From: Skeletonema tropicum
Taxonomy: Eukaryota > Bacillariophyta > Thalassiosirophyceae > Thalassiosirales > Thalassiosiraceae
Length of the DNA stretch: 64,000 bases
Direction: 5' to 3'
NCBI GenBank assembly: GCA_037178625.1
Contig: CM074128.1
Location: 1,302,001-1,366,000 of the forward strand
In this document: piece by piece, positions 1 through 64,000 of the stretch
How the letters are laid out: each line of letters begins with the position of its first letter
Position numbering within the stretch: position 1 is the stretch's first letter
Program-made: the position numbers and the translations under genes
Notes under the pieces: model-generated
Database searches by the model: none
Told to the model about the DNA's origin: nothing
What the model saw: only the letters and a program-made list of their open reading frames with translations

Positions 1-713
1 TGATTGGCTTAGATTTGATTGTTCAGGGGGGACACCCCCCCTTGCCCCCCCGTGTTTAGAATTTTCGATTGACTCTTTCTTTGATTGGCTTAGATTTGAT
101 TGTTCAGGGGGGGACACACGGAAGAGGCAAATGGACCTACTCGGATTCGCACGGAAGAGGCAAATGGACAATGGACCTAGGTACTCTAGAAAACCCGCGC
201 AGCGGCTAGACGAGCGTCAGCGAGGCTAGTGGTGATAAAAGAAGTAGTTCATGGTAGCTCATCTATTGGTCTGCCCTCGGGGGCATGCCCGCAAGTTTCT
301 CTAAAATGGAGACAAAAAGGTAAAACAGAAAAAAGATGTTATGAAGCAATATCTCGATTTTGGACCAGGGTGAAGCTACGATACTCAGTACAATAGCACA
401 AGAACAAGAACATGCAAGCACAGCAAGCACAACTCAACAAAACGTTGATGGTTGATGGAATTGATGGCTGATGGCGTTGAATCCCTGAAATGTACCCCCT
501 CAAATCTCGTGCGTACCCCCTTGCATAGTTCCAAAGTTTTCTACCCCCCTCAAAAGAGAGCGTGCCAGAAAGTACTGATTTCCTACGTACGTAGAAAAGG
601 CACCGCAGAAAATTTGAGCACGCACCATGGCCGCATTTTTTGCTCTACCATCGAATAATCTGACACACTACAACTTTCTATTGAGCCACCAGAGATAGAA
701 GGTTGCATTCAGT
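1..713. other. Intergenic start of window with a short direct repeat
   Basis: A 31-nt unit beginning TGATTGGCTTAGATTTGATT occurs at 1-31 and again at 82-112, each time running into a G-homopolymer and then GACAC. A second short unit, CGGAAGAGGCAAATGGAC, is repeated between about 119 and 170. The C-rich phrase around 497-555 (CCCCCTCAAA and similar) is also repeated. The only longer ORF here (452-658) shows no recognisable domain and I do not call it a gene. No RNA gene was recognised. Confidence 0.5.
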
Positions 714-728
714 ATGATGATACTATGA
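714..728 (+). promoter_or_regulatory. Minimal upstream ORF overlapping the start of the next gene
   Basis: ATG ATG ATA CTA TGA starts at 714 and stops at 726-728. The stop overlaps the ATG (725-727) of the adenosyltransferase gene in the arrangement ATGA. A scanning ribosome would meet the 714 and 717 ATGs first, so main-frame translation would need leaky scanning or termination-reinitiation. This holds only if the transcript starts upstream of 714, which the sequence does not show. Confidence 0.35.
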
Positions 729-2011
729 TTTTCAAAGCCATTTCAACCATATCCAGAACAGCACTGAATGCTACAAAGATAAACCACAACACATACCGCT
801 TCTCATCCAATTTTCCTCGAAAATCGACTTCGTCGATAGATCCAGTTACGATAGCGTACACCTCTATTGGTCTTCAAAATATGGCAGAAACAAAATCAAA
901 CAAAGACGATGCATCTATAACAGATATAGAAGATTTGCATCGTCATGCCATCATGAAGAAGCAAAGCACGTATATTGATCCAGCGACTGGATTCACAGTT
1001 TTTACAGAATTATCACACCTGAAGCGTGGTAAATGTTGTGGAAACATGTGTCGTCATTGTCCATACGGATGGTCAAATGTCCGAGGTACATCAGAAAATG
1101 CATCAAATGCGAGAGCTAAAAGTGGTGATAGAGAATGTACAGGACGCCTTGTAAAAAGTATATTAGATGGGACATATTATGATAATGATGAAGACACAAA
1201 TCCTTTAGCCACTAAATTGGAATCGAACGGTGCCAAATTGAACACAGTCAACAGCAATCTAACAGTAACTACCGATGCATCGAATTCTGCAAATATCACC
1301 AGAGGAAAAGGTGGAAGGGCTGGTGGTACTTTCACTTCTAAAAATGTTCCTTACACTAGGAATGGCGATAAGGGCACGTCACAACTTTTCACTGGAGAAC
1401 GGCGAAAGAAAGACGACATTCTCTTTGAAGCATTAGGTACTGTTGATGAGCTATGCTCCGTTGTAGGTGTGGTATATGCTGAGCTAAGAGCTGCAGAGAA
1501 AAGAGCATCTACTGAAAATGGGAGTGCATCGACGAAGTCAATATACGGAGAGCTCCCTGAGCAACTTTTGGAAGTAATGAGTCGTCTGTTTGATGTTGGA
1601 AGTCACGTTGCAAAGCCAGTGCCGAATATCAAAGAAATGGATCATTCACAAAAAGGAACCAAAGGATTTTCTTCTGATCATACTGCAGTGCTCGAAGAAT
1701 GGATTGATGCAATGACTGAAGAGCTTCCAGAGCTGACAAGTTTTATTCTTCCAACTGGCAGTGTAGCATCATCTAATCTTCACGTCGCAAGAACTGTATG
1801 TCGGCGAGCAGAGAGACGAATGGTTCCCTTAGTGCAGGAAGAGGGAACGTGCGACCCGGATGCGCTCTCGTATGTCAATAGGTTATCTGACTACCTTTTC
1901 ACAGCTGCTAGATATGTCAACTTTTGCGACGGAAGTGATGAAACTCAGTATAGAAAGGCGAGAAGCATTGTTCAAAGAGAACTTATTACTGTTAAACTAA
2001 GCGACAAATAA
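725..2011 (+). CDS. ATP:cob(I)alamin adenosyltransferase (PduO/MMAB type) with N-terminal DUF5522 domain
   Basis: A 428-residue protein with two modules. Residues 81-120 match DUF5522: YIDPATGF followed by the Cys cluster [13 protein letters not shown], probably a metal site. Residues 209-400 are a PduO-type cobalamin adenosyltransferase, with the ATP-binding start [20 protein letters not shown], then [16 protein letters not shown] near 340 and the Arg-rich helix [12 protein letters not shown]. The enzyme adenosylates cob(I)alamin, in eukaryotes for mitochondrial methylmalonyl-CoA mutase. The first 37 residues are rich in Arg, Ser and Thr without acidic residues, which fits a mitochondrial presequence. 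Residues 121-208 are a low-complexity linker. A four-codon uORF overlaps the start. The family call is firm; the role of the DUF5522 part is unknown. Confidence 0.88.
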
Positions 2012-2095
2012 TGTGCCGAACTTATTACGACACAGGACTACTACTGACAAATAATAGACACAACTAAAGAATCACAAGAAGCATCTCCTGCTCAT

Positions 2096-4018
2096 TCATG
2101 CGCTAACTGGTTCCGCTTCAGGGACATTCTCATTCGAAGAAATTGATGTCTCATCTAACTCAGTGGCAACGTCGCCACCTTTTCCAAAGATTTTATCTTT
2201 CACAACGTTGCGGGTGCTCATTTCTGCCGCAAGCAACTCAACTTCGTCAACACTCAAAAACTCATTTCCTCCATGTGCCATCATGTGCTGAGCATCGTTT
2301 TGACGGACATAATCGAGCCACGTCTGCTCTCCATCACGATCAATGTCGAGTTCATCCATGACCGTTTGTACGTCAACATCTTCACCAGTGTACGAGTCCT
2401 CCCACATAGGATCAAAATAGTCTTCCTTGATCTTCTTCACTTCGGCTTCACTATCAATGATGACTCCCCACTCAGCAAGATCACACATGTATAGATTCTG
2501 CGAGCCAATGTAGGTTGACACATCGTCCACAATGAAGTGCTTGGAATGAAGCCCGATAGTCTTGCCATCTTCGTACATACTGTTCTTGTCATGTCGGCAA
2601 AAGCAAATGCGAAGATTGTCCGTCACCATCGCGCGTAGCCTGCCATCGTCAACATCTGCGTGATTCTTCTTGATGGACTTGATGATTTCAGCTGCGACAT
2701 CGCAGCAAGACCACCCATTGCCATAGTTAGCTTCAGTTCCTTTCAATCCTCCTGGGATCGAGTTAGGATTTGACACCACCATCTCAATATCTACTCCACG
2801 CTGGTAGATAGCCTCTCCAATTGCAGCCAAATACGCCTTGGGCCACTTTAGACCGGGTAGAGCTTTCTTCGTGCCAGGGACCGTTACAGGACCAATGTCT
2901 TGTAGTACAAGGCGAATGATTTTTTGAGAAGAGTTGATCATGGCGATGATTGCATCATCAGCCGAACGGTACTTATAAATCATGGTTCCCAGCCTTCCAA
3001 TGGTAATCATTGGGACACTGTCAACGAGGCCCTCTTTCTCCACATTAGAGTTCATCCTCGAATAGTTGGCCGTCTTGGCCACCTTCTTCTTGGTAAACAC
3101 AGGGGGGAATGTGTTTGCCACTCCTTCTGGCCATTCACTAACAGTCACACGAGTTTTCAATACCGTAGGCATAGCATCGGGCATCATATCAACGCATCCT
3201 CCAATGCAGGTCTCTTGCTTTTGTTGAATGAATTCCCATTGCAAGTTTGCAAATCGATGTCCATCCCTAGCAACAGATCCTTCGAATTCAACTGACAGAT
3301 CGTGAACTGGGTTGTTCTTGAGGTAATGCTGATCCCACAGGTTGTGTCCTCCCGTGTGCAAGAAGACTCCATCAACTGCAATGAGCTTTGCATGATTCCA
3401 GCTAAAGCCCTTACGCCATGCTCCTACCCAAACTTGCATGTTGGCATCTTGGGGTAAATCCTCTGTCAATGCCTTAATTTTTTCAAAGAATAATAGATCA
3501 GAGCTGTGTCATCTATTAAATTTTGTACATGCACATATCACTTGACTCACCTTAAGGACAGCACTACAATTCACGGGCATGCCCACAATGTTGCCGACGA
3601 GGAGACGAACAATGATCGTATCTTTTGCCGTCTTGGAACGTTCCGCAACCTTTTCAATTGCAGCTTTGAATTCTGACGTGAACTTGCCATCAGGTGGACC
3701 CAAGCTCATAATGTCACACCACTTCTCGGTACGGCTAATGATCTCACCCATCTTTTCGGGAAACCAATCATCGTTACCCTCCTCTGGATCTTTTGAACTT
3801 CCCCAAACATTCAAGGGAGTTTGATGGACACTTCCAACGACCTTACCGCTCGTTACGTTCCACATCTTTTCGTGATAATGGTTGTGTTTACTGCCGAGGA
3901 CCTTGTGCACCGCATCTCCGACATAGGTGAGACCGACGGCCTCTGCGTCAAACACCTCATCTCCAGACGATTCATCATCGCCCTTGTTGCAAAATAGCTT
4001 GTTTACGAAGGAGTTCAT
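2096..4018 (-). CDS. Phospholipase D-like protein, two exons
   Basis: Exon 1 is 4018-3551 and exon 2 is 3472-2096; the 78-nt intron (3550-3473) has donor GTGAGT and acceptor TTAAG, phase 0. The spliced product has 614 residues. Two HKD-type motifs mark the PLD superfamily. The first is NHAKLIAVDG followed by the GGHNLWD loop; the second is LHSKHFIVDD followed by IGSQNLY. Both have the His, Lys and Asp of the catalytic site, so the protein is likely active on a phosphodiester, lipid or nucleic acid. No signal peptide or membrane segment is evident. The 3' end lies 84 bp from the stop of the adenosyltransferase gene on the other strand. The substrate cannot be read from the sequence. Confidence 0.82.
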
Positions 4019-4054
4019 GGTGGTTTCTTATGAGAGGTTAGTAGGGTGGAATGT

Positions 4055-4526
4055 TGTAGGTACTTTTCTAGTATTCTGTGGGAGCAAGTATGGGAACAGT
4101 GGGAGTTGAGAGTACTCAGCTCACTTGGATGAGCACGTTGGTTTGTGCGTTGAGATTGAAAACAAGACCAGGAGCTCGAGCGATCCTGCATGCATACCAG
4201 ATTTTTTCTGTACAGATTCCTCTGTAGGTACTTCTATGTCAGTGGAAGGTAATGAGCTGCAAGATTCATGAGAATCACATTGACTTCAGCTGTAGGTACT
4301 TTTCTAGTATTCTGTGGGAGCAAGTATGGGAACAGTGGGAGTTGAGAGTACTCAGCTCACTTGGATGAGCACGTTGGTTTGTGCGTTGAGATTGAAAACA
4401 AGACCAGGAGCTCGAGCGATCCTGCATGCATACCAGATTTTTTCTGTACAGATTCCTCTGTAGGTACTTCTATGTCAGTGGAAGGTAATGAGCTGCAAGA
4501 TTCATGAGAATCACATTGACTTCAGC
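4055..4526. repeat. Two-copy 236-bp tandem duplication
   Basis: The segment 4055-4290 is followed directly by an apparently identical copy at 4291-4526. Each copy begins TGTAGGTACTTTTCTAGTAT and ends GACTTCAGC. I saw no difference between copies, so the duplication is recent or kept uniform. It ends 8 bp before the tRNA-Ile gene and starts just upstream of the PLD-like start codon, so it duplicated the shared upstream region. No ORF of interest lies inside. Confidence 0.9.
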
Positions 4527-4534
4527 TCTCGTAA

Positions 4535-4608
4535 GCCTTCGTAGCTCAGCTGGTTAGAGCGTGGGTCTAATAAACCCAAGGTCGTGAGTTCGATCCTCAT
4601 CGAGGGTA
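4535..4608 (+). tRNA. tRNA-Ile (anticodon AAT)
   Basis: A full cloverleaf can be drawn. The acceptor GCCTTCG pairs with CGAGGGT (two G-U pairs). The D arm has stem GCTC/GAGC, the anticodon stem is TGGGT/ACCCA with loop CTAATAA, and the T arm is GTGAG-TTCGATC-CTCAT. Loop positions 34-36 read AAT, so the gene encodes tRNA-Ile(AAU), normally deaminated to IAU in eukaryotes. It has no intron and CCA is not encoded. The internal A box (TAGCTCAGCTGG) and B box (GAGTTCGATCC) are present. Confidence 0.95.
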
Positions 4609-4611
4609 TCC

Positions 4612-4624
4612 TTTTTACCTTTTT
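4612..4624 (+). terminator. RNA polymerase III terminator after tRNA-Ile
   Basis: T5 at 4612-4616 and T5 at 4620-4624 begin four bases after the discriminator base, the usual pol III stop. Confidence 0.75.
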
Positions 4625-5930
4625 GCAGGACGTTTGAGTGGAGATGTTACGATGATGCACATCCTTGCACATCACTGCAAGTACCTAACTACTGGCGGGA
4701 AATAATTGTCACTGTCGCGTCGTGACAGCTCACAATTTTCACACACAAATCACTAACAAAATTGTAATAGTCTAAATATGGCCATGTTGCCCGACGAAAA
4801 TTCATAGATCAGTTGAAAGATAGCATCCCAAACAGTATATGTACAATATCTGATGCGGAAGAAACTATAATTCATCGAGATAGAGCACCTACCGACGAAT
4901 TTGTGACCAATAACTGCTATTTCGAGCTAGAATGACGCATGCCTACGGCAGATCTGCATGCCTGTACTGCTGCTGCTATGCGAGTATACTGCAAATAACG
5001 TTGACCAGTGGTTCTATCGAAAGCTAATAGTCTGTACTATCGTATTATGGTCGACTATTTGTGTTAGGGGTCGACATGGAGGCATAGAACCTCCATGTAA
5101 GGGTGTAGAACTCGTGTTTTTTGTGTTTTGTTAGTGTTTTGTGTGGAGTTTCAGTGACAGTGACAATTTTTTCCAGTGAAAATTTTTTCCCGCCAGTAGC
5201 TAATCTATTTGTCTTATTGTGGGACGTTTTGCATGGAGATGTAACGATGATGAACATCTCTGTAAAAAGCAGGTTACTTATTATTGTATCGTACTTATCG
5301 ACTTGTAGTGTTGTGACTAACTTTTACCTGCCAATTCCACCATGGCATGGAGTCCAAGAGCGACATCATTTTATGAGCTAAATACCTTTATGTGTGGGAG
5401 AGGATGGCAATGGGAAGTGAGACCCAATGGGATGCAGCTTATTGAGTTCACAAAACCAACACATAAGTTACACAAGAAGAGTAGTATGTTTTGTGTTGTT
5501 TTGCCCTCTAAGTTTATCATTGTTTTCTCTACATCTACAAAGACACACAAAACACACACACATCAACTCAAGTCGAGGAAAACCCTTCTGCCTTTTTTGG
5601 CAGGCAAGCTCAATGTATGCACAAGGTTGGTGCTTGTGAGGATTTGCATTGCCCACTTGAGTATTAACTTAAGAATTAAGTGACACAAAAAAATCACATG
5701 ACGATTGCCGCCTTGTGTCACACAATTCACACAGCACCTAAACATGCACACCATGTGACAAAAGCGAAAAAATTGCAGTGCCCACATTCAATACTTAAAG
5801 CATTTGAACTCAAAACGACAAGATTATATATGTGCATATCATAGATGTATGAGTATGTGTTGAAAAGAATAATCAACTATGTGGTACTTTGATAGGATCA
5901 TAAATATAATTTTGACCGTATCTAATATCT
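4625..5930. other. Intergenic region between tRNA genes, with diverged internal repeats
   Basis: No gene is supported; the short ORFs here have no domain and low-complexity GT/CA-rich composition. Two roughly 40-bp segments (about 4629-4668 and 5223-5262) share GGAGATGTWACGATGATG and look like diverged copies. Beside them CTACTGGCGGGAAA (about 4691) and TTTTCCCGCCAGTAG (about 5186) are in opposite orientation, as are GTCACTGTC and GACAGTGAC. This suggests an old duplication with rearrangement. The stretch about 5100-5600 is rich in GTTTTGTGTG and ACACACAAAACA. Confidence 0.5.
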
Positions 5931-6021
5931 TCTCTCGATAGCTCAGTTGGTAGAGCGGTGGACTGTAGTGGCGAACGCCAAGGAATCCATCGGTCACTGG
6001 TTCGATTCCGGTTCGAGAGAA
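5931..6021 (+). tRNA. tRNA-Tyr (anticodon GTA) with 16-nt intron
   Basis: The acceptor TCTCTCG pairs with CGAGAGA, discriminator A. The D arm is GCTC/GAGC, the anticodon stem GTGGA/TCCAT, the loop CT-GTA-G..A, and the T arm is followed by TTCGATTC. Between G37 (5968) and A38 (5985) lies a 16-nt intron at 5969-5984, the canonical eukaryotic position removed by the tRNA splicing endonuclease. The sequence closely follows the general eukaryotic tRNA-Tyr pattern (CTGTAG, intron, ATCC). Confidence 0.95.
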
Positions 6022-6023
6022 TC

Positions 6024-6027
6024 TTTT
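6024..6027 (+). terminator. Pol III terminator after tRNA-Tyr
   Basis: TTTT at 6024-6027 starts three bases after the tRNA 3' end. Confidence 0.65.
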
Positions 6028-6345
6028 GCTCAACTTCCCCATTGAGTCTCCATTATATTAGTTTTGCTCCACTTCCTAAGGAGAGACTCTCAATGCTCAT
6101 TTTTATGCATTGAATGATATTTATACTAAGAGAGCACAATAGACGTGGGCGGAAGTTGTTTTGGTAGCATTATGGTGCCTAATCCGAGTACGATACCTAC
6201 AATATTCATACTATGATGGCATAAAAAAAGGAGCTCTTGGAAGCCGAAAGCTTTTCCGACACGTTGTCATTTTAAAAATATTTATTATTCATTTACGACC
6301 GCACATTCGAGATGGACGTGCAGCCAAGAGAAGAATCATCACGTC
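6028..6345. other. Intergenic, AT-rich, upstream of WW-domain gene
   Basis: No ORF with a recognisable domain and no RNA gene seen. It presumably contains the promoter of the following gene. Confidence 0.4.
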
Positions 6346-7833
6346 ATGATGAAGGCCATCAGCTGCTCTCCCGAGGAAAACATGTCTGCCATAACCACGC
6401 CAACTTGCATTGGCAAAGATCCTCCAGGCAGCGGGACTCTCTTTGATCGCATAACAGGATTTTCGAACGAAAAGGCAAAGTTCAGCAAAGATGGACGTCG
6501 CTCTTCAACCCCCGATTCCTTCTCCTCCTCTCCTCCAATTGATTTCGATAAAACTCCACCGAGAGGTCGACTTGAAACTACTGTGCTGGATTTCGACAAT
6601 GTGGTCCATTCTCCCAAGCGACAACATCTGTTTACAGAGGCTGCTTCAAACGTTTCCTTCCTGGACTGTGCAATAACCCCGATTAAGAGGGAAAAGTCGA
6701 GACCATCCCCTGTGGCAGTTGAGGAGCGATCTGAAAGAAGCAACAACACAAGCGCGACGCTCTCTTTCTCACGTAGCGAGCAAAGCATCGCGAATGAGTG
6801 GAGGGAAGTGAAAGATCCGGTTTCGGGCAAGATGTATTATTATAACAGATTGACTCGCATCTCAAAGTGGAAGCTACCAAAGGGAGCCGTTTTACGGAGA
6901 TCAGCAAAACACAAAAGCAACAACACGAGCGCGACGCTGTCAATCACACGCAGCGAGCAATCTCACGATCGAAACAACGTCTACTCGCATAGCTTTGCTA
7001 CTGCTGTTACCGACGAGTCCTCTCTAAGCCATCTGCATAACAGTCTACATCAAGATAGCGAAAGAAAGATTCAGGGAATCTCCTCATCCCAAACAGCGCC
7101 GGCGTCAGATCATTCGTCTCCTCAAAGTCAAAGATCAGATCGTTCCTCTCAAACATCGTCGAATCATTCCTATTCTCCTCAATCTGTAGATGATAAAAAC
7201 ATCGCTTCCTCAGCAAAAAGCGATATCAAGAGCCCACAAGATACGACGATGACTGTAGGACCAGGACTATTGTTCTGCTTGTACTGTGGTGTCAAATGTA
7301 GGTCATTATCGATGCTCGAATCACATTTACAGCAATGCTCTTGCTTCATCAAAATGCAAGACCCAGACTTGCTCTCGACGCAGATGGAGATTGAGCGAAT
7401 GATGTTTAGTCTATGGTCCAAGACTGGATCCAATACACATGACACTGATACAAGCAGTGTAAAAGAACCTCTACAAAGTCCAATCAAGGAGACATTCGTA
7501 AGTAGAAGCCACGGCCAAGGTCCTTTCCAGTCTCCATTCAAAGAAAATGAACGCAACAAGAGTAGACAAACTTTCTCCTCACCAAAGTTCAATATTCGTG
7601 ATCAGCGTAACAACAGGATCGACTTTTGCATCGACAAGAAAACTTGTCCTTTCTGTGACGAAGAGTTGGTCGGCGGCGATCAATTCTCTTCTCACCTGTT
7701 GAAGTGCACTGAAAGAAAGAGGAGAAGGAACATAAGGAGAACACCCAAGAAAGACACTGTTGTTGCTGAGGAGATTCCGCCAAGGTTCAGAGCTGGAAGT
7801 AGAACCCCAGGCCGTCGCATGCCTTGGGAATGA
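6346..7833 (+). CDS. WW-domain protein with two C-terminal CxxC zinc fingers
   Basis: A 495-residue, Ser-rich, mostly disordered protein. Residues 149-181 form one WW domain: EWREVKDPVSGKMYYYN then ISKWKLP, with both Trp (152, 175) and the Pro. It is flanked on each side by a near-identical peptide, SNNTSATLSFSRSEQS before and SNNTSATLSITRSEQS after. Two C2HC-like fingers follow: FCLYCGVKC...HLQQC (310-331) and CPFCDEEL...SSHLLKC (434-454). A basic RRTPKK-type tail suggests nuclear location. WW domains bind Pro-rich or phospho-Ser-Pro ligands, so an RNA-processing or transcription role is plausible but not shown. No ortholog name is justified. Confidence 0.75.
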   Translation: MMKAISCSPEENMSAITTPTCIGKDPPGSGTLFDRITGFSNEKAKFSKDGRRSSTPDSFSSSPPIDFDKTPPRGRLETTVLDFDNVVHSPKRQHLFTEAASNVSFLDCAITPIKREKSRPSPVAVEERSERSNNTSATLSFSRSEQSIANEWREVKDPVSGKMYYYNRLTRISKWKLPKGAVLRRSAKHKSNNTSATLSITRSEQSHDRNNVYSHSFATAVTDESSLSHLHNSLHQDSERKIQGISSSQTAPASDHSSPQSQRSDRSSQTSSNHSYSPQSVDDKNIASSAKSDIKSPQDTTMTVGPGLLFCLYCGVKCRSLSMLESHLQQCSCFIKMQDPDLLSTQMEIERMMFSLWSKTGSNTHDTDTSSVKEPLQSPIKETFVSRSHGQGPFQSPFKENERNKSRQTFSSPKFNIRDQRNNRIDFCIDKKTCPFCDEELVGGDQFSSHLLKCTERKRRRNIRRTPKKDTVVAEEIPPRFRAGSRTPGRRMPWE

Positions 7834-7940
7834 TTGTAATAGTGACAAAGTGATACTAAGTAGTAGCATAACTTGTTAGCATTCATTTATGCATGTGAAC
7901 ATTGTTTGTGTCTGTGTCTGTGCACACGATCATCATCACA

Positions 7941-8546
7941 TTAAAACTTCATTACAGTTGCCTTTAATGCATCCAACTCTTCATAAATCGTAGCAATGAT
8001 TGCTGCACTCTCCACCGACACTTTCACACTAACTTTCGTATACTTTTTGCCTCTCGGTGTAACTCTCATTTCAAAACTAGCTGCATCGGGTCCCAACACT
8101 GACTCTACCACTGCTCTTACTTTTCTTTCATAATTGTCGCATGGATCTTCCGTCTCAGCTTTCTTTCCAACCACAGTAAACGTATACTCTGTGGGAAAGT
8201 TGAGCATTGCACCAAGAATATTTCCCGATTGGTTCTCGTCATCCACTTTTCCTTCTGGCAGATCGTACGTTCCCATCAAGGCGTGCACCTTGTATTTAAA
8301 TCTATCTGTCAAGTCCATTCCTCCGTTGTCCATTGTTGCTGAAGCTGATGATATCATCGTTTCGGTAGTAGCAGAATCTGTGGCATCATTCTCGTTGACG
8401 GCTTCGTTGTCATTATCTTCGGCAGATAATAGAGTCAGAGATCTGGAGCCAGAACTTGTGATGAGAGTGAAGCAGTTGACACGAGATATCGTGATGCATG
8501 CGATCGCATAGATTAGTGAGGTAGAGAAGGACTGTATACACTTCAT
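7941..8546 (-). CDS. DUF493 (YbeD-like) protein, probably plastid-targeted
   Basis: 201 residues. The C-terminal half (about 112-201) has the DUF493 features: FPTEYTFTVVGKK, a central VVESVLG, RVTPRGKKYTKVSVKVSVES and the final helix IYEELDALKATVMKF. The N-terminus has a hydrophobic signal segment ending VNCFTLITSS, i.e. a Phe just after the likely cleavage point, as in diatom plastid precursors. Residues 45-75 are acidic and disordered. Bacterial YbeD is a small ferredoxin-fold protein with possible regulatory (ACT-like) role; function here is unknown. Confidence 0.75.
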   Translation of the reverse strand: MKCIQSFSTSLIYAIACITISRVNCFTLITSSGSRSLTLLSAEDNDNEAVNENDATDSATTETMISSASATMDNGGMDLTDRFKYKVHALMGTYDLPEGKVDDENQSGNILGAMLNFPTEYTFTVVGKKAETEDPCDNYERKVRAVVESVLGPDAASFEMRVTPRGKKYTKVSVKVSVESAAIIATIYEELDALKATVMKF

Positions 8547-8785
8547 CGTTTAATCAATACAATTCTGATCAATAGTGGAGACTGTGCACTTAAGTATCAT
8601 CTACTGCGCTGCAAAGGTGACATGGCACTGGCATGGTGAAAAAAATGCAAAGGGTGGTGAGTGACGAGGTTTTATTTTTGATTTTGGGACTCCGCCTGTC
8701 GGGGAGTCTTTATCGACAGCACGCAGTAGCACGCAGCCACCGACCGCTGCGCCACCGACCACCGACCGCGTAAAACAAAACAACC

Positions 8786-9481
8786 ATGGCGTCCCCTCTT
8801 GCCACCAAGCGCCTCCAAAGAGAGCTAAAAGCTCTCCACAAAAATCCCCTCTCCAACCCCAAAATCGTGGCCATGCCCAACGAAAAAAATATCCTTGAAT
8901 GGCACTACGTAATTGAATCACCAAGCGATGATCCCAAGTCCCCCTACGCGGGAGGGTTTTATCACGGCAAACTCATTTTTCCAAAGGAATACCCCTACAA
9001 ACCTCCAGGTGTGATCATGCTCACCCCCAATGGACGGTTCAAGCCGAATAGAAGATTATGTCTCAGTATGAGCGACTTTCATCCAGAAAGTTGGAATCCC
9101 ATGTGGTCAGTGTCGACGATTTTAATGGGATTATATTCCTTCATGGTGGACACCAAGCCAACGACTGGGAGTATAGAAACGACTACTGCTGCCAAGCGAA
9201 CGTTTGCGGCACAGAGTTTGGCGTATAATGTTAAGAATGATGAGATGTTTTGCTCATTATTTCCGGAGTATGTGGAGCTGTGGGAGGAGAGAGAGAAACA
9301 ACGAAAGGAGGCATTGGCCGCTCAGGGGATAGACGTGACACAAGAAGAGGATGATAACAATAAGGCACTTGCTAGTGCAAATGGTGAGATGTTGATTGGG
9401 GGAAACGATTTAGTAGCATATGGAGCTGGTTTGGTTGCCATTCTATCCATCTTGTTTGCAACCCTTCGATTCTTCTACTAA
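8786..9481 (+). CDS. Ubiquitin-conjugating enzyme E2, UBE2J/Ubc6 type, ER tail-anchored
   Basis: 231 residues. The N-terminal UBC fold starts ATKRLQRELKAL, has PKEYPYKPPG and the catalytic stretch RRLCLSMSDFHPESWNP with Cys92. The long insertion WNPMWSVSTILMGLYSFM and TTGSIETTTAAKR are typical of the J subfamily. The C-terminal residues from about 208 (DLVAYGAGLVAILSILFATL) form a single tail anchor, placing the catalytic domain on the cytosolic face of the ER for ERAD. A second possible 3' end exists: donor GTGAGA at 9384 and acceptor TATAG ending at 9525 would remove the tail anchor in frame and join an exon 9526-9629 encoding a Lys-rich soluble tail. Confidence 0.92.
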   Translation: MASPLATKRLQRELKALHKNPLSNPKIVAMPNEKNILEWHYVIESPSDDPKSPYAGGFYHGKLIFPKEYPYKPPGVIMLTPNGRFKPNRRLCLSMSDFHPESWNPMWSVSTILMGLYSFMVDTKPTTGSIETTTAAKRTFAAQSLAYNVKNDEMFCSLFPEYVELWEEREKQRKEALAAQGIDVTQEEDDNNKALASANGEMLIGGNDLVAYGAGLVAILSILFATLRFFY

Positions 9482-9525
9482 AACAAAATGTTGTTTGCAT
9501 GTACACAATCGACTCCACAATATAG

Positions 9526-9629
9526 AAATGATTGCGGGGTTAGATTTGGGGGAACCTGCTGCGCCTGCACCTGCACCTGCAGCTACAGCTAAAAAAAATA
9601 AGAAGAAAAAGAACAGGAAGAAAAAATGA
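9526..9629 (+). CDS. Possible alternative last exon of the E2 gene (Lys-rich tail)
   Basis: After an acceptor TATAG (9521-9525) the reading frame AA-ATG-ATT-GCG stays open to TGA at 9627. Joined to donor GTGAGA at 9384, which leaves phase 1 (G+AA), it adds a Glu and then 33 residues: MIAGLDLGEP, an Ala-Pro run, and KKNKKKKNRKKK. The 142-nt intron would remove the transmembrane tail exactly. The phase fit and the open frame support it. No transcript evidence is available, and a chance fit cannot be excluded. Confidence 0.35.
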
Positions 9630-9871
9630 TGGGTAGCATTTTATTCATTTCAAGTTCACAATAACAACACATAGGCTAACATTAGATGTGAATTAAGAAT
9701 TAAAGTAGTGCTCATCATGCTGTGTGCTGCGATGACTTTCCTCATCGAGGGTAGGAGGACTTCTTTGCCACAATACTAGCTTCGATCTATATCCTTTACT
9801 ATAGTATGCATTAAAGTTAGTTTGAACAGCAACTCACAAATTATTTCATATAAGAATCTCAATCTGCAACT

Positions 9872-11392
9872 CTACTCCAATCCTGCTGAAACAATATTTA
9901 CCAACATTTCTTTCACAGATGGGATTGACACCAAAGCAGTGGCACAAATAGCAGTCAAGACCATGTTGATGGCAGCGAAAGGGAATGCCTCCTTTTCAGG
10001 CATAATGGCAGCCACACCCAAGCCTTGCCCGGCAGCACCCATTCCCAATCCTCGACTTACAGGGTCGTCAATTCCGAGCATATCCAACATTCCTCTTCCT
10101 ACCGTGGCACCAAAGATACCTGTGAGAACTACCACACTTGCGGCAATTGCGATATTTCCCTCGAGGATTTGAGTGATGACAATCGCAAGGCCAGTTGTTA
10201 CATTACGCGAGAGCAACGAGAGGCGGATCATTGTTTTTGATCCAATGTTCAACAGACGGACATACCACGCGGTACCGAAAAGACCTCCAACACTGGAGCA
10301 TAAACAGGCCGCAATCACCACCAGAAGATTGTCAGCCATAATCTTCTTACGACTGTACATTGGCACAGCGAGGCATCCAACTGCAGGTCCCAACAAGAAG
10401 AGCAACAAGTCTCCAGCTCCAGTCTTCGTTGGTGACAAGCTTCCGGCCTTGTATGTCCTCAACACATCCTCAAAGCTTGAACCAGTGAGAAGTGAATCTA
10501 ACTTTGTCAAAAGAAGTGTTCCAGCTGTACTTGTCACAAGTGGATGAACAACCTTTGTAAATCCAGATGGAAGCCTGGCTCCAAAGACATAGGTGAGCAC
10601 AGTACCCAAGAACATTGCGATTGTTCGAAGGGGAGTCGCATATTCATTTCCATTACGAGTTGCTGCCACACTAATAGCACCTGCCACAACAGTACCTTTA
10701 ATTAGGAAGTTGAGAGTTTCTTCAGTAAATGGCTTTGCAGCAGGGGCAGCTGGAGCTGCAGCTACAGTTGCTGGTTCAGCTACCTTCTCTTCCACCAATC
10801 CTTGAGCAGATCTCATTGCCAAGACCAAGTATCCAGTGCTTGCCAAGGTAAATCCAAATCCAAGAACAACCATTGATAGTACTTTCAAAGCATCAAGAGG
10901 TGTTCCAATGGAAGGAGCCAAAGGTAGCATCGCTAGCCCAGGCACGAACATCACAGGAAGCCACTTTGTCAGTACGTTAGCACCGGGTGTCAAGAGTTCA
11001 AACCCATTCTGTCCTAAACCAGGGGAAACAATTTCAGCCAATACCAAAACTGTAAATACCAAAATAGTGCACCCAAGCATAGCAGGGAATTTGATGCCTT
11101 TGGAAACGAAGACTTTATTCAGCAACACCTGAAGAACAGTGAAAAAGGCAGCCCCTGTAAGCTCATTTGCCTTTGGAATGTCTGCATTTGTACTGCCCTC
11201 TCCTCCACGAAGAGAGATAGCGATACGTTCATCACATGATGCATCGGTGGCAAGTGGTGTGATAATTTTGTTGTTCAAGATCTCATTCTTGGATGATAGA
11301 ACTTGAGCTGTTTGAGATGATGGTCGGTAGAAAGACGTAGATGCCCCGATAGATGCTGGCAGCACCGCCAAGAAGATGAGTTTGAGATTCAT
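9872..11392 (-). CDS. Plastid LrgA-LrgB fusion membrane protein (PLGG1-like glycolate/glycerate translocator)
   Basis: I choose the Met at 11392 (506 residues) because it gives a signal peptide (MNLKLIFLAVLPASIGAS) followed by TSFYRPSS; an in-frame ATG 15 codons upstream (11437) is possible. The first half is LrgA-like with several hydrophobic helices. After an Ala/Pro-rich linker the second half is LrgB-like: GAGDLLLFLLGPAVGCLAVP, RNVTTGLAIVITQ, and the conserved end GRGMLDMLGIDDPVSRGLGM then EKEAFPFAAINM. In plants this fused protein of the chloroplast inner envelope exports glycolate and imports glycerate during photorespiration. Its neighbours are another plastid protein and a carbonic-anhydrase-like gene, which fits a carbon-metabolism setting. 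Confidence 0.85.
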   Translation of the reverse strand: MNLKLIFLAVLPASIGASTSFYRPSSQTAQVLSSKNEILNNKIITPLATDASCDERIAISLRGGEGSTNADIPKANELTGAAFFTVLQVLLNKVFVSKGIKFPAMLGCTILVFTVLVLAEIVSPGLGQNGFELLTPGANVLTKWLPVMFVPGLAMLPLAPSIGTPLDALKVLSMVVLGFGFTLASTGYLVLAMRSAQGLVEEKVAEPATVAAAPAAPAAKPFTEETLNFLIKGTVVAGAISVAATRNGNEYATPLRTIAMFLGTVLTYVFGARLPSGFTKVVHPLVTSTAGTLLLTKLDSLLTGSSFEDVLRTYKAGSLSPTKTGAGDLLLFLLGPAVGCLAVPMYSRKKIMADNLLVVIAACLCSSVGGLFGTAWYVRLLNIGSKTMIRLSLLSRNVTTGLAIVITQILEGNIAIAASVVVLTGIFGATVGRGMLDMLGIDDPVSRGLGMGAAGQGLGVAAIMPEKEAFPFAAINMVLTAICATALVSIPSVKEMLVNIVSAGLE

Positions 11393-11555
11393 GGTAGGAT
11401 TATTTTTGACGGAGTTATCGGCATAAACGGCTGCCATTCAGTGTTGCTTGATTGATGCGTGTCAAAGTGCGTGGATCGCGCCAAAATTGAGGTGTCAAGC
11501 TTGGTATCTTTCTTCATCGTCACATAATAAAATTCAACTCAAATACACCTCAACC
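11393..11555. promoter_or_regulatory. Divergent promoter shared by two plastid-protein genes
   Basis: Only 163 bp separate the start codons of the LrgAB-like gene (minus) and the ASAF-type plastid protein (plus), so both are likely driven from this interval. It contains ATCGCGCCAAAATTG (about 11477-11491), which resembles an E2F-type TTTTGGCGCG site on the other strand. No other core element is recognised. Confidence 0.45.
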
Positions 11556-12248
11556 ATGATGCGTACAGGACTATTGACGGGCTTGTTGGCCACCAGTGCA
11601 AGCGCTTTTGTCTCTCCCCGACTATCAGTAGCACAGCAAGCGCGCCCAAGCCATTCGGCCATTGCACTAAGCAACCATGACGACACCGATCACAAATCTG
11701 CGGCACCAGATGTTCTTCGGAACGCAGCAGCGATTTTTGCCGTTACATGCGGGTTACTTTATCCTTCAGACTCTTTTGCTATGAATGAAAACGCCTTTCA
11801 ATCATCAACCATGACGGTTGCCGAAGCTATCCGCACGATGGATTTCTCGTTGCCATCCAGCTACGATACTATCGTGGATGTAGCGTCTGATTCGAAAGAA
11901 GAGCTAACGAAGGAGTCTGTCAGATCAGCAGCCAGCACGGCAGCAAAGAAAAAAGCAGCACCCAAAAAAGAAGCCGCTCAAAAGAAGGAGAAGAAAGAAG
12001 CAGCACCTAAAAAGGTAGCCATGACAAAGGCAGAGCGAGAGGAGGCTGCCGCGAAAGCAAAAGAAGCGAAAGCCAAGGAAGATGCAGAGAAGCAGGAAGA
12101 GATTCAGGCGAAGATTAAGGCAGACAGAGAGAAAAGGATCGCGGCTAGAAAAGCTGCACAAGAAGAAAAGGAAGCAGCCGAGGCGAAAAAGGCAGAAGCA
12201 GCTTACAAGGATGTGAAATTTGTTGACACATCCATGCCCACATATTAG
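11556..12248 (+). CDS. Plastid-targeted protein with Lys/Ala/Glu-rich helical tail, possibly lumenal
   Basis: I choose the ATG at 11556 (CAACC-ATG-ATG), giving 230 residues, because it starts a textbook diatom plastid presequence, MMRTGLLTGLLATSASAFVS, with the ASAF motif. After a transit-peptide-like stretch comes a second hydrophobic segment, AAIFAVTCGLLYPSDSFAMN, that resembles a thylakoid signal peptide ending SFA. The middle part (EAIRTMDFSLPSSYDTIVDV) is the only non-repetitive globular-looking section. Residues about 125-215 are a highly charged AAPKK/KEAKAKEDAEK helix. No known family was recognised; the in-frame extension to 11448 lacks targeting features. Confidence 0.72.
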   Translation: MMRTGLLTGLLATSASAFVSPRLSVAQQARPSHSAIALSNHDDTDHKSAAPDVLRNAAAIFAVTCGLLYPSDSFAMNENAFQSSTMTVAEAIRTMDFSLPSSYDTIVDVASDSKEELTKESVRSAASTAAKKKAAPKKEAAQKKEKKEAAPKKVAMTKAEREEAAAKAKEAKAKEDAEKQEEIQAKIKADREKRIAARKAAQEEKEAAEAKKAEAAYKDVKFVDTSMPTY

Positions 12249-12384
12249 ATCTGGACATCAAGTATCTAGTTCACACATTGGGATGCATCTGTAGGGAAGA
12301 GCCATCAGGTGGAATGAGCATTTTTATGCTTGCAACACTCACTTAAAACCTATTTAACTAATAATTACTCCATCAACCACATCG

Positions 12385-13296
12385 TTATTGAATAGACGAT
12401 AATAAGTTCTCGACCTTCACCCCATTTTCATCGTAATAATCGAACCTCAAGGGATGAAAGTAGTCATCAGAATCAGGACCAGTGTTAATTTGAATACCCC
12501 CAAGCAATGCAAGGCCCTTCTTAATACCCCCAGACCCAGTCTCTACAATATCTTCCACCAGTATCTCCTGCGAGTCGTACAAGGCATATGGAAGTTCATG
12601 CATACGATCACTTGCGTCACTGAGGCGCTTTCCAAACGGCAAGATAAGTTCTTGTACTGCACCCTGCTGAAAATCTGAAAACTGTTGAAGTTTTGGCGTA
12701 ATCTGAGCACCTCCATCAGTGATTCCCTTTAAATAATTGGATGCCGCAATCGCACTTCCACAGCAGTTATCAACGTTTGCCATCCCCGGTCGTTCAACCT
12801 TTCCGATTTGACCATTCTTGCAAATACCCACGTGAGGTCCGTGAATCAATAGACAGAATCCATCATCAGGAATATGAGCTGCCATGGCTCCAAATCCAGT
12901 GTTACCAGCAAAGGGAAAGCCGGATAATCCGCCGAGGTTAAAGTTGTTGCCGTATACGCTCACAAATTCATCTTCGAGGACTCTCGCAAGTTCATCTGCA
13001 CAGAGCGATGTTGCCAATAGTGTATTTTCATTTGCAAATCCTTTACCTTCCAAGACGCCAACTACTTTCTTAACGAGATCCGTGTTGGAAATGGCACCTG
13101 GAAACGACTTTTTGACTAAAGCATCAAATTCTGGCGATGATGATAGTTGACGGTTTTGTTGAGAAGATGTAGTAGCGGTGTCGGCGAACTTGTTGTTGAC
13201 AAACGACACAGCAGCAGCAGCACTGCTGGGTCGGAGACGAAGTACGCCGCTTCTTGCAGCGTTGACTGCGGCTGGGCGTGTAGCAAACAACATCAT
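12385..13296 (-). CDS. LCIB-family (theta/beta-type) carbonic anhydrase-like protein
   Basis: 303 residues; residues about 85-290 match the LCIB family of low-CO2-inducible proteins. Key stretches are TSLCADELARVLEDEF, NLGGLSGFPFAGNTGFGAM, AAHIPDDGFCLLIHGPHVGI, GKVERPG and NCCGSAIAAS. The likely zinc ligands and dyad of this beta-CA-like fold are present: Cys99, Asp101/Arg105, His141 and Cys178/179. The family interconverts CO2 and bicarbonate, and in diatoms members act in the carbon-concentrating mechanism. The N-terminus (MMLFATRPAAVNAARSGVLR) is Arg-rich without a hydrophobic signal core, so it looks mitochondrial rather than plastid. TGACGT-type motifs lie just upstream. Whether it is catalytically active cannot be read off. 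Confidence 0.82.
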   Translation of the reverse strand: MMLFATRPAAVNAARSGVLRLRPSSAAAAVSFVNNKFADTATTSSQQNRQLSSSPEFDALVKKSFPGAISNTDLVKKVVGVLEGKGFANENTLLATSLCADELARVLEDEFVSVYGNNFNLGGLSGFPFAGNTGFGAMAAHIPDDGFCLLIHGPHVGICKNGQIGKVERPGMANVDNCCGSAIAASNYLKGITDGGAQITPKLQQFSDFQQGAVQELILPFGKRLSDASDRMHELPYALYDSQEILVEDIVETGSGGIKKGLALLGGIQINTGPDSDDYFHPLRFDYYDENGVKVENLLSSIQ

Positions 13297-13325
13297 GGTG
13301 CGGACTTTTGTTTGTGGTTGAAATC

Positions 13326-13342
13326 ACGTCACCATGACGTCA
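13326..13342 (-). promoter_or_regulatory. Two TGACGT (CRE/CCRE-like) motifs upstream of the LCIB-like gene
   Basis: In the direction of the gene the DNA reads TGACGTCA (13342-13335) and TGACGT (13331-13326), at about -46 and -35 from the ATG. Diatom CO2/cAMP-responsive elements described for a pyrenoid carbonic anhydrase promoter have the cores TGACGT and ACGTCA. The spacing of 11 bp equals about one helical turn. They could lie in the 5' UTR; function is inferred. Confidence 0.4.
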
Positions 13343-14345
13343 AGTACTTTCAGTACTGGACTAAAGTTCCTACTACCTGCTGGGGGCGGACACGATCGGT
13401 ACGACTAGCCGGACACTAGAGAGAGGAGAGGCACTTCAGAAGAGAGAGACAAGGAGTGGTGCGAAAATTGGGTTAAACTCTCAGTTTGACCCCCTCTTGC
13501 CCTGACAAGCCAAACTAGGGTTAGAATGAAAGTTCTAGCCCTAGTGGAGCTGATATGCCCCGTTGGTTAAAGGGTGGGGAGTGGGTCGATATTATCTACA
13601 AACTAAAAGCTGAACCCAAACGTCTAGGCGTGCCCATCGACATGGAGGTTGCACGCCGATCCCATGAGATCGAATGAGAGCTCGAGCGAGTTGGGGAGAT
13701 CGGCGCCCTCCATCGTCCGTCCGTCACAACAATCAAGTACTTTCAGTACTGGACTAAAGTTCCTACTACCTGCTGGGGGCGGACACGATCGGTACGACTA
13801 GCCGGACACTAGAGAGAGGAGAGGCACTTCAGAAGAGAGAGACAAGGAGTGGTGCGAAAATTGGGTTAAACTCTCAGTTTGACCCCCTCTTGCCCTGACA
13901 AGCCAAACTAGGGTTAGAATGAAAGTTCTAGCCCTAGTGGAGCTGATATGCCCCGTTGGTTAAAGGGTGGGGAGTGGGTCGATATTATCTACAAACTAAA
14001 AGCTGAACCCAAACGTCTAGGCGTGCCCATCGACATGGAGGTTGCACGCCGATCCCATGAGATCGAATGAGAGCTCGAGCGAGTTGGGGAGATCGGCGCC
14101 CTCCATCGTCCGTCCGTCACAACAATCAAGTACTTTCAGTACTGGACTAAAGTTCCTACTACCTGCTGGGGGCGGACACGATCGGTACGACTAGCCGGAC
14201 ACTAGAGAGAGGAGAGGCACTTCAGAAGAGAGAGACAAGGAGTGGTGCGAAAATTGGGTTAAACTCTCAGTTTGACCCCCTCTTGCCCTGACAAGCCAAA
14301 CTAGGGTTAGAATGAAAGTTCTAGCCCTAGTGGAGCTGATATGCC
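13341..14345. repeat. 393-bp tandem repeat, two full copies plus a partial third
   Basis: Copies begin at 13341, 13734 and 14127, each with CAAGTACTTTCAGTACTGGA. The first two are full 393-bp units and the third breaks off at about 14345 (GCTGATATGCCC). The copies appear identical. Each unit contains TCTACAAACTAAAAGCTGAA and ATCGACATGGAGGTTGCACG, which also occur at about 16690-16780 and 16887-17025, so the unit is built from older dispersed pieces. The array starts 45 bp upstream of the LCIB-like start codon. No intact ORF crosses the units. Confidence 0.9.
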
Positions 14346-14616
14346 CACCTGGTTGCGTTTGCGCAACCTCAGGGCAAGGAGGAGGGGGTGATGAGAACTC
14401 CCCACCTGCACAGAAAGGAAGGTTGGATGTGATGGAGGCTGTGTCAAGGCCAGCATCACAGAACAAACTTATTCTGGGCTTCGAGCCACTCCTTTCTCTG
14501 AGACCTGAGGTGATGAAATGCCTCTCCATATACGAAGTGAGGTTCCCTGGCCGCCTGCGCCGTCTGTTCACAGGGAATGCCTGAAAGCGGAATAAACAAA
14601 AGAGAACTGACATTTT
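14346..14616. other. Unique segment after the 393-bp array
   Basis: A plus-strand frame beginning inside the last repeat copy (MKVLALVELICP) stays open through this segment to 14584 (ending RRLFTGNA) and contains GQGGGGDENSPP. In the other repeat copies the same frame stops after ICPVG. This looks like a fortuitous or decayed reading frame; no domain recognised. Confidence 0.35.
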
Positions 14617-15010
14617 TCATGGAAAAACGAAAATTTTGACATACAAATCGTATCTTTTGGGAGAAAACTGAGGGGGTAGCGGATGAGTTGACTCCCTGAG
14701 TGTTGACCCGTCGAGTGCAGTGTTGTCCCAAGACCCGGCAATCTCATCCATGCAACGAGATTTGTCGACGTCTCCCCTAGATAATGTGCCTGCGGCCACC
14801 CAACCCTAACCCTTCATTTTTATGTAGCATCGTTTACAGAAGGGGGGGAGGTGCAATTCCATCATGCAGCGTGAAATAAATTCATACACATAGCCGAGAA
14901 GAACGCCGTTTGAGCAATGACCGATCCAAATATTATTGTTGTGTGAGACTTCCCTACTACGACCGATCCAAATATTATTGTTGTGTGAAACTTAACAACT
15001 ACGCCACCTA
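14617..15010 (-). pseudogene. Broken duplicate of the 5' end of a repeat-protein gene
   Basis: On the minus strand this block is homologous to about 16065-16350. Both have an upstream region with ATGCAGCGTGAAATAAATT and GAGAAGAACGCCGTTTGAGC and a first exon encoding MDEIAG(S/Y)WDNT(A/T)LDG followed by PQFSP. In the 16.1-kb copy the exon ends CACAAG-GTACG, a good splice donor. Here the same place reads AAAAG-ATACG, so the donor GT is lost. The frame then runs into a stop. It is therefore likely a non-functional copy. The gene family is unknown. Confidence 0.5.
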
Positions 15011-15063
15011 CGGTGAGGCCGGACAATGTTACGTAAAACCAACACATGTGCAATTGACGACCG

Positions 15064-16201
15064 CTAGTGTAGACCCATCAAGTTCCCATCATTCGACCGT
15101 ATGGACCCGAAGGTAGACCCAAGTTTCGTGTCACTGTCAACCGCGGTTATGGAACCTTGCAGGGATTTCGCTGAACTGCCATCACTGAGACGTGAGGACC
15201 CGTAGGAAGGCACGTCGCTTACGGTCGGTGCTTTGCAACCTTGCAGGGATTTCGCTGAACTGCCATCACTGAGACGTGAGGACCCGTAGGAAGGCACGTC
15301 GCTTACGGTCGGTGCTTTGCAACCTTGCAGGGATTTCGCTGAACTGCCATCACTGAGACGTGAGGACCCGTAGGAAGGCACGTCACTTACGGTCGGTGCT
15401 TTGCAACCTTGCAGGGATTTCGCTGAACTGCCATCACTGAGACGTGAGGACCCGTAGGAAGGCACGTCGCTTACGGTCGGTGCTTTGCAACCTTGCAGGG
15501 ATTTCGCTGAACTGCCATCACTGAGACGTGAGGACCCGTAGGAAGGCACGTCGCTTACGGTCGGTGCTTTGCAACCTTGCAGGGATTTCGCTGAACTGCC
15601 ATCACTGAGACGTGAGGACCCGTAGGAAGGCACGTCGCTTACGGTCGGTGCTTTGCAACCTTGCAGGGATTTCGCTGAACTGCCATCACTGAGACGTGAG
15701 GACCCGTAGGAAGGCACGTCGCTTACGGTCGGTGCTTTGCAACCTTGCAGGGATTTCGCTGAACTGCCATCACTGAGACGTGAGGACCCGTAGGTAGACC
15801 CAAGTTTCGTGTCAATGTCGACCGCGGTTATGGGACCTTGCAGGGATTTCGCTGAACTGCCATCACTTGTGGAACCGCCCAACTTTTATCGACGACTGCT
15901 AATTCAGAACCCACAATTGTTGCATCAAGTACTCGAATGGGTTTGGAGGCGGTGGGATCGTAGGTAATATCTCTTGTTGGCCCGCGAACGCAGTTGCTGA
16001 GTGCAGGAATTTTGCGGTCACTTGCCTTTGCCAGCGTACCATACCACAATAAAATAATAAGTTATCATGGAAAAACGAAAATTTGACATACAAATCGTAC
16101 CTTGTGGGAGAAAACTGCGGGTTTTGCAAAAGAGTTTGGCTTCCTGATGTTGTTACCCCGTCGAGCGTCGTGTTGTCCCAATATCCGGCAATCTCATCCA
16201 T
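15064..16201 (-). CDS. Putative gene for a protein made of 28-residue tandem repeats (model incomplete)
   Basis: The first exon may run 16201-16101 (MDEIAGYWDNTTLDGV... to PQFSPT), ending at donor GTACG. The large open frame 15882-15064 holds seven units of YGSSRLSDGSSAKSLQG plus CKAPTVSDVPS, flanked on both sides by related ITAVD(I/S)DTKLGS peptides. The acceptor linking the two could not be fixed; a TAA lies just upstream of the repeat frame at about 15889, so at least one more splice is required. There is no signal peptide, no known domain, and composition is Ser-rich. The reading frame could instead be an accident of an 84-bp minisatellite. Confidence is low. Confidence 0.35.
15134..15860. 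repeat. 84-bp tandem minisatellite, seven near-perfect units
   Basis: CTTACGGTCGGTGCTTTGCA recurs at 15218, 15302, 15386, 15470, 15554, 15638 and 15722, i.e. every 84 bp. The only change I noticed is G to A at about 15385, which is synonymous in the minus-strand frame (AGC/AGT Ser). Degenerate partial units flank the array on both sides. The period is a multiple of three, so the minus-strand frame is preserved through all units. Confidence 0.92.
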
Positions 16202-17025
16202 GCGAAGATAGGTTGTCGACGTTTCCCCTAGTGTGCCTGCGGCCACCCAACCCTAACCGGGGGGAGGTGCAATTTCATTATGCAGCGTGAAATAAATTTC
16301 TACACATAGCAGAGAAGAACGCCGTTTGAGCAATATACCGATCCTTACCCAACGGACCTCTTTAGGGAGCAATTTCGTACTTTCATGTTAAAAATACTAC
16401 TGAAGCTCTCAAACCAAGAACAATCGGAAGGTTATCGTGAAAGGTATTTACCACTCTTTACCCAAAAGAAGATCCTGTGGGGGATCAAGTATTTGCATAC
16501 GTTCCCAAACCGGCGGACACCTTCAGAAGGTTATCGGAAATGGCATCTCTCAACCAACATAGGGTTGCGTGTTGTGTCGGAGGTGACGGTGGCGGATCTA
16601 AATATTATTGTCGTGTGAACTCGATAACTACGCCACCAACGATGAAGCCGCCGGCCCCATAGAATTTTCCAGCACCAGCATATTGACTTCTATCGATATT
16701 ATCTACAAACTAAAAGCTGAATCCAAACGTCTAGGCGTGCCCATCGACATGGAGGTTGCACGCCGATCCCATGAGATCGAAACCCACAATTGTTGCATCA
16801 AGTACTCGAATGGGTTTGGAGGCGGTGGGATCGTAGGTAATATCTCTTGTTGGCCCGCGAACGCAGTTGCTGAGTGCAGGAATTTATCTACAAACTAAAA
16901 GCTGAACCCAAACGTCTAGGCGTGCCCATCGACATGGAGGTTGCACGCCGATCCCATGAGATCGAATGAGAGCTCGAGCGAGTTGGGGAGATCGGCGCCC
17001 TCCATCGTCCGTCCGTCACAACAAT
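15905..17025. repeat. Mosaic of duplicated segments around the minisatellite
   Basis: About 102 bp starting CCCACAATTGTTGCATCAAG at 15908 recur at 16783-16885. The LKAE(S/P)KRLGVPIDMEVARR-coding piece of the 393-bp unit occurs at about 16690-16782, where it joins that 102-bp segment directly, and again at 16887-17025. Fragments of the duplicated gene 5' end are at 16276-16345 and 16598-16650 (AAATATTATTGTCGTGTGAA). The order shows several rounds of duplication and joining. No complete transposon or intact ORF was found. Confidence 0.75.
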
Positions 17026-17417
17026 CGAACGATTTTCAATGGATCAAATGTTCACGAGGACTCATCACGTAATACATTTTCATTCACATGCACTTGTTGC
17101 AGCAGATAAGAGCGAGCACGTGTCATCCCTAACTTATTTACCTTTTTCAAATCTGGCAAATTGCAGGGCACCGGGCGCCCCCCTCCTCCTGATATATGCC
17201 CCCATTTTTCACAGGGCTCTTTCCTGCATTTTGCATTTTGAATTTTTTTGAAGTTGCCGGCGAAATTCATTGTTATTGTATGGTGTCGGTTAGCCAATGC
17301 TCAGTGAGGACAACATTAAAAGTACTAATAATATCGGTAGTTGCAGGATTAGACGATTGCTAAAGGACGAAAAAGTGGTAGCTCGCATAGGACCAGACGG
17401 TTTTCCATTTTACCAAA
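17026..17417. other. Intergenic region upstream of WD40 gene
   Basis: No gene recognised. This sequence follows the last copy of the dispersed repeat and leads into the promoter of the WD40 gene. Confidence 0.4.
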
Positions 17418-18812
17418 ATGATCAACGAACAACACACACGCAAAATTCGGCCTCATGCGTTCCACGAAGCCAATGCTCTCCACTCCTCCTTCTTCGGCGA
17501 GCCACTATCATCTTCCACAACTACACAAACAACCCCTCGGCACCCCCAAAATGAACGAATGTGCATGGGAGGACATCGTGATCCCATTTACGGTACGGCA
17601 TTTTCACCCGATGGAAAGTATCTGGCCACTGCTTCCGAAGATTCGACAGTGCGGATTTGGCTGGTAGAATCTCACAAACTCGTATCAACGCTGAGTGAAG
17701 GCATGGATACAAATTATGAATGTCTTCGCGTGGCATGGATGAAAACAACAAGCGACTATAGTTCAACTACTCCACCACCACAGAATGGTGATGGCGTAGA
17801 AAAATATGTGCTGGCATCTGCAGGAGCCGATGGCGTCGTTCGGCTATGGAGCGCAGTTGAAACCGAGGATCAAAAGCTAGAGTGGCAATGCGTTGGCTCA
17901 CTCAACCATTTTGTAGAAGAGGAGGAAGAACGCCCACAAATATATGCATTGCAGTTCATTCAAAGTCCTTCCTATCCGAATTTGAATATCATGCTTACGT
18001 CGGCACATGATTCTGTGTACCTTTGGACAATTGAAGCGGATGACGAGGAAAGTTCTTCAGAATCACCCAATGCAATGCAAAGAAAGTTTCTCTCCTTTTT
18101 ATCTATTCAATTCTCACATTTAGATGATGTGGCACAAACCTATCAATTTGGAGGCCCACGAAATCCTGAGAATGAACTGTATGTGTTTGATGCATCCTAC
18201 AATGAAACCAATGATTTGTTAGCTGCAGCATTGTCAGATGGAACCTGCCGTGTGCTATCTCTTGCTCCGTCCAATGATGACGAGGATGAGAACACGCAGC
18301 GAGAGCAGTGCGTGCTGAGTCTCCCTCCTGGCTATTTTGGCGACAGAGGTGGGCATTTAACAGCAGTTGAATGGGATAGTTCTGGTACTCGTTTAGCGAC
18401 ATGCATTGCGAGTGGCAGAGTGATTCTGTGGTATCTCGAAAATGTAGGCATCAACAACAACATATCATTGCGTCCATCAGTTGTATCCATTCTAGATGGA
18501 GGATCTGGACGACAAATCTTTGGAGCCAAATATTGTTGCGGCAAAAATGAGGATTTGCTTCTAACTTGGGGCGTCGAAGGGAAAGTATCTGTGTGGGATT
18601 CATACTCTGTTGGAGAAGTGATGTCACCAATCTGCACTCTGATTTCACATTCAGACTATCCAATATTTGCATTGGATATTACACAAACTGGAGCAAAGCG
18701 ATCGATTGTAGTTGGTGGTGGGAAAGACGGTGGCTTCCTTGGAGTTGCTGCATACCTCTATGACATATCAATCCTCAGTTTTGATAAACCATCATCATAT
18801 CCCAACACATAA
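17418..18812 (+). CDS. WD40-repeat beta-propeller protein
   Basis: 464 residues. The clearest WD repeat is GHRDPIYGTAFSPDGKYLAT followed by ASEDSTVRIW (about 52-81). Others end ADGVVRLW, SVYLW, SDGTCRVL, SGRVILW and VEGKVSVW, giving about six or seven blades, some very diverged. The first 45 residues are unstructured; the Met at about residue 47 (ERMCMGGH) is a possible alternative start. WD40 propellers act as scaffolds in protein complexes. No specific subfamily could be recognised, so no functional name is given. The convergent plastid gene ends 74 bp downstream. Confidence 0.8.
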   Translation: MINEQHTRKIRPHAFHEANALHSSFFGEPLSSSTTTQTTPRHPQNERMCMGGHRDPIYGTAFSPDGKYLATASEDSTVRIWLVESHKLVSTLSEGMDTNYECLRVAWMKTTSDYSSTTPPPQNGDGVEKYVLASAGADGVVRLWSAVETEDQKLEWQCVGSLNHFVEEEEERPQIYALQFIQSPSYPNLNIMLTSAHDSVYLWTIEADDEESSSESPNAMQRKFLSFLSIQFSHLDDVAQTYQFGGPRNPENELYVFDASYNETNDLLAAALSDGTCRVLSLAPSNDDEDENTQREQCVLSLPPGYFGDRGGHLTAVEWDSSGTRLATCIASGRVILWYLENVGINNNISLRPSVVSILDGGSGRQIFGAKYCCGKNEDLLLTWGVEGKVSVWDSYSVGEVMSPICTLISHSDYPIFALDITQTGAKRSIVVGGGKDGGFLGVAAYLYDISILSFDKPSSYPNT

Positions 18813-18886
18813 TGACAGCTACAAAAATGATATCCATAATTACCAATAAACAATCCTATTGCATATTAGGCTATAATATTTACCGA

Positions 18887-20629
18887 CTATTTGAAACAAT
18901 ATGACGCGGCATCTTTCAATTGCGCGAGGCTGTCATCAATATCTTCATTCAGAATAGTAAATTCAAATAACCCGCTTACAACTCCGAATTCGATATCCTT
19001 TACAACTTGACGGACTTTAGCCCTGAGCACAGTGTCCTCAGTTTCATCTTCTGGGATTGGAACAAGACCTGAAGATATTTTCGTCTTCAATCTGGATTCA
19101 AATTTATCGAGATCATCTAAACCGATCCAAACCCCAACAAGGCGAGCCCCAGATAAGCCCACCATCTTTTTCGCTAGTTCAACGTCGGCATCAATAACGA
19201 CAACTTTCTCTTCCCCACTTTCTGAATCAGATGCTTGCTCTGCTGCTTGTAAAACTCCTTCTTTTGATAGTCCATATCGTCCTGATTGGTCCACCTCCAA
19301 AAATTCACCTTTCTGTAGCAGTCTCTCGAATTTCACACCATCCGCAATTTGATCCACAAGCGCGGGTCTCACAAATCGGGAGTCACTCTCAAGGAGCTTG
19401 TTTACAAGAGTAGTCTTTCCTGTTCCCTCTGGACCACTGACAAGGAATACAGTGGTCAAACCATCAGCAGATTTGTCGTCTAGTAAAGACATGTCTACTC
19501 CCCGCTTCTTTGCGTCTTGCGCCAAACGCATCGCCATACCAGCACTTCCTGGAATCATATCAGTAGCACTTTCTGAAACAACTGGAGACAACTGACTCAC
19601 AAACAATGGTACCCGATATGTTAGGAATCCAGCCATCGCCGCACCAAATTGTTGTGGAGTCACAGTACTAAATAACCCAGGAGTCGTGACAGGATTGGAA
19701 TCTCCACTCAACTTATTATTCAACGCGACACCCACAAGTACTAATCCAGGAAACACAAACCTCAAATTTGATATGTTCGAACCAAGCTTTGCATCTGCAC
19801 TCCCAACAGTATCAGTTTTAATCCCCAGAAAGAAGAGGTAGGCAACTCCAGCAAACGCTCCTGCAGCATAAATCACTGCAATATCCGACCCCGAGGCTAG
19901 TTGCGCAACAATTGCCCCAGCTGCACCTGCAATGGCAGAATTTCGTATCAATTCAGATTTGATTTTGCCATAATTCTCTCCATCGGCCTTGACCACGTCC
20001 TGATTGATTGGCACAGCTGCTGGTCCTTCATACCCGATCAAATCATAACTCGCATGACTCGGACGTGGTCTATTTGTACCACGCTCGACAGGAACTTTGT
20101 ATGCATCTTCAGTACGGACAAACGATGCAGGAAGTGGTGCAATTTCTTCTAATTTTCGGAGGGCACTCTTGCGGCGTTTCCTGGAAGGATAATCCGCATA
20201 GTATCCATCACCTACATCCTCCATTTCATTTATCTCAATAAGCCATTTGTTGGTTCCATCTTCACTGGTCGTTTCAGATCGAATTGGTTGGATTAATGAG
20301 ATTTTGCCAACTAACACTTCTCCCTCTGCGAGGCCACCGTCCATGTCGAAGTATCTGACCACATCACCGATTTTAGGTTGAGGTAGTTTTGGTTTTGTCT
20401 TGGTTGCTTTCTCGGCATCTTCAGGCGGAATGTAAGCCATTTGTAATTTTGTAAGCGTCGGTGATGTATGAGTGTGTAGTGTTCTAGCGGGAGGATATCG
20501 CGGCATGGTTGTCGCTGGGATATTCACAGCCACTGTCTTGAGGTTGACAGTGTTGGAGTTGGAGGTTGTGAACGCAAAACCTTCAGATGGGAGCACCAGA
20601 AGAAGTGCCAGCGAAAGGATGGCTCTCAT
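18887..20629 (-). CDS. Plastid-targeted membrane protein with C-terminal guanylate-kinase-like domain
   Basis: I choose the Met at 20629 (580 residues; two upstream in-frame ATGs at 20647 and 20677 exist), which begins the signal peptide MRAILSLALLLVLPSEGFAF with a Phe at the cleavage point. In numbering from the 20677 ATG: residues 100-185 form a small basic domain around IGDVVRYFDMDGG; 245-325 contain two or three hydrophobic segments (GIVAYLFF-type and LRFVFPGLVLVGVAL); 409-596 is a P-loop domain with GPEGTGKTT, KGEFLEVD, GRYGLSKE and VVVIDADVEL, the order seen in guanylate kinases. The (S/T)TR-PR GMP-binding motif of true kinases is not evident, so it may bind nucleotide without being a normal GMP kinase. 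Confidence 0.7.
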   Translation of the reverse strand: MRAILSLALLLVLPSEGFAFTTSNSNTVNLKTVAVNIPATTMPRYPPARTLHTHTSPTLTKLQMAYIPPEDAEKATKTKPKLPQPKIGDVVRYFDMDGGLAEGEVLVGKISLIQPIRSETTSEDGTNKWLIEINEMEDVGDGYYADYPSRKRRKSALRKLEEIAPLPASFVRTEDAYKVPVERGTNRPRPSHASYDLIGYEGPAAVPINQDVVKADGENYGKIKSELIRNSAIAGAAGAIVAQLASGSDIAVIYAAGAFAGVAYLFFLGIKTDTVGSADAKLGSNISNLRFVFPGLVLVGVALNNKLSGDSNPVTTPGLFSTVTPQQFGAAMAGFLTYRVPLFVSQLSPVVSESATDMIPGSAGMAMRLAQDAKKRGVDMSLLDDKSADGLTTVFLVSGPEGTGKTTLVNKLLESDSRFVRPALVDQIADGVKFERLLQKGEFLEVDQSGRYGLSKEGVLQAAEQASDSESGEEKVVVIDADVELAKKMVGLSGARLVGVWIGLDDLDKFESRLKTKISSGLVPIPEDETEDTVLRAKVRQVVKDIEFGVVSGLFEFTILNEDIDDSLAQLKDAASYCFK

Positions 20630-20677
20630 TTTACCACCACGGCTCATCTTTATCGTCGTTTTATGTTGCTGCTGCAC

Positions 20678-21061
20678 AAGAAACTTTGCCTATTCAGTTC
20701 GAACCAGAGGTGGTAGGTACTTAGGTTGTTGACTCTACCATCAATCATGAGCATGAGCATGAGATGTGAGATGTGAGATGATGAATGAGTGATGAAGCTT
20801 CAAGTTTCAAGTGCGTCGGGCGGGGGCAAGAGAGTGCGGATCTAAATAGATTCCTATCTTCTTTCTTTGGTGTCTTCTGTCTCATGCGAAGCGAGAACCA
20901 GAAGGACCAGAACCCTGATGAAGAGAAGCGAAGAGAAAGAATCTTTTGATACACAGTAAATCAAATGGCCTCTTATCTTGTGATGATGTAGTTGTAGCTT
21001 ATTACAGTGTGTCCAACGTAATTGCCCGCGGGTGTGTTCGCTCGTCCGGGCGGGCAACTAC
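20678..21061. other. Intergenic region left of the hAT element
   Basis: No gene. From 21011 on, the sequence belongs to a dispersed repeat (GTCCAA..TTGCCCGCGGG..GGGCGGGCAA) that continues at 24316 on the other side of the transposon and has a relative at 32482-32646. Confidence 0.55.
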
Positions 21062-21069
21062 GGTGGACG

Positions 21070-24000
21070 TAGCGTAATGGAATTTCACCATTTTTGGAGG
21101 GGGTTGAAAATTGCAGGTTGAAATTTCAGAAATTTCAGAAATTTCAAGGGATTAAATTTCACTCTAGCTTATCCTGAGATAGTCGTAATACTTTGCACTC
21201 TGCAGTCAACACATCACTCTAAGAGAGACTGTCAGCAAGCTTCTTTCCAAGCATCTTCTTCGCATCCATGATATGACGGAGGTTTTCCTTCCCTCGAAGA
21301 AGTGCAACACCAGTTGGATCCTTCATCCTATTCCTATCCTTCACAAGAATGCTGTTCTTCAGAGGTTTGGCCCTACGCTCACAATCCATCGATCCGACAG
21401 TTCCCATAGACATTAGAGGCTTAGCAACCAATCGATAGAAGTCAGATGATCCTGCATAACATTCAAACCACGTGATGCGACCAGAAATAGCACCAGTTGA
21501 TTCCACATACTGTACCACATTTTTGATACTAAAAGACTTGTTGTTCTGTTGCAGCTGTTCCAAAGATGGAAGCGATGGAAGTGGAACGTCAAAAGAATGA
21601 AACCAGTCATTGTTTTGAGTATCAAAGTCCTCAAAATCCTTTTTAACTCTCCTCCGCATCTCATCAGAACCATCTTCACCCAAAGGCACATACCACTCGA
21701 TCATCTTCCTTACGAGCGCAGCCTTGTTAGTCTGCAGGTAGAACAACTCCCTCCACACACGAGAGTTTGGGTCACAGAGGAAACACATCAAGTGATGCTC
21801 ATCGAGTAAACCAACCTTCAGTCCGCTGGGATCAACACCATCCATATTGAAACGTTCACGGATCATACCAGCAACTTCTGCTCTTGAGCCCTGACCAAGA
21901 AGTTCATCAAACTCGGGAGTGAGACACTTGTTAATATCATTGCGCAGCGCTTGAACCAAGAGGGGGTAAGCACTAAGTGGCATATCCTTGCGGGAACAAG
22001 CCAAATGTGCTTCCTTGAAAGGGAGCGTGAAGGCAATAACAACATCAAACATCTTCCAAATATTTTCCTTCTTGAAGTGCTCCATCAGCTCATCCAACTC
22101 AGCTTGCTTTGTTGCAGTGCGCTCACTACGATACTTTTGATACTCCGCCTTGCCAGGAAGTACAAGAAGAAAGTCACGACACTAGCGAGCGCTCACAACA
22201 ACGTCATGTAGAAGGTTCATCCGTGTCTCCACGGGGCAGAAAACTTTGGAGTAAAACACGAGCTCATCCACTAGAGCTGCGCTGCGTCGGAAAGAATCAA
22301 TGCGATCAATCTTCACGAAGTCCCTGACTTTCCTAGCATACTTTATGACAAGTTGCATAACTGAAGTCTTGGCTAGGTCTTTCATAAGCAAATCGATGCA
22401 ATGAGCCGGATCGCGTGTAACTATGACCTTCATCCCTGGATACTTTTCTTCAAGTTCCTTCCCAACTCGATCCGCAACATGCCTTGCAGCATTATCAACA
22501 GGAATGCTCACAATCTTCGCATTGTATTCTTTCATGACGTTTTCACAAACCCTCACAGCATCCTCTATTTCGGCTTCGGTAACATGCTTATCGCTTCCAA
22601 GATCTTTCCATTCGAGGAAGAGTGAGAAGTCACTCTTCGCGACGGTGTATACGATCTAGGCAGAAGAGGATACAGCAGGGCAACATAAATAGTAGTGAGA
22701 CAATTGAAAGCAATGAAGTTATTGTACAGAACATAAATCACGTACCTTTTGTTTGCCCAAGACAGTGACTCCATCCATCGCAACATTTACATGTCCGGGA
22801 ATTTTTGCCATAAATGATTTCAACTCCGATGTCGTTTGTTTATCAATTTTAATGACATACTTGTCATAGATTGTTTCAACATCACTTGGAATGAACTTCA
22901 AGATGGCAGGGTATCGTTGGTGTAGGCTTGCTTGCACCCAAGGATCCAATAGACGACTCAATGGCTCGCCACGAGCGACAATGGCTCGTACCTCGTGCAT
23001 GAGTACAATGTCAGCAGATGCCTGGTTCATGCTCTTACCATACGTGTGCTCCATAGTAGTTTGTGCAGATGGTACACGCTTTGTTTTCTTGCGAGGGGGA
23101 ACGGATGTGGAGGTGGATTTGGTGACATCACTAACGTCCCCAGAGTTGGATAGTAGATCAATCACCGCAACGGGGCCATGATTACTACGCATGGCAGCAA
23201 CAGTTTCACTTGGGTTGGATTGAAGTGCAAGATACGTTGCTTGTTTCTTATTCGCTTGAGCCCCTCCTTCGATTTGTCTCCTTGTGTGAGGGCATGTCAA
23301 CCCTTCACATTCGTGGAGAGAATGTTTTCTAGCTCTTGTTGCATTAAATGTCGCTAGCAACTTGTTGTACTTAGGACAGTGCTTGCATACAATACGTAAC
23401 TTGCCATTGGGTTGGGGCGTGATTTCGTATTGGGAATAGAGCGTTGAGTCTCGTTGCTTTTTGGCATCCGGAGCTGCTGCAAAAGGCACAGCAGCAGGTG
23501 GTGCTGCGGGTGGATCGACTGCAGCGACGGCAGGTGGATCGACAGCAGCGACGGCAGCATCGGCAGTTGGGGCCGCAGCGGTGAGCTTGTGTTGGACACA
23601 GTGAAGACACATGAGAGCGGTATGGGAGTTGGCAAGTGTTTTTGCATGATCATTAAGATCCCCTGCAGGGTTTTTGTAGGATGGGTTGCCCACAATTTCC
23701 TCACAGTAGAGTTTACCGCAAAGGGCACCATGAATTGGTCCTTCACACATCATGCACTGATGATCAGCCGGGTTGTTGAGGGGGGAGTTCTTCATGCCAC
23801 AAAGGGCGTTGGCGGCGCATGTCAAAAGCATTATTGTTGAAGATTATTGAATTGTTGTTGTTATTGCCAGGCAAACTATGACAGCGTGGTAGACGGCAGA
23901 GTGAACAAAAAGTTGATTTGTGCACATACCCGCACCCAAAATAAGAGCCATCCGCGCCCAAAATCATCTGGTACATGCCAATGCAGGAACACGCATGTAA

Positions 24001-24307
24001 GCTGAATTACTACGAAGGAATAAGTAATACTGCATTGTTAGTCGCCAGCATTTTGGTGAAGAGTTACTCTCCGCTGAGTTGACAAACTCATCATCTGGAT
24101 GGTGCGTGGTGTTCTTTGGGGTTTGGTGGTTGGTGGAATGAAGGGTCTTAGGTTATTTTTGTGCTACGTGTTGGTTCAGTACCATCCGTTCGCGCCAGAA
24201 TTTTTGTGAAATTTCATTGTTGGCCAAAATTGGTGCAACTTTCACCCTGTAAATTTCACGAAAGTTGCAGTAGTGAAATTTCACCCTTTTGAAATTCCAT
24301 TACGCTA
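21070..24307. mobile_element. hAT-superfamily DNA transposon with perfect TIRs and 8-bp target duplication
   Basis: The left end TAGCGTAATGGAATTTCA (21070-21087) is the exact reverse complement of the right end (24290-24307), an 18-bp perfect terminal inverted repeat. It starts TAGCG, fitting the hAT consensus YARNG. The 8 bp outside the left end, GGTGGACG (21062-21069), are repeated outside the right end (24308-24315), the 8-bp target duplication of hAT insertion. Subterminal regions carry many copies of (T)GAAATTTCA. The 3238-bp element holds one two-exon transposase gene on the minus strand. It sits 246 bp upstream of the O-acetylhomoserine sulfhydrylase start codon. Confidence 0.95.
21219..23831 (-). 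pseudogene. hAT transposase (DUF659-containing), one internal stop codon
   Basis: Exon 1 is 23831-22746 and exon 2 is 22655-21219; the 90-nt intron has donor GTACGT and acceptor GCCTAG, phase 0. Exon 1 begins with Cys-rich zinc-finger-like sequence (CMMCEGP, then CKHCPKYNK...RARKHSLHECEG, BED-like) and an Ala/Pro linker. It then enters a DUF659-type core (VNVAMDGVTVLGKQK, next exon IVYTVAK, SIPVDNAARHVADRVG, RDPAHCIDLLMKDLAK). The C-terminal part ends with GSMDCERRAKPLKN and RGKENLRHIM, typical of hAT. The frame is open throughout except TAG at 22184-22182 (SAR-stop-CRDFLL). The reading frame before and after is the same, so a single substitution inactivates it. Confidence 0.88.
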
Positions 24308-24561
24308 GGTGGACGGGCCACTACGGAATACGTTATCTGTTAGTTTCCAGAGTTCCTTTGTCCGGATTTTCCAGCGGGAACTACTGTAAACGGGCAAGTA
24401 TTAAAGCGGGCAACTACGGTGACACAATGTACCATATCTTGCTCGAGTTGACTAAATCATACTCCTATGGACTTGAATACTTAGCAGCGTTCAAAATCAA
24501 CAACTCATACACTCATACATCGACCATAAGTAATACTCAATCTTTCACCAAACCAATCATC
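24308..24561. other. Right flank of the hAT element and upstream region of the sulfhydrylase gene
   Basis: 24308-24315 is the target-site duplication. 24316-24420 continues the interrupted dispersed repeat (ends GCGGGCAACTACGG). The in-frame extension of the sulfhydrylase ORF upstream of 24562 runs through this repeat and into the transposon end, so it is not taken as coding. Confidence 0.6.
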
Positions 24562-25899
24562 ATGTCGGAGGAAAAGAAGCAGGGATTTGACACCATCGCT
24601 TTGCACGGCGGATATGATCCTGATCCAACCATTCATCTCGGTCTCGGCCAAGGAGCGCCTCGTGGTGTCCCAGTTCATCGAACAACGCCATTCATCTTCA
24701 AGAACACAGAGCATGCTGCTGATTTGTTCAAGTTGAAGGAGCTCGGTAACATCTACAGTCGTATCATGAACCCCACCAATAATGTGCTCGAGAGTCGTTA
24801 TGCTCAGCTCGAAGGAGGACATCCTCTATCTGGTTTGACCGTGTCCAGTGGAACTACGGCAATCTTTTATGCCATCATCAACCTAGCATCTCAAGGTGAT
24901 AACATTATCTCCGCTTCAGCACTGTACGGTGGAACATACACCATGTTCAATGATCTTCTGGACAAGTTTGGCATCGAGGTTAGATTTGTCGATGCCGAAG
25001 ATCCACAAAACTTTGACAAACTTGTAGATGATAAGACTCGTGCATTCTTTTGCGAGAGCTGTAGCAACCCCGCGTTGGAAATCTGCGATCTTGAGGAGAT
25101 CTCCAAGATTGCTCATGGACATGGATTGCCATTGATTTGTGATAGTACTTTCTCTACTCCTTACTTGTGCAAGCCATTTGAATTTGGAGTAGATATTGTT
25201 GTATCATCTTTGACAAAGTGGGTTGGAGGTCATGGAGCTGGCCTCGGTGGTATCATTGTTGACAAGGGTGGTTTCAACTGGGGTGCTGGCAATCACCCAA
25301 TTTATGATGAGCCTGATACATCGTACTCTGGTATGCGTTGGGGACATGATTTACCCGAGTCTCTAGCGCCACTTTCATACATCCTTCGCTGCCGCACAGT
25401 GCCATTGAGGAATTTGGGAGGATGCATATCTCCAGACAATGCCTGGATCATCATCCAAGGTGTTGAGACTCTCAGTCTTCGTATGGAAAGGCATGTCGAG
25501 AATGCAATGAAGGTAGCGCAGCACCTCAAGGACCACGCTTCTGTTGCCTGGGTGAGGTATCCTGGATTACCAGACGATCCTCAATACACTAAAGCTCAAA
25601 AGTATTTGAAGGGAACTGGGGGTCCGATGGTTGTTTTCGGCATTAAATCTGAAGATGGCAAGGAGGCAGGGAAAAAGCTCATTGACTCTTTCCAACTCTT
25701 CAGTCATGTTGCCAATGTTGGAGACGCACGCAGTCTTTGCATTCATCCTGCTTCGACAACTCATTCGCAGCTCAGTGAGCAACAGTTGAAAGACGCTGGG
25801 TGCCCATCCGATATGGTGAGGCTGTCAATCGGTATTGAAAGCATTAGTGACATTCTTGCCGATCTTGACCAGGCGCTTGAGAAAGCCACATCTGCTTAA
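24562..25899 (+). CDS. O-acetylhomoserine (thiol)-lyase / sulfhydrylase, PLP enzyme
   Basis: 445 residues from the ATG at 24562 (MSEEKKQGFDTIALHGG), a family-typical start; upstream codons are repeat sequence. Cys/Met-metabolism PLP enzyme family: YSRIMNPTNNVLE, SSGTTAIFYAI, the PLP-contacting Asp194 in LICDSTFSTPY and the Schiff-base Lys219 in VVSSLTKWVGGHG. Tail features GARSLCIHPASTTHSQL-like and VRLSIGIESISDI are present. The length and the 200-residue C-terminal part point to the MetY/Met17 group rather than cystathionine lyases. It converts O-acetylhomoserine and sulfide to homocysteine and acetate. No targeting peptide is seen, so the enzyme is probably cytosolic. Confidence 0.93.
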   Translation: MSEEKKQGFDTIALHGGYDPDPTIHLGLGQGAPRGVPVHRTTPFIFKNTEHAADLFKLKELGNIYSRIMNPTNNVLESRYAQLEGGHPLSGLTVSSGTTAIFYAIINLASQGDNIISASALYGGTYTMFNDLLDKFGIEVRFVDAEDPQNFDKLVDDKTRAFFCESCSNPALEICDLEEISKIAHGHGLPLICDSTFSTPYLCKPFEFGVDIVVSSLTKWVGGHGAGLGGIIVDKGGFNWGAGNHPIYDEPDTSYSGMRWGHDLPESLAPLSYILRCRTVPLRNLGGCISPDNAWIIIQGVETLSLRMERHVENAMKVAQHLKDHASVAWVRYPGLPDDPQYTKAQKYLKGTGGPMVVFGIKSEDGKEAGKKLIDSFQLFSHVANVGDARSLCIHPASTTHSQLSEQQLKDAGCPSDMVRLSIGIESISDILADLDQALEKATSA

Positions 25900-25997
25900 G
25901 ATGCTTTTTTCATTTTGTGTTCCGTTTACAAACGTCGTGTTTGGCAATTATTTATGTCTAAGAATTAATTAGAGGATTGATATTACTGTGCCTTCTG

Positions 25998-27329
25998 TCA
26001 TATCTCAGCACCAACGAACATTAGCCCGTCTGGAGGAGCTGCACGAGATCTTTCTCTTCGATCCTTGCTCAATAGAATCTGTTTTATTGAATCGTCACTA
26101 CCTCCTCTGTATGCTTCCCGCAGAGCGGTGCCAACAAGAAGACGTACCATCCTCCGCAAGAACCTGTTCCCAACCAGCTCAAAGCATAATGCTTGCCTCT
26201 TGTGATCACCGCCACCTGTGTACTCTACTATGCTGACTTTTGAGTGATACAATGTGCACAGCGTCGTTTCAGTCTTGACTTTACCATGAGATAGAGCAAA
26301 GTAATCCAATTCCTTTCCTTCCAACTTGCGGAGCATGCGATCCAATCTAGGCACGAGATTACTTGTTATTCTTGGCGATTCCTTGTCATCAGAATCATCC
26401 TCCAAGTCTATAAGATATACATACGACCTACTTGTTGCGCCAAAGCTTGGATGAAATTCTGGACCTACTCGTTCGACATCTGTGATGCACAAGCCTAGAT
26501 TTTTGGCAGCTGCCTCGTTGTTCACCAATTCTTGAATATAAGTCTCTACATCAGGGATATCGTTCCACGTTCGTACGCGACACACTTGTCCTATGGCGCT
26601 AACGCCACGATCAGTTCGACCTGCTACTTTAATCTCAATAGGCTTTGTATTATTCGGAGACTTTCCAATCACAGGGCCCAATATATCAGCCAAACTTCCT
26701 TGAACTGATGGCAGAGGTTGATTGGTATTATCTACGTTGTTGATGTTGTTGTTGCTACTGCTATTGCTGTTTGGATTTCGGTATAACTCATGTCTTTGAT
26801 CTTCCCATCCACAAAAGCCAACCCCTCGATATGCTACAGATATCTTCAAATTTGTGCGCTTGCGATTCTTTTTCGAAGTTCTTGTAATCTTCGTCGGCGA
26901 AACCAAGTCGATTTCATCATTCTTGTTGTTGCTTAAGATACCAAATAGAGGTTCAAATTGTTCATCTCCAGAGTTTTGTTCAGTGTTGCCACCAGAATCA
27001 TGTTCGCAGTATGGAACTCGGCGCAACAGTGGGCTAGAACTAGAAACGTTTGCATTGTTTGACATATAACCTTCAACTACTGATGACGCTACGCTAAAGA
27101 TGGTTGGTGCATCGCTGGATCTCTCTATGAGCACCTGGTCAAGCCATTCATCGCATTCGTCTCGTTTCATTTGCCATTTGATGCTACCATCACCTCCATC
27201 ACTCTCTTGAGCTTGAGATGATGATAGGGAGGTGCTCATACGTTTTGACTTGTACAGAACAAATCCACAAGACACCTGCACCGTCAGCACAAGAACTGCA
27301 AACAATAACGCTATCTTTTCAATTAGCAT
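25998..27329 (-). CDS. TruA-type tRNA pseudouridine synthase, probably plastid-targeted
   Basis: 443 residues. The TruA core begins about residue 162 (KISVAYRGVGFCGWEDQ). The catalytic motif VAGRTDRGVSAIGQV contains Asp240. Further matches are EFHPSFGATSRSYVYL, CFELVGNRFLRRMVRLLVG and the end PPDGLMFVGAEI. TruA modifies U38-40 in the tRNA anticodon arm. Residues 1-30 are a signal peptide followed by CGFVLYKSKR, i.e. a Phe at the cleavage site and basic residues, the diatom plastid pattern. Low-complexity Asn/Ser inserts (185-207) and a disordered region 35-150 are odd but common in this genome. The gene diverges from the release-factor-like gene at 27635. Confidence 0.88.
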   Translation of the reverse strand: MLIEKIALLFAVLVLTVQVSCGFVLYKSKRMSTSLSSSQAQESDGGDGSIKWQMKRDECDEWLDQVLIERSSDAPTIFSVASSVVEGYMSNNANVSSSSPLLRRVPYCEHDSGGNTEQNSGDEQFEPLFGILSNNKNDEIDLVSPTKITRTSKKNRKRTNLKISVAYRGVGFCGWEDQRHELYRNPNSNSSSNNNINNVDNTNQPLPSVQGSLADILGPVIGKSPNNTKPIEIKVAGRTDRGVSAIGQVCRVRTWNDIPDVETYIQELVNNEAAAKNLGLCITDVERVGPEFHPSFGATSRSYVYLIDLEDDSDDKESPRITSNLVPRLDRMLRKLEGKELDYFALSHGKVKTETTLCTLYHSKVSIVEYTGGGDHKRQALCFELVGNRFLRRMVRLLVGTALREAYRGGSDDSIKQILLSKDRRERSRAAPPDGLMFVGAEI

Positions 27330-27634
27330 GCTCGTATCTTCAAGTCGGTGGGGTGGATGATGGCTTTGATGACATTATGGCCGCATAACGGGTCGCAACT
27401 CTTCGCATATGTCCATTGTGGAGGTTGGGTTTGGGTAGCTGACGCTGACAAAAATGGCGCGGTGACGATACATAGATAATTCATGCTATAAGTGCGTCAT
27501 ACAACAACCATGCATACCATACGGAGTAGTAGTTGAAGTGAGTAGCTGGAGAGAGGCAGCTGCGGCAATTTGATTCGTAAGGCAGCAATTGGTGACGGTC
27601 TACCATTCTGGCATAGAAGTATCACGAAACGACT
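27330..27634. promoter_or_regulatory. Divergent promoter region of TruA-like and MJ1316-GGQ genes
   Basis: 305 bp separate two divergent start codons. The sequence AAAAATGGCGCG at 27450-27461 also occurs in the divergent promoter of PUS10 (57919-57930). TGACGCTGAC and GGTGACG lie on either side. No other element is recognised. Confidence 0.4.
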
Positions 27635-29053
27635 ATGGGAAGGTCTGTTGTGCTCTTTGGCATGATGCTTGCGTTCACCAGAGCCTTCTCAACTCTCAAG
27701 CCATGCCCGAGCAACTTCTTCCAGCGCCGCTTGGTTCACTGCGCAACAAAGGATGAACTGAAAATGGAGAATATTTATATGGAATGGTCGCTTGACGATG
27801 ATAGATTGTTATATAACAATCGACACCTTAGTTCTGTCCGCTTAGCATCAATGCTTGGCAGGGGTATGCATGGCGTTGAGTCTAGGATGAAGAAGATCAC
27901 AAACGTGGACAGTACAGCGTATCGTCGCTTGTTTGGTGGAGAAGATGCTCAAAATATCGATGCTGATGAGAATACAAGTAACAAGCTCACACCAGTAAAG
28001 GAAGTACTTCGACGCATTCAATGGGATCCAACGCTTCCAGCCTCGTCATTCACAGTAATCCACTACGATAGAGTGGAAGATACGCTATGTGAAACTCCAT
28101 TTGAAGCTGAAAATGATTCAATATCAGGCAAAGAACGGATGTTTGTGTTTGCGCTCCCCGAACATCGTATAGAAGCAGTGAAATACCTCGATCGCATTGT
28201 CTGGAACAAAGAGCTCAGGTTAGATGCAGTATTTGGCTCCATGAATGGCAAAGGAGAAACGATAGATCAAGTTGTTGAACATTACGACGAGTGGAAGAGA
28301 GACAAGGAAGAGAAAGAAGAAAGAAACAGACTCCGTCAAACTGAAATACTAAAAGAAATGCGCACTATATTAGATGAAACGAGAGTAACAACATTGAAGG
28401 AGATATCATCCAATTTGATACGCAGCGAGTGGGACAGTGAAGAAGTAAAGGACTACGTGAAGAGGGTACTCGCGTTATATTTCGACGCAGAAAAGGAAAA
28501 AGAAGATACCGAAAATGATGTTGCCAGTACACTAGAGGAAGAGAAAGAAGATGAGATTGATGTAATATACTTTCTAAATTTATTTTCAGACCTCGTTGCT
28601 CTGCTACCAGACGAGAGACTGAGAGGAGAAGTGTTGTTGGAGGTTGAATCAGTGATAAATAGAAACCAGAAGACTGGAGCCAACTCATCTGCCAAAACAT
28701 TACAACCAAGTGCATTGCCAGAACTGAACGAAGACGAGATTGAAGAGAAGTTTGTCAAAGGATCAGGTAATGGTGGTCAAAAGGTCAACAAAACTAGTAA
28801 CAGAGTCATACTCGTCCACACTCCGACTGGTCTGAGGGTTGAATGCCAAGATACAAGATCACTTCAGCAGAATCGGAAAATTGCCCGTAAAAGGCTCAGA
28901 CTTAAACTCGACGCATTCATCAATGGAGATGCCAGTCGAGCAGGACAAAAGGCGACTAAAGCAGTTACAAAGAAAGCAAAGAATAAAGCGCGCAGCAAGC
29001 GTCGTCGGCGGCAAAAGAATCAGAATCAGTCAGACGAAGAAAGTAGTAACTAG
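27635..29053 (+). CDS. MJ1316 (RNA cyclic group end recognition) domain fused to GGQ release-factor-like domain
   Basis: 472 residues, apparently plastid-targeted (MGRSVVLFGMMLAFTRAFST, Phe at the cleavage point). Residues 45-101 form a small helical module (LASMLGRGMHGVESRMKKI, AYRRLFGG). Residues 118-201 match the MJ1316/DUF504 domain: VKEVLRRIQWDPTLPASSF, the ALPEHRIEAVKYLDRIVWNK block and LRLDAVFGS. This domain is predicted to bind RNA ends with cyclic phosphate. After a charged helical linker (213-300), residues 365-430 form a class I release-factor catalytic domain with GSGNGGQKVNKTSNRV (GGQ 380-382) and CQDTRSLQQNRKIARKRL. It most resembles the MTRFR/C12orf65 rescue factors, which hydrolyse peptidyl-tRNA on stalled ribosomes and lack codon recognition. 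A Lys/Arg-rich tail could bind rRNA. The combined activity is inferred. Confidence 0.85.
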   Translation: MGRSVVLFGMMLAFTRAFSTLKPCPSNFFQRRLVHCATKDELKMENIYMEWSLDDDRLLYNNRHLSSVRLASMLGRGMHGVESRMKKITNVDSTAYRRLFGGEDAQNIDADENTSNKLTPVKEVLRRIQWDPTLPASSFTVIHYDRVEDTLCETPFEAENDSISGKERMFVFALPEHRIEAVKYLDRIVWNKELRLDAVFGSMNGKGETIDQVVEHYDEWKRDKEEKEERNRLRQTEILKEMRTILDETRVTTLKEISSNLIRSEWDSEEVKDYVKRVLALYFDAEKEKEDTENDVASTLEEEKEDEIDVIYFLNLFSDLVALLPDERLRGEVLLEVESVINRNQKTGANSSAKTLQPSALPELNEDEIEEKFVKGSGNGGQKVNKTSNRVILVHTPTGLRVECQDTRSLQQNRKIARKRLRLKLDAFINGDASRAGQKATKAVTKKAKNKARSKRRRRQKNQNQSDEESSN

Positions 29054-29076
29054 TCAAGTCGATCACATCACACACA

Positions 29077-29775
29077 TTAACTTATGATGTCTTTCATGAG
29101 TTTTTGTACACTATGACCTATACATCTTTCGACTGCCTCCCTCTCTTCTATACACATCAACTGATCTAGACCTTGTTCTGCCAATGCCTTCACTACACGA
29201 GGTTCAGTGCTCTTCCAGCATGAGAGCAGTTTATTTGTTCTCTGGGGACAAACGGCACGCGCAAGACACAGATTATAATTTGTTGCGTGAATCTTTGTCA
29301 AGAGTAAATTCTCAGCAGGCTTTAGAGGTGTAAACTCAGGATGGTCTGGCGGTTTCTCGGGTAACTTTATCTCACTTCGCTTTTCTTTGGCAATAGCAGC
29401 TCGTTTATATGCAAACTCTTTTTTATTCTGGATAGCAGCACTTTTATAGTTCGCACATAGACTGGCAATCTTCCTTATTTCATCTATGGTTGTTTGCTTG
29501 TCTGACGGATGTGTTAATGAGCTATCATCTGATTCAATTCCATGATCATGGAGCAGAGATAGAAGTGGAGAAGTGTCGGCCATGGCTGATTCAGTAATAT
29601 AGGAGGGAAAGAGACATTGATCATAATACCATTGCTGTCGTTCACGTTTCCTGTCTTCGGCACTCGGCAGCTTTTCGCTGTTTTGTTGCAAAAAGTTGTC
29701 GATAAAGGTTTCATTTTTGCTTTCTGGTGGTGGAGGTGGAGGTGGTGGTGGCGGCGGCGGACGAAGATTGCTCAT
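29077..29775 (-). CDS. Uncharacterised protein with Pro-run N-terminus and C-terminal Cys pairs
   Basis: I choose the Met at 29775 (MSNLRPPPP), giving 232 residues; the upstream in-frame ATG (29883) adds only Leu/Cys/Ser-rich sequence. A run of about 12 Pro is followed by ESKNETFIDNFLQQN and a charged helical middle (KKEFAYKRAAIAKEKR). The C-terminal 75 residues carry spaced Cys (CLARAVCPQ, LSCWKS, LMCIEE, ERCIGH) in helical context, loosely like CHCH-type proteins of the mitochondrial intermembrane space. The spacing does not match the strict CX9C pattern, so no family is assigned. It overlaps nothing and ends 23 bp from the stop of the GGQ gene. Confidence 0.6.
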   Translation of the reverse strand: MSNLRPPPPPPPPPPPPESKNETFIDNFLQQNSEKLPSAEDRKRERQQWYYDQCLFPSYITESAMADTSPLLSLLHDHGIESDDSSLTHPSDKQTTIDEIRKIASLCANYKSAAIQNKKEFAYKRAAIAKEKRSEIKLPEKPPDHPEFTPLKPAENLLLTKIHATNYNLCLARAVCPQRTNKLLSCWKSTEPRVVKALAEQGLDQLMCIEEREAVERCIGHSVQKLMKDIIS

Positions 29776-30190
29776 GGTACGAGAAGAGGAGAGGAGGAGG
29801 AGGCAGCAGCAGCCAGGACAATACCAACACCAAACTTCCTCAAGGGGCCGTGAGGAGAGGAGGAGGATTTGCCTGCCTGCCATTGAGCTTGATGCTTCAC
29901 GTAGGAAATAGTAGAGGCTATGGCGGGAGACGCGATTGTGGCGCGGCCGGAAGGCGGGAACTTCTTCCTACCCGCCCACTCTCCTTCCCCATGCCTCATG
30001 CATTATACAATACAATAGGCAATACAAGTGCCTACCTCTAGTAGATGCTGAAAGTCATTATATATGCAAACAATTACTTGACCTACTATTCTGGCATTAA
30101 CAATCAAGAGATGAACCAAATCCTCCTCATGGAATTGACTTGTATACACATACATGTGAGATGCTGCATCTTTTCATGTTTGAATGATTA

Positions 30191-30788
30191 TTATTCTGTC
30201 CCCCAAACTTCCAATGAATATATCACTATCCGCCCATAAAAGTCAGTGCTTCTTCCAAATTCAATTCTAAGCGAACTGCATTTACCACTCATTGCGTCAT
30301 CTGCGTCTGACTCAAATGTTTGTACTTCGTTCGAATCTATTGGATCTATAAATAAGTCTTCACATTCTTCCCAATCAGTTGCCTCACCACTCTTTTGATA
30401 GACGATACAGTCCATACCAACAAATCCACCCTGAAATTGTATCCGAAGTTCATTCACTTGCACAGGCCGATGGAAATCAATTTCAAAGTATGCCAAAGGA
30501 TCACTTTCTTCCGACTGTGCCGATTTCCAAGCGTCTTCTGAATTATTGTTTAATGCATTTAATGGTCCAAATCTTCGAGTGTCATGTTTCCATGTTGATG
30601 ATGCTCTGCGGAATTTAGTAGGATATATGAGTAGAATTATGATGATGGTTGAGTTCAAACTAGTACATACTACAATGTAATTGTTAGTGATTCGTTTCAT
30701 GTGCGCGTACATATCAGTAACCTCCTAAGACTAACCTCGCTGTTGTTCCCTTGGACGTGCAACTCAGTCGAACCAAATCTGCTGCCAT
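30191..30788 (-). CDS. NR2C2AP-like discoidin (F5/8-type C) domain protein, two exons
   Basis: Exon 1 is 30788-30736 (MAADLVRLSCTSKGTTA) and exon 2 is 30605-30191; the 130-nt intron has donor GTTAGT and acceptor CCGCAG and splits an Arg codon. The product has 155 residues. The protein is almost entirely one galactose-binding-like domain: WKHDTRRFGPLNALNNNSED, EIDFHRPVQVNELRIQFQGGF, ending RSTDFYGRIVIYSLEVWG. The order LRIQFQGGF then TDFYGRIVIY closely follows animal nuclear receptor 2C2-associated protein. Its biochemical role is not established in protists; it is likely intracellular because no signal peptide is present. Confidence 0.78.
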
Positions 30789-32825
30789 ATTGATATGTTG
30801 CGAGCTAATCGACGGCCAATGGATGGTCGATGCAAGCTCTTGACTCATGCAACCAACACAAAAAGCAAGCAAGTGAAGACAAGCGGAAAAAAATCAAAGG
30901 GAGAATATACACCATGTTATGTTTGGCCTTCCCGCGTAATTTTGAGATGGAACGAGAAACGCAAAAAATCCATCATCCACCACCACCTTTTACACCGTCA
31001 CCATGATGTCCTCCACTCCTGTGGCCACAGTTAAGCGTGCATATTGAATACGCCTAGAATACTTGGCTTGATCAGTCTCATAAATCATCTTATACGCGCC
31101 CATAAGCCAGGAAAACTCAGTCGATCCACCGTAAATGAATAAAATAACGTCGCCATCGACGGCATAAAATTTACCATTTCACCTCCATTCACCCCTCCTA
31201 TGGACGTTTCGGCAATGATATGTTACAAAAGAGAGTATATCCTTTCACCACATCGATGTTATATATACATTGGGCGTCTCTTTATCCTTGGGTAGTCCAA
31301 ACCCATTATCTAATCGATAATCAACCACATTTCACAAGTTAGACAGAATCTATTATTTGCTCCTTAAACGCAATGCTGAAATCAACATCGTGAAGGACCG
31401 ATAACATCAAATGAGTGGTAATTTATATACCAATTGATCGTATGCGTATATTCGAATACTTCGACAAGTGGATGATGCTTTATAGTGATTACAACACATG
31501 GGAGACAGTGTTATGTATGTTGGTTTTGATGTAGGCTAAATATGCAATGAGTTTTACTGAACAAACAAGTATTTCCTCAGAACTCATTGTTATTATCGCT
31601 CCCAAGGATGTATACTATCATAATAATTATAAGCTGTTGTTTGTTTGATCGATATGCCTCCCGTCTCCATGAACTTTCGGTTAATTGTTGCGTTTGACAG
31701 AGACGAAAAACATGTACATTTTTGTATCATCAAAGTAATGTCATATGAGCTTCCATTCCACTCCAAGAGTCAATTAACTGTCTATCACCATATTAGAGTC
31801 GGTGGAGAGTGTTGGTTGCCTTCATTGGTGTTTTTGTCACTCCTTATTGCGGTAGGTTCAAAGATAAAAATGAACCATTGATGGACACCGAGTTACGACG
31901 TTGAGGATGTCATTACCGGCCGAACATCGGTACACCAAGACACCCACGCCTCCCTATGGATATATACACTCGATTAGTGGGCTGTAAGGCTCATGCTTTA
32001 TGTCTCCATGGGTTATGCACCGGCATGACTCTCCCTCCGACATGAACGGCAATGTTTCATTAGGAAACTTCGCGCACGAAACTTTTTATTGGAGGAATGC
32101 ATCGTAGCCAATGCTCCGCGTTTTCAGCGCAGGGGTCGGGTGGTATATGATGAAGCTACTGTAAAAAAACGCGGAGGGTTTGCCGTGTACTGGTGTAATG
32201 GTAGGAGATGTTCTCCGCTGTATAGTGTCTATGGTTGAGGATTTTTTTGAAGTTTGTGCCATTGCGTGTGATTTTTGCGTGGGGTGACGGAACTTTTCGA
32301 AGTCAGGTAGGTGTCTCAATATTTTTCTAATTTAGTCGAGATTAAGTAGCGTAACATGGTGAGAAGGCTTGGACGGGAGACGGGAAGAAGACATACTCCG
32401 GCGGGCGGGCGGTTTGCGATTCATAGGACCCGTCCACCACCGCTAAAAATCGACGAACAAGATCTAATCTACAGCTAGCGGGTCCACAGAAGTTGCCCGC
32501 GGGAGTGTCTGCTCAAGGCTCAGGGGGCGGGCAATTATCGTGGACGGGCAACTGCGGAACATAAAATGTGCTAGTGTCCGGGATGATTGTGTCCGGTTTT
32601 ATGGGCGGGCAATCTCGTGGACTGGCAAGTAGTAGAGCGGGCAACTTCTAACTTCTGGGCTTCTGTGTCTCCCATACCCAATGCAATCAGCATCAGGCAG
32701 AGCGAAGGCAGTACGATTGGAACAGGGCGAACAATAATATAATGGGGCAGGTTTGACTGGCAGTACTCCTATTTAACTTCATCTCGTCGGTAGGAGTGAG
32801 TGGCTACACCAAGGGAGCGCACAAA
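30789..32825. other. Two-kilobase intergenic region with one dispersed repeat
   Basis: No gene is supported. ORFs such as 30795-31034 and 31645-31881 have no domain and no codon structure I trust. 32482-32646 is a copy of the GC-rich repeat (TTGCCCGCGGG, GGGCGGGCAA, GTGGACGGGC, GTGTCCGG) into which the hAT element inserted at 21.07 kb. The rest is AT-rich. No RNA gene recognised. Confidence 0.55.
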
Positions 32826-35800
32826 ATGCGGACATTACTACAGCCATGGGCATCGATTTCTCTACTATGTCTTGTGCTTCAGCATGTCCGAGGCGTGTCA
32901 GCTGGCGTAGACAGGATTGCTCACTACAAGCAAAGTTTGCAGCAACTCTTGCGTTGGCAGCGTGGTAAACAACTGGCGTATTCTGATGAGAGACAATTAC
33001 ATTCCAATCCGCACCCAAGGAAGGAGCAAATTGATGATGCACCCTCCACTGAAAGTGTTGATCTACCCCCTGTGCTAGCCTCACCATTTTGGGTGAAGGT
33101 TATGGAAGATTATGGGACAAAGAGCTACAACTACATACCTGCAACCAGACGTGCTGCTTCAGCTGATATTTACAATTACAAAGTGAGCAATGAAATGAGT
33201 GACATGGGAAAATATCGTCAAATGGCTGCAGCCAACAAACCAACTAATGTCACCGATGATGTAATGAAGGGAGAAGATCAGTTCAGTAACGAGACGGTGC
33301 ATCAAGCAGAAGGTCATTTGAACAATGGGACTTTACAGCAAGCAGAAGAACATTTGAAAAATGAAACTGTACAGCATACAGAAAATGAGTTCAACAATGA
33401 GACTATGCAGCAAGCAGAACAATCTGTATCATCAACAATCACTGAAGAATACATGATAATATCTGGAGGTTATACAGACATGGACTGGAAAAGTTTTCCC
33501 GTATATGCCTTTCCCATTACGTCCGCCATTCACACGACGACCGGACAGTGGGTTGATTTAACACCATCATCGGAACTTGATGAACCTACTTGTAAAGACG
33601 ACGATGGTATTGCATCTAGAGATAAACTTTATCAAGAGATGAGTTTTTTCTACGCAGATGATGACAAAGAAGATCCATGGGAAAATGCCCAATCATGTTC
33701 CCCGTTTGGGAGAATGGGGCACTCATCTGTTGTGTATAATGATTATCTTTACGTTTTCGGTGGGCTCATATACGACGAAGAACTAGAATCAGTGGGGAAT
33801 AGAATAAAGGACAGCTTTCGCTTAGAAGATGTTCCTTACGTTTACAGGCTGAATTTGAAAAAAATACTAGAGGCGAGAAAGGTGGATGACGGAGAAGATG
33901 AATCCAAAGAGTCAGTTCAGGGATGGCAGAGAATCATTCCACGTGTCAAACCAGTCGATACTTCATCCCCAGCAGCAGATGTGCTGCTGAATTTTGTTAA
34001 TAGGGGTGAAGGTCAAGGTGGACTATGGGCGTCTTCCTCGCTAGATGATAACGATAAATTTATCATGTACGGAGGGTTGAGAATATCGAGGGTTGAGTAC
34101 GATAACTCTCCGACTAAGTTTGTGAAAGGAGACAGCGTGTTTGGGACCGGATCATTGTCACAGAATCAGTTTCACTCTCACAAGATAGAAGAGATACCTC
34201 TTGGAGACGTTTGGGCATATGATTTAGTACAAAATGCTTGGGAAAAGCTGACTAATGGGTACGGGAAAGGCGTTTGGATAGAGGATACTGACGAGAATTA
34301 CAACCAAATGAACCGCACGAATGAAGCAGCAAGTGAAGGTGATGACTGGATGGACGACTTACATTACTATCCACGCTCAAGGACCGCACACGCTGCTACT
34401 TTGGTAGGGAACGACCTTGTTATACATGGGGGTATGGGTCGGGATGTCAATAGTGATGACTGGTCGAGTGAATGGGACACGTTGGATGATATGGTAAGTC
34501 AAAATTGAGCCCCCCCCCCTTCGTCTCGTATCGAAATCAGAATTCTGCTAACAGATACTTTCACGTGCATGCTTGACACTTCTCATAGTGGATTTTTGAC
34601 ATCAAAAAGCGCCAGTGGAAGAGACGCTGGGTTTCTCCTCTCTTAGTGAGAGCGTACCATAGTCTGGTTGGATGGAGCAATGTCGACAAGACGAATAGCA
34701 CCCCAGGTCCAATCGTCGCAGCTTACGGAGGGTATACGACAGGCATGGACGTGTTCTCGGGGGAAGAAGTAGCCTTTGTGTTTGATGATCTACTCGTATC
34801 CTACCCGCCAGCAATTCCTGATGACTTCTCTGTTTCTGTTTGGCATAAAGCGTCCATGGCGAAAGAAAGAGAGGTCGAAAATTTGATCTTTAATAGGTAT
34901 GAACATTGCGCCGTCTTATCCAAAGAAGGGGTAATGGTTGTGTGGGGAGGATCTTTTCAAAACACTGCTGGTACTCATGGGCTTTGGATGATAAACATGG
35001 CCGGAGAGGACTCTGCTGTTGAACTGAACGTTGCAGAATCAGACTCAATGGGTGATTATGAGGCAACAATTACTGCACTCCATACATTTGTTATCTTATT
35101 GATGTTTATGTCGATGAGCCTCACTTTACTCCTCGGTCTGACACAAAGATACCAGGAGCTACTGCAGCAAGCAACTGATGATGCCGATATGACTGGGGTA
35201 GGTTTCGCCGTCCAGATGCATCAGCAAGCAACACGTAGCAGTAGAAGAGGGCTGCACCCTGAGATCATCGATACACTACCAGAAAAGATTTATTCAAGCA
35301 GTGAAAATAGGAGCGACGCTGATGGTGCACATGACGGGAATGAACAGGAATGCTGTCCAATTTGTCTAGTAGAGTACGAAGAAGGGGACCAATTAAGAGT
35401 GCTTCCGTGCGGGCATTTCATGCATCAGCCTTGCGTCGATGCGTGGCTTCAAAACAACCCTTCTTGTCCTTCTTGCAGGTATTCACTCAGCGAGCTTGTA
35501 GACGATCAGCCCATACTGCAACTTCAAACGCTTAGGTCTAATATCTCAGCCCGTTCAACTGCGATTGCGCAATTTCTACTTTCGCACGAAGAGCTTGAAA
35601 TGACTCCTTATACTGGAAGCTCAAGAATAATTGACTTGAGCACGTTTGCGATAGAGGAGGAAGACAGCAGGACAGCTATACCAAATGGAACCGATGACAA
35701 TCCAACAGCAATGCAAGAGATAAGCGATTGGAGAAGGAGAAGAAGGATGCTGAGGGCAAACAGAGGGGGCTTCTCTTCTATTCGAAGAGGACGAGGTCGG

Positions 35801-35860
35801 ATGAGGCAGCACAGAGGCAGCTCAATTCTTCCCCAGACTGAGCAGCCTCCAATAGTTTGA
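32826..35860 (+). CDS. Type I membrane RING-H2 protein with lumenal Kelch propeller
   Basis: Exons 32826-34493 and 34589-35860, with a 95-nt intron (donor GTAAGT, acceptor TCATAG, phase 0); 979 residues. Signal peptide at 1-26 (MRTLLQPWASISLLCLVLQH). A stretch near 145-210 repeats a ~15-residue unit four times, each with an N-glycosylation sequon (NETVHQAE, NGTLQQAE, NETVQ, NETMQQAE). Kelch-type blades follow: EEYMIISGGY, RMGHSSVVYNDYLYVFGG, DKFIMYGGL, RTAHAATLVGNDLVIHGG, spliced into MWIFDIKKRQW, then GPIVAAYGGY and VMVVWGG. A transmembrane helix lies at about 717-740. A cytosolic RING-H2 follows at 812-852 (CCPICLVEYEEGDQLRVLPC, HFMHQPC, CPSC). It is likely an E3 ubiquitin ligase controlled by a lumenal or extracellular sensor. 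Confidence 0.85.
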
Positions 35861-35940
35861 CGAGGTCAATATACTCATCTTAAAAAGTAATGTAGACTAA
35901 ATGTTTAACTCTGTCGATAAAGCGAGCCAAATCACCATTA

Positions 35941-37014
35941 CTACTTCGCCTTGGCTGCATTATATGAAGCACCTGGATCCAAATTATCCTTATCAGGCAT
36001 ATCTGCCGAGTACGACCTCCAGTAAGGGAACGGGCGCTCCTCATCGCTGCTAATCAATTTCCACGCGTTATCAAATGCATCGACAAGTGGCGATGGAAGA
36101 TCAGTCTCTCTTGCAAGAGCGCAGCTGTTTAAGTTCTGTTCCAGCTGCTCAATAGAGCTTGCTCCAAGTAGTATTCCATCACCATTTGATGAATCCAAAG
36201 CCGAGTGACGCATTAACCAAAGATAGGTAGCTTCAACCATGGATAAGTTTGAATCATTACATGCTGATTGAATCAACGACAATGCTTCAAAGTGGACAGG
36301 AGTGTAGAATCTTGGCAAGTAGTTTGGATTGTTTTTGAATCTTCCTTCCTTCACATCCCCTGTAGACGAATGCTTGCCTGTCAGAAGTCCTGCCGCCAGA
36401 GGATTGTAAGCGATGAATTTGCATCCATTCTCCCTTAAAACTGGTAAGAGATCAGTTTCTATACATCGATTAAGCGGATTGTAAAGTCCCTGATAGACTG
36501 TAGGCTTTGCCAAGGAATGCTCAGTGCACAGATCAAACGCCCTTTGCACTTCAGATGCGTGATAGTTGGACATACCAATAGATGAGATCTTTCCTTGTTT
36601 GATCAATTTGTCACATGTTTGAAGAGATTCTAGAAGAGAATTGTTTTCGTCTGGTTGATGCAGGTAGTATTCATCGACAGAAGCTACGCCAAGTGCATCA
36701 AAAGACTTTTCAAGCTGCTGCATCAAACCTTTCTCAGACAACCCATCTGGTTGAGAAGGGTGGGCTTTCGTCCCCACTAACAGCGCGGGAGATTTGTTTA
36801 CAGAACCAGCCATGGCATCTCGCAATATCTTCTCAGAGTCACCGCCTGCGTAAATCCTGGCACAATCAATATGGACGGCTGGCTCCTCCTTTTGCGAATC
36901 GACGAAGGCCTCAATCATTTTTGACGCAATTGGAGTATCGACAAAAGAAGAAGTCTGACCTCTCCAGCCGAAGGTCATCGTCCCGAGGTAGACAGAAGGT
37001 AAGCGGATAAGCAT
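35941..37014 (-). CDS. Aldo/keto reductase, AKR7 (aflatoxin aldehyde reductase)-like
   Basis: 357 residues covering the whole AKR barrel. The catalytic tetrad is present: Asp50 and Tyr55 in HIDCARIYAGGDSEK, Lys83 in LVGTKAHP and His119 in YYLHQPD. The NADPH-side features ISSIGMSNYHASEVQ, VYQGLYNPLNRCIETDLLP and AYNPLAAGLLTGK follow the AKR7 and related group. GILLGASSIEQLEQNL near the C-terminus is the typical phosphate-binding loop region. It reduces aldehydes or ketones with NADPH; substrate unknown. No targeting signal is seen, so it is probably cytosolic. The gene converges with the Kelch/RING gene, 80 bp apart. Confidence 0.88.
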   Translation of the reverse strand: MLIRLPSVYLGTMTFGWRGQTSSFVDTPIASKMIEAFVDSQKEEPAVHIDCARIYAGGDSEKILRDAMAGSVNKSPALLVGTKAHPSQPDGLSEKGLMQQLEKSFDALGVASVDEYYLHQPDENNSLLESLQTCDKLIKQGKISSIGMSNYHASEVQRAFDLCTEHSLAKPTVYQGLYNPLNRCIETDLLPVLRENGCKFIAYNPLAAGLLTGKHSSTGDVKEGRFKNNPNYLPRFYTPVHFEALSLIQSACNDSNLSMVEATYLWLMRHSALDSSNGDGILLGASSIEQLEQNLNSCALARETDLPSPLVDAFDNAWKLISSDEERPFPYWRSYSADMPDKDNLDPGASYNAAKAK

Positions 37015-37394
37015 GGTAGAGATGATCTGGGTGCAGCTAGCAAGTATTGTAGTAGCAATCGACTATCGTAGCAGAACAGGATATAGTTTGTGCTTGCTTG
37101 TGCGTCACCATTTCCGAATGCCACAAATGAGCACAAATGGTATGAGGGGTGAGTCGCGTTTTTGAAGAGCAAGTATAAATTCCTTCGTTGATTACATTGT
37201 GATCAGTGATTAAATAGATGTGTTTTTTTTCCGCAACTTCTTGCCACGACCATGGTTTGAGCGAGTATTGAGGCTCTAGGCAGCGGCTACTTATCGACAG
37301 TACAAGCCGTCTATGATCATACTGCTATAAACCGATAGCCCAACATAAATGCAAGGCTACTGTTGATTATTTTCTTCCCATAATATCCGATAAT
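37015..37394. other. Intergenic, likely divergent promoter
   Basis: No gene recognised between the divergent start codons of the AKR gene and the small gene at 37395. A T8 run lies at about 37223. Confidence 0.4.
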
Positions 37395-38078
37395 ATGAGT
37401 CGCTCTTCTCATCGGCTCGCAACCAAACGTAGCCTTGACGACGTATCCAGACAAAAATCGGATCCATCCATCAGTGAAGAATCATTATATCATCAGCCAA
37501 AAGCAGGTGACACTGCCCAAAATAACGACTGTGGGATTTTACCTGGCGAATGATACTTTATCAAAGCTTCTGCTGATCCTGAGGGTGGTGTACCTCACGG
37601 CTATGTTTGTGGGTGGCCGCTGAAATCTGGTGACATGTATGGTGGTTCACATTACATAGTAAGTGTGCTTACCCTTGATTCATGGACAAGTTTCATCATT
37701 CTAATTTTATGATACCAATAATCTCAAACACTGGGGTACCTTATTTTTTGTCAAATGAATATATCGCCACAGCAATCTGCTGCAGCTGACATGACGGACC
37801 AAGGCCGAGCCATCCTAAAGGCTGCTCAAAAATTCGGTGATGGGAAAACTTTGCCCTTCCCACCATGTAAGAAATATTACAATCCATACTCGGAGATCAA
37901 TGAAGATGGAGTAAAGACAAGACTATATGCTTGCAGATTGCATAACGAACAAAGGAAGAAGCGTTTGAAAAAAGAGGGTGGTCAGTGGAGGAAAGGAGAA
38001 AAACATCTCGATTTCTTTTGGACGGACGATGATTATGAAGAAGATTCAAGCAAAAAGAAGTTAAAAACAAAACATTGA
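37395..38078 (+). CDS. Small basic uncharacterised protein; in-frame TGA or 60-nt intron in first exon
   Basis: The last exon (37773-38078) encodes QSAAADMTDQGRAILKAAQK, PFPPCKKYYNPYSE, RLYACRLHNEQRKKRLKK and an acidic/basic tail. A good splice pair (donor GTAAGTG at 37659, acceptor CCACAG at 37772, 114 nt, phase 0) joins it to an upstream frame starting ATG 37395 (MSRSSHRLATKRSLDDVSRQ) and containing GGVPHGYVCGWPLKSGDM. That frame is interrupted only by TGA at 37551. Either a 60-nt intron (37507-37566, GTGACA...CAAAG) removes it without changing frame, or TGA is read as selenocysteine, or the gene is broken. A start at 37755 (107 residues) is the conservative alternative. Function unknown. 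Confidence 0.5.
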
Positions 38079-38301
38079 CTTGATATATGTTAGGTACATG
38101 CTATGTGAATGACATGCCTTTGATCTATTTGTGGCTCATCATTAGAGGTGTGATTGAGGAGGCGTTGATAAGTACGGACATAGCTATGCCACTTTTAACA
38201 CACATTAAATACAATTCTTAAGTGGCTTGCCTAACTACAGACCATGTGATAACAAAAACTTGTAAAAAAGCAAAAATTGATCATGCTCTTTTCAGATTGG
38301 A

Positions 38302-38949
38302 TTATGCAGCATTTGTAGGACTGAGCACATTCTGACCTTTGGATTTAGCTTCCAACATTTCTCTGCGTTTAGCAAAAGAAATCTTGTCGCCGAAATCTTC
38401 TGCTGATACGTCAACCGTATGCTTCGCTTCTTCAGTAGCAACTTTTCCTTGTGCCATTTCCTCCGCCATCTTCTTGCGCTGAGCGAACGTGTTCGTAGAA
38501 GTAGATGCACTTTGTATATCTGCCTTCGCAGCACTTTTGTTAGTGTCAAGGAATCCCTTGGGATCGTGCTGCTTCTGCATTAAAGCTTCTATGGCCTTTT
38601 TCTGTTCGATATTCTTACCGACTGAAGGTGACTTTTGCTCTTCCATTTTGCATTCAGACGAGATGCGCATTCCAGCCACGAGCTTTTCTGCATCAAGTTT
38701 CTTCGCGACCACGGTTGGCTTTGGCTGTGGTGAGTCCTTCTTGGCGAACATCTCCGCGACGAGTTCATCTGCTGTTTTCTTCTTTACTTCTTTAGGCTCT
38801 GGATCGGCTTGGGGCTTAACGGCTTCTGTCTCTGGTTGCGTCTCTGGTGAATCATTATTATTCACAACATGATTTTCCTCCCCAGCCGCCGTTTGGGCAG
38901 CGGATTGTTTCTCCTTCTTCTTCTTTACAAGCTTCTTTAGCAACCCCAT
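38302..38949 (-). CDS. Charged, mostly disordered protein with possible N-myristoylation
   Basis: 215 residues starting MGLLKKLVKKKKEKQ. Gly2 plus a polybasic cluster is the arrangement used for myristoyl/basic membrane attachment. The body is Lys/Glu/Ala-rich with three short similar motifs: ADELVAEMFAKKD, TFAQRKKMAEEMAQG and SFAKRREMLEAKSKGQ. No enzymatic domain is recognised. The repeated (S/T)FA(Q/K)R(K/R) motif may be a peptide-binding element. Expression is unproven, but the length of the uninterrupted frame and the ordered motifs argue that it is real. Confidence 0.6.
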   Translation of the reverse strand: MGLLKKLVKKKKEKQSAAQTAAGEENHVVNNNDSPETQPETEAVKPQADPEPKEVKKKTADELVAEMFAKKDSPQPKPTVVAKKLDAEKLVAGMRISSECKMEEQKSPSVGKNIEQKKAIEALMQKQHDPKGFLDTNKSAAKADIQSASTSTNTFAQRKKMAEEMAQGKVATEEAKHTVDVSAEDFGDKISFAKRREMLEAKSKGQNVLSPTNAA

Positions 38950-39407
38950 GATGCAATATGCTGATGGGTCCTTATATTGATTTAGGCGCTGCTGCTCTTA
39001 TTCTTTGGTCTCTCCACTATAACGTGATCTGCCTCAAGTGCGGCCTCTCAATGTCAATGACCCAAGACCCAAGTTAGTTGTTGTTTGTTGTTGTTCGTTG
39101 GTGCATGTCGGCCGCAGCACCAGGCACAGGCACCAGGCACAAGCACCAGCAAATCGCAGCGCAGCGACATCGTGTTTAGCTTTTTCTCGATTTTGAATTT
39201 CCGGAGAAAGAAAGCATATGTAAATAATGCGAACTCCTACCATCGCCAAAGATCGCCATCCACATCAGGCATCACATCAGCATCACATCATATCTATCAT
39301 ACGATACTTCAATTTCGATGTCACACCAAAACAGCTACGTGTAGAGGTGTAACATCATACGGACAACACTTTACAATCTCAACAGCTAGGAAGGGTCAGG
39401 GGGTAGA

Positions 39408-40430
39408 ATGACTTCATTCATTATATTATTAGTTGTTCTTCTATGCTTGTCATCAGTTGATGCGTTTGCTGCTGGTGGATTCGGTGGTGGTGGCAAGAAA
39501 AAAGCTGTCAAAACAAAAAAGAAAAACAAGTCCGTAAAGAAGCAACCAACGACCAACTTATTCACTCCAGAGGGGCGTTTGGAACACATCAAATCACGAG
39601 TTAATGCTGCGGACTTTTCTCCACTGTCAAAATTAATTTTGAAGCGACTTGATGATGGTCAAATAGCACTGGATATCGACCCAAATGGTATCGTCGTTAT
39701 CGACAACTTCTTGGGAAATGAACTCATTACATCGATGCGAGCCGAAGCTCTGTCTCTCATGCCCAAAATGGTACCTAGTCAATCTACTCGCTGGGACGAA
39801 GAGACGCAATCAGTTATTCCGTACGAAAAGAAGGGAGTTTTGTCTATGCAAATTGAAGGAGGAACGGCAGGTTATGCAGCATCTCCTCGATTGGTTGAAT
39901 ACATTGTTTCTTTGACCAACAATTTGTCACGAAAGCTCAATCAGGTCTTACCGGATGCTTATCATTTAGCTACTGAAGAGCAAACAAACAAATTAGCTGT
40001 ATGTCTTGGTGATGGTTCATACTATGACAAACATATTGACAATCTTGGTGGTTCATCCGATGCAGGGGATCAGCGAAAGTTAACAGCTCTGATTTATTTA
40101 CAGCCACCAAACAGTCACGAAGGACAACCACCATATCCAAACGAAAAGGTGGAAGATGATCCGAGAGGTGGGTATTTCAGAGCTTATGACGTTCCCGAGG
40201 AAGGTGATGTCACCTGCATCGCCCCAAGAGGTGATAGATTAGTTGTATTCTGGTCGGATTCGCTAGTGCATGATGTTTCGCCTTCGTTTGCACCGAGCGA
40301 AGATGATAAAAGATTTGCACTAACAACATGGCTTGTGGCAGACAAGAATACTGGAGAAATCAAAGGAACAGATGCGGAAGTCTCTGCTAGACATTTTGAC
40401 GCTGGCGAAAACAGCATAGGGAAAGGATAA
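39408..40430 (+). CDS. 2-oxoglutarate/Fe(II) oxygenase (prolyl 4-hydroxylase-like) with plastid or secretory leader
   Basis: 340 residues. Residues 1-22 are a signal peptide ending SSVDAFAAGG; the Phe after the cleavage point and the basic, Gly-rich stretch after it resemble a plastid precursor. The double-stranded beta-helix domain spans about 90-315: CLGDGSYYDKHIDNLGG supplies His209 and Asp211, DSLVHDVSPS supplies His288, and KRFALTTWLV supplies the 2OG-binding Arg302. The arrangement is that of prolyl-hydroxylase-type 2OG-Fe(II) oxygenases (EGLN-like group). The substrate is unknown. Confidence 0.85.
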   Translation: MTSFIILLVVLLCLSSVDAFAAGGFGGGGKKKAVKTKKKNKSVKKQPTTNLFTPEGRLEHIKSRVNAADFSPLSKLILKRLDDGQIALDIDPNGIVVIDNFLGNELITSMRAEALSLMPKMVPSQSTRWDEETQSVIPYEKKGVLSMQIEGGTAGYAASPRLVEYIVSLTNNLSRKLNQVLPDAYHLATEEQTNKLAVCLGDGSYYDKHIDNLGGSSDAGDQRKLTALIYLQPPNSHEGQPPYPNEKVEDDPRGGYFRAYDVPEEGDVTCIAPRGDRLVVFWSDSLVHDVSPSFAPSEDDKRFALTTWLVADKNTGEIKGTDAEVSARHFDAGENSIGKG

Positions 40431-41000
40431 GAATGAGCAACACTAGTCATAAAGAAATTAGAGCGTGGTTACCAGATAGCTGATAGTTTTCCTCTTATTT
40501 TGTATGAACAAATCAGTATTCCATGTCCTTCACTCAGTAGATCCTCAAACTAATAGCAGCATAGATTTGTCTGGCGGTGCGTGGGCATGCAAAAGAACCA
40601 AATTAAAAGTGCTACGCAAATACTTTCAGAATCTGGATTTGCACTGCTTTTTACTTCGTGGTACCGTAGTATTTGGAAGGTGTTTTTCTATTTTCCTCTC
40701 TGAGATTTTCATTTGCGTATGCATACCTTTCCGAAAAAGCTCGACCAATCAAAAACCGAGATAGCAACGACAACGACAAACGACAACAGAGCCGACATGA
40801 ACATACAACATACATGACATGACAACATACTAAATACCTCATACCACCACTTGCGGAACTTTCTACTCGATAGCTATCTACTTCGGATGGATGAAGCGAG
40901 AGAACAGCTGTTTCATAATATTACCTACTGATGCTAGCCAATGATGAGCTGCGATGTCACAACCATATTTAGCAGAAAGAGATGAAAAGCAAGGTGATAG
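40431..41000. other. Intergenic region
   Basis: No gene or RNA recognised. Short ORFs overlap on both strands without domain similarity; presumably 3' UTR and the promoter of the methyltransferase. Confidence 0.4.
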
Positions 41001-41972
41001 ATGATGATGACATCAAAAGAAATGCCGAAGCAAAACGACAAAACAATTGATTTTTGGGACACATTCTACAGAGATCTAGGCACAGGCGTGAGTTCAATTC
41101 AAAACCAGCCATCAGATAACAACGACTTGGAATGGATTGCGTCAAATAATCCTGTAGTTCTTGACAAAATTGTGAGTTTCATCGGAAAGGATTCCATGCG
41201 TATCCTTGAAATAGGGTGCGGTGTGTCTCAACTATCACGTTCCTTACTAGAGAGAATGTTGATGCAACCAGATGATGGGAATTCTCATAATTCATTTGAA
41301 TTTGTTTCGACAGACGTGAGTTTGGTTTGTCTTGAGCACAATCAAGCACGAGATGCAGAATACATAGCTACTCTTCCGGATGGAGTTTCGCTTTCCTACG
41401 CAGAGTTAAATGTCTTGAATCAACTGCCAGCGTGTGAGATGCACAAGTATGATGCTATAGTTGACAAGGGAACTTGTGACACATTTCTCTTTCGTAGCAA
41501 GCGCACGCAGAAAGGAACTTCGGCTCATGCCCCACTTATGAAGCCTCTACTTAACAATATACACCGCTTGCTTCGGAGTGGATGCGACGCTAAGTATATT
41601 ATCATTTCACCAAGATCAAAGCTTAGACCAGTGCGAGATTTCAATGGATTTGCTTCAGTCAATCGCACAAAAATGAGTACCGAGTTGCTAGGTGATGCTG
41701 TGTTAGCTGAAAGCAATGCGGATCACACTCACAAACCTGCTCATGTATTCATTTACGAATGCACTCGGAATGATTCATACCAGCCCGACAAGGACGTGCC
41801 ATTTGCTGACGAGGGCTTACGCACAATAAATGATGAGACAATCTGCAAAAGGTGTCACATTAGCTTCGCTGTATTTCGTGGCAATGTGAAGATTCAGGAT
41901 CAAGGAGCGGTACAATGGACTCGTCGATTTAAAAACCACACTATTCATTGCACAGGCAACCGTAACAAGTAA
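41001..41972 (+). CDS. Class I SAM-dependent methyltransferase (METTL/EFM-like) with C-terminal Cys/His cluster
   Basis: 323 residues. The SAM-binding motif I is MRILEIGCGVSQL (about 66-78); an acidic motif follows in FVSTDVSLVC; the post-motif region KYDAIVDKGTCDTFLFRS matches the DKGTxD signature of lysine methyltransferases such as METTL13/EFM4/CSKMT. Residues 282-317 hold CKRCHISF and HTIHCTG, a possible zinc knuckle not usual in those enzymes. Translation-factor lysine methylation is a reasonable guess but not proven. No targeting peptide is seen. Confidence 0.78.
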   Translation: MMMTSKEMPKQNDKTIDFWDTFYRDLGTGVSSIQNQPSDNNDLEWIASNNPVVLDKIVSFIGKDSMRILEIGCGVSQLSRSLLERMLMQPDDGNSHNSFEFVSTDVSLVCLEHNQARDAEYIATLPDGVSLSYAELNVLNQLPACEMHKYDAIVDKGTCDTFLFRSKRTQKGTSAHAPLMKPLLNNIHRLLRSGCDAKYIIISPRSKLRPVRDFNGFASVNRTKMSTELLGDAVLAESNADHTHKPAHVFIYECTRNDSYQPDKDVPFADEGLRTINDETICKRCHISFAVFRGNVKIQDQGAVQWTRRFKNHTIHCTGNRNK

Positions 41973-42062
41973 GTTGCCTTGAGAAATTCCACCAAATCTT
42001 TGTTGAGAGCTTGTTGCGTACGACTATGAAAGATCTCACTCAAAATATTCATAGAGATAATG
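41960..42062 (-). pseudogene. Fragment of a duplicated ferritin-like gene 3' end
   Basis: On the minus strand the sequence reads MNILSEIFHSRTQQ then ALNKDLVEFLK. This parallels AMNALSEMPVVRDKLNKD followed by WVKLLE near the C-terminus of the intact gene at 42323-44740. At DNA level CTCACTCAAA and GTACGAC segments align with about 42440-42510. It has no flanking open frame and overlaps the last bases of the methyltransferase CDS. It is a decayed partial duplicate lying next to its parent. Confidence 0.6.
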
Positions 42063-42322
42063 GTAGAAGTAGATGGATACCATAGATTATTTTATCGGCC
42101 ACTCTCAGACGAGAGGGATTAGAGGTAAAGTAGACTATTTATTCAACTCTCAATCCTGGGTTGTGCCCAACCTACTGGCACAGATACTAGTAGCGCGGAA
42201 CAGACATGCTACTTATGTAGATATACTCAGAGTGAAGATGATGCTAACAAATACGAAGAAAGCAAGAAGAACCAATTCCAGCCTAACAACAAGGAGGCTT
42301 TGAAAGCTAACTTTGTTCAAAT
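42063..42322. other. Short intergenic stretch with an ORF of no known family
   Basis: A plus-strand frame 42073-42303 (SWVVPNLLAQILVARNR...) has no recognisable domain; I do not call it a gene. Confidence 0.35.
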
Positions 42323-44740
42323 CTAACAAATCATGCCACGAAGAACACCAGTAGGAATGTCATTGACGCTATCCTCGGATTCGCCACAGATTGATTCCTT
42401 GACTTGATTGATGTCTGCGTTAGATCGAACAAGTCGATGTGCCTCGAGCAGTTTCACCCAATCTTTATTGAGCTTGTCACGTACGACAGGCATCTCACTC
42501 AAAGCATTCATGGCACGTTGATTGAATCGCAACTCCAAACTGGCTTCATCAAAAACATTACGATGCACAGCCTCGCAGGCATCGGCGTCGATGTCACACA
42601 CCCAATTCAAAGTACGCCACGCAAGCGCTGCATGACTACTTTCCTCTTTTGCAATCGTTTGCATCTCTTTCTTGATCCATGCCAAAGTATCACGTTCGAT
42701 ATTGGAGTAAATATTATCATGAGTTCCTTCTTCTTCTAATATTCTAGAGATATCCTCGACTTCCAAATCAGCAACAATTGCAGACAAAGTTTCATCCACG
42801 CAGCCTTCTCTCGCTACTGCAAGTGCCAAAGAAGTCAAGTCATCCCCAAACTTGTGGGTTGATGGGGGAAGTGGTCCAGGACCGACTGGTTTTCCAACCA
42901 ACTTGGAAGCTACCTCAAAGGAAGTACGCGCGTGACGGATTTCATCCATGCCTGCCTTGAGTGCATCTTCAACCAAGTCACTAGGAGCATTATTGGTCAT
43001 TAGAGCAATTGAAAAGGCAGAGAAAGAAGCAACGGAAGCATGCTCCCCAATAGCACGCTCCGTCCATTCTTCACCTAGCAAAAAGCGATCATGATCGGTG
43101 ACATTATCGCTACGCGAAATCGATTCCTCCTCGACCGCGATCTCACCTGACCAAGATACAGATGCGAGGGTGTTCATCTCCTTCATATCGGGAACGATCG
43201 GCAGTGATTTCAGCATCTCTCCACTACTATCAATGAATGGACGTCCTATTGCCACCACAGCGCACTGATCACTGAATGCAGTCAGTGTGTTCACTATATT
43301 GTTCGCTTGCAAATCCAGCTCTACGGCATTCCCTTCAGGAAATGCCAACGTTACATCATACTCGCTTACGCAATCCCCTAAATCGGTGGTTTTATAGTCA
43401 TCAAGACTGACATCTACCACTCGAGCTGAAGGGGCATCTACACTAATAGATTGAGCACAGCCATCGTACAGGATCTCAACATTAAAGGAACAAGTTCCTT
43501 GGAGACCTCTCATGTGGGCGCTGCCCCTCTCAACAACATTATTGCGTGCAATCCCATTCTTCTTCGTAGCGCCTGCAGATAAAACAGCGGCCGCAACAGC
43601 AACGGCCCCAACGCCCATCCAACCTTGTGCATAATTTTCTCGCCCTGGTAGAAGGAGCGAAACTACAACAAGTACTACAAAGCTGGCTGCGAAACAGCGC
43701 TGTTGAGTGAATGCAGGACTGGTATCAACGCCACCGGAGGCATTATTAGGATCGCCACCCTTGTTCGCTTCAGTAGCCCCTGTAGTAGCAGCTGGAGCTG
43801 TTGCCGCAGTAGTGGTAACATTATTTGGTAGTATTGGAAGTTGCTCAGGAAGTTGCTCAGGAAGTTGATCTGCACAGGGAAGAAGACAGGCATCGGTAAC
43901 GCGACACAAGTACGCAAGCTTTCCACTTCCATTCATATCAGAACACTCGCATTTCATAGAAGGATATGTCTCTCCACAGCAAGTTTCTTCACCTGAAGTA
44001 CAAGTCGATCCCTCTGCAGCACATCCAGCGTTCGGTGCACACTCATCAAGTGGGAGAGTAGATGGTGTATTTGGCTTAGTAGGTGTCGTGGTTATCCCAG
44101 AGCCCCCCGAACAGATGGCATGACATCCACCACAGTAATTTGCTTCACATGTTTCACCTTCACCGCATGCCCCATCGACATCGCATGGATCAATAAAGCA
44201 ATTAGCCTGGCTGTCATCACACACACCCGTCTTTGGGTTTTTACATATCCTACACCCATCCGACGTTGCTGGCTTGGTACTTCCGGTAGGCTCGGCCATT
44301 ACAGCAATAGCAGGCTCAGTAAATTGCTGCTGATCACACCAAAAATTGTCCTTTGTCCACTTGGCATCAAACGAGCTTGGCGCAAGGAATGGCATGGTTG
44401 CACCTGCCCCCTCCTCCACGCCCACATCGACCGTGATCGTGCCAGCGGTCTCATCCAAAGAAATCCTGGATTGCACGTCATGTTGAGAGGTATCACAATT
44501 GCTCGTAACGAGCACCTTGACTTCCCCCTCATACAACGGCGCTCCGTTCAAGAACATACCGTTGCCAAAATAATTGTCAAGGTTGACAGGCACATTGGAC
44601 ACAACTTGAATCTTTCCACGAAAGCTGCCTTGGCCGTCGACTTCATCTAGGATGTTGACACCCGCCGATGGAACAGCGGTTGGTAGTGCATTGGTGGCAC
44701 TGAGTAGGGCGGATAATTTTAAAGCTTTTTGTAGCAGCAT
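42323..44740 (-). CDS. Cys-rich membrane protein with C-terminal ferritin-like di-iron domain
   Basis: 805 residues. Signal peptide at 1-19 (MLLQKALKLSALLSATNALP). Residues 160-290 are Cys-rich with several small disulfide-type motifs (CRICKNPKTGVCDD, CGEGETCEANYCGGC, CTSGEETCCGETYP). A Thr/Ala linker leads to hydrophobic segments at about 351-365 and 373-391. The C-terminal domain (about 555-760) is a ferritin-like four-helix bundle: ERAIGEHASVASFSAFS (Glu566), GMDEIRHAR (Glu600, His603), EGCVDETLSA (Glu650) and KEESSHAALAW (Glu700, His703), i.e. the E, ExxH, E, ExxH set for two irons. This EHASVASF type is known mostly from bacteria. It may be a surface or vesicle iron-handling or oxidase protein; function is inferred. 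Confidence 0.78.
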   Translation of the reverse strand: MLLQKALKLSALLSATNALPTAVPSAGVNILDEVDGQGSFRGKIQVVSNVPVNLDNYFGNGMFLNGAPLYEGEVKVLVTSNCDTSQHDVQSRISLDETAGTITVDVGVEEGAGATMPFLAPSSFDAKWTKDNFWCDQQQFTEPAIAVMAEPTGSTKPATSDGCRICKNPKTGVCDDSQANCFIDPCDVDGACGEGETCEANYCGGCHAICSGGSGITTTPTKPNTPSTLPLDECAPNAGCAAEGSTCTSGEETCCGETYPSMKCECSDMNGSGKLAYLCRVTDACLLPCADQLPEQLPEQLPILPNNVTTTAATAPAATTGATEANKGGDPNNASGGVDTSPAFTQQRCFAASFVVLVVVSLLLPGRENYAQGWMGVGAVAVAAAVLSAGATKKNGIARNNVVERGSAHMRGLQGTCSFNVEILYDGCAQSISVDAPSARVVDVSLDDYKTTDLGDCVSEYDVTLAFPEGNAVELDLQANNIVNTLTAFSDQCAVVAIGRPFIDSSGEMLKSLPIVPDMKEMNTLASVSWSGEIAVEEESISRSDNVTDHDRFLLGEEWTERAIGEHASVASFSAFSIALMTNNAPSDLVEDALKAGMDEIRHARTSFEVASKLVGKPVGPGPLPPSTHKFGDDLTSLALAVAREGCVDETLSAIVADLEVEDISRILEEEGTHDNIYSNIERDTLAWIKKEMQTIAKEESSHAALAWRTLNWVCDIDADACEAVHRNVFDEASLELRFNQRAMNALSEMPVVRDKLNKDWVKLLEAHRLVRSNADINQVKESICGESEDSVNDIPTGVLRGMIC

Positions 44741-46882
44741 GGTTTCTGATTTATGAGGCAGCCTGATCTATCAGCCTACCTCCCTTTGGCACGATCAATG
44801 GATTATTTCGTCAAATTCGGATCTTTGTGTCAGGCTGCGTGCACGGGTGTGGTCTTGACTGGTCTTGCCAAAAATTTTCTCGTGAATAAAATGAAAATCT
44901 TTCTGATATTCGGGAGAGTGTTGGTTTGAAACGTAGGTACGCTAGTTGTTCGTCGCCATAAAGGTACTGGTAAGTTGGCCCCACTTTTTGGGGAACTTTT
45001 AAAAATCGAGTCACGAGCTGTATGGAGTACCCACGGCTTCTAAGCCTCCCGGTCTAAGTTCAAAAGTAGGAGTATCAACGTAGGAATAGTACATACCGTG
45101 TGATATGACTATCGCTATGACATTTGTTAACCCTTGCAGCCCAAAACAGGCAAAAATCAATATATTTTCTTGACGGGCTAACTATCGCCAAACACTTTTT
45201 CATCTCCACTCAACATCACCAAGAAGAGGAGCACCGGCACCATGGTGTGTTTGCGTCCTATGGTGATATAATGTCCCATCTTGATATACTGGTGAAATTT
45301 TTTGGCAATGAACTCTACACCCATATTGTAGTTCATTATTAAAAAAGTTCACCAGTATACAATAACGTCGAATTAATTTTCGTCGACATATTTTATCGCT
45401 AGAAATTAAACCTCGACGACACAGTCTGCCGCTGCCGTATATATCCAAAAGAGAGGCAGTAGGGTGTGCCATCAATCCGCCCTGCCCCTTCCAATTGACA
45501 ACTAAACATATCTTATTCGTAGGTTATGCTTATCGCCACAGTAATCACCGTAATCACCAAGAATATAAGTGATCTAGCCACACCATCATCAACAGCCACC
45601 TGTCGCCTTGTCGCGACCAACACTGCCACCAAAGGATGCATCATAGAAGGAACGAAGCCCCAAAACTTATGCCCCAGTCATAATATGATGTAGAGCGATG
45701 ATTGGGGGGCATAAACCTGATAAAAAGAGTCTTGTTAACTCCTTGAAGCGACGAGTCAATAATTACAAAAAACTCGTCTCAAATGGGCACAATATCCACC
45801 ATCAATTGTTGTATACAGCCACCAATAATGTCCAAAACACATCCAAAACAGAACTAACACATCATTGCGGTAATAATATACATTGTTATTGTTTGGAGTA
45901 GTGTTTTCAATCGGATAATATTAAATATTATTTGGTACAATAAATTACAAAATGTAAGCCTCTACACCATGATAAATAATATGACATCAACCACCTATTT
46001 TGCGGCTGCTGAAGCGTGTATACCCCCCAGACATCCTCTGTTATGTTGAGAGTTGAAGATTTGTGTTTGCATTGTTGTTATGGACTGTTTATATGGTTGA
46101 TTGTTGCATATTAATTATGTGAAACATCACATGTCCGATCACATGTGCTCCTAGGTAATAATCAATGGAGGGAGCACTCTCATACGTGGGGCACGACCAC
46201 GGAAGTCAATATTATATTGCAGATGAGATATGTAAAGTAGGGGACCTTTTAGTGCAGCGTATCATTGCCAAAAGGATCATACCACAGGTGGACGAAAATG
46301 ACCAATTATTATATCGTTGATGGCGACTCGAATATCTCAACGACGGCATCTACCTCGACAAAAAAACGCCTCCATAATATACCCAATAGTAATTGGGAGC
46401 GATATAGGTGCATATATTGGTTATATTTGAAGCGTGTGCATGGTTGTGGTCGTCGGTAGGAGCGGCAGCTTCATGGTTGATGTCAAAAAGTGCAGCATTA
46501 GGTGGGACTTATAGGTAGTATGTACGTTCTACGATGATTTGAATTCCTACGTAGGCCTTAGAACCCGTGTACCGACCTTGTATTGTATGTGGTAGGTATA
46601 TATTGTAGAAATTTTTTGCCGCGACTCAGAAAAGATGGGTCCGAAACTCAGTTTGTCGGTGCCGTCAAAGTCCTTTCTATCGCACTGTCACTCAACGCAT
46701 GACAAGTCATTGATGGGTCAAAATTCAAAATTATTCAAAATCAACCGACGACCATGAAATCTTGTTGTACTTAAACTGCTTCATGATGTAAAACTTACCC
46801 AGCAACGGCATACTTAAGAAGTAAACCATACTCCATACGCTCCGCAATCCATTGATGGTACTGCTCTAGCTGCTGTTACACC
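44741..46882. other. Long intergenic region without recognisable genes
   Basis: About 2.1 kb, AT-rich, with only short unrelated ORFs. It contains a long imperfect hairpin at 45285-45359 and the phrase GAATTCCTACGTAGGCCTTA at about 46541, a near match of which occurs at 57932. I found no tRNA, snRNA or rRNA signature. Confidence 0.5.
45285..45359. repeat. Long imperfect inverted repeat (hairpin)
   Basis: TATACTGGTGAA at 45285 is complementary to TTCACCAGTATA ending at 45359. Inward, TTTTTT pairs with AAAAAA and AATGAACT with AGTTCATT, leaving a loop of roughly 15 nt around CTACACCCATATTGT. The 75-nt structure could be a foldback remnant or a small-RNA precursor. No expression evidence. Confidence 0.6.
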
Positions 46883-48038
46883 ATGAGTTCAACGTCATCC
46901 TATTCAAATCTTGTCGTAGTCGATTTCGAGGACATCGCTGATGCATCAAAAGATCTCACCGCCGAATTGGAAAGTGCATTTGGCGGCCGCCTCTCGTCAT
47001 CACCAACAGCTAGTGATGCCGCATCTCCATTGGGCATCATTGCCATACGCAACATACCGAACTTTGTCGAAGCAAAGAATGCGTTCCTCCCCATGGCACA
47101 TGCTCTCGCTCACCTAAATCCGGAATGTTACAATGAATTAGAAGATCCAACATCATTTCTACAACGCTGGTTGGTCACATGGAAAAGAAAAGCTGGGTGA
47201 CGAACCCGACTATGCCAAGGCATCTTACTACTTCAACCCCCTTACTGATGTCCCTGGAACTAAAGAGGACAGAGAAACATATCCAGCGTCTTATCCATGT
47301 AACAAGTGGCCAAATGAAGATTTTTTACCACAATTGAAACACTTCAAGCAAAATGCGCAAAAATTGGGCAAGATCATGCATCAAACAGTTGCTCATGTCG
47401 CAAAGCATATAGATGCCATGGCTGCAAAGAAAGTTGTTGGATATAGAAAAGACTTGCTATTCGATGCAATGCAAAACACTGAAAAGGCAAAGGGTCGACT
47501 GCTATATTATTATCCTATCGAAGAAGATCAATTAAAAGAAGACAATTGGATAGGTTGGCATAACGACTCGGGATTTCTTACATCTCTCGCTGGTGATCTC
47601 TTCCTTGATGATGAAACAGGACAACCTCTTTCACCTGATCAAGTGGATCCGGAAGCGGGTCTGTATGTTACAAATAGGTCGGGTGAATCAATTCACGTCA
47701 AAATTCCAGACGATTGTATGGCAGTACAGATTGGAGAATGTGTCCAAATTCTAACTGGAGGAGTGGTTGTAGCAACTCCGCACTGTGTGCGTGGTCCCAG
47801 AGCTGGGTTTGGCACAAGTAATGTCAAAGTTGCTCGAATCAGTTGTCCGTGCTTTATTGACTCCAAGCCATCGTTTCCGCTGACTTTACCGGATGGATGT
47901 ACAAGTGACAATGCTTGTCAAGCTGGTGTTGGTAGGGATAAAGTTCCATTGTTGGAAGAGCGATGGGTAGAGAATGGAATGACGTTTGGTTCATTTTTAC
48001 AGAAGAGTTTTGAGAAGTATTATGATTGGAGCAGCTGA
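46883..48038 (+). pseudogene. Isopenicillin-N-synthase-like 2OG/Fe(II) oxygenase, interrupted by a one-base frameshift
   Basis: The first frame (46883-47200) encodes SSYSNLVVVDFEDIADASKD ... CYNELEDPTSF and then runs out. The second frame continues from about 47157 as YNAGWSHGKEKLGDEPDYAK, then YYFNPLTDVPGT and on to 48038. Removing one T from TTT at 47156-47158 joins them perfectly, giving about 384 residues. The catalytic elements are intact: IGWHNDSGFLTSL (His and Asp) and TPHCVRGPRAG (His and Arg), with the terminal VARISCPCFIDSKP strand. The family fold is the non-heme iron IPNS-like oxygenase group; no specific substrate can be given. A sequencing or assembly indel in the T run is as likely as true decay. 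Confidence 0.7.
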
Positions 48039-48452
48039 GTAGGGTTAAGTAGAAGATAAGTGGACACTTCTTCTGAAATCGTTGGATAGTCACTCTGATA
48101 TGTAATATGTTCTCAAGTGTGATTCACTCGTTGTTTACAGAGTTAGATAGCTCATTACCAAGCTACAGGTCGTCCATCAACCAGAATCAACCCTAAGTAG
48201 ATCAACCGACTTCTTTTCTTCATTGTTGTAAGTTGTAACATTAATGTGTATTTTCTCTCTTACGCGAATGATTTCAGATATTTCCCTCCAACATCTTTTG
48301 ACAACTTCAACTTCCACCACCATTGCGCCAGCCTCCAGCCTCGCTCGATCTGACATCTTACGGTGACGATGATCTCAGCTCTAGCAAGCTGTTAGCTGAC
48401 CTAGAATCCGACGCAACAACAATATTATAATACGAGTCAAGCAAACGAAATA
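48039..48452. other. Intergenic region
   Basis: No gene recognised; contains the likely promoter of the following PAP/fibrillin-like locus. Confidence 0.4.
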
Positions 48453-49551
48453 ATGATTTTCACAAGCCTTCTCATTGTTGATGTTTGCGTCGAGGCGTTT
48501 GTCTCACCGACACCAGGTCTAAAACGTTATGGAGAGAGAAAGCATGCGCCACTTTTTGTTGCAGGAGGAAGTGATATTGAATCAGATAGCCTCCTGTCAA
48601 TATTATCAAAAGACGACGATGATATCAGTAGTCAGCAAAAGAAAATTTTGCTAAGGAATGAAGTTTCGTCGTTAGAATCTCAGTTCACATGCACCGAAGA
48701 AAATGGCGACCGAAAGCGATTCAATCCCCTTATTGGGCTATACGAGGTAGCATCTGTGATCACAAACAACGATAAAGAGAACCCCGTAGGTGGAAAATGG
48801 ACAAGGTCTGGAGGATTTGCGCAGAAGCTCTTCAAAACTCGAAAAACATATCAACATATCCTTCCATACAACTCAACAGGCTTGGCACGTTATGATGGAG
48901 AAACATCTGTAGCTGAGGCAATTAATGTTGTCTCGTTGGATGGCTTGGGTGGTTTACTGCGTGCAACTGTCATACTTACGCGGTGACGCTGTACCGTTGA
49001 CACCTCAAGAATTGAAAGACATGAATACAAATCGCACTATCAATTTACTATCGAATCTTGCAGTAAGAGCAAACTTTGATGCACCTCGCATCTTCTTCGG
49101 CAAGCGACAGCCAAGACGTAAAGACACGTTCAAATACCTTCCCGTTACAACTTGGTCCACTTAGCGATGTTGTTTTAGATACCAGTTTTAATGATCAGTT
49201 TGTAAGAATTGGTATGGGCGGGACCTCGGGGACGAGATTTATATTCACAAGAACACGTGATGACGATGATGAAGCATTAGAGTATAAAGCACTATTACAA
49301 CAAGCCACCTGCAAAGAAACCAAAGTTGTTGGGTATGATGACGAGCGTCCTTCTTGCGAGCTTTCTATATTGCCTTAGGGAATGGAATGAGGATTGTAAC
49401 AGCAGTATCACCATCTTTCATAAAGAAATGTACAGTATTGAGTGCAGTGAAGATGCCTTTAGCAGGATTAATACGAATCATTGCAGGCACGACTGGGTTG
49501 CTCGCAGGGCTAGGTGCACTATTGATTGCATTCTCGAGCTGGTGGTATTGA
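48453..49551 (+). pseudogene. Plastid lipid-associated protein (PAP/fibrillin)-like gene in three or four frames
   Basis: Frame 1 (48453-48986) starts with a signal-type leader (MIFTSLLIVDVCVEAFVSPT, Phe at the cleavage point) and has RFNPLIGLYEVASVI, GGKWTRSGGF and LDGLGGLLRATVI. Frame 2 continues from about 48973 with LRGDAVPLTPQELKDMNTNR and FDAPRIFFGKR. Frame 3 continues from about 49130 with FPLQLGPLSDVVLDTSF and RIGMGGTSGTRFIFTRT, the conserved PAP core. A further shift near 49355 leads to RAFYIALGNGMRIVTA and a hydrophobic tail (LLAGLGALLIAFSSWWY). The parts are in the right order for one PAP_fibrillin protein. No splice pairs explain the shifts, so either small indels in the assembly or decay. 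If intact it would be a plastid lipid-binding protein. Confidence 0.6.
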
Positions 49552-49598
49552 AAGAGATGGAATGCAAAGCTGAAGCTGCACGATAATATAAATTCAAT

Positions 49599-51055
49599 CT
49601 ATTGCATTTTATCTAAATAACGTTGGCTTACTCTAGCAGTAGCACCAATACCTTTCACTGCAATCAAATCATCTTCCGAGCTAGCGTCGACTCCTTTGTT
49701 CTTCTTCTTTGGTTTGCCTTTACCGCCACCCTTCTTGTTCACAGTTGGCACATCAAAAGAAAACAAAACTTTCCCAGAGTCTACAGCCTCCAGTGCACGC
49801 GCTGCCTCTTTTGGTAGTAATGACTTGCTTGCCCAGGAAGTCACATCTGCTACTATCCAAAGTGTCGGCATTTTTATTTGGTAAGCATGCAAAGAAACGG
49901 ATACATTGTGTTGTGAGGATTCTTGCTTTCAATTTCAGCTTCATCTGGACTGGATGCCCATCCATCGCCTTCTCGGGCAGGAAGAAATGTTCCTTTAGTC
50001 AACGATGAACCTGATGTTTGCTTCTTGGTACGAGTTGTCAAGTTCTTTGACCATCGTTCCCACTGCTTCCTTGCAGGATTCCAGCGGATTGTTGATGGCA
50101 ATGTCTGCGCTTCGTCTCCATGAGAAGGAGGGTGAAATACTTGATCCTTTTCAATCCAACATTTATTCTCATCACTCCATAAGTGAGCATCCTGATGAAG
50201 CATCCGCAGATCTTCCTCCTTGTTCTTTGCAAGCAATTCAGCTTCCATATTGGGAAGATGAACCTTCTGCCATATCAGAGTCGCACGTTGACGAGCTTGC
50301 TGTCCAAAAAAGATGGATAGTAGTTGACAAATGATAATGCAGGTATATTGCCGCATCAGTAGTAAGATTCTTGTGAAAATTGCTCCATCTGAGGAGGGGC
50401 TCATTGTGTACGGCTGAAGCGCAATCAGACTTGAAACTGCAAAGGTCATGTCTCCTTGAACAGATTGCAAATCTTCTTCTTCCTGATTCGTTATTTCATT
50501 GCTGCTTAAACCTTGTTCATCTGAATCTTTTTGTTCTGTAGTGGTGAGTATATCATTTGCAGCTGCAACTGCTTCATCGGGGTCAACCCCAGCCATCCTT
50601 GCTTCCGCTCTCAACTTTGCCTCGTCTGACGCAGACATGCCTCCATCGTGTTCTTTCTTAACCCCAACACCTTCATCTAGCTCTGATGATTCGGCTTCGT
50701 CCTCCTCCGCATAAATCATCTCTTCAACTCGTCTTCTCATTTGATCAAGGATGTGTGGCTCCAAACTCTTCTTCAAGGAATGCTTGGGCAATTTCATATT
50801 CTTCTCAAGCGTCCTGTAGAGCCAATCATCAGGTCTACCCGCATAATTCCTCAATAACTCCTCCATTTTTTGTTCAAGAATCAATAGGTCAATGTTGACA
50901 GTGCGTTGTTGTTTTGCAGATGATGATGTAGTGTTGCTGCTAGATCCATCGGGCGGATCTACCACTTGTTGATCAACTGCTTCTGGTGATGATGACCCCC
51001 CAAGTAACAGATCATCGTCATCGTAGGGCCGAGACTTTCTGTTCTTCTTACCCAT
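49599..51055 (-). CDS. Uncharacterised charged protein; 3' splicing unresolved
   Basis: The main frame (51055-49874) starts MGKKNRKSRPYDDDDLLLGG and has a conserved-looking block, ILEQKMEELLRNYAGRPDDW then LYRTLEKNMKLPKHSLKKSL. Residues about 207-252 (VSSLIALQ...LLSIFFGQ) are hydrophobic and unlike the rest. They correspond to 50437-50300, a 138-nt segment with GT start and TTTTTTGGACAG end, phase 0, so probably a retained in-frame intron. The tail includes HLWSDENKCWIEKDQVFHPP and IRWNPARKQWERWSKN. The frame 49892-49599 (VADVTSWASKSLLPKEAARA, VNKKGGGKGKPKKKNKG) probably belongs to the same gene; one option joins DGWAS to IADVT. No family recognised. Confidence 0.55.
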
Positions 51056-51464
51056 CCTCTCCGGCCCAATTATGTTTCAGCTTATATGTCTATTATGGAG
51101 CAACGAACCTATTCGCTTATTGCCTTGATTGCATAATGTTGCATGTTGCATGCATTCTTTGTGTTCAAAGCAAGATATACGATCTTTTTGAGCTTCTACT
51201 TTACTAAAAATGTGAATAATATCGTGCTTTATGATAAATGTAAATAGTTTACAATACCTTCTTGCTCCCAAAATCACGAAGCTCAAATACATCAGCATTC
51301 TCATGCAAAATCAAATCGGCACACAAGCAACATAAACATAAGTATCATCAAGCAACAACGATTATTAGTATCATTATCATCGGCATAATATGCCCTCTAC
51401 ACCACAATAACTGACATAAGAAGTGCAGAGCAAGCAAGGGCAGCAAGCAGAATAACAGACATAG
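51056..51464. other. Intergenic, divergent promoter
   Basis: 409 bp between divergent genes, AT-rich; no RNA gene or domain-bearing ORF seen. Confidence 0.4.
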
Positions 51465-51497
51465 TTGCTAGTTCGCAGCGCATCCTCAATCATCACA

Positions 51498-52964
51498 ATG
51501 TTGTCGTTACGCCACATTTTTGCAGTCGCTATCATAGCTCACATAATTTGGATTTGCATAGACACACCCAAGCAAGTATATTTTTGCCCCTTGAATCGAG
51601 AAGGCTTGACGAATTGGGCGGACGAGAATTGCTATTGGAGCACATCCTATGCAGAGGCGAGAGAAAAGTTTGTTTCACTGGGCAATCGTCTAAGAGAGCA
51701 ATTGATGATATCACAAGATGAAAATGCTTTCCTTGATCTCTTGGATGTACAAAGCATCTCATACGATATTACTGGTGACTCTGCATATTACAAATCACTG
51801 CAAGCAATTGATACGTCAACGCTTCAAACGATTGCTCCTGAAAGAGATACTGTAGACGCAATTCTACTGACAATGCGAGCTCCTGAGGACCATATTGATA
51901 TCATACACAGTAGCGGCACTCATGGAGTTGAAGGATATTTGGGCTCTGCAGTTCAGATTCGATTCTTACACGACCTCTTTCTTCAAAACGAAGCATTACT
52001 GATGCAAAATGAAGAGCAAGAGCAAGCAAGTGAGTATGGAAATGGAAAGGTCCAAAAGATATTGTTAATCCATGCTGTGAATCCGTTTGGTATGAGGCAT
52101 CATCGACGCACTAATGAGAATAACGTTGACCTTAACCGCAACGTTTTGGCATCCGACAAGACCAAAGCTGTAATTGAGCGAGATCCTAATTACTTTGGGT
52201 ACGTCGATATGGACACAGCACTGAATCCAGTTGATAGCCGTACACAACGCCAAGGAGATAATTTACCAGAACTATCGTCGTATGATACAATTCATACATT
52301 CATGGCAGAGATGGGGTCGATTGCATCAGTAATTGGATCCATTGTAAAGATTATTGCATCGAAGGGGTACAGCAATGCCAAGAGGACAATAGTTTCAGCG
52401 CAATATCATAAGAAAGCTGGAGTTTTTTACGGTGGGAATGGACGATGGGAAAACTCAGTAGTTGCAGTTCAGCACGCTATAGATGAGTTTGCAGGCTTCA
52501 GCTTGAGTTCTGGTAACGCCGATGCACAATCTAAAGTATTTTGGATTGATGTTCATACCGGGTTGGGCAAATTTGGTTCATACGCTTTGCTTCGAAAGGA
52601 AACGACTGAGAAAAACCTCTGGACATCGCAATTGAACACTCTTGTTGCAGGACTCGAAGAGAAACAAGCAAGCAGCAGCAAGGCAGTAAGTTCTGGATAT
52701 GAGCAGACTGTTGGATTTATCAATGGCAGTGTTTTATGCCCACCTCCTAGTTGCCATGCAATTACACAAGAGTTTGGCACCAGACCAGGAGTCGCTGTAG
52801 TTCTATCCCTCATCCTGGAGAACAAGGGGTTTAACTGGGGTAAAGGTGAGTTCGCTTACCTCACTAGCAATACATTTCAACCCCAACGATTGAGCTGGAG
52901 AAGAACCGCACTCCGTGGTGGGAGCGAGATGCTTCTTGCAGCTCTCAAATTCCAAACGAGGTAA
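51498..52964 (+). CDS. DUF2817 protein (M14-like zinc carboxypeptidase fold), membrane or secretory
   Basis: I choose the ATG at 51498, giving 488 residues that begin with the signal anchor MLSLRHIFAVAIIAHIIWIC; an in-frame ATG at 51465 adds 11 residues. DUF2817 hallmarks: IIHSSGTHGVEGYLGSAVQI (zinc-binding His and Glu of HxxE), LLIHAVNPFGMRHHRRTNEN followed by NVDLNRN (substrate Arg/Asn motif of M14 peptidases) and FWIDVHTGLGKFG (third ligand His). These residues suggest an active zinc peptidase or deacylase. The C-terminal end LILENKGFNWGKGEF is unremarkable. Substrate unknown. Confidence 0.82.
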   Translation: MLSLRHIFAVAIIAHIIWICIDTPKQVYFCPLNREGLTNWADENCYWSTSYAEAREKFVSLGNRLREQLMISQDENAFLDLLDVQSISYDITGDSAYYKSLQAIDTSTLQTIAPERDTVDAILLTMRAPEDHIDIIHSSGTHGVEGYLGSAVQIRFLHDLFLQNEALLMQNEEQEQASEYGNGKVQKILLIHAVNPFGMRHHRRTNENNVDLNRNVLASDKTKAVIERDPNYFGYVDMDTALNPVDSRTQRQGDNLPELSSYDTIHTFMAEMGSIASVIGSIVKIIASKGYSNAKRTIVSAQYHKKAGVFYGGNGRWENSVVAVQHAIDEFAGFSLSSGNADAQSKVFWIDVHTGLGKFGSYALLRKETTEKNLWTSQLNTLVAGLEEKQASSSKAVSSGYEQTVGFINGSVLCPPPSCHAITQEFGTRPGVAVVLSLILENKGFNWGKGEFAYLTSNTFQPQRLSWRRTALRGGSEMLLAALKFQTR

Positions 52965-52977
52965 GCAAACAAAAGTG

Positions 52978-53435
52978 CTGATCATATGCGAAAGTCGTAC
53001 CACTGAGCCACTAGACGTCTAGTGGCTCAGTGGTACGACTTTCGCATATGATCAGACGTCTAGTGGCTCAGTGGTACGACTTCGCATATGATCAGCAAAA
53101 GTACATCAACGAGCTCGCAGGTTCGGTTCCCAACCTCGGAAAGTGTTTATCCAGTGGCACTTCGCGCCAGATGCGCGACCGAGCGCACGCACAGATTGCG
53201 TGTCGAATAGAAGCGTTCCACAAGTCGCTAGCGTTTAGGGCCAAACAGCCCGGAAGCACTCAAAGCGTGCGTACTACCAGCCAGAAGCATGAGTAGTGCC
53301 TGCTCCTTGATGTACTTTTGCTGATCATATGCGAAAGTCGTACCACTGAGCCACTAGACGTCTAGTGGCTCAGTGGTACGACTTTCGTTGTCTAGTGGCT
53401 CAGTGGTACGACTTTCGCATATCATCAGCAAAAAG
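52978..53435. mobile_element. Foldback/SINE-like element with tRNA-like promoter boxes
   Basis: A perfect 78-bp palindrome (52978-53055, centre CTAGAC/GTCTAG) is followed by another copy of its arm. A similar palindrome (about 53332-53387) lies on the far side. The arm plus GCAAAAGTACATCAA forms a 53-bp inverted pair at 53057-53109 and 53307-53359 (one T indel) around a 197-bp core. Each arm carries TAGTGGCTCAGTGG, a good pol III A box. The core begins GCTCGCAGGTTCGGTTCCCA, a good B box about 58 nt downstream, as in tRNA-derived SINEs. No protein is encoded. It lies between the stop of the DUF2817 gene and the CAP gene's 3' end. Confidence 0.75.
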
Positions 53436-53546
53436 AGTGTGAATATAGTACCTACTCCTAGCCGAAAATAAATTATACAAGTTATACAATGTAATGAAAA
53501 TGCATCGCATCGCAGGATCGACACGTTCTTTACACATCTACCTCTC

Positions 53547-55392
53547 TCAAAAACAGCCTTCTGGTGGGCATGCATGACCACAGTTCGAGAAATCCTCCAT
53601 CATCTTCCCCTTCCAGTTCAGCCCGTCGCCCATACCACAATTACCTGTCCTAGTATATCGGCAGACTTGCACACGGCACATCTTTCCCTCGCCCATACTC
53701 TTCACAGACTCACCGCATCCAATATATCTTGCTGCACGCCACAGGGCTTGTGTGAAGTGTGCGTTCTCAGGCCAGCTCCATGTAGATTCTCTGTCGACCC
53801 ATCTGGAAACAATATTTGTTACTGGCTTCAATTCTCCCCAATCGCCATGATGGCCTACCGCCTTGGCAAGATTTTCGCCTTGAAGATCTCGATTCGGGTC
53901 GTGCTGTATGCCATCTGTGTCACAGTCGTCGAGTAGCTCTTCTGCCCAGGCTTTTGCATCTGCCGCAAGACCCATGCTGTATTTCAGTGGAACATAACTT
54001 CCACCAAACTTCTTGTGCCAATATTCACGACGAGTATTATGTTCATTGAGGTAATCGAGCTCACGCTGAGTGATGGAGAGTGATTTGTAGTATCCCACAA
54101 TAAAATCATTCGATCGTTTAGCACCAGTTCCAAATTTATCATAAACGATGATCTCATCGTCCATGGAGAGTTCATAGTAGCCTTGTCCTTCTTGGCAGCA
54201 TATGCCATTCCCGAAGTCGTCAAAGATTGTAAAACGATAGTTTCCATCTTCCAAACAAACCATGAGACTTTCAAAATCCATTGCGTCATAAGTGCCCATT
54301 GGCTCTCCAGTTACCTTTTCGCCTGTATCTGAGTTTCGCAGCTCCCAAGAGTTTTCCTTTCCCCACTTATCGAACTGGATATTGATGCGGATCTGTTGCA
54401 TGCCATTGCCACAAACACTGGAGCGTCCATCAAAGGGAGTCACCATGGTTGGCTCAGGATCAGGAGGTGGTTCTGACTTTTGAGATGTTATGGGCAAAAT
54501 CGTGGGGAAGCTTGTTGCGATTGGTTCCTGTTCTGGCTGAGGCTGATTAGTTGGAGGTGGTGTTGGTTGTGGTGTAGGTTGTGGTGTAGGTTGTGGTGTT
54601 GGTTGTGGTGTAGGTTGTGGTGTTGGTGGCGAAGACGGAGCTGGTGTGGCTGCATTAGTGGCTATGGGCTGCGGCTTTGGCTCTGCTTGAGACAAAATCT
54701 CTAATTGGTCGGAAGGGGCATTGTAGTCGTGGTAAACACCGTAGCTGACTTCAAGAGTTTGCTTGTCCAATACTTTGCCGATGGAAAATTCATGTACAGC
54801 TTCATCCTTAAACGTTTGCTGTCGATTAGAGTCAAATTGAACAGCTCCATTGACCAAGTAAGAGTAAGTGCCTTCGCCACTATCACAGCATAAACCATCA
54901 TGATATGCATCAGCAATGGTTAGTTTGTAGTTGAAACCACTTGGCAGACAATCTAAGTAAGTATACTCTGAGTACTTTTGAAATGAGCTTCCATCATTCG
55001 GTCCGTGGAGAATCTGTTGCCAACTTGTTCCTTCTTTCTTCTCGAGCTTAAAACTTGTTTCGTCTCCAAACTCATCAGTCAACAAGTTCAGCTGGAATGA
55101 TTCTGAACCTGCGCTGCATTCTTGTACTCTGCGGTTAGTGCGTGATCCATCCTATATTTGCAGGGTTACCAGAGAAGGAACAAGATTTCAAAGATTAGTT
55201 TTGTGCATCGGTTGTAATATGAGAGTAATCATTGGATGGACACAGAGATCAACTTACAGCTACCAGTGATTCATCTTTTGTTTGTTCATCAGACGTTTCG
55301 AATTCCCTTGCCGCAGATGATCGAAGGGAAGCTGCCTCTCCATCGGCAGCAAAGAGGATACCGAGTATACTTAACGCTGAGGAGGTCTTCAT
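53547..55392 (-). CDS. Secreted CAP-domain (SCP/PR-1) protein with two beta-type Cys domains
   Basis: Exon 1 is 55392-55258 (signal peptide MKTSSALSILGILFAADGEA); exon 2 is 55151-53547. The 106-nt intron has donor GTAAGT and acceptor AATATAG, phase 0; the product has 579 residues. Two related domains follow, each with a (D)AYHDGLCCDSGEGTY / DFGNGICCQEGQGYY motif, separated by a QPTP repeat encoded by a 12-bp minisatellite (about 54549-54625). The C-terminal CAP domain (about 400-560) has LNEHNTRREYWH, LKYSMGLAADAKAWAEELL, GENLAKAVG, NAHFTQALWRAARYIGCG and CRVQVCRYTRTGNC, with the conserved His and Glu positions. CAP proteins are extracellular; role here unknown. Confidence 0.88.
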
Positions 55393-55833
55393 TGCAGAAC
55401 AGTATTCTAGCCTGTTACAAGGAAAGAAGAATGAATGCTTGCAGGTGCAATCTTCGTCTATGGTGTTTCGTGGGTGTTTATGTGTAGTTGTCACTGCGTT
55501 GTTCTGGGCTCATTTTGGCCATGTCGGAGTGCGCTTTTTTGGCCGTCGGAATGCAATTTTGGCCAAAGGTTTTCTACGTACGAAGGAATTCAATAGATCA
55601 CGGGAACCAACAGATATTCATTGCAAGAAGCATCCCGAGAAGCCTTCCGAGAAGTTTGACAAGTCCTGAGAATAGAGGAGCCACAGTCTCAAAAGTACAA
55701 CGAAGCCTCAAAAACAGTCGATCTCAAGTACATTAGTGTAGTGAGTTAGGAGTGAGGAGTAGGTCTATAATCTCAGCAAACAAAAAATGGGGTTGTCACC
55801 TTCTGGTTCAAATCATACTATGTTAGAGTTCAT
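55393..55833. other. Intergenic between CAP gene and PUS10
   Basis: No supported gene. Short plus-strand ORFs (55232-55669) overlap exon 1 of the CAP gene on the opposite strand and look like shadows. Confidence 0.4.
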
Positions 55834-57816
55834 TCACATTTCTATTCCTTCACAATCCAATTCAGTGATATCAACGCGCCCTCCCAACAAACTACTAATA
55901 CTAGGCTTCGTTCGTCCGCAATCTCCATGGCAAAACTCCTTAACGTATGTTCCAGCACTCGTAGCCATTCTCAACTGTATCCAATGATCACTGATACGAC
56001 GAGCAGACAAGCTGAGTATATGCCTAACTCTAGTATCAGATGACCGCCGATGTAGCACACGCAACGGAGTGTCTTGTTTTATCTTCAATGGAAAATTGTC
56101 GTCACGACTTGATTTCTCCTCTTGATCCCAAGACGAACATCCTAGCTTCTCTACAAGCTCTTTGTCCGAGCTGACATTGACACTTGTCCAGCATATGCAG
56201 CCATAATGTTTCACCTTTTCTTCTGTCTCTGCTTGAAGACCGGAAAAGGAACTTGAACTTGTAAGTTGTAGCGGTGAGGAAACACCAACACCATTTGGAT
56301 TTGAACCATGGAATCTATCATTTCCTACCAAAGACTGAGGCCAGCCATTGACGTCATGAGCGATTTCCTCCTTTTTTCCAACATCGCTAGGTGGGCCATT
56401 GATTGCTTTCACAGCAACCTCCAACTGAGCTACGGTAGGCAATCGAAATGCATCAAATACTTCACAGACAAAAGGCCGACCAGTTATGTTTTTGTTGTTG
56501 GAGCTAGACTTGACGATAGAAGGCGGTGGCAAGAGCATTCGCACATCCATATCTTCTCTCCCAGAAGCATGGAACTTACAACAGCCATACACGATTGATC
56601 CGTCTTGAACAGCAGTTTCTCCATCAGGTGCAACTAATATGTGTTCATTGTTTAGGTTGGATATGCCTCCACAGCAGCTGGATAAATGTGGACAAATTTC
56701 TTCCTCTACGGATGTCAATCCTTTTCGGACGAACCCACCAGATTTTGAGTCTGAAACGAAAAATGGTGTTTGAGCTACATCTCTTCTTGATTTTGTGTAT
56801 GTTCCTTTGATGTAAAATGGCCGTCGCCACACACCTAAATGAGCACATGGTTGGATCTGGTGCGGTTTAGACTCTTGCAGCCAAGAAGAGAGAGCAAGAG
56901 AAGATTCCTTGACCTCCATATCAGCTTTGAGCCATTCTTGAAATATACTCTTTTCAAGCCATGCAATTTTGTTTAGATCGTCAGATGATTGATTCATAGA
57001 ACGTCTAACCCGCAACTCCAAGTTCGTCCTGGGTTCACCACCCTGTTTCAGTGTGGGATCATTACCACGGAATCTTTTACGCGGGTTCAGTATTCGATTC
57101 TGACTTCGCTCGATTTGATGTTTGTGCTTCTTGATATGTGATTGTAACGAAGGGGGTATTATGTCACCAACATCAGTAGAAGATAATTGTGGCAAGATTA
57201 GTACATGAGCAGCCAAGTATCCAGACTCTTCTTCGTGCAATTGTTGTGAGAGGTTTGGATCCGTAGATTCATTGCTACATGATGCTTCATCATCATTCGT
57301 TTCGAGATCAGTAATCGTTTGCTCCAGTAGTTCGCGTATTGACGAGCGCAAATATTCTTTTAGCTTTGAGTATACCTCTTCTGCAGAACGTAGTCGAATA
57401 CTAGCTGTTTCAGTGTCGGCGTTTGTTTCTTTAGTGTTAATAAAGCATTCAGCTGCAGCAATGGCACATTGAGAAAGCACCGCAATGAGCAACGGCAAGT
57501 TTAATGTTGGAGATTCTTTTGTGAGATAATTTCCTCTTCCTTTACAGTAGGGCTGCAAATATTTGATAATTAGCGGTACAATGTGCTCTTGCTGATATGA
57601 TGAAGATGATAGGCCAAAGCATATTGAGCAATCACGACTTGGTATGTCAATTGATGGATTGGTGATAGTGGCGCAACCTCCATCAGCTACGACAAGAGAG
57701 ATACAGCTTGGACATAGTCCAACCTCTGCACGGAGAAACTCATCTATTGTCTTGGGCATCGCAGCGGAGGAGTCCATTCTCTGGTTGATAGGAGCAAAGC
57801 CAATAAAGCAATCCAA
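55834..57816 (-). CDS. PUS10: tRNA pseudouridine synthase PUS10
   Basis: 660 residues (a Met at residue 14 is an alternative start). N-terminal Cys pairs CPSC (35-38) and CSIC (63-66) match the zinc-binding THUMP-like part of PUS10. The catalytic half has RRPFYIKGTYTKSRRDVAQT (331-350), KFHASGREDMDVRMLL with the likely catalytic Asp422, GRPFVCEVFDAFRLP, TPLRVLHRRSSDTRVRHI and the end LRMATSAGTYVKEFCHGDCG plus RTKPSISSLLG. PUS10 makes pseudouridine 54/55 in the tRNA T loop in archaea and some eukaryotes. A disordered Ser-rich insert separates the halves. No targeting sequence is evident, so it is nuclear or cytosolic. Confidence 0.9.
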   Translation of the reverse strand: MDCFIGFAPINQRMDSSAAMPKTIDEFLRAEVGLCPSCISLVVADGGCATITNPSIDIPSRDCSICFGLSSSSYQQEHIVPLIIKYLQPYCKGRGNYLTKESPTLNLPLLIAVLSQCAIAAAECFINTKETNADTETASIRLRSAEEVYSKLKEYLRSSIRELLEQTITDLETNDDEASCSNESTDPNLSQQLHEEESGYLAAHVLILPQLSSTDVGDIIPPSLQSHIKKHKHQIERSQNRILNPRKRFRGNDPTLKQGGEPRTNLELRVRRSMNQSSDDLNKIAWLEKSIFQEWLKADMEVKESSLALSSWLQESKPHQIQPCAHLGVWRRPFYIKGTYTKSRRDVAQTPFFVSDSKSGGFVRKGLTSVEEEICPHLSSCCGGISNLNNEHILVAPDGETAVQDGSIVYGCCKFHASGREDMDVRMLLPPPSIVKSSSNNKNITGRPFVCEVFDAFRLPTVAQLEVAVKAINGPPSDVGKKEEIAHDVNGWPQSLVGNDRFHGSNPNGVGVSSPLQLTSSSSFSGLQAETEEKVKHYGCICWTSVNVSSDKELVEKLGCSSWDQEEKSSRDDNFPLKIKQDTPLRVLHRRSSDTRVRHILSLSARRISDHWIQLRMATSAGTYVKEFCHGDCGRTKPSISSLLGGRVDITELDCEGIEM

Positions 57817-58163
57817 TGGTCACCCAGAGCTACTAGCCGCCTCAGCGCAGCCGCCTCTTCAGATCTCAGACAGATCTTTGATCGATCTTTCAAAAGTTCG
57901 AGATGGTGGTGAATGAGCAAAAATGGCGCGATGAATTCCTACGTTGGCCTTAGTATGAAGATACCTACTGCTTGAGCCTTCATTATTTTTTGGCCACAAC
58001 CGCAACACCAACCAATCAATTACAATTACCTATGCCAGACCTATGCCTATGTTCGTTATCATTATTGTAGCATAGAAGATGTTGTAGCCTCTTAGAGGGC
58101 CCAACAGACGTACTTTAAAATTTATGTTACATAATTCAATACATTATCTATCTACTGGGCAAC
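57817..58163. promoter_or_regulatory. Divergent promoter of PUS10 and a methyltransferase gene
   Basis: 347 bp between start codons. AAAAATGGCGCG at 57919-57930 is shared with the divergent TruA/GGQ promoter at 27450. It is followed directly by GAATTCCTACGTTGGCCTTA (57933-57952), a near copy of a 20-mer at about 46541. Function of either motif is unknown. Confidence 0.4.
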
Positions 58164-59627
58164 ATGACAATGCGGTACGTTCCAGAGGGAGCGGTCTCTC
58201 TCTCATCAGATGCACCCGGATGGACAGTAGGAAACTCTGGAGGTAGCGCTGCCGAGAGCAGAGGCCCCATTTGTTGGAAATGCAAAGGAGAATGTAATTT
58301 ACGTGTGCTAAAAAAGAAAGCATCCATCAAGCAACGAACATGTCCTGTTTGTAAAGGCACTGGATTTCTACCCATGAAATCCAAGTACGTGCAGTCAATT
58401 AGCGCCGATGCGGATAAGTCGGGTGTGATCACCTCACGTCGGCGTCGGCCGAGAGGATGGAATGAAGTAGGGCATGTGCCAGCGGCAGTATTGGCATCAC
58501 TTGATATCGACGCCGAAGACAAGGGTGAAAAATCAATAACACAACAAGCACTTTCAATTCTGCGCCAAGCAAACGGTCATGATGACGACTACGATAGCAA
58601 ACGAAATGATGTGCCAGCTACCATCGCTTCAGACTTGCAAGAACAAAAAAATTGTCCTCCATGGCTGCCCATCAATTCAGGAGAACAACTATGTAACCTC
58701 GTGGGAAGATGGCGAATTCTTCAACGTGTTGGAAGCCACAGATGGACCACTGATGATTTAGTAACTGCATATGTTGCTGCCTCTACCTTCATTTCATCCA
58801 ACAACACTGGTGAATGGGGCTCTTCGGGAACCATACGCTATCTAGATTTGGGGACAGGGAATGCATCAGTGCTCCAAATGACAATGTGGTGTCTTCTCTC
58901 TTCGCAACTTAGCAATTATTCATGCCATATAGAAGCATATGGAGTCGAAGCTAGAACTGAGGCAGTTGGATTTGCAAGACGATCTCTTTCGTTCAATCTA
59001 GGTACAATTGAAACAAATGGAAAGGCATACATTGGAAGTAACAACTCTATTACACACAATGTTGGGATTGTGAATGGGGACTTCAGAGATCTGATCCATT
59101 CAAAAGATTTGTCAGACCCAATGCAGCGGGTGGCATCTGAGCGGTATGATTTAATCACTGGTACTCCTCCTTATTTTCGAATTGATTTTACTGGTAGCGA
59201 TGAGAAAATAACCAAGGCAAAAATCAACCAAGGAGGCATGCCAACATCAATGCAGAGTGCACCAGCAAGGTGCGAATTCCGCGGAGGCATTGAAGCATAT
59301 TGCCAAGCAGCTGCAGCCATGCTCCATCCTGATGGTCTATTTGTTGTGTGTGAAAACTGGCTCAATGATAAACGAGCTTATGATGGTGCTGAGATCGCTG
59401 GATTAGATATTGTGAACGTGTGGCCAGTGATGGGTAGGGTAGGTAAGCCGGAGCCATTGTTTGCGGTTTATGTAATGAGGAAAAAGTCTGAATCGTATCA
59501 AAACATTACTAATGGTCAAAACAAAGAGGAGAGGGTGCGAGCTCCACTCATTGTTCGGGGTGAAGATGGAAAATGGACAGAACAATATTCTGAGGTGATG
59601 AAGGCAATGTCAATCCCCGTGCTTTGA
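58164..59627 (+). CDS. TrmN6/YfiC-like amino-methyltransferase with N-terminal zinc finger
   Basis: 487 residues. Residues 37-64 hold two CxxC pairs, CWKCKGEC and CPVCKGTGF, a DnaJ-like zinc module. The methyltransferase domain (about 195-455) has a helical lead WTTDDLVTAYVAAS, motif I LDLGTGNAS (228-236), YGVEARTEAVGFARRSL, and the catalytic (N/T)PPY-type motif as TGTPPYFRID (332-341). Further on are ARCEFRGGIEAYCQAAAAML and FVVCENWL. This is the layout of bacterial tRNA1(Val) A37 N6-methyltransferases; the first residue of NPPY is Thr here. RNA adenine methylation is likely; the substrate is inferred only. Confidence 0.82.
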   Translation: MTMRYVPEGAVSLSSDAPGWTVGNSGGSAAESRGPICWKCKGECNLRVLKKKASIKQRTCPVCKGTGFLPMKSKYVQSISADADKSGVITSRRRRPRGWNEVGHVPAAVLASLDIDAEDKGEKSITQQALSILRQANGHDDDYDSKRNDVPATIASDLQEQKNCPPWLPINSGEQLCNLVGRWRILQRVGSHRWTTDDLVTAYVAASTFISSNNTGEWGSSGTIRYLDLGTGNASVLQMTMWCLLSSQLSNYSCHIEAYGVEARTEAVGFARRSLSFNLGTIETNGKAYIGSNNSITHNVGIVNGDFRDLIHSKDLSDPMQRVASERYDLITGTPPYFRIDFTGSDEKITKAKINQGGMPTSMQSAPARCEFRGGIEAYCQAAAAMLHPDGLFVVCENWLNDKRAYDGAEIAGLDIVNVWPVMGRVGKPEPLFAVYVMRKKSESYQNITNGQNKEERVRAPLIVRGEDGKWTEQYSEVMKAMSIPVL

Positions 59628-59675
59628 TGGTAGCATACATGTATAAATCTAAAGTTGTTGGCGACAAAATAATTT

Positions 59676-61706
59676 TTACCACAGCTGGTACCACTTTGCT
59701 TTTTGCTTCTGTTCCTCACCAAAGTTCATCCAAGATTCGGGAAATATCTCGTCAGGAAGCTTCATTTCGTGACGAAACGCATTCTTCAAAAACACATCAG
59801 ACGTGTAGGGTTTCTCCTTGAACTTGATTGCATTCCAAGGAACATCAGTAATTATGTGATGCTCACGAAAAGAAGAATCATCCTCATCGTCTACTGTTTT
59901 CACGACATCAATCTCAACGACGTACAGATACTTGTGATTGTGTTGTTGTTCTTCATCATCATCAGAAGAGTCATCTGAAGAGTCGGCCTCTCCCTTTTCA
60001 TAGCGCTCTCTGACCTGACAATCTATCAGATGGAATTCATCTCCAACCTGATCCATATCCGTTTCTACGTCATATGATCGACGAAACACAGGAGTCGTTT
60101 TGGGGGCGTGGAGGTATTCAACATAGTGATTTGTATTGGCATAACATTGCATAACCAATGAGTGTGGATATGGATTGCTCTGCTGTTCTTCCAACGTTCT
60201 GATAGGAATGTGATCAGCGATGTTCATTTCATATGCTGTGACATGATCGCCATTGCCTCTTTCTGCTTCCTTCGTCCACCATGTCATATTGTTGTAATCA
60301 CTCTCCTTTGACGTGGGCTCCCATTTCTTCACATGTTCGTCCCAAGCTTTCTGCCACTCTTCTCCATAGTCAATGAATACCTCCTCACCTGGCTGAATGT
60401 CACGAGTTGCAACGAACTCCAACATCAGACCGGCTGTCCATTGATCTTCCAAGAAATCGACTGACTTTTCAAGCCACTCTTTGTGATGATAAAAGTCAAA
60501 GTCAGTAGTCCATCGAAGCTTTGCATTGTACTTTGTAGAATGATGATTAATGTACACAACATTGGAGCTGTATGGGAACAACAACAACGTAGAATTAGGA
60601 TGACCAAAGCAGTAGTTCAGTATGAGCTGCTTGTGCACAATGTTCTCTTCATCACGTATGATATTGCCAGTGGGGCCTTTCTTCTCAGCATACATGTTTA
60701 CTTTGGACTTGTCCGCCATATGGACAAGAGGTGCAGGAGCAACCAAGCCTCCCTTGGGTATAAACCTAGTTGCAAATGCACCACGGCCGGCATGTGGAAT
60801 AGTAGATTGCTTCGGAACAATATTATCCACGCATTTGCCTTGCTCTTCAAGGTATTCAATGGAACGAATCGAGTTCTCGACCTCCACTGTCATAATATCT
60901 CCTGCTTTGATTGCACGGATGCCATCCTTGTGCGTTTCGGGCAGAGCCTGCCTCTCACGTGATACATATGGATGAGTCTTTATGATGTCCCACAAGTCCT
61001 TTTGAACCTCGTCTCCAATCATCATCTTATCTTCTACCAAATCTTCTGGACTATCTGTACCAACGAGCATCTTGCCATACGATTTCAGGAACTCAAGCGC
61101 ACTTGTATAGCTTGTTGCCAGAGGTACCAGCTGAAAGTGACCTTCCCGAGACGTAAACCAATTCGGACCATAATCAACAAATAGCTCTGACCCAGCTGCG
61201 ATATCTCTCATGGCAGTGCTAGTTCTGTTCCACCATGGTGTTACCGCACCCGCTCCTGGCGATGTATAACGATCCAGACCAGCTGCGTCATATGTTGCCC
61301 CGTGCTCATCCACATTCAGCAAGCTAAAATGGCAATTGGGAGCAGCACCAAACCCATTCACAGTGACAGAAACGTCCTCAGCTTCGTCGTCCAATCCAAT
61401 ATCAGGGGCGTTCCAATCATAATTTGTCAAAGGCCAGTGATAATCGCCGGAGTGTTTCGATATCATACCCGTCGCAGGGGACATGTGCCAATCCTGATCG
61501 ACTGTGGCAAATGCAGCGTCGCCGACACGACCAAGCAGTTGTCCTTCTACCACAGGAACGCCTGTAAACATTCCGAGTCCAGCGTTCGGGATTGTTGATT
61601 CCGCCAGATACAGAAGACATTGATCTGAATCGTCGGCAGCTGCTGTGACCTCGCATGAAAATAACATCGCGGCAGCCGCCACTGTCGTTAATCTTCGACT
61701 AAACAT
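59676..61706 (-). CDS. Secretory protein with tandem SET-like domains
   Basis: I choose the Met at 61706 (676 residues), beginning the signal peptide MFSRRLTTVAAAAMLFSCEV; an ATG six codons upstream also exists. Numbering from that upstream Met: a first SET-like half spans about 36-190 (STIPNAGLGMFTGVPVVEG ... SELFVDYGPNWF) and lacks the NH(S/C) motif. The second, 300-460, is more canonical: STIPHAGRGAFATRFIPKG, NVVYINHHSTKYNA and GEEVFIDYGEEW. A third mixed region follows and the C-terminus has an acidic SSDDSSDDDEEQQ run. SET domains methylate lysines using SAM; here the leader puts it in the secretory pathway, so the substrate is unlikely to be histone. It converges with the methyltransferase gene (48 bp apart). 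Confidence 0.8.
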   Translation of the reverse strand: MFSRRLTTVAAAAMLFSCEVTAAADDSDQCLLYLAESTIPNAGLGMFTGVPVVEGQLLGRVGDAAFATVDQDWHMSPATGMISKHSGDYHWPLTNYDWNAPDIGLDDEAEDVSVTVNGFGAAPNCHFSLLNVDEHGATYDAAGLDRYTSPGAGAVTPWWNRTSTAMRDIAAGSELFVDYGPNWFTSREGHFQLVPLATSYTSALEFLKSYGKMLVGTDSPEDLVEDKMMIGDEVQKDLWDIIKTHPYVSRERQALPETHKDGIRAIKAGDIMTVEVENSIRSIEYLEEQGKCVDNIVPKQSTIPHAGRGAFATRFIPKGGLVAPAPLVHMADKSKVNMYAEKKGPTGNIIRDEENIVHKQLILNYCFGHPNSTLLLFPYSSNVVYINHHSTKYNAKLRWTTDFDFYHHKEWLEKSVDFLEDQWTAGLMLEFVATRDIQPGEEVFIDYGEEWQKAWDEHVKKWEPTSKESDYNNMTWWTKEAERGNGDHVTAYEMNIADHIPIRTLEEQQSNPYPHSLVMQCYANTNHYVEYLHAPKTTPVFRRSYDVETDMDQVGDEFHLIDCQVRERYEKGEADSSDDSSDDDEEQQHNHKYLYVVEIDVVKTVDDEDDSSFREHHIITDVPWNAIKFKEKPYTSDVFLKNAFRHEMKLPDEIFPESWMNFGEEQKQKAKWYQLW

Positions 61707-61724
61707 TGTTGCCTTCAAGTACAT

Positions 61725-62216
61725 ATTATTGTGAGTAACTTACACCATAGAAGATGTTGTAAATGGTTTCTATGCTACTTCTGTAGAGAGAGCTGTGAAC
61801 TGTGAACTCTACAATACTTTCCTACTGTTTACTGTTCCCATCCATCGCCATCGCCATCGCCATCGCCAGGGCAAGCACATCGTGTCGCACGCGCGCGAAC
61901 GAACGGTCAATGAGCGGTTGAATCGAGAATGAGTGGAGGAAAATGAAAACTATCGGTATTCCTTCTCGCTTCTCCAGCTTTTAGTTCCAAGCTATGACGT
62001 TCACGAAACTGCTTATGTTTTGATTCGCTAGTCGATATCTGGCCTTCTTTTGCAGAGAGAAGCTTTTATGAATATGCATACAGCATCTCGTGTTTCTAAG
62101 TACGTTATTGCCTGCCATTTGGATTTTGATTCAGAGCAGGGACCCGAGTTTAGTCTTGCACTTGCCTGTGTCAACTTGGTATCTTCTGAACTCATCGCGT
62201 TGACTGGCGAAGCATA
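61725..62216. other. Intergenic with a CATCGC microsatellite
   Basis: A CATCGC hexamer is repeated about four to five times at 61842-61867. A 47-codon ATG-to-stop frame (62073-62213, MHTASRVSKYVIACHLDFDS) is open but too short to interpret. No other feature. Confidence 0.4.
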
Positions 62217-62393
62217 ATGAAACTAAGGAAGCGTCAGAATGACAATGACGCCCGATCTGAGGCAGATGGACTAGCAAGACGATCATTTCGGTCAACAATT
62301 GTGATACCGATGCAGTCATCAACAAGAGGCAACACGAAGAGATGCCTGCTTGGGTTTGGAGCTGGTGTGATAGTAGTAATTTTGGTAGGTTGA
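62217..62393 (+). CDS. Possible first exon of a type II membrane protein (58-residue ORF)
   Basis: ATG at 62217 opens MKLRKRQNDNDARSEADGLA..., a basic N-terminus, then TKRCLLGFGAGVIVVILVG just before the stop. A basic cytosolic tail followed by a hydrophobic segment is the plan of a signal-anchored type II protein. A possible donor (TTTTG-GTAGGT, about 62384) precedes the stop, so it could be exon 1 of a longer gene. I could not identify the next exon; it may equally be a chance ORF. Confidence 0.25.
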   Translation: MKLRKRQNDNDARSEADGLARRSFRSTIVIPMQSSTRGNTKRCLLGFGAGVIVVILVG

Positions 62394-64000
62394 AGTTGTT
62401 GTGCGTAGAAGAATCAATTATGCATTGTGAATCTGCAATTGCTGCATCCGGAGGACACCCTGCTCCTCCGTCCAAGATGTTTGTCTTTTTGGTTGAGGAA
62501 ATGCGATTTCTTGACGACATCGTAAATAGTGGATTAGAGATCTCTATTTTGGCACTGCAGGCGTGCATGTGTTACAGACACAGTAGAGAATAAAAGAAGT
62601 GATACAAAGTGTAAGATATCCTTAAATCTCCTTAAGCTGCGTGGCAAGTTGCCATTCTTCAAGAGGCGGAAATGCCTGACTGTTGCATCAATCTGCTTGC
62701 TACTGCCATCAGAATTGCATATGAAGGAAACCCCTGCAGCCATCTTCTCCACCCAGAATTTGTTGAAGGCATCCGTGTTTCTTCTGTTACGATGCATCAG
62801 GATCCAGATACGTGGAAGAAGGATAGAGGCGTGCCTCTAGTCTCTGAGGCAAGGACGCGTAAGCTTGCAAACTGACACTGGTATGCACTGAAGAAGATGC
62901 CCCAAACGTTCCTCCATTCGCGCCATTCTTTGCGCAAGCAGTTCAGTCGTTTTACACTCATCAAGATCAAGCGCATGTGATCCGACAGGTCACAGTAGAA
63001 GAAGAAGTCCATGCATTACTATAGATAGTTGTAGAGCTATCAGAGACAGTTTATGGTATTTCGAGAAGAAAAGTGGCCTTGCGCTTGTTTTCTTGCTTTT
63101 CCATTAATACTGTTCGAGTTACTTGCCAACCTTGATAATTCAAGCTCATCTCTACATCGTACATCGCAGCATTTTGTTACAGGGATTTTGTCTGCCAAGA
63201 CGTCCTCTTGATCATTGCCAACAGGTACTACTGATCCTTTACTGCTAATTGCATAGTCCGGCAGCCGGCAGAGGTGAATGCATCCTTAAGAGCCTTGGAG
63301 TTTGACTTGTTGAGTTTGTTGTTCTCTCTGCTCTTCTTGTTCTCGTTGTAATTTTGTGCTTCTCTGTCTCTTATATCAGTCTTGGATGCATTTTTGAGGA
63401 CCTCAACTTGACACAAACCTATCCAAACTCATCATTAACTGATTAGAATCGGACACTACTTCGTTGGTTTGAAATTGCTGGCATACTAACATTCTTTGGT
63501 CTTTGATGACTTCGGACTTAGGCTTCTTTGCTTTGGCACGTTGCACATTGTGGAGCAGGCAGATCTACTGGAAGCAATGGGATGACTCCGTGCATTTGAG
63601 CCTTCCGCAATCATGAGCGAGGCGTTGTCAAAGTGTGTTTCCGAATGGGAGAAATTGAAGGGCATGTCTCCTCGTGATGAAGATCCAAACTTTGTGGAGG
63701 TAGGACGGCATGCGGGGACAGCCTCAGTCGATCTTGCTTGTGCTTTCTCAAAACACATAAATCTTCTTCTAACCATCTTCATGTGTAAGCTACATTAGAT
63801 GCAAATAGCCTTAAAACGGTAACGTTTTTCATTAAGGTTAGGCAATTCTTCTTACACACAGCTGACCCTTTCTCTTTATTTAACGTCGGAATCCATAAAT
63901 TGGAAAATAACCCTAGTGGTGTCTGATTTTAAGGTTGCGTAAAAGTTACCTCCGGCTCAAGTGATAGATGGATTCGTTTTTTCCAAGCGCGCGGAGCCTC
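62394..64000. other. Terminal region without a gene I can support
   Basis: Several ORFs of 60-145 residues overlap on both strands. Candidates worth noting are 62672-62875 (plus, EGNPCSHLLHPEFVEGIRVS, HQDPDTWKKDRG) and 63613-63798 (plus, MSEALSKCVSEWEKLKGMSP, with a possible donor GTAGGA after NFVE). Neither shows a known domain. The window may end inside a gene whose exons continue beyond 64 kb. Confidence 0.35.

Follow-up and report, generated by a model that had tools for sequence, protein, structure and literature searches.

Within the 64,000-nucleotide stretch of Skeletonema tropicum DNA analyzed here (the window), a single open frame of 472 amino acids plus stop runs on the forward strand from 27635 to 29053 with no internal stop, and the encoded protein comprises, in order, a leader, an HTH-like domain, an MJ1316 domain, a PAH/HHD-like helical domain, a GGQ domain and a basic tail. 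Both PF04457 (MJ1316; E 1.8e-13) and PF00472 (RF-1; E 6.6e-22) exceed their Pfam curated cut-offs in this protein, so that the two-domain fusion gene named by the original prediction is confirmed, as is the presence of the motifs that it quoted (GGQ being aa 380-382). Its list of domains was right about these two and left out another pair of conserved blocks, at aa 45-108 and aa 233-348. Two frames flank the gene on the reverse strand: a 443-aa frame upstream (25998–27329, about 300 bases from the start of the fusion gene), which from its GRTDRG motif resembles a TruA-type tRNA pseudouridine synthase, and a convergent 268-aa frame downstream (29077–29883), whose stop lies about 25 bases from that of the fusion gene.

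Searching with the whole fusion protein, with scoring confined to the 7994 candidates that had most words in common with it, we recovered 355 homologues at E ≤ 1e-3, and among the 120 best of these that were listed, 105 carried both domains, 14 carried PF04457 only and 1 carried PF00472 only (counted by eye), which places the two-domain architecture beyond chance. Some of the two-domain entries bear transcriptome names (P0028, labelled 'type:complete', P0029, P0068 and P0118), which argues against two separate genes. That two adjacent genes were misread as one, or that the frame arose by chance, finds no point in its favor, and given the stop-free frame, the Pfam matches and the two-domain homologues we reject it as having next to no chance of being right. 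Among the PF04457-only homologues, 11 of the 13 ends inspected stop or diverge no more than a few residues from ...EEKFV(K/R)GSG, P0070 and P0104 do so before that point, and the fourteenth, P0052, continues to the GGQ and diverges after NKT; such ends may reflect introns in some species. The closest named full-length relatives among the matches listed are from S. marinoi (86%) and S. menzelii (85%), and every named fusion-bearing match is a diatom, including Skeletonema, Thalassiosira, Cyclotella, Conticribra, Mediolabrus and Attheya by name, and Odontella, Thalassiosira minuscula and the pennate Thalassionema frauenfeldii by taxid. Since names are attached to a minority of the matches and the best 120 of 355 were listed, the apparent confinement of the fusion to diatoms is provisional.

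Searches with parts of the protein extended this survey. The MJ1316 and helical parts together gave 88 matches (listed lengths 136–419 aa) in which diatoms were the sole organism names, while the RF domain by itself, in a search that reaches short proteins only, gave 89 matches from 96 candidates, namely diatom pieces, a few bacterial proteins, an amoeba and free-standing MTRFR-like proteins of fungi (Coemansia, Gigaspora). Three proteins differ from the rest in architecture: P0273, P0276 and P0277, the last being an MJ1316 protein with a 2H-type domain. P0273 (7 member sequences) has the HTH-like, MJ1316 and helical regions with no RF domain, and could be a sensor that stands on its own or else a gene call truncated at an intron. 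The eukaryotic protein P0276 joins the HTH-like and MJ1316 pair to another C-terminal part, HAD-phosphatase-like in appearance, for which a Pfam scan gave no match, and its sharing of the pair suggests a reusable RNA-end module.

The MJ1316 domain (27989–28210, forward strand, aa 119-192) matched PF04457 at 51.4 bits against a cut-off of 26.3 over profile positions 2-75 of 75, the same family was matched in 64/64 members of our family alignment (A1), and the 78 Mb genome (125 contigs) holds one PF04457 place. Residues R127, I128, W130, D131, D145, R146 and the PEHRI motif are common to the fusion and to P0277, in which MJ1316 accompanies a 2H-type domain (PF10469/PF13563); the S. tropicum genome itself yielded no AKAP7-type 2H domain. 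The proposal that MJ1316 recognizes cyclic RNA ends comes from a 2016 RNA-repair paper, as cited in PMC6514570, and the sensing of cut RNA predicted for the domain here is plausible. Our literature searches found no ligand experiment for MJ1316, DUF504, UPF0248, PF04457 or LENG9, nothing linking LENG9 with cyclic phosphate, and nothing linking DUF504 with a release factor. A MutH match (PF02976; aa 154-228, 28094–28318, E 6e-4 on the window protein) was taken as spurious; 24 of the 64 family members match this profile at E ≤ 1 (best 4e-4), with the matches seen lying below or near the 23-bit cut-off and covering the end of MJ1316 plus the residues that follow.

Toward the C terminus lies a GGQ peptidyl-tRNA hydrolase domain of MTRFR/C12orf65 type (28709–28933, forward strand, aa 359-433), in which the catalytic motif (28772–28780) is invariant across the 64 rows of A1 and its letters are present in 107 of the 120 listed homologues, followed by a basic C-terminal helix (28937–29050, forward strand, aa 435-472). 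The RF-1 match spans aa 363-466 at 78.1 bits against a cut-off of 35. As had been predicted, this is a GGQ factor that lacks a codon-recognition domain, a point on which the Pfam scan, the structure model and the alignment with human mtRF-R agree, and it also lacks a GTPase-interacting domain. The helix insert (alpha-i), a class feature under the definition in PMC6514570, is missing between the last strands: additional residues present there in the genome's ArfB-type protein face a gap in the alignment (P0179 was left out of this alignment). The closest relationship of the domain is to MTRFR, and the original analogy with PrfH proved loose, since the family profile matched human MTRFR chain 7a5h_C at E 4.3e-36 vs 5.2e-11 for the best PrfH chain; the basic tail aligns with the human protein up to human residue 163. 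Membership in PrfH/RFH (TIGR03072, 56.5 bits vs a 166.65 cut-off) and in ArfB/ICT1 (NF006718, 40.6 bits vs a 100 cut-off) was rejected. An RF-domain tree, built from 37 hand-picked rows over 76 columns with a midpoint root and with P0197 and P0205 left out, had 6 of 34 inner branches starred and did not unite the fusions (2 changes, 0% of bootstrap trees with 1), placing the long-branched P0193 among them. Homology strongly supports assignment of the GGQ half to the MTRFR/C12orf65-type hydrolases, and the predicted peptide-release activity, for which homology likewise gives good support, is likely.

Of the two blocks absent from the original description, one is HTH-like and the other helical. 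The HTH-like domain (27767–27958, forward strand, aa 45-108), delimited by conservation and predicted helices, has the consensus EW..DD..L...LAS.LGRG..GV..R..K...AY.RLF, with helices at 53-61, 67-74 and 78-89 and block-mean pLDDT of 89-95 over aa 51-100 of the structure model, and no Pfam family matched it beyond single members. The second block (28331–28678, forward strand, aa 233-348) weakly resembles the ZNF598 PAH and RTEL1 harmonin-homology domains, a likeness that is suggestive only: PF23202 (ZNF598 PAH) scored 19.4 bits on the window slice and 22.9 on P0102 without reaching the cut-off of 25, and whole-protein scans of 8 proteins matched only P0102 and P0238. Searching the genome with PF23202 returned two loci, L017 and L018, both below cut-off, and not the fusion gene, while two bacterial controls also matched below cut-off; L018, ZNF598-like on our reading of its frames, itself reached only 19.6 bits against the same cut-off of 25. 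When 512 sequences, including 201 shuffled or reversed versions of L018, were ranked with a profile of the helical domain, L018 came first, at only E 0.027. Foldseek with the N-terminal model gave no match at E ≤ 0.001, and the further fold-search rows fell mostly in the helical part, hardly covering the HTH-like and MJ1316 parts. The literature searched yielded nothing on a ZNF598 PAH domain, and PAH terms did not occur in the RTEL1 papers searched.

Proteins targeted to the diatom plastid typically carry a stretch resembling a signal peptide and, after it, an A|F motif, and the leader of the fusion (27635–27763, forward strand, aa 1-43) is of this plastid type, with a hydrophobic stretch and then the scored site MGRSVVLFGMMLA|FTRAFSTLKP. 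By a crude test with thresholds of our own (hydrophobic stretch, then A/S/G/C/T|F, with ≤1 acid in the next 22 residues), the window leader passes, as do 29 of the 50 testable family members against 5.8 expected from shuffles, an expectation that ignores the kinship of related rows; testable members were those with leaders of at least 30 aa, the 14 of 64 with shorter leaders being left out. In the same genome the leaders of the plastid-type RF1, the ArfB-type factor and SmpB pass, and those of mitochondrial-type RF1 and RF2 fail, with the RF1 and RF2 start residues chosen by hand. The original reading of a plastid-type leader is supported, and on these leader statistics a plastid location is favored, with dual targeting possible.

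Genome-wide, we found five RF-1 places, among which the fusion is the only MTRFR-like gene. The ArfB/ICT1-type factor (L006, 1480–2241, reverse strand) has a plastid-type leader, so no evident mitochondrial rescue factor is left among the five. RtcB has one place, on a contig other than that of the fusion gene (L008, 1498–4218, reverse strand); the frame holding it is 906 aa long, is extended at the N terminus by a long charged region, and shows no plastid leader by eye. A tmRNA search of the assembly, which may lack the plastid genome, gave 10 matches that, being short (73-75 bases) and below the gathering score, look tRNA-like to our eye. No MTRES1_C match was obtained in the genome, a search in which 0 of 14 controls matched either.

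We lean, by a little more than even chances, toward reading the protein as the MTRFR (C12orf65) family's representative in diatoms, one that has moved to the plastid and that an N-terminal RNA-recognition module brings to ribosomes with cleaved RNA. Under such a scheme the HTH-like and MJ1316 domains would bring the factor to jammed organelle ribosomes or split large subunits, the jamming agent being a cleaved mRNA, tRNA or rRNA that ends in a 2',3'-cyclic phosphate; the PAH/HHD-like domain would act as a protein-docking hinge, the GGQ domain would enter the A site and hydrolyze the peptidyl-tRNA, and the basic tail would hold rRNA. RNA-end recognition, docking through the helical domain and the choice of substrate are the parts of this scheme that we infer. 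Extending it to a diatom plastid rescue pathway, in which an HTH-like/MJ1316 sensor, ZNF598-type docking and a GGQ releaser sit in one protein, cleaved organelle RNA triggers release, and the sensor parts have been recombined with other effectors (the 2H-type of P0277, and P0276), is a tentative step that we would sooner doubt than accept.

The same protein could instead be a plain diatom MTRFR that performs general release on split organellar large subunits, with MJ1316 and the HTH-like domain binding rRNA or tRNA and no end sensing. Its GGQ domain and tail are of MTRFR type, the sole RtcB place is on another contig, and, as none of the other four RF-1 places is MTRFR-like, it may carry a general duty; however, the residues of the MJ1316 motif are conserved, those common with the 2H-type fusion among them, and it is not obvious why plain docking would require them, which leaves this account possible but rather unlikely. 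Action in mitochondria, or in both organelles, with release coupled to mitochondrial RNA repair, would follow the human precedent (the family is mitochondrial in humans; PMC8786322) and gains from the lack of any other MTRFR-like gene among the RF-1 places and of an evident mitochondrial rescue factor, the ArfB-type gene having a plastid-type leader too, but the leader statistics favor the plastid route, and we give it a minority chance. Quite improbable, in our view, is a counter-conflict factor responding to cleavage of organelle RNA by ribotoxins or viral nucleases: this role was proposed for RFH/PrfH-RtcB in PMC6514570, and PrfH-RtcB2 protects E. coli against colicin E3 (PMC9223846), but the gene is spread across many named diatoms rather than sporadic, is single in the genome by PF04457, and has RtcB on a different contig.

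The plastid-directed, RNA-guided MTRFR that we prefer would bear on how a mitochondrial rescue factor can be redeployed. To our knowledge, the clearance of plastid ribosomes stuck on cut RNA has been little studied, and with sensor and releaser possibly in one protein, both that clearance and the MJ1316 ligand could be addressed in a single assay. As a whole, the original interpretation is partly supported. Its belief that the pairing was undescribed did not survive, because Burroughs & Aravind (2019; PMC6514570, section 2.5, Fig. 4C) reported an MJ1316-C12orf65 fusion from sequence analysis, with the same two domains and essentially the same suggestion, that release is linked to RNA damage in organelles. 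The architecture is real, and its publication on sequence evidence, together with that hypothesis, predates this analysis. The section's text on the fusion differs from our description in giving no organism, leader, HTH-like domain or PAH/HHD-like domain; our literature searches found no experiment on the role of the MJ1316-GGQ pairing and nothing on C12orf65 in diatoms. As far as these searches show, what is new here are the tests of MTRFR membership in the genome, the statistics on leaders, the pair of additional domains and the residues common with 2H-type MJ1316.

Compared with known systems, the fusion resembles human MTRFR/C12orf65/mtRF-R (PDB 7a5h) in its GGQ domain without a helix insert and its basic C-terminal helix, whereas the human chain is 166 aa long and mitochondrial, working with MTRES1 on split large subunits that hold peptidyl-tRNA (PMC8786322), and the similarity is confined to the GGQ domain and tail. 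Bacterial PrfH (RFH) with RtcB offers a GGQ factor that comes into play upon cleavage of ribosomal RNA, PrfH-RtcB2 shielding E. coli from colicin E3, but it has a codon-recognition-type domain and an RtcB operon (PMC6514570, PMC9223846) and is more distant in sequence. The eukaryotic MJ1316-2H phosphoesterase type, P0277, has a homologous MJ1316 domain with R-I-W-D, D-R and PEHRI, and differs in carrying a 2H-type effector domain in place of the GGQ domain.
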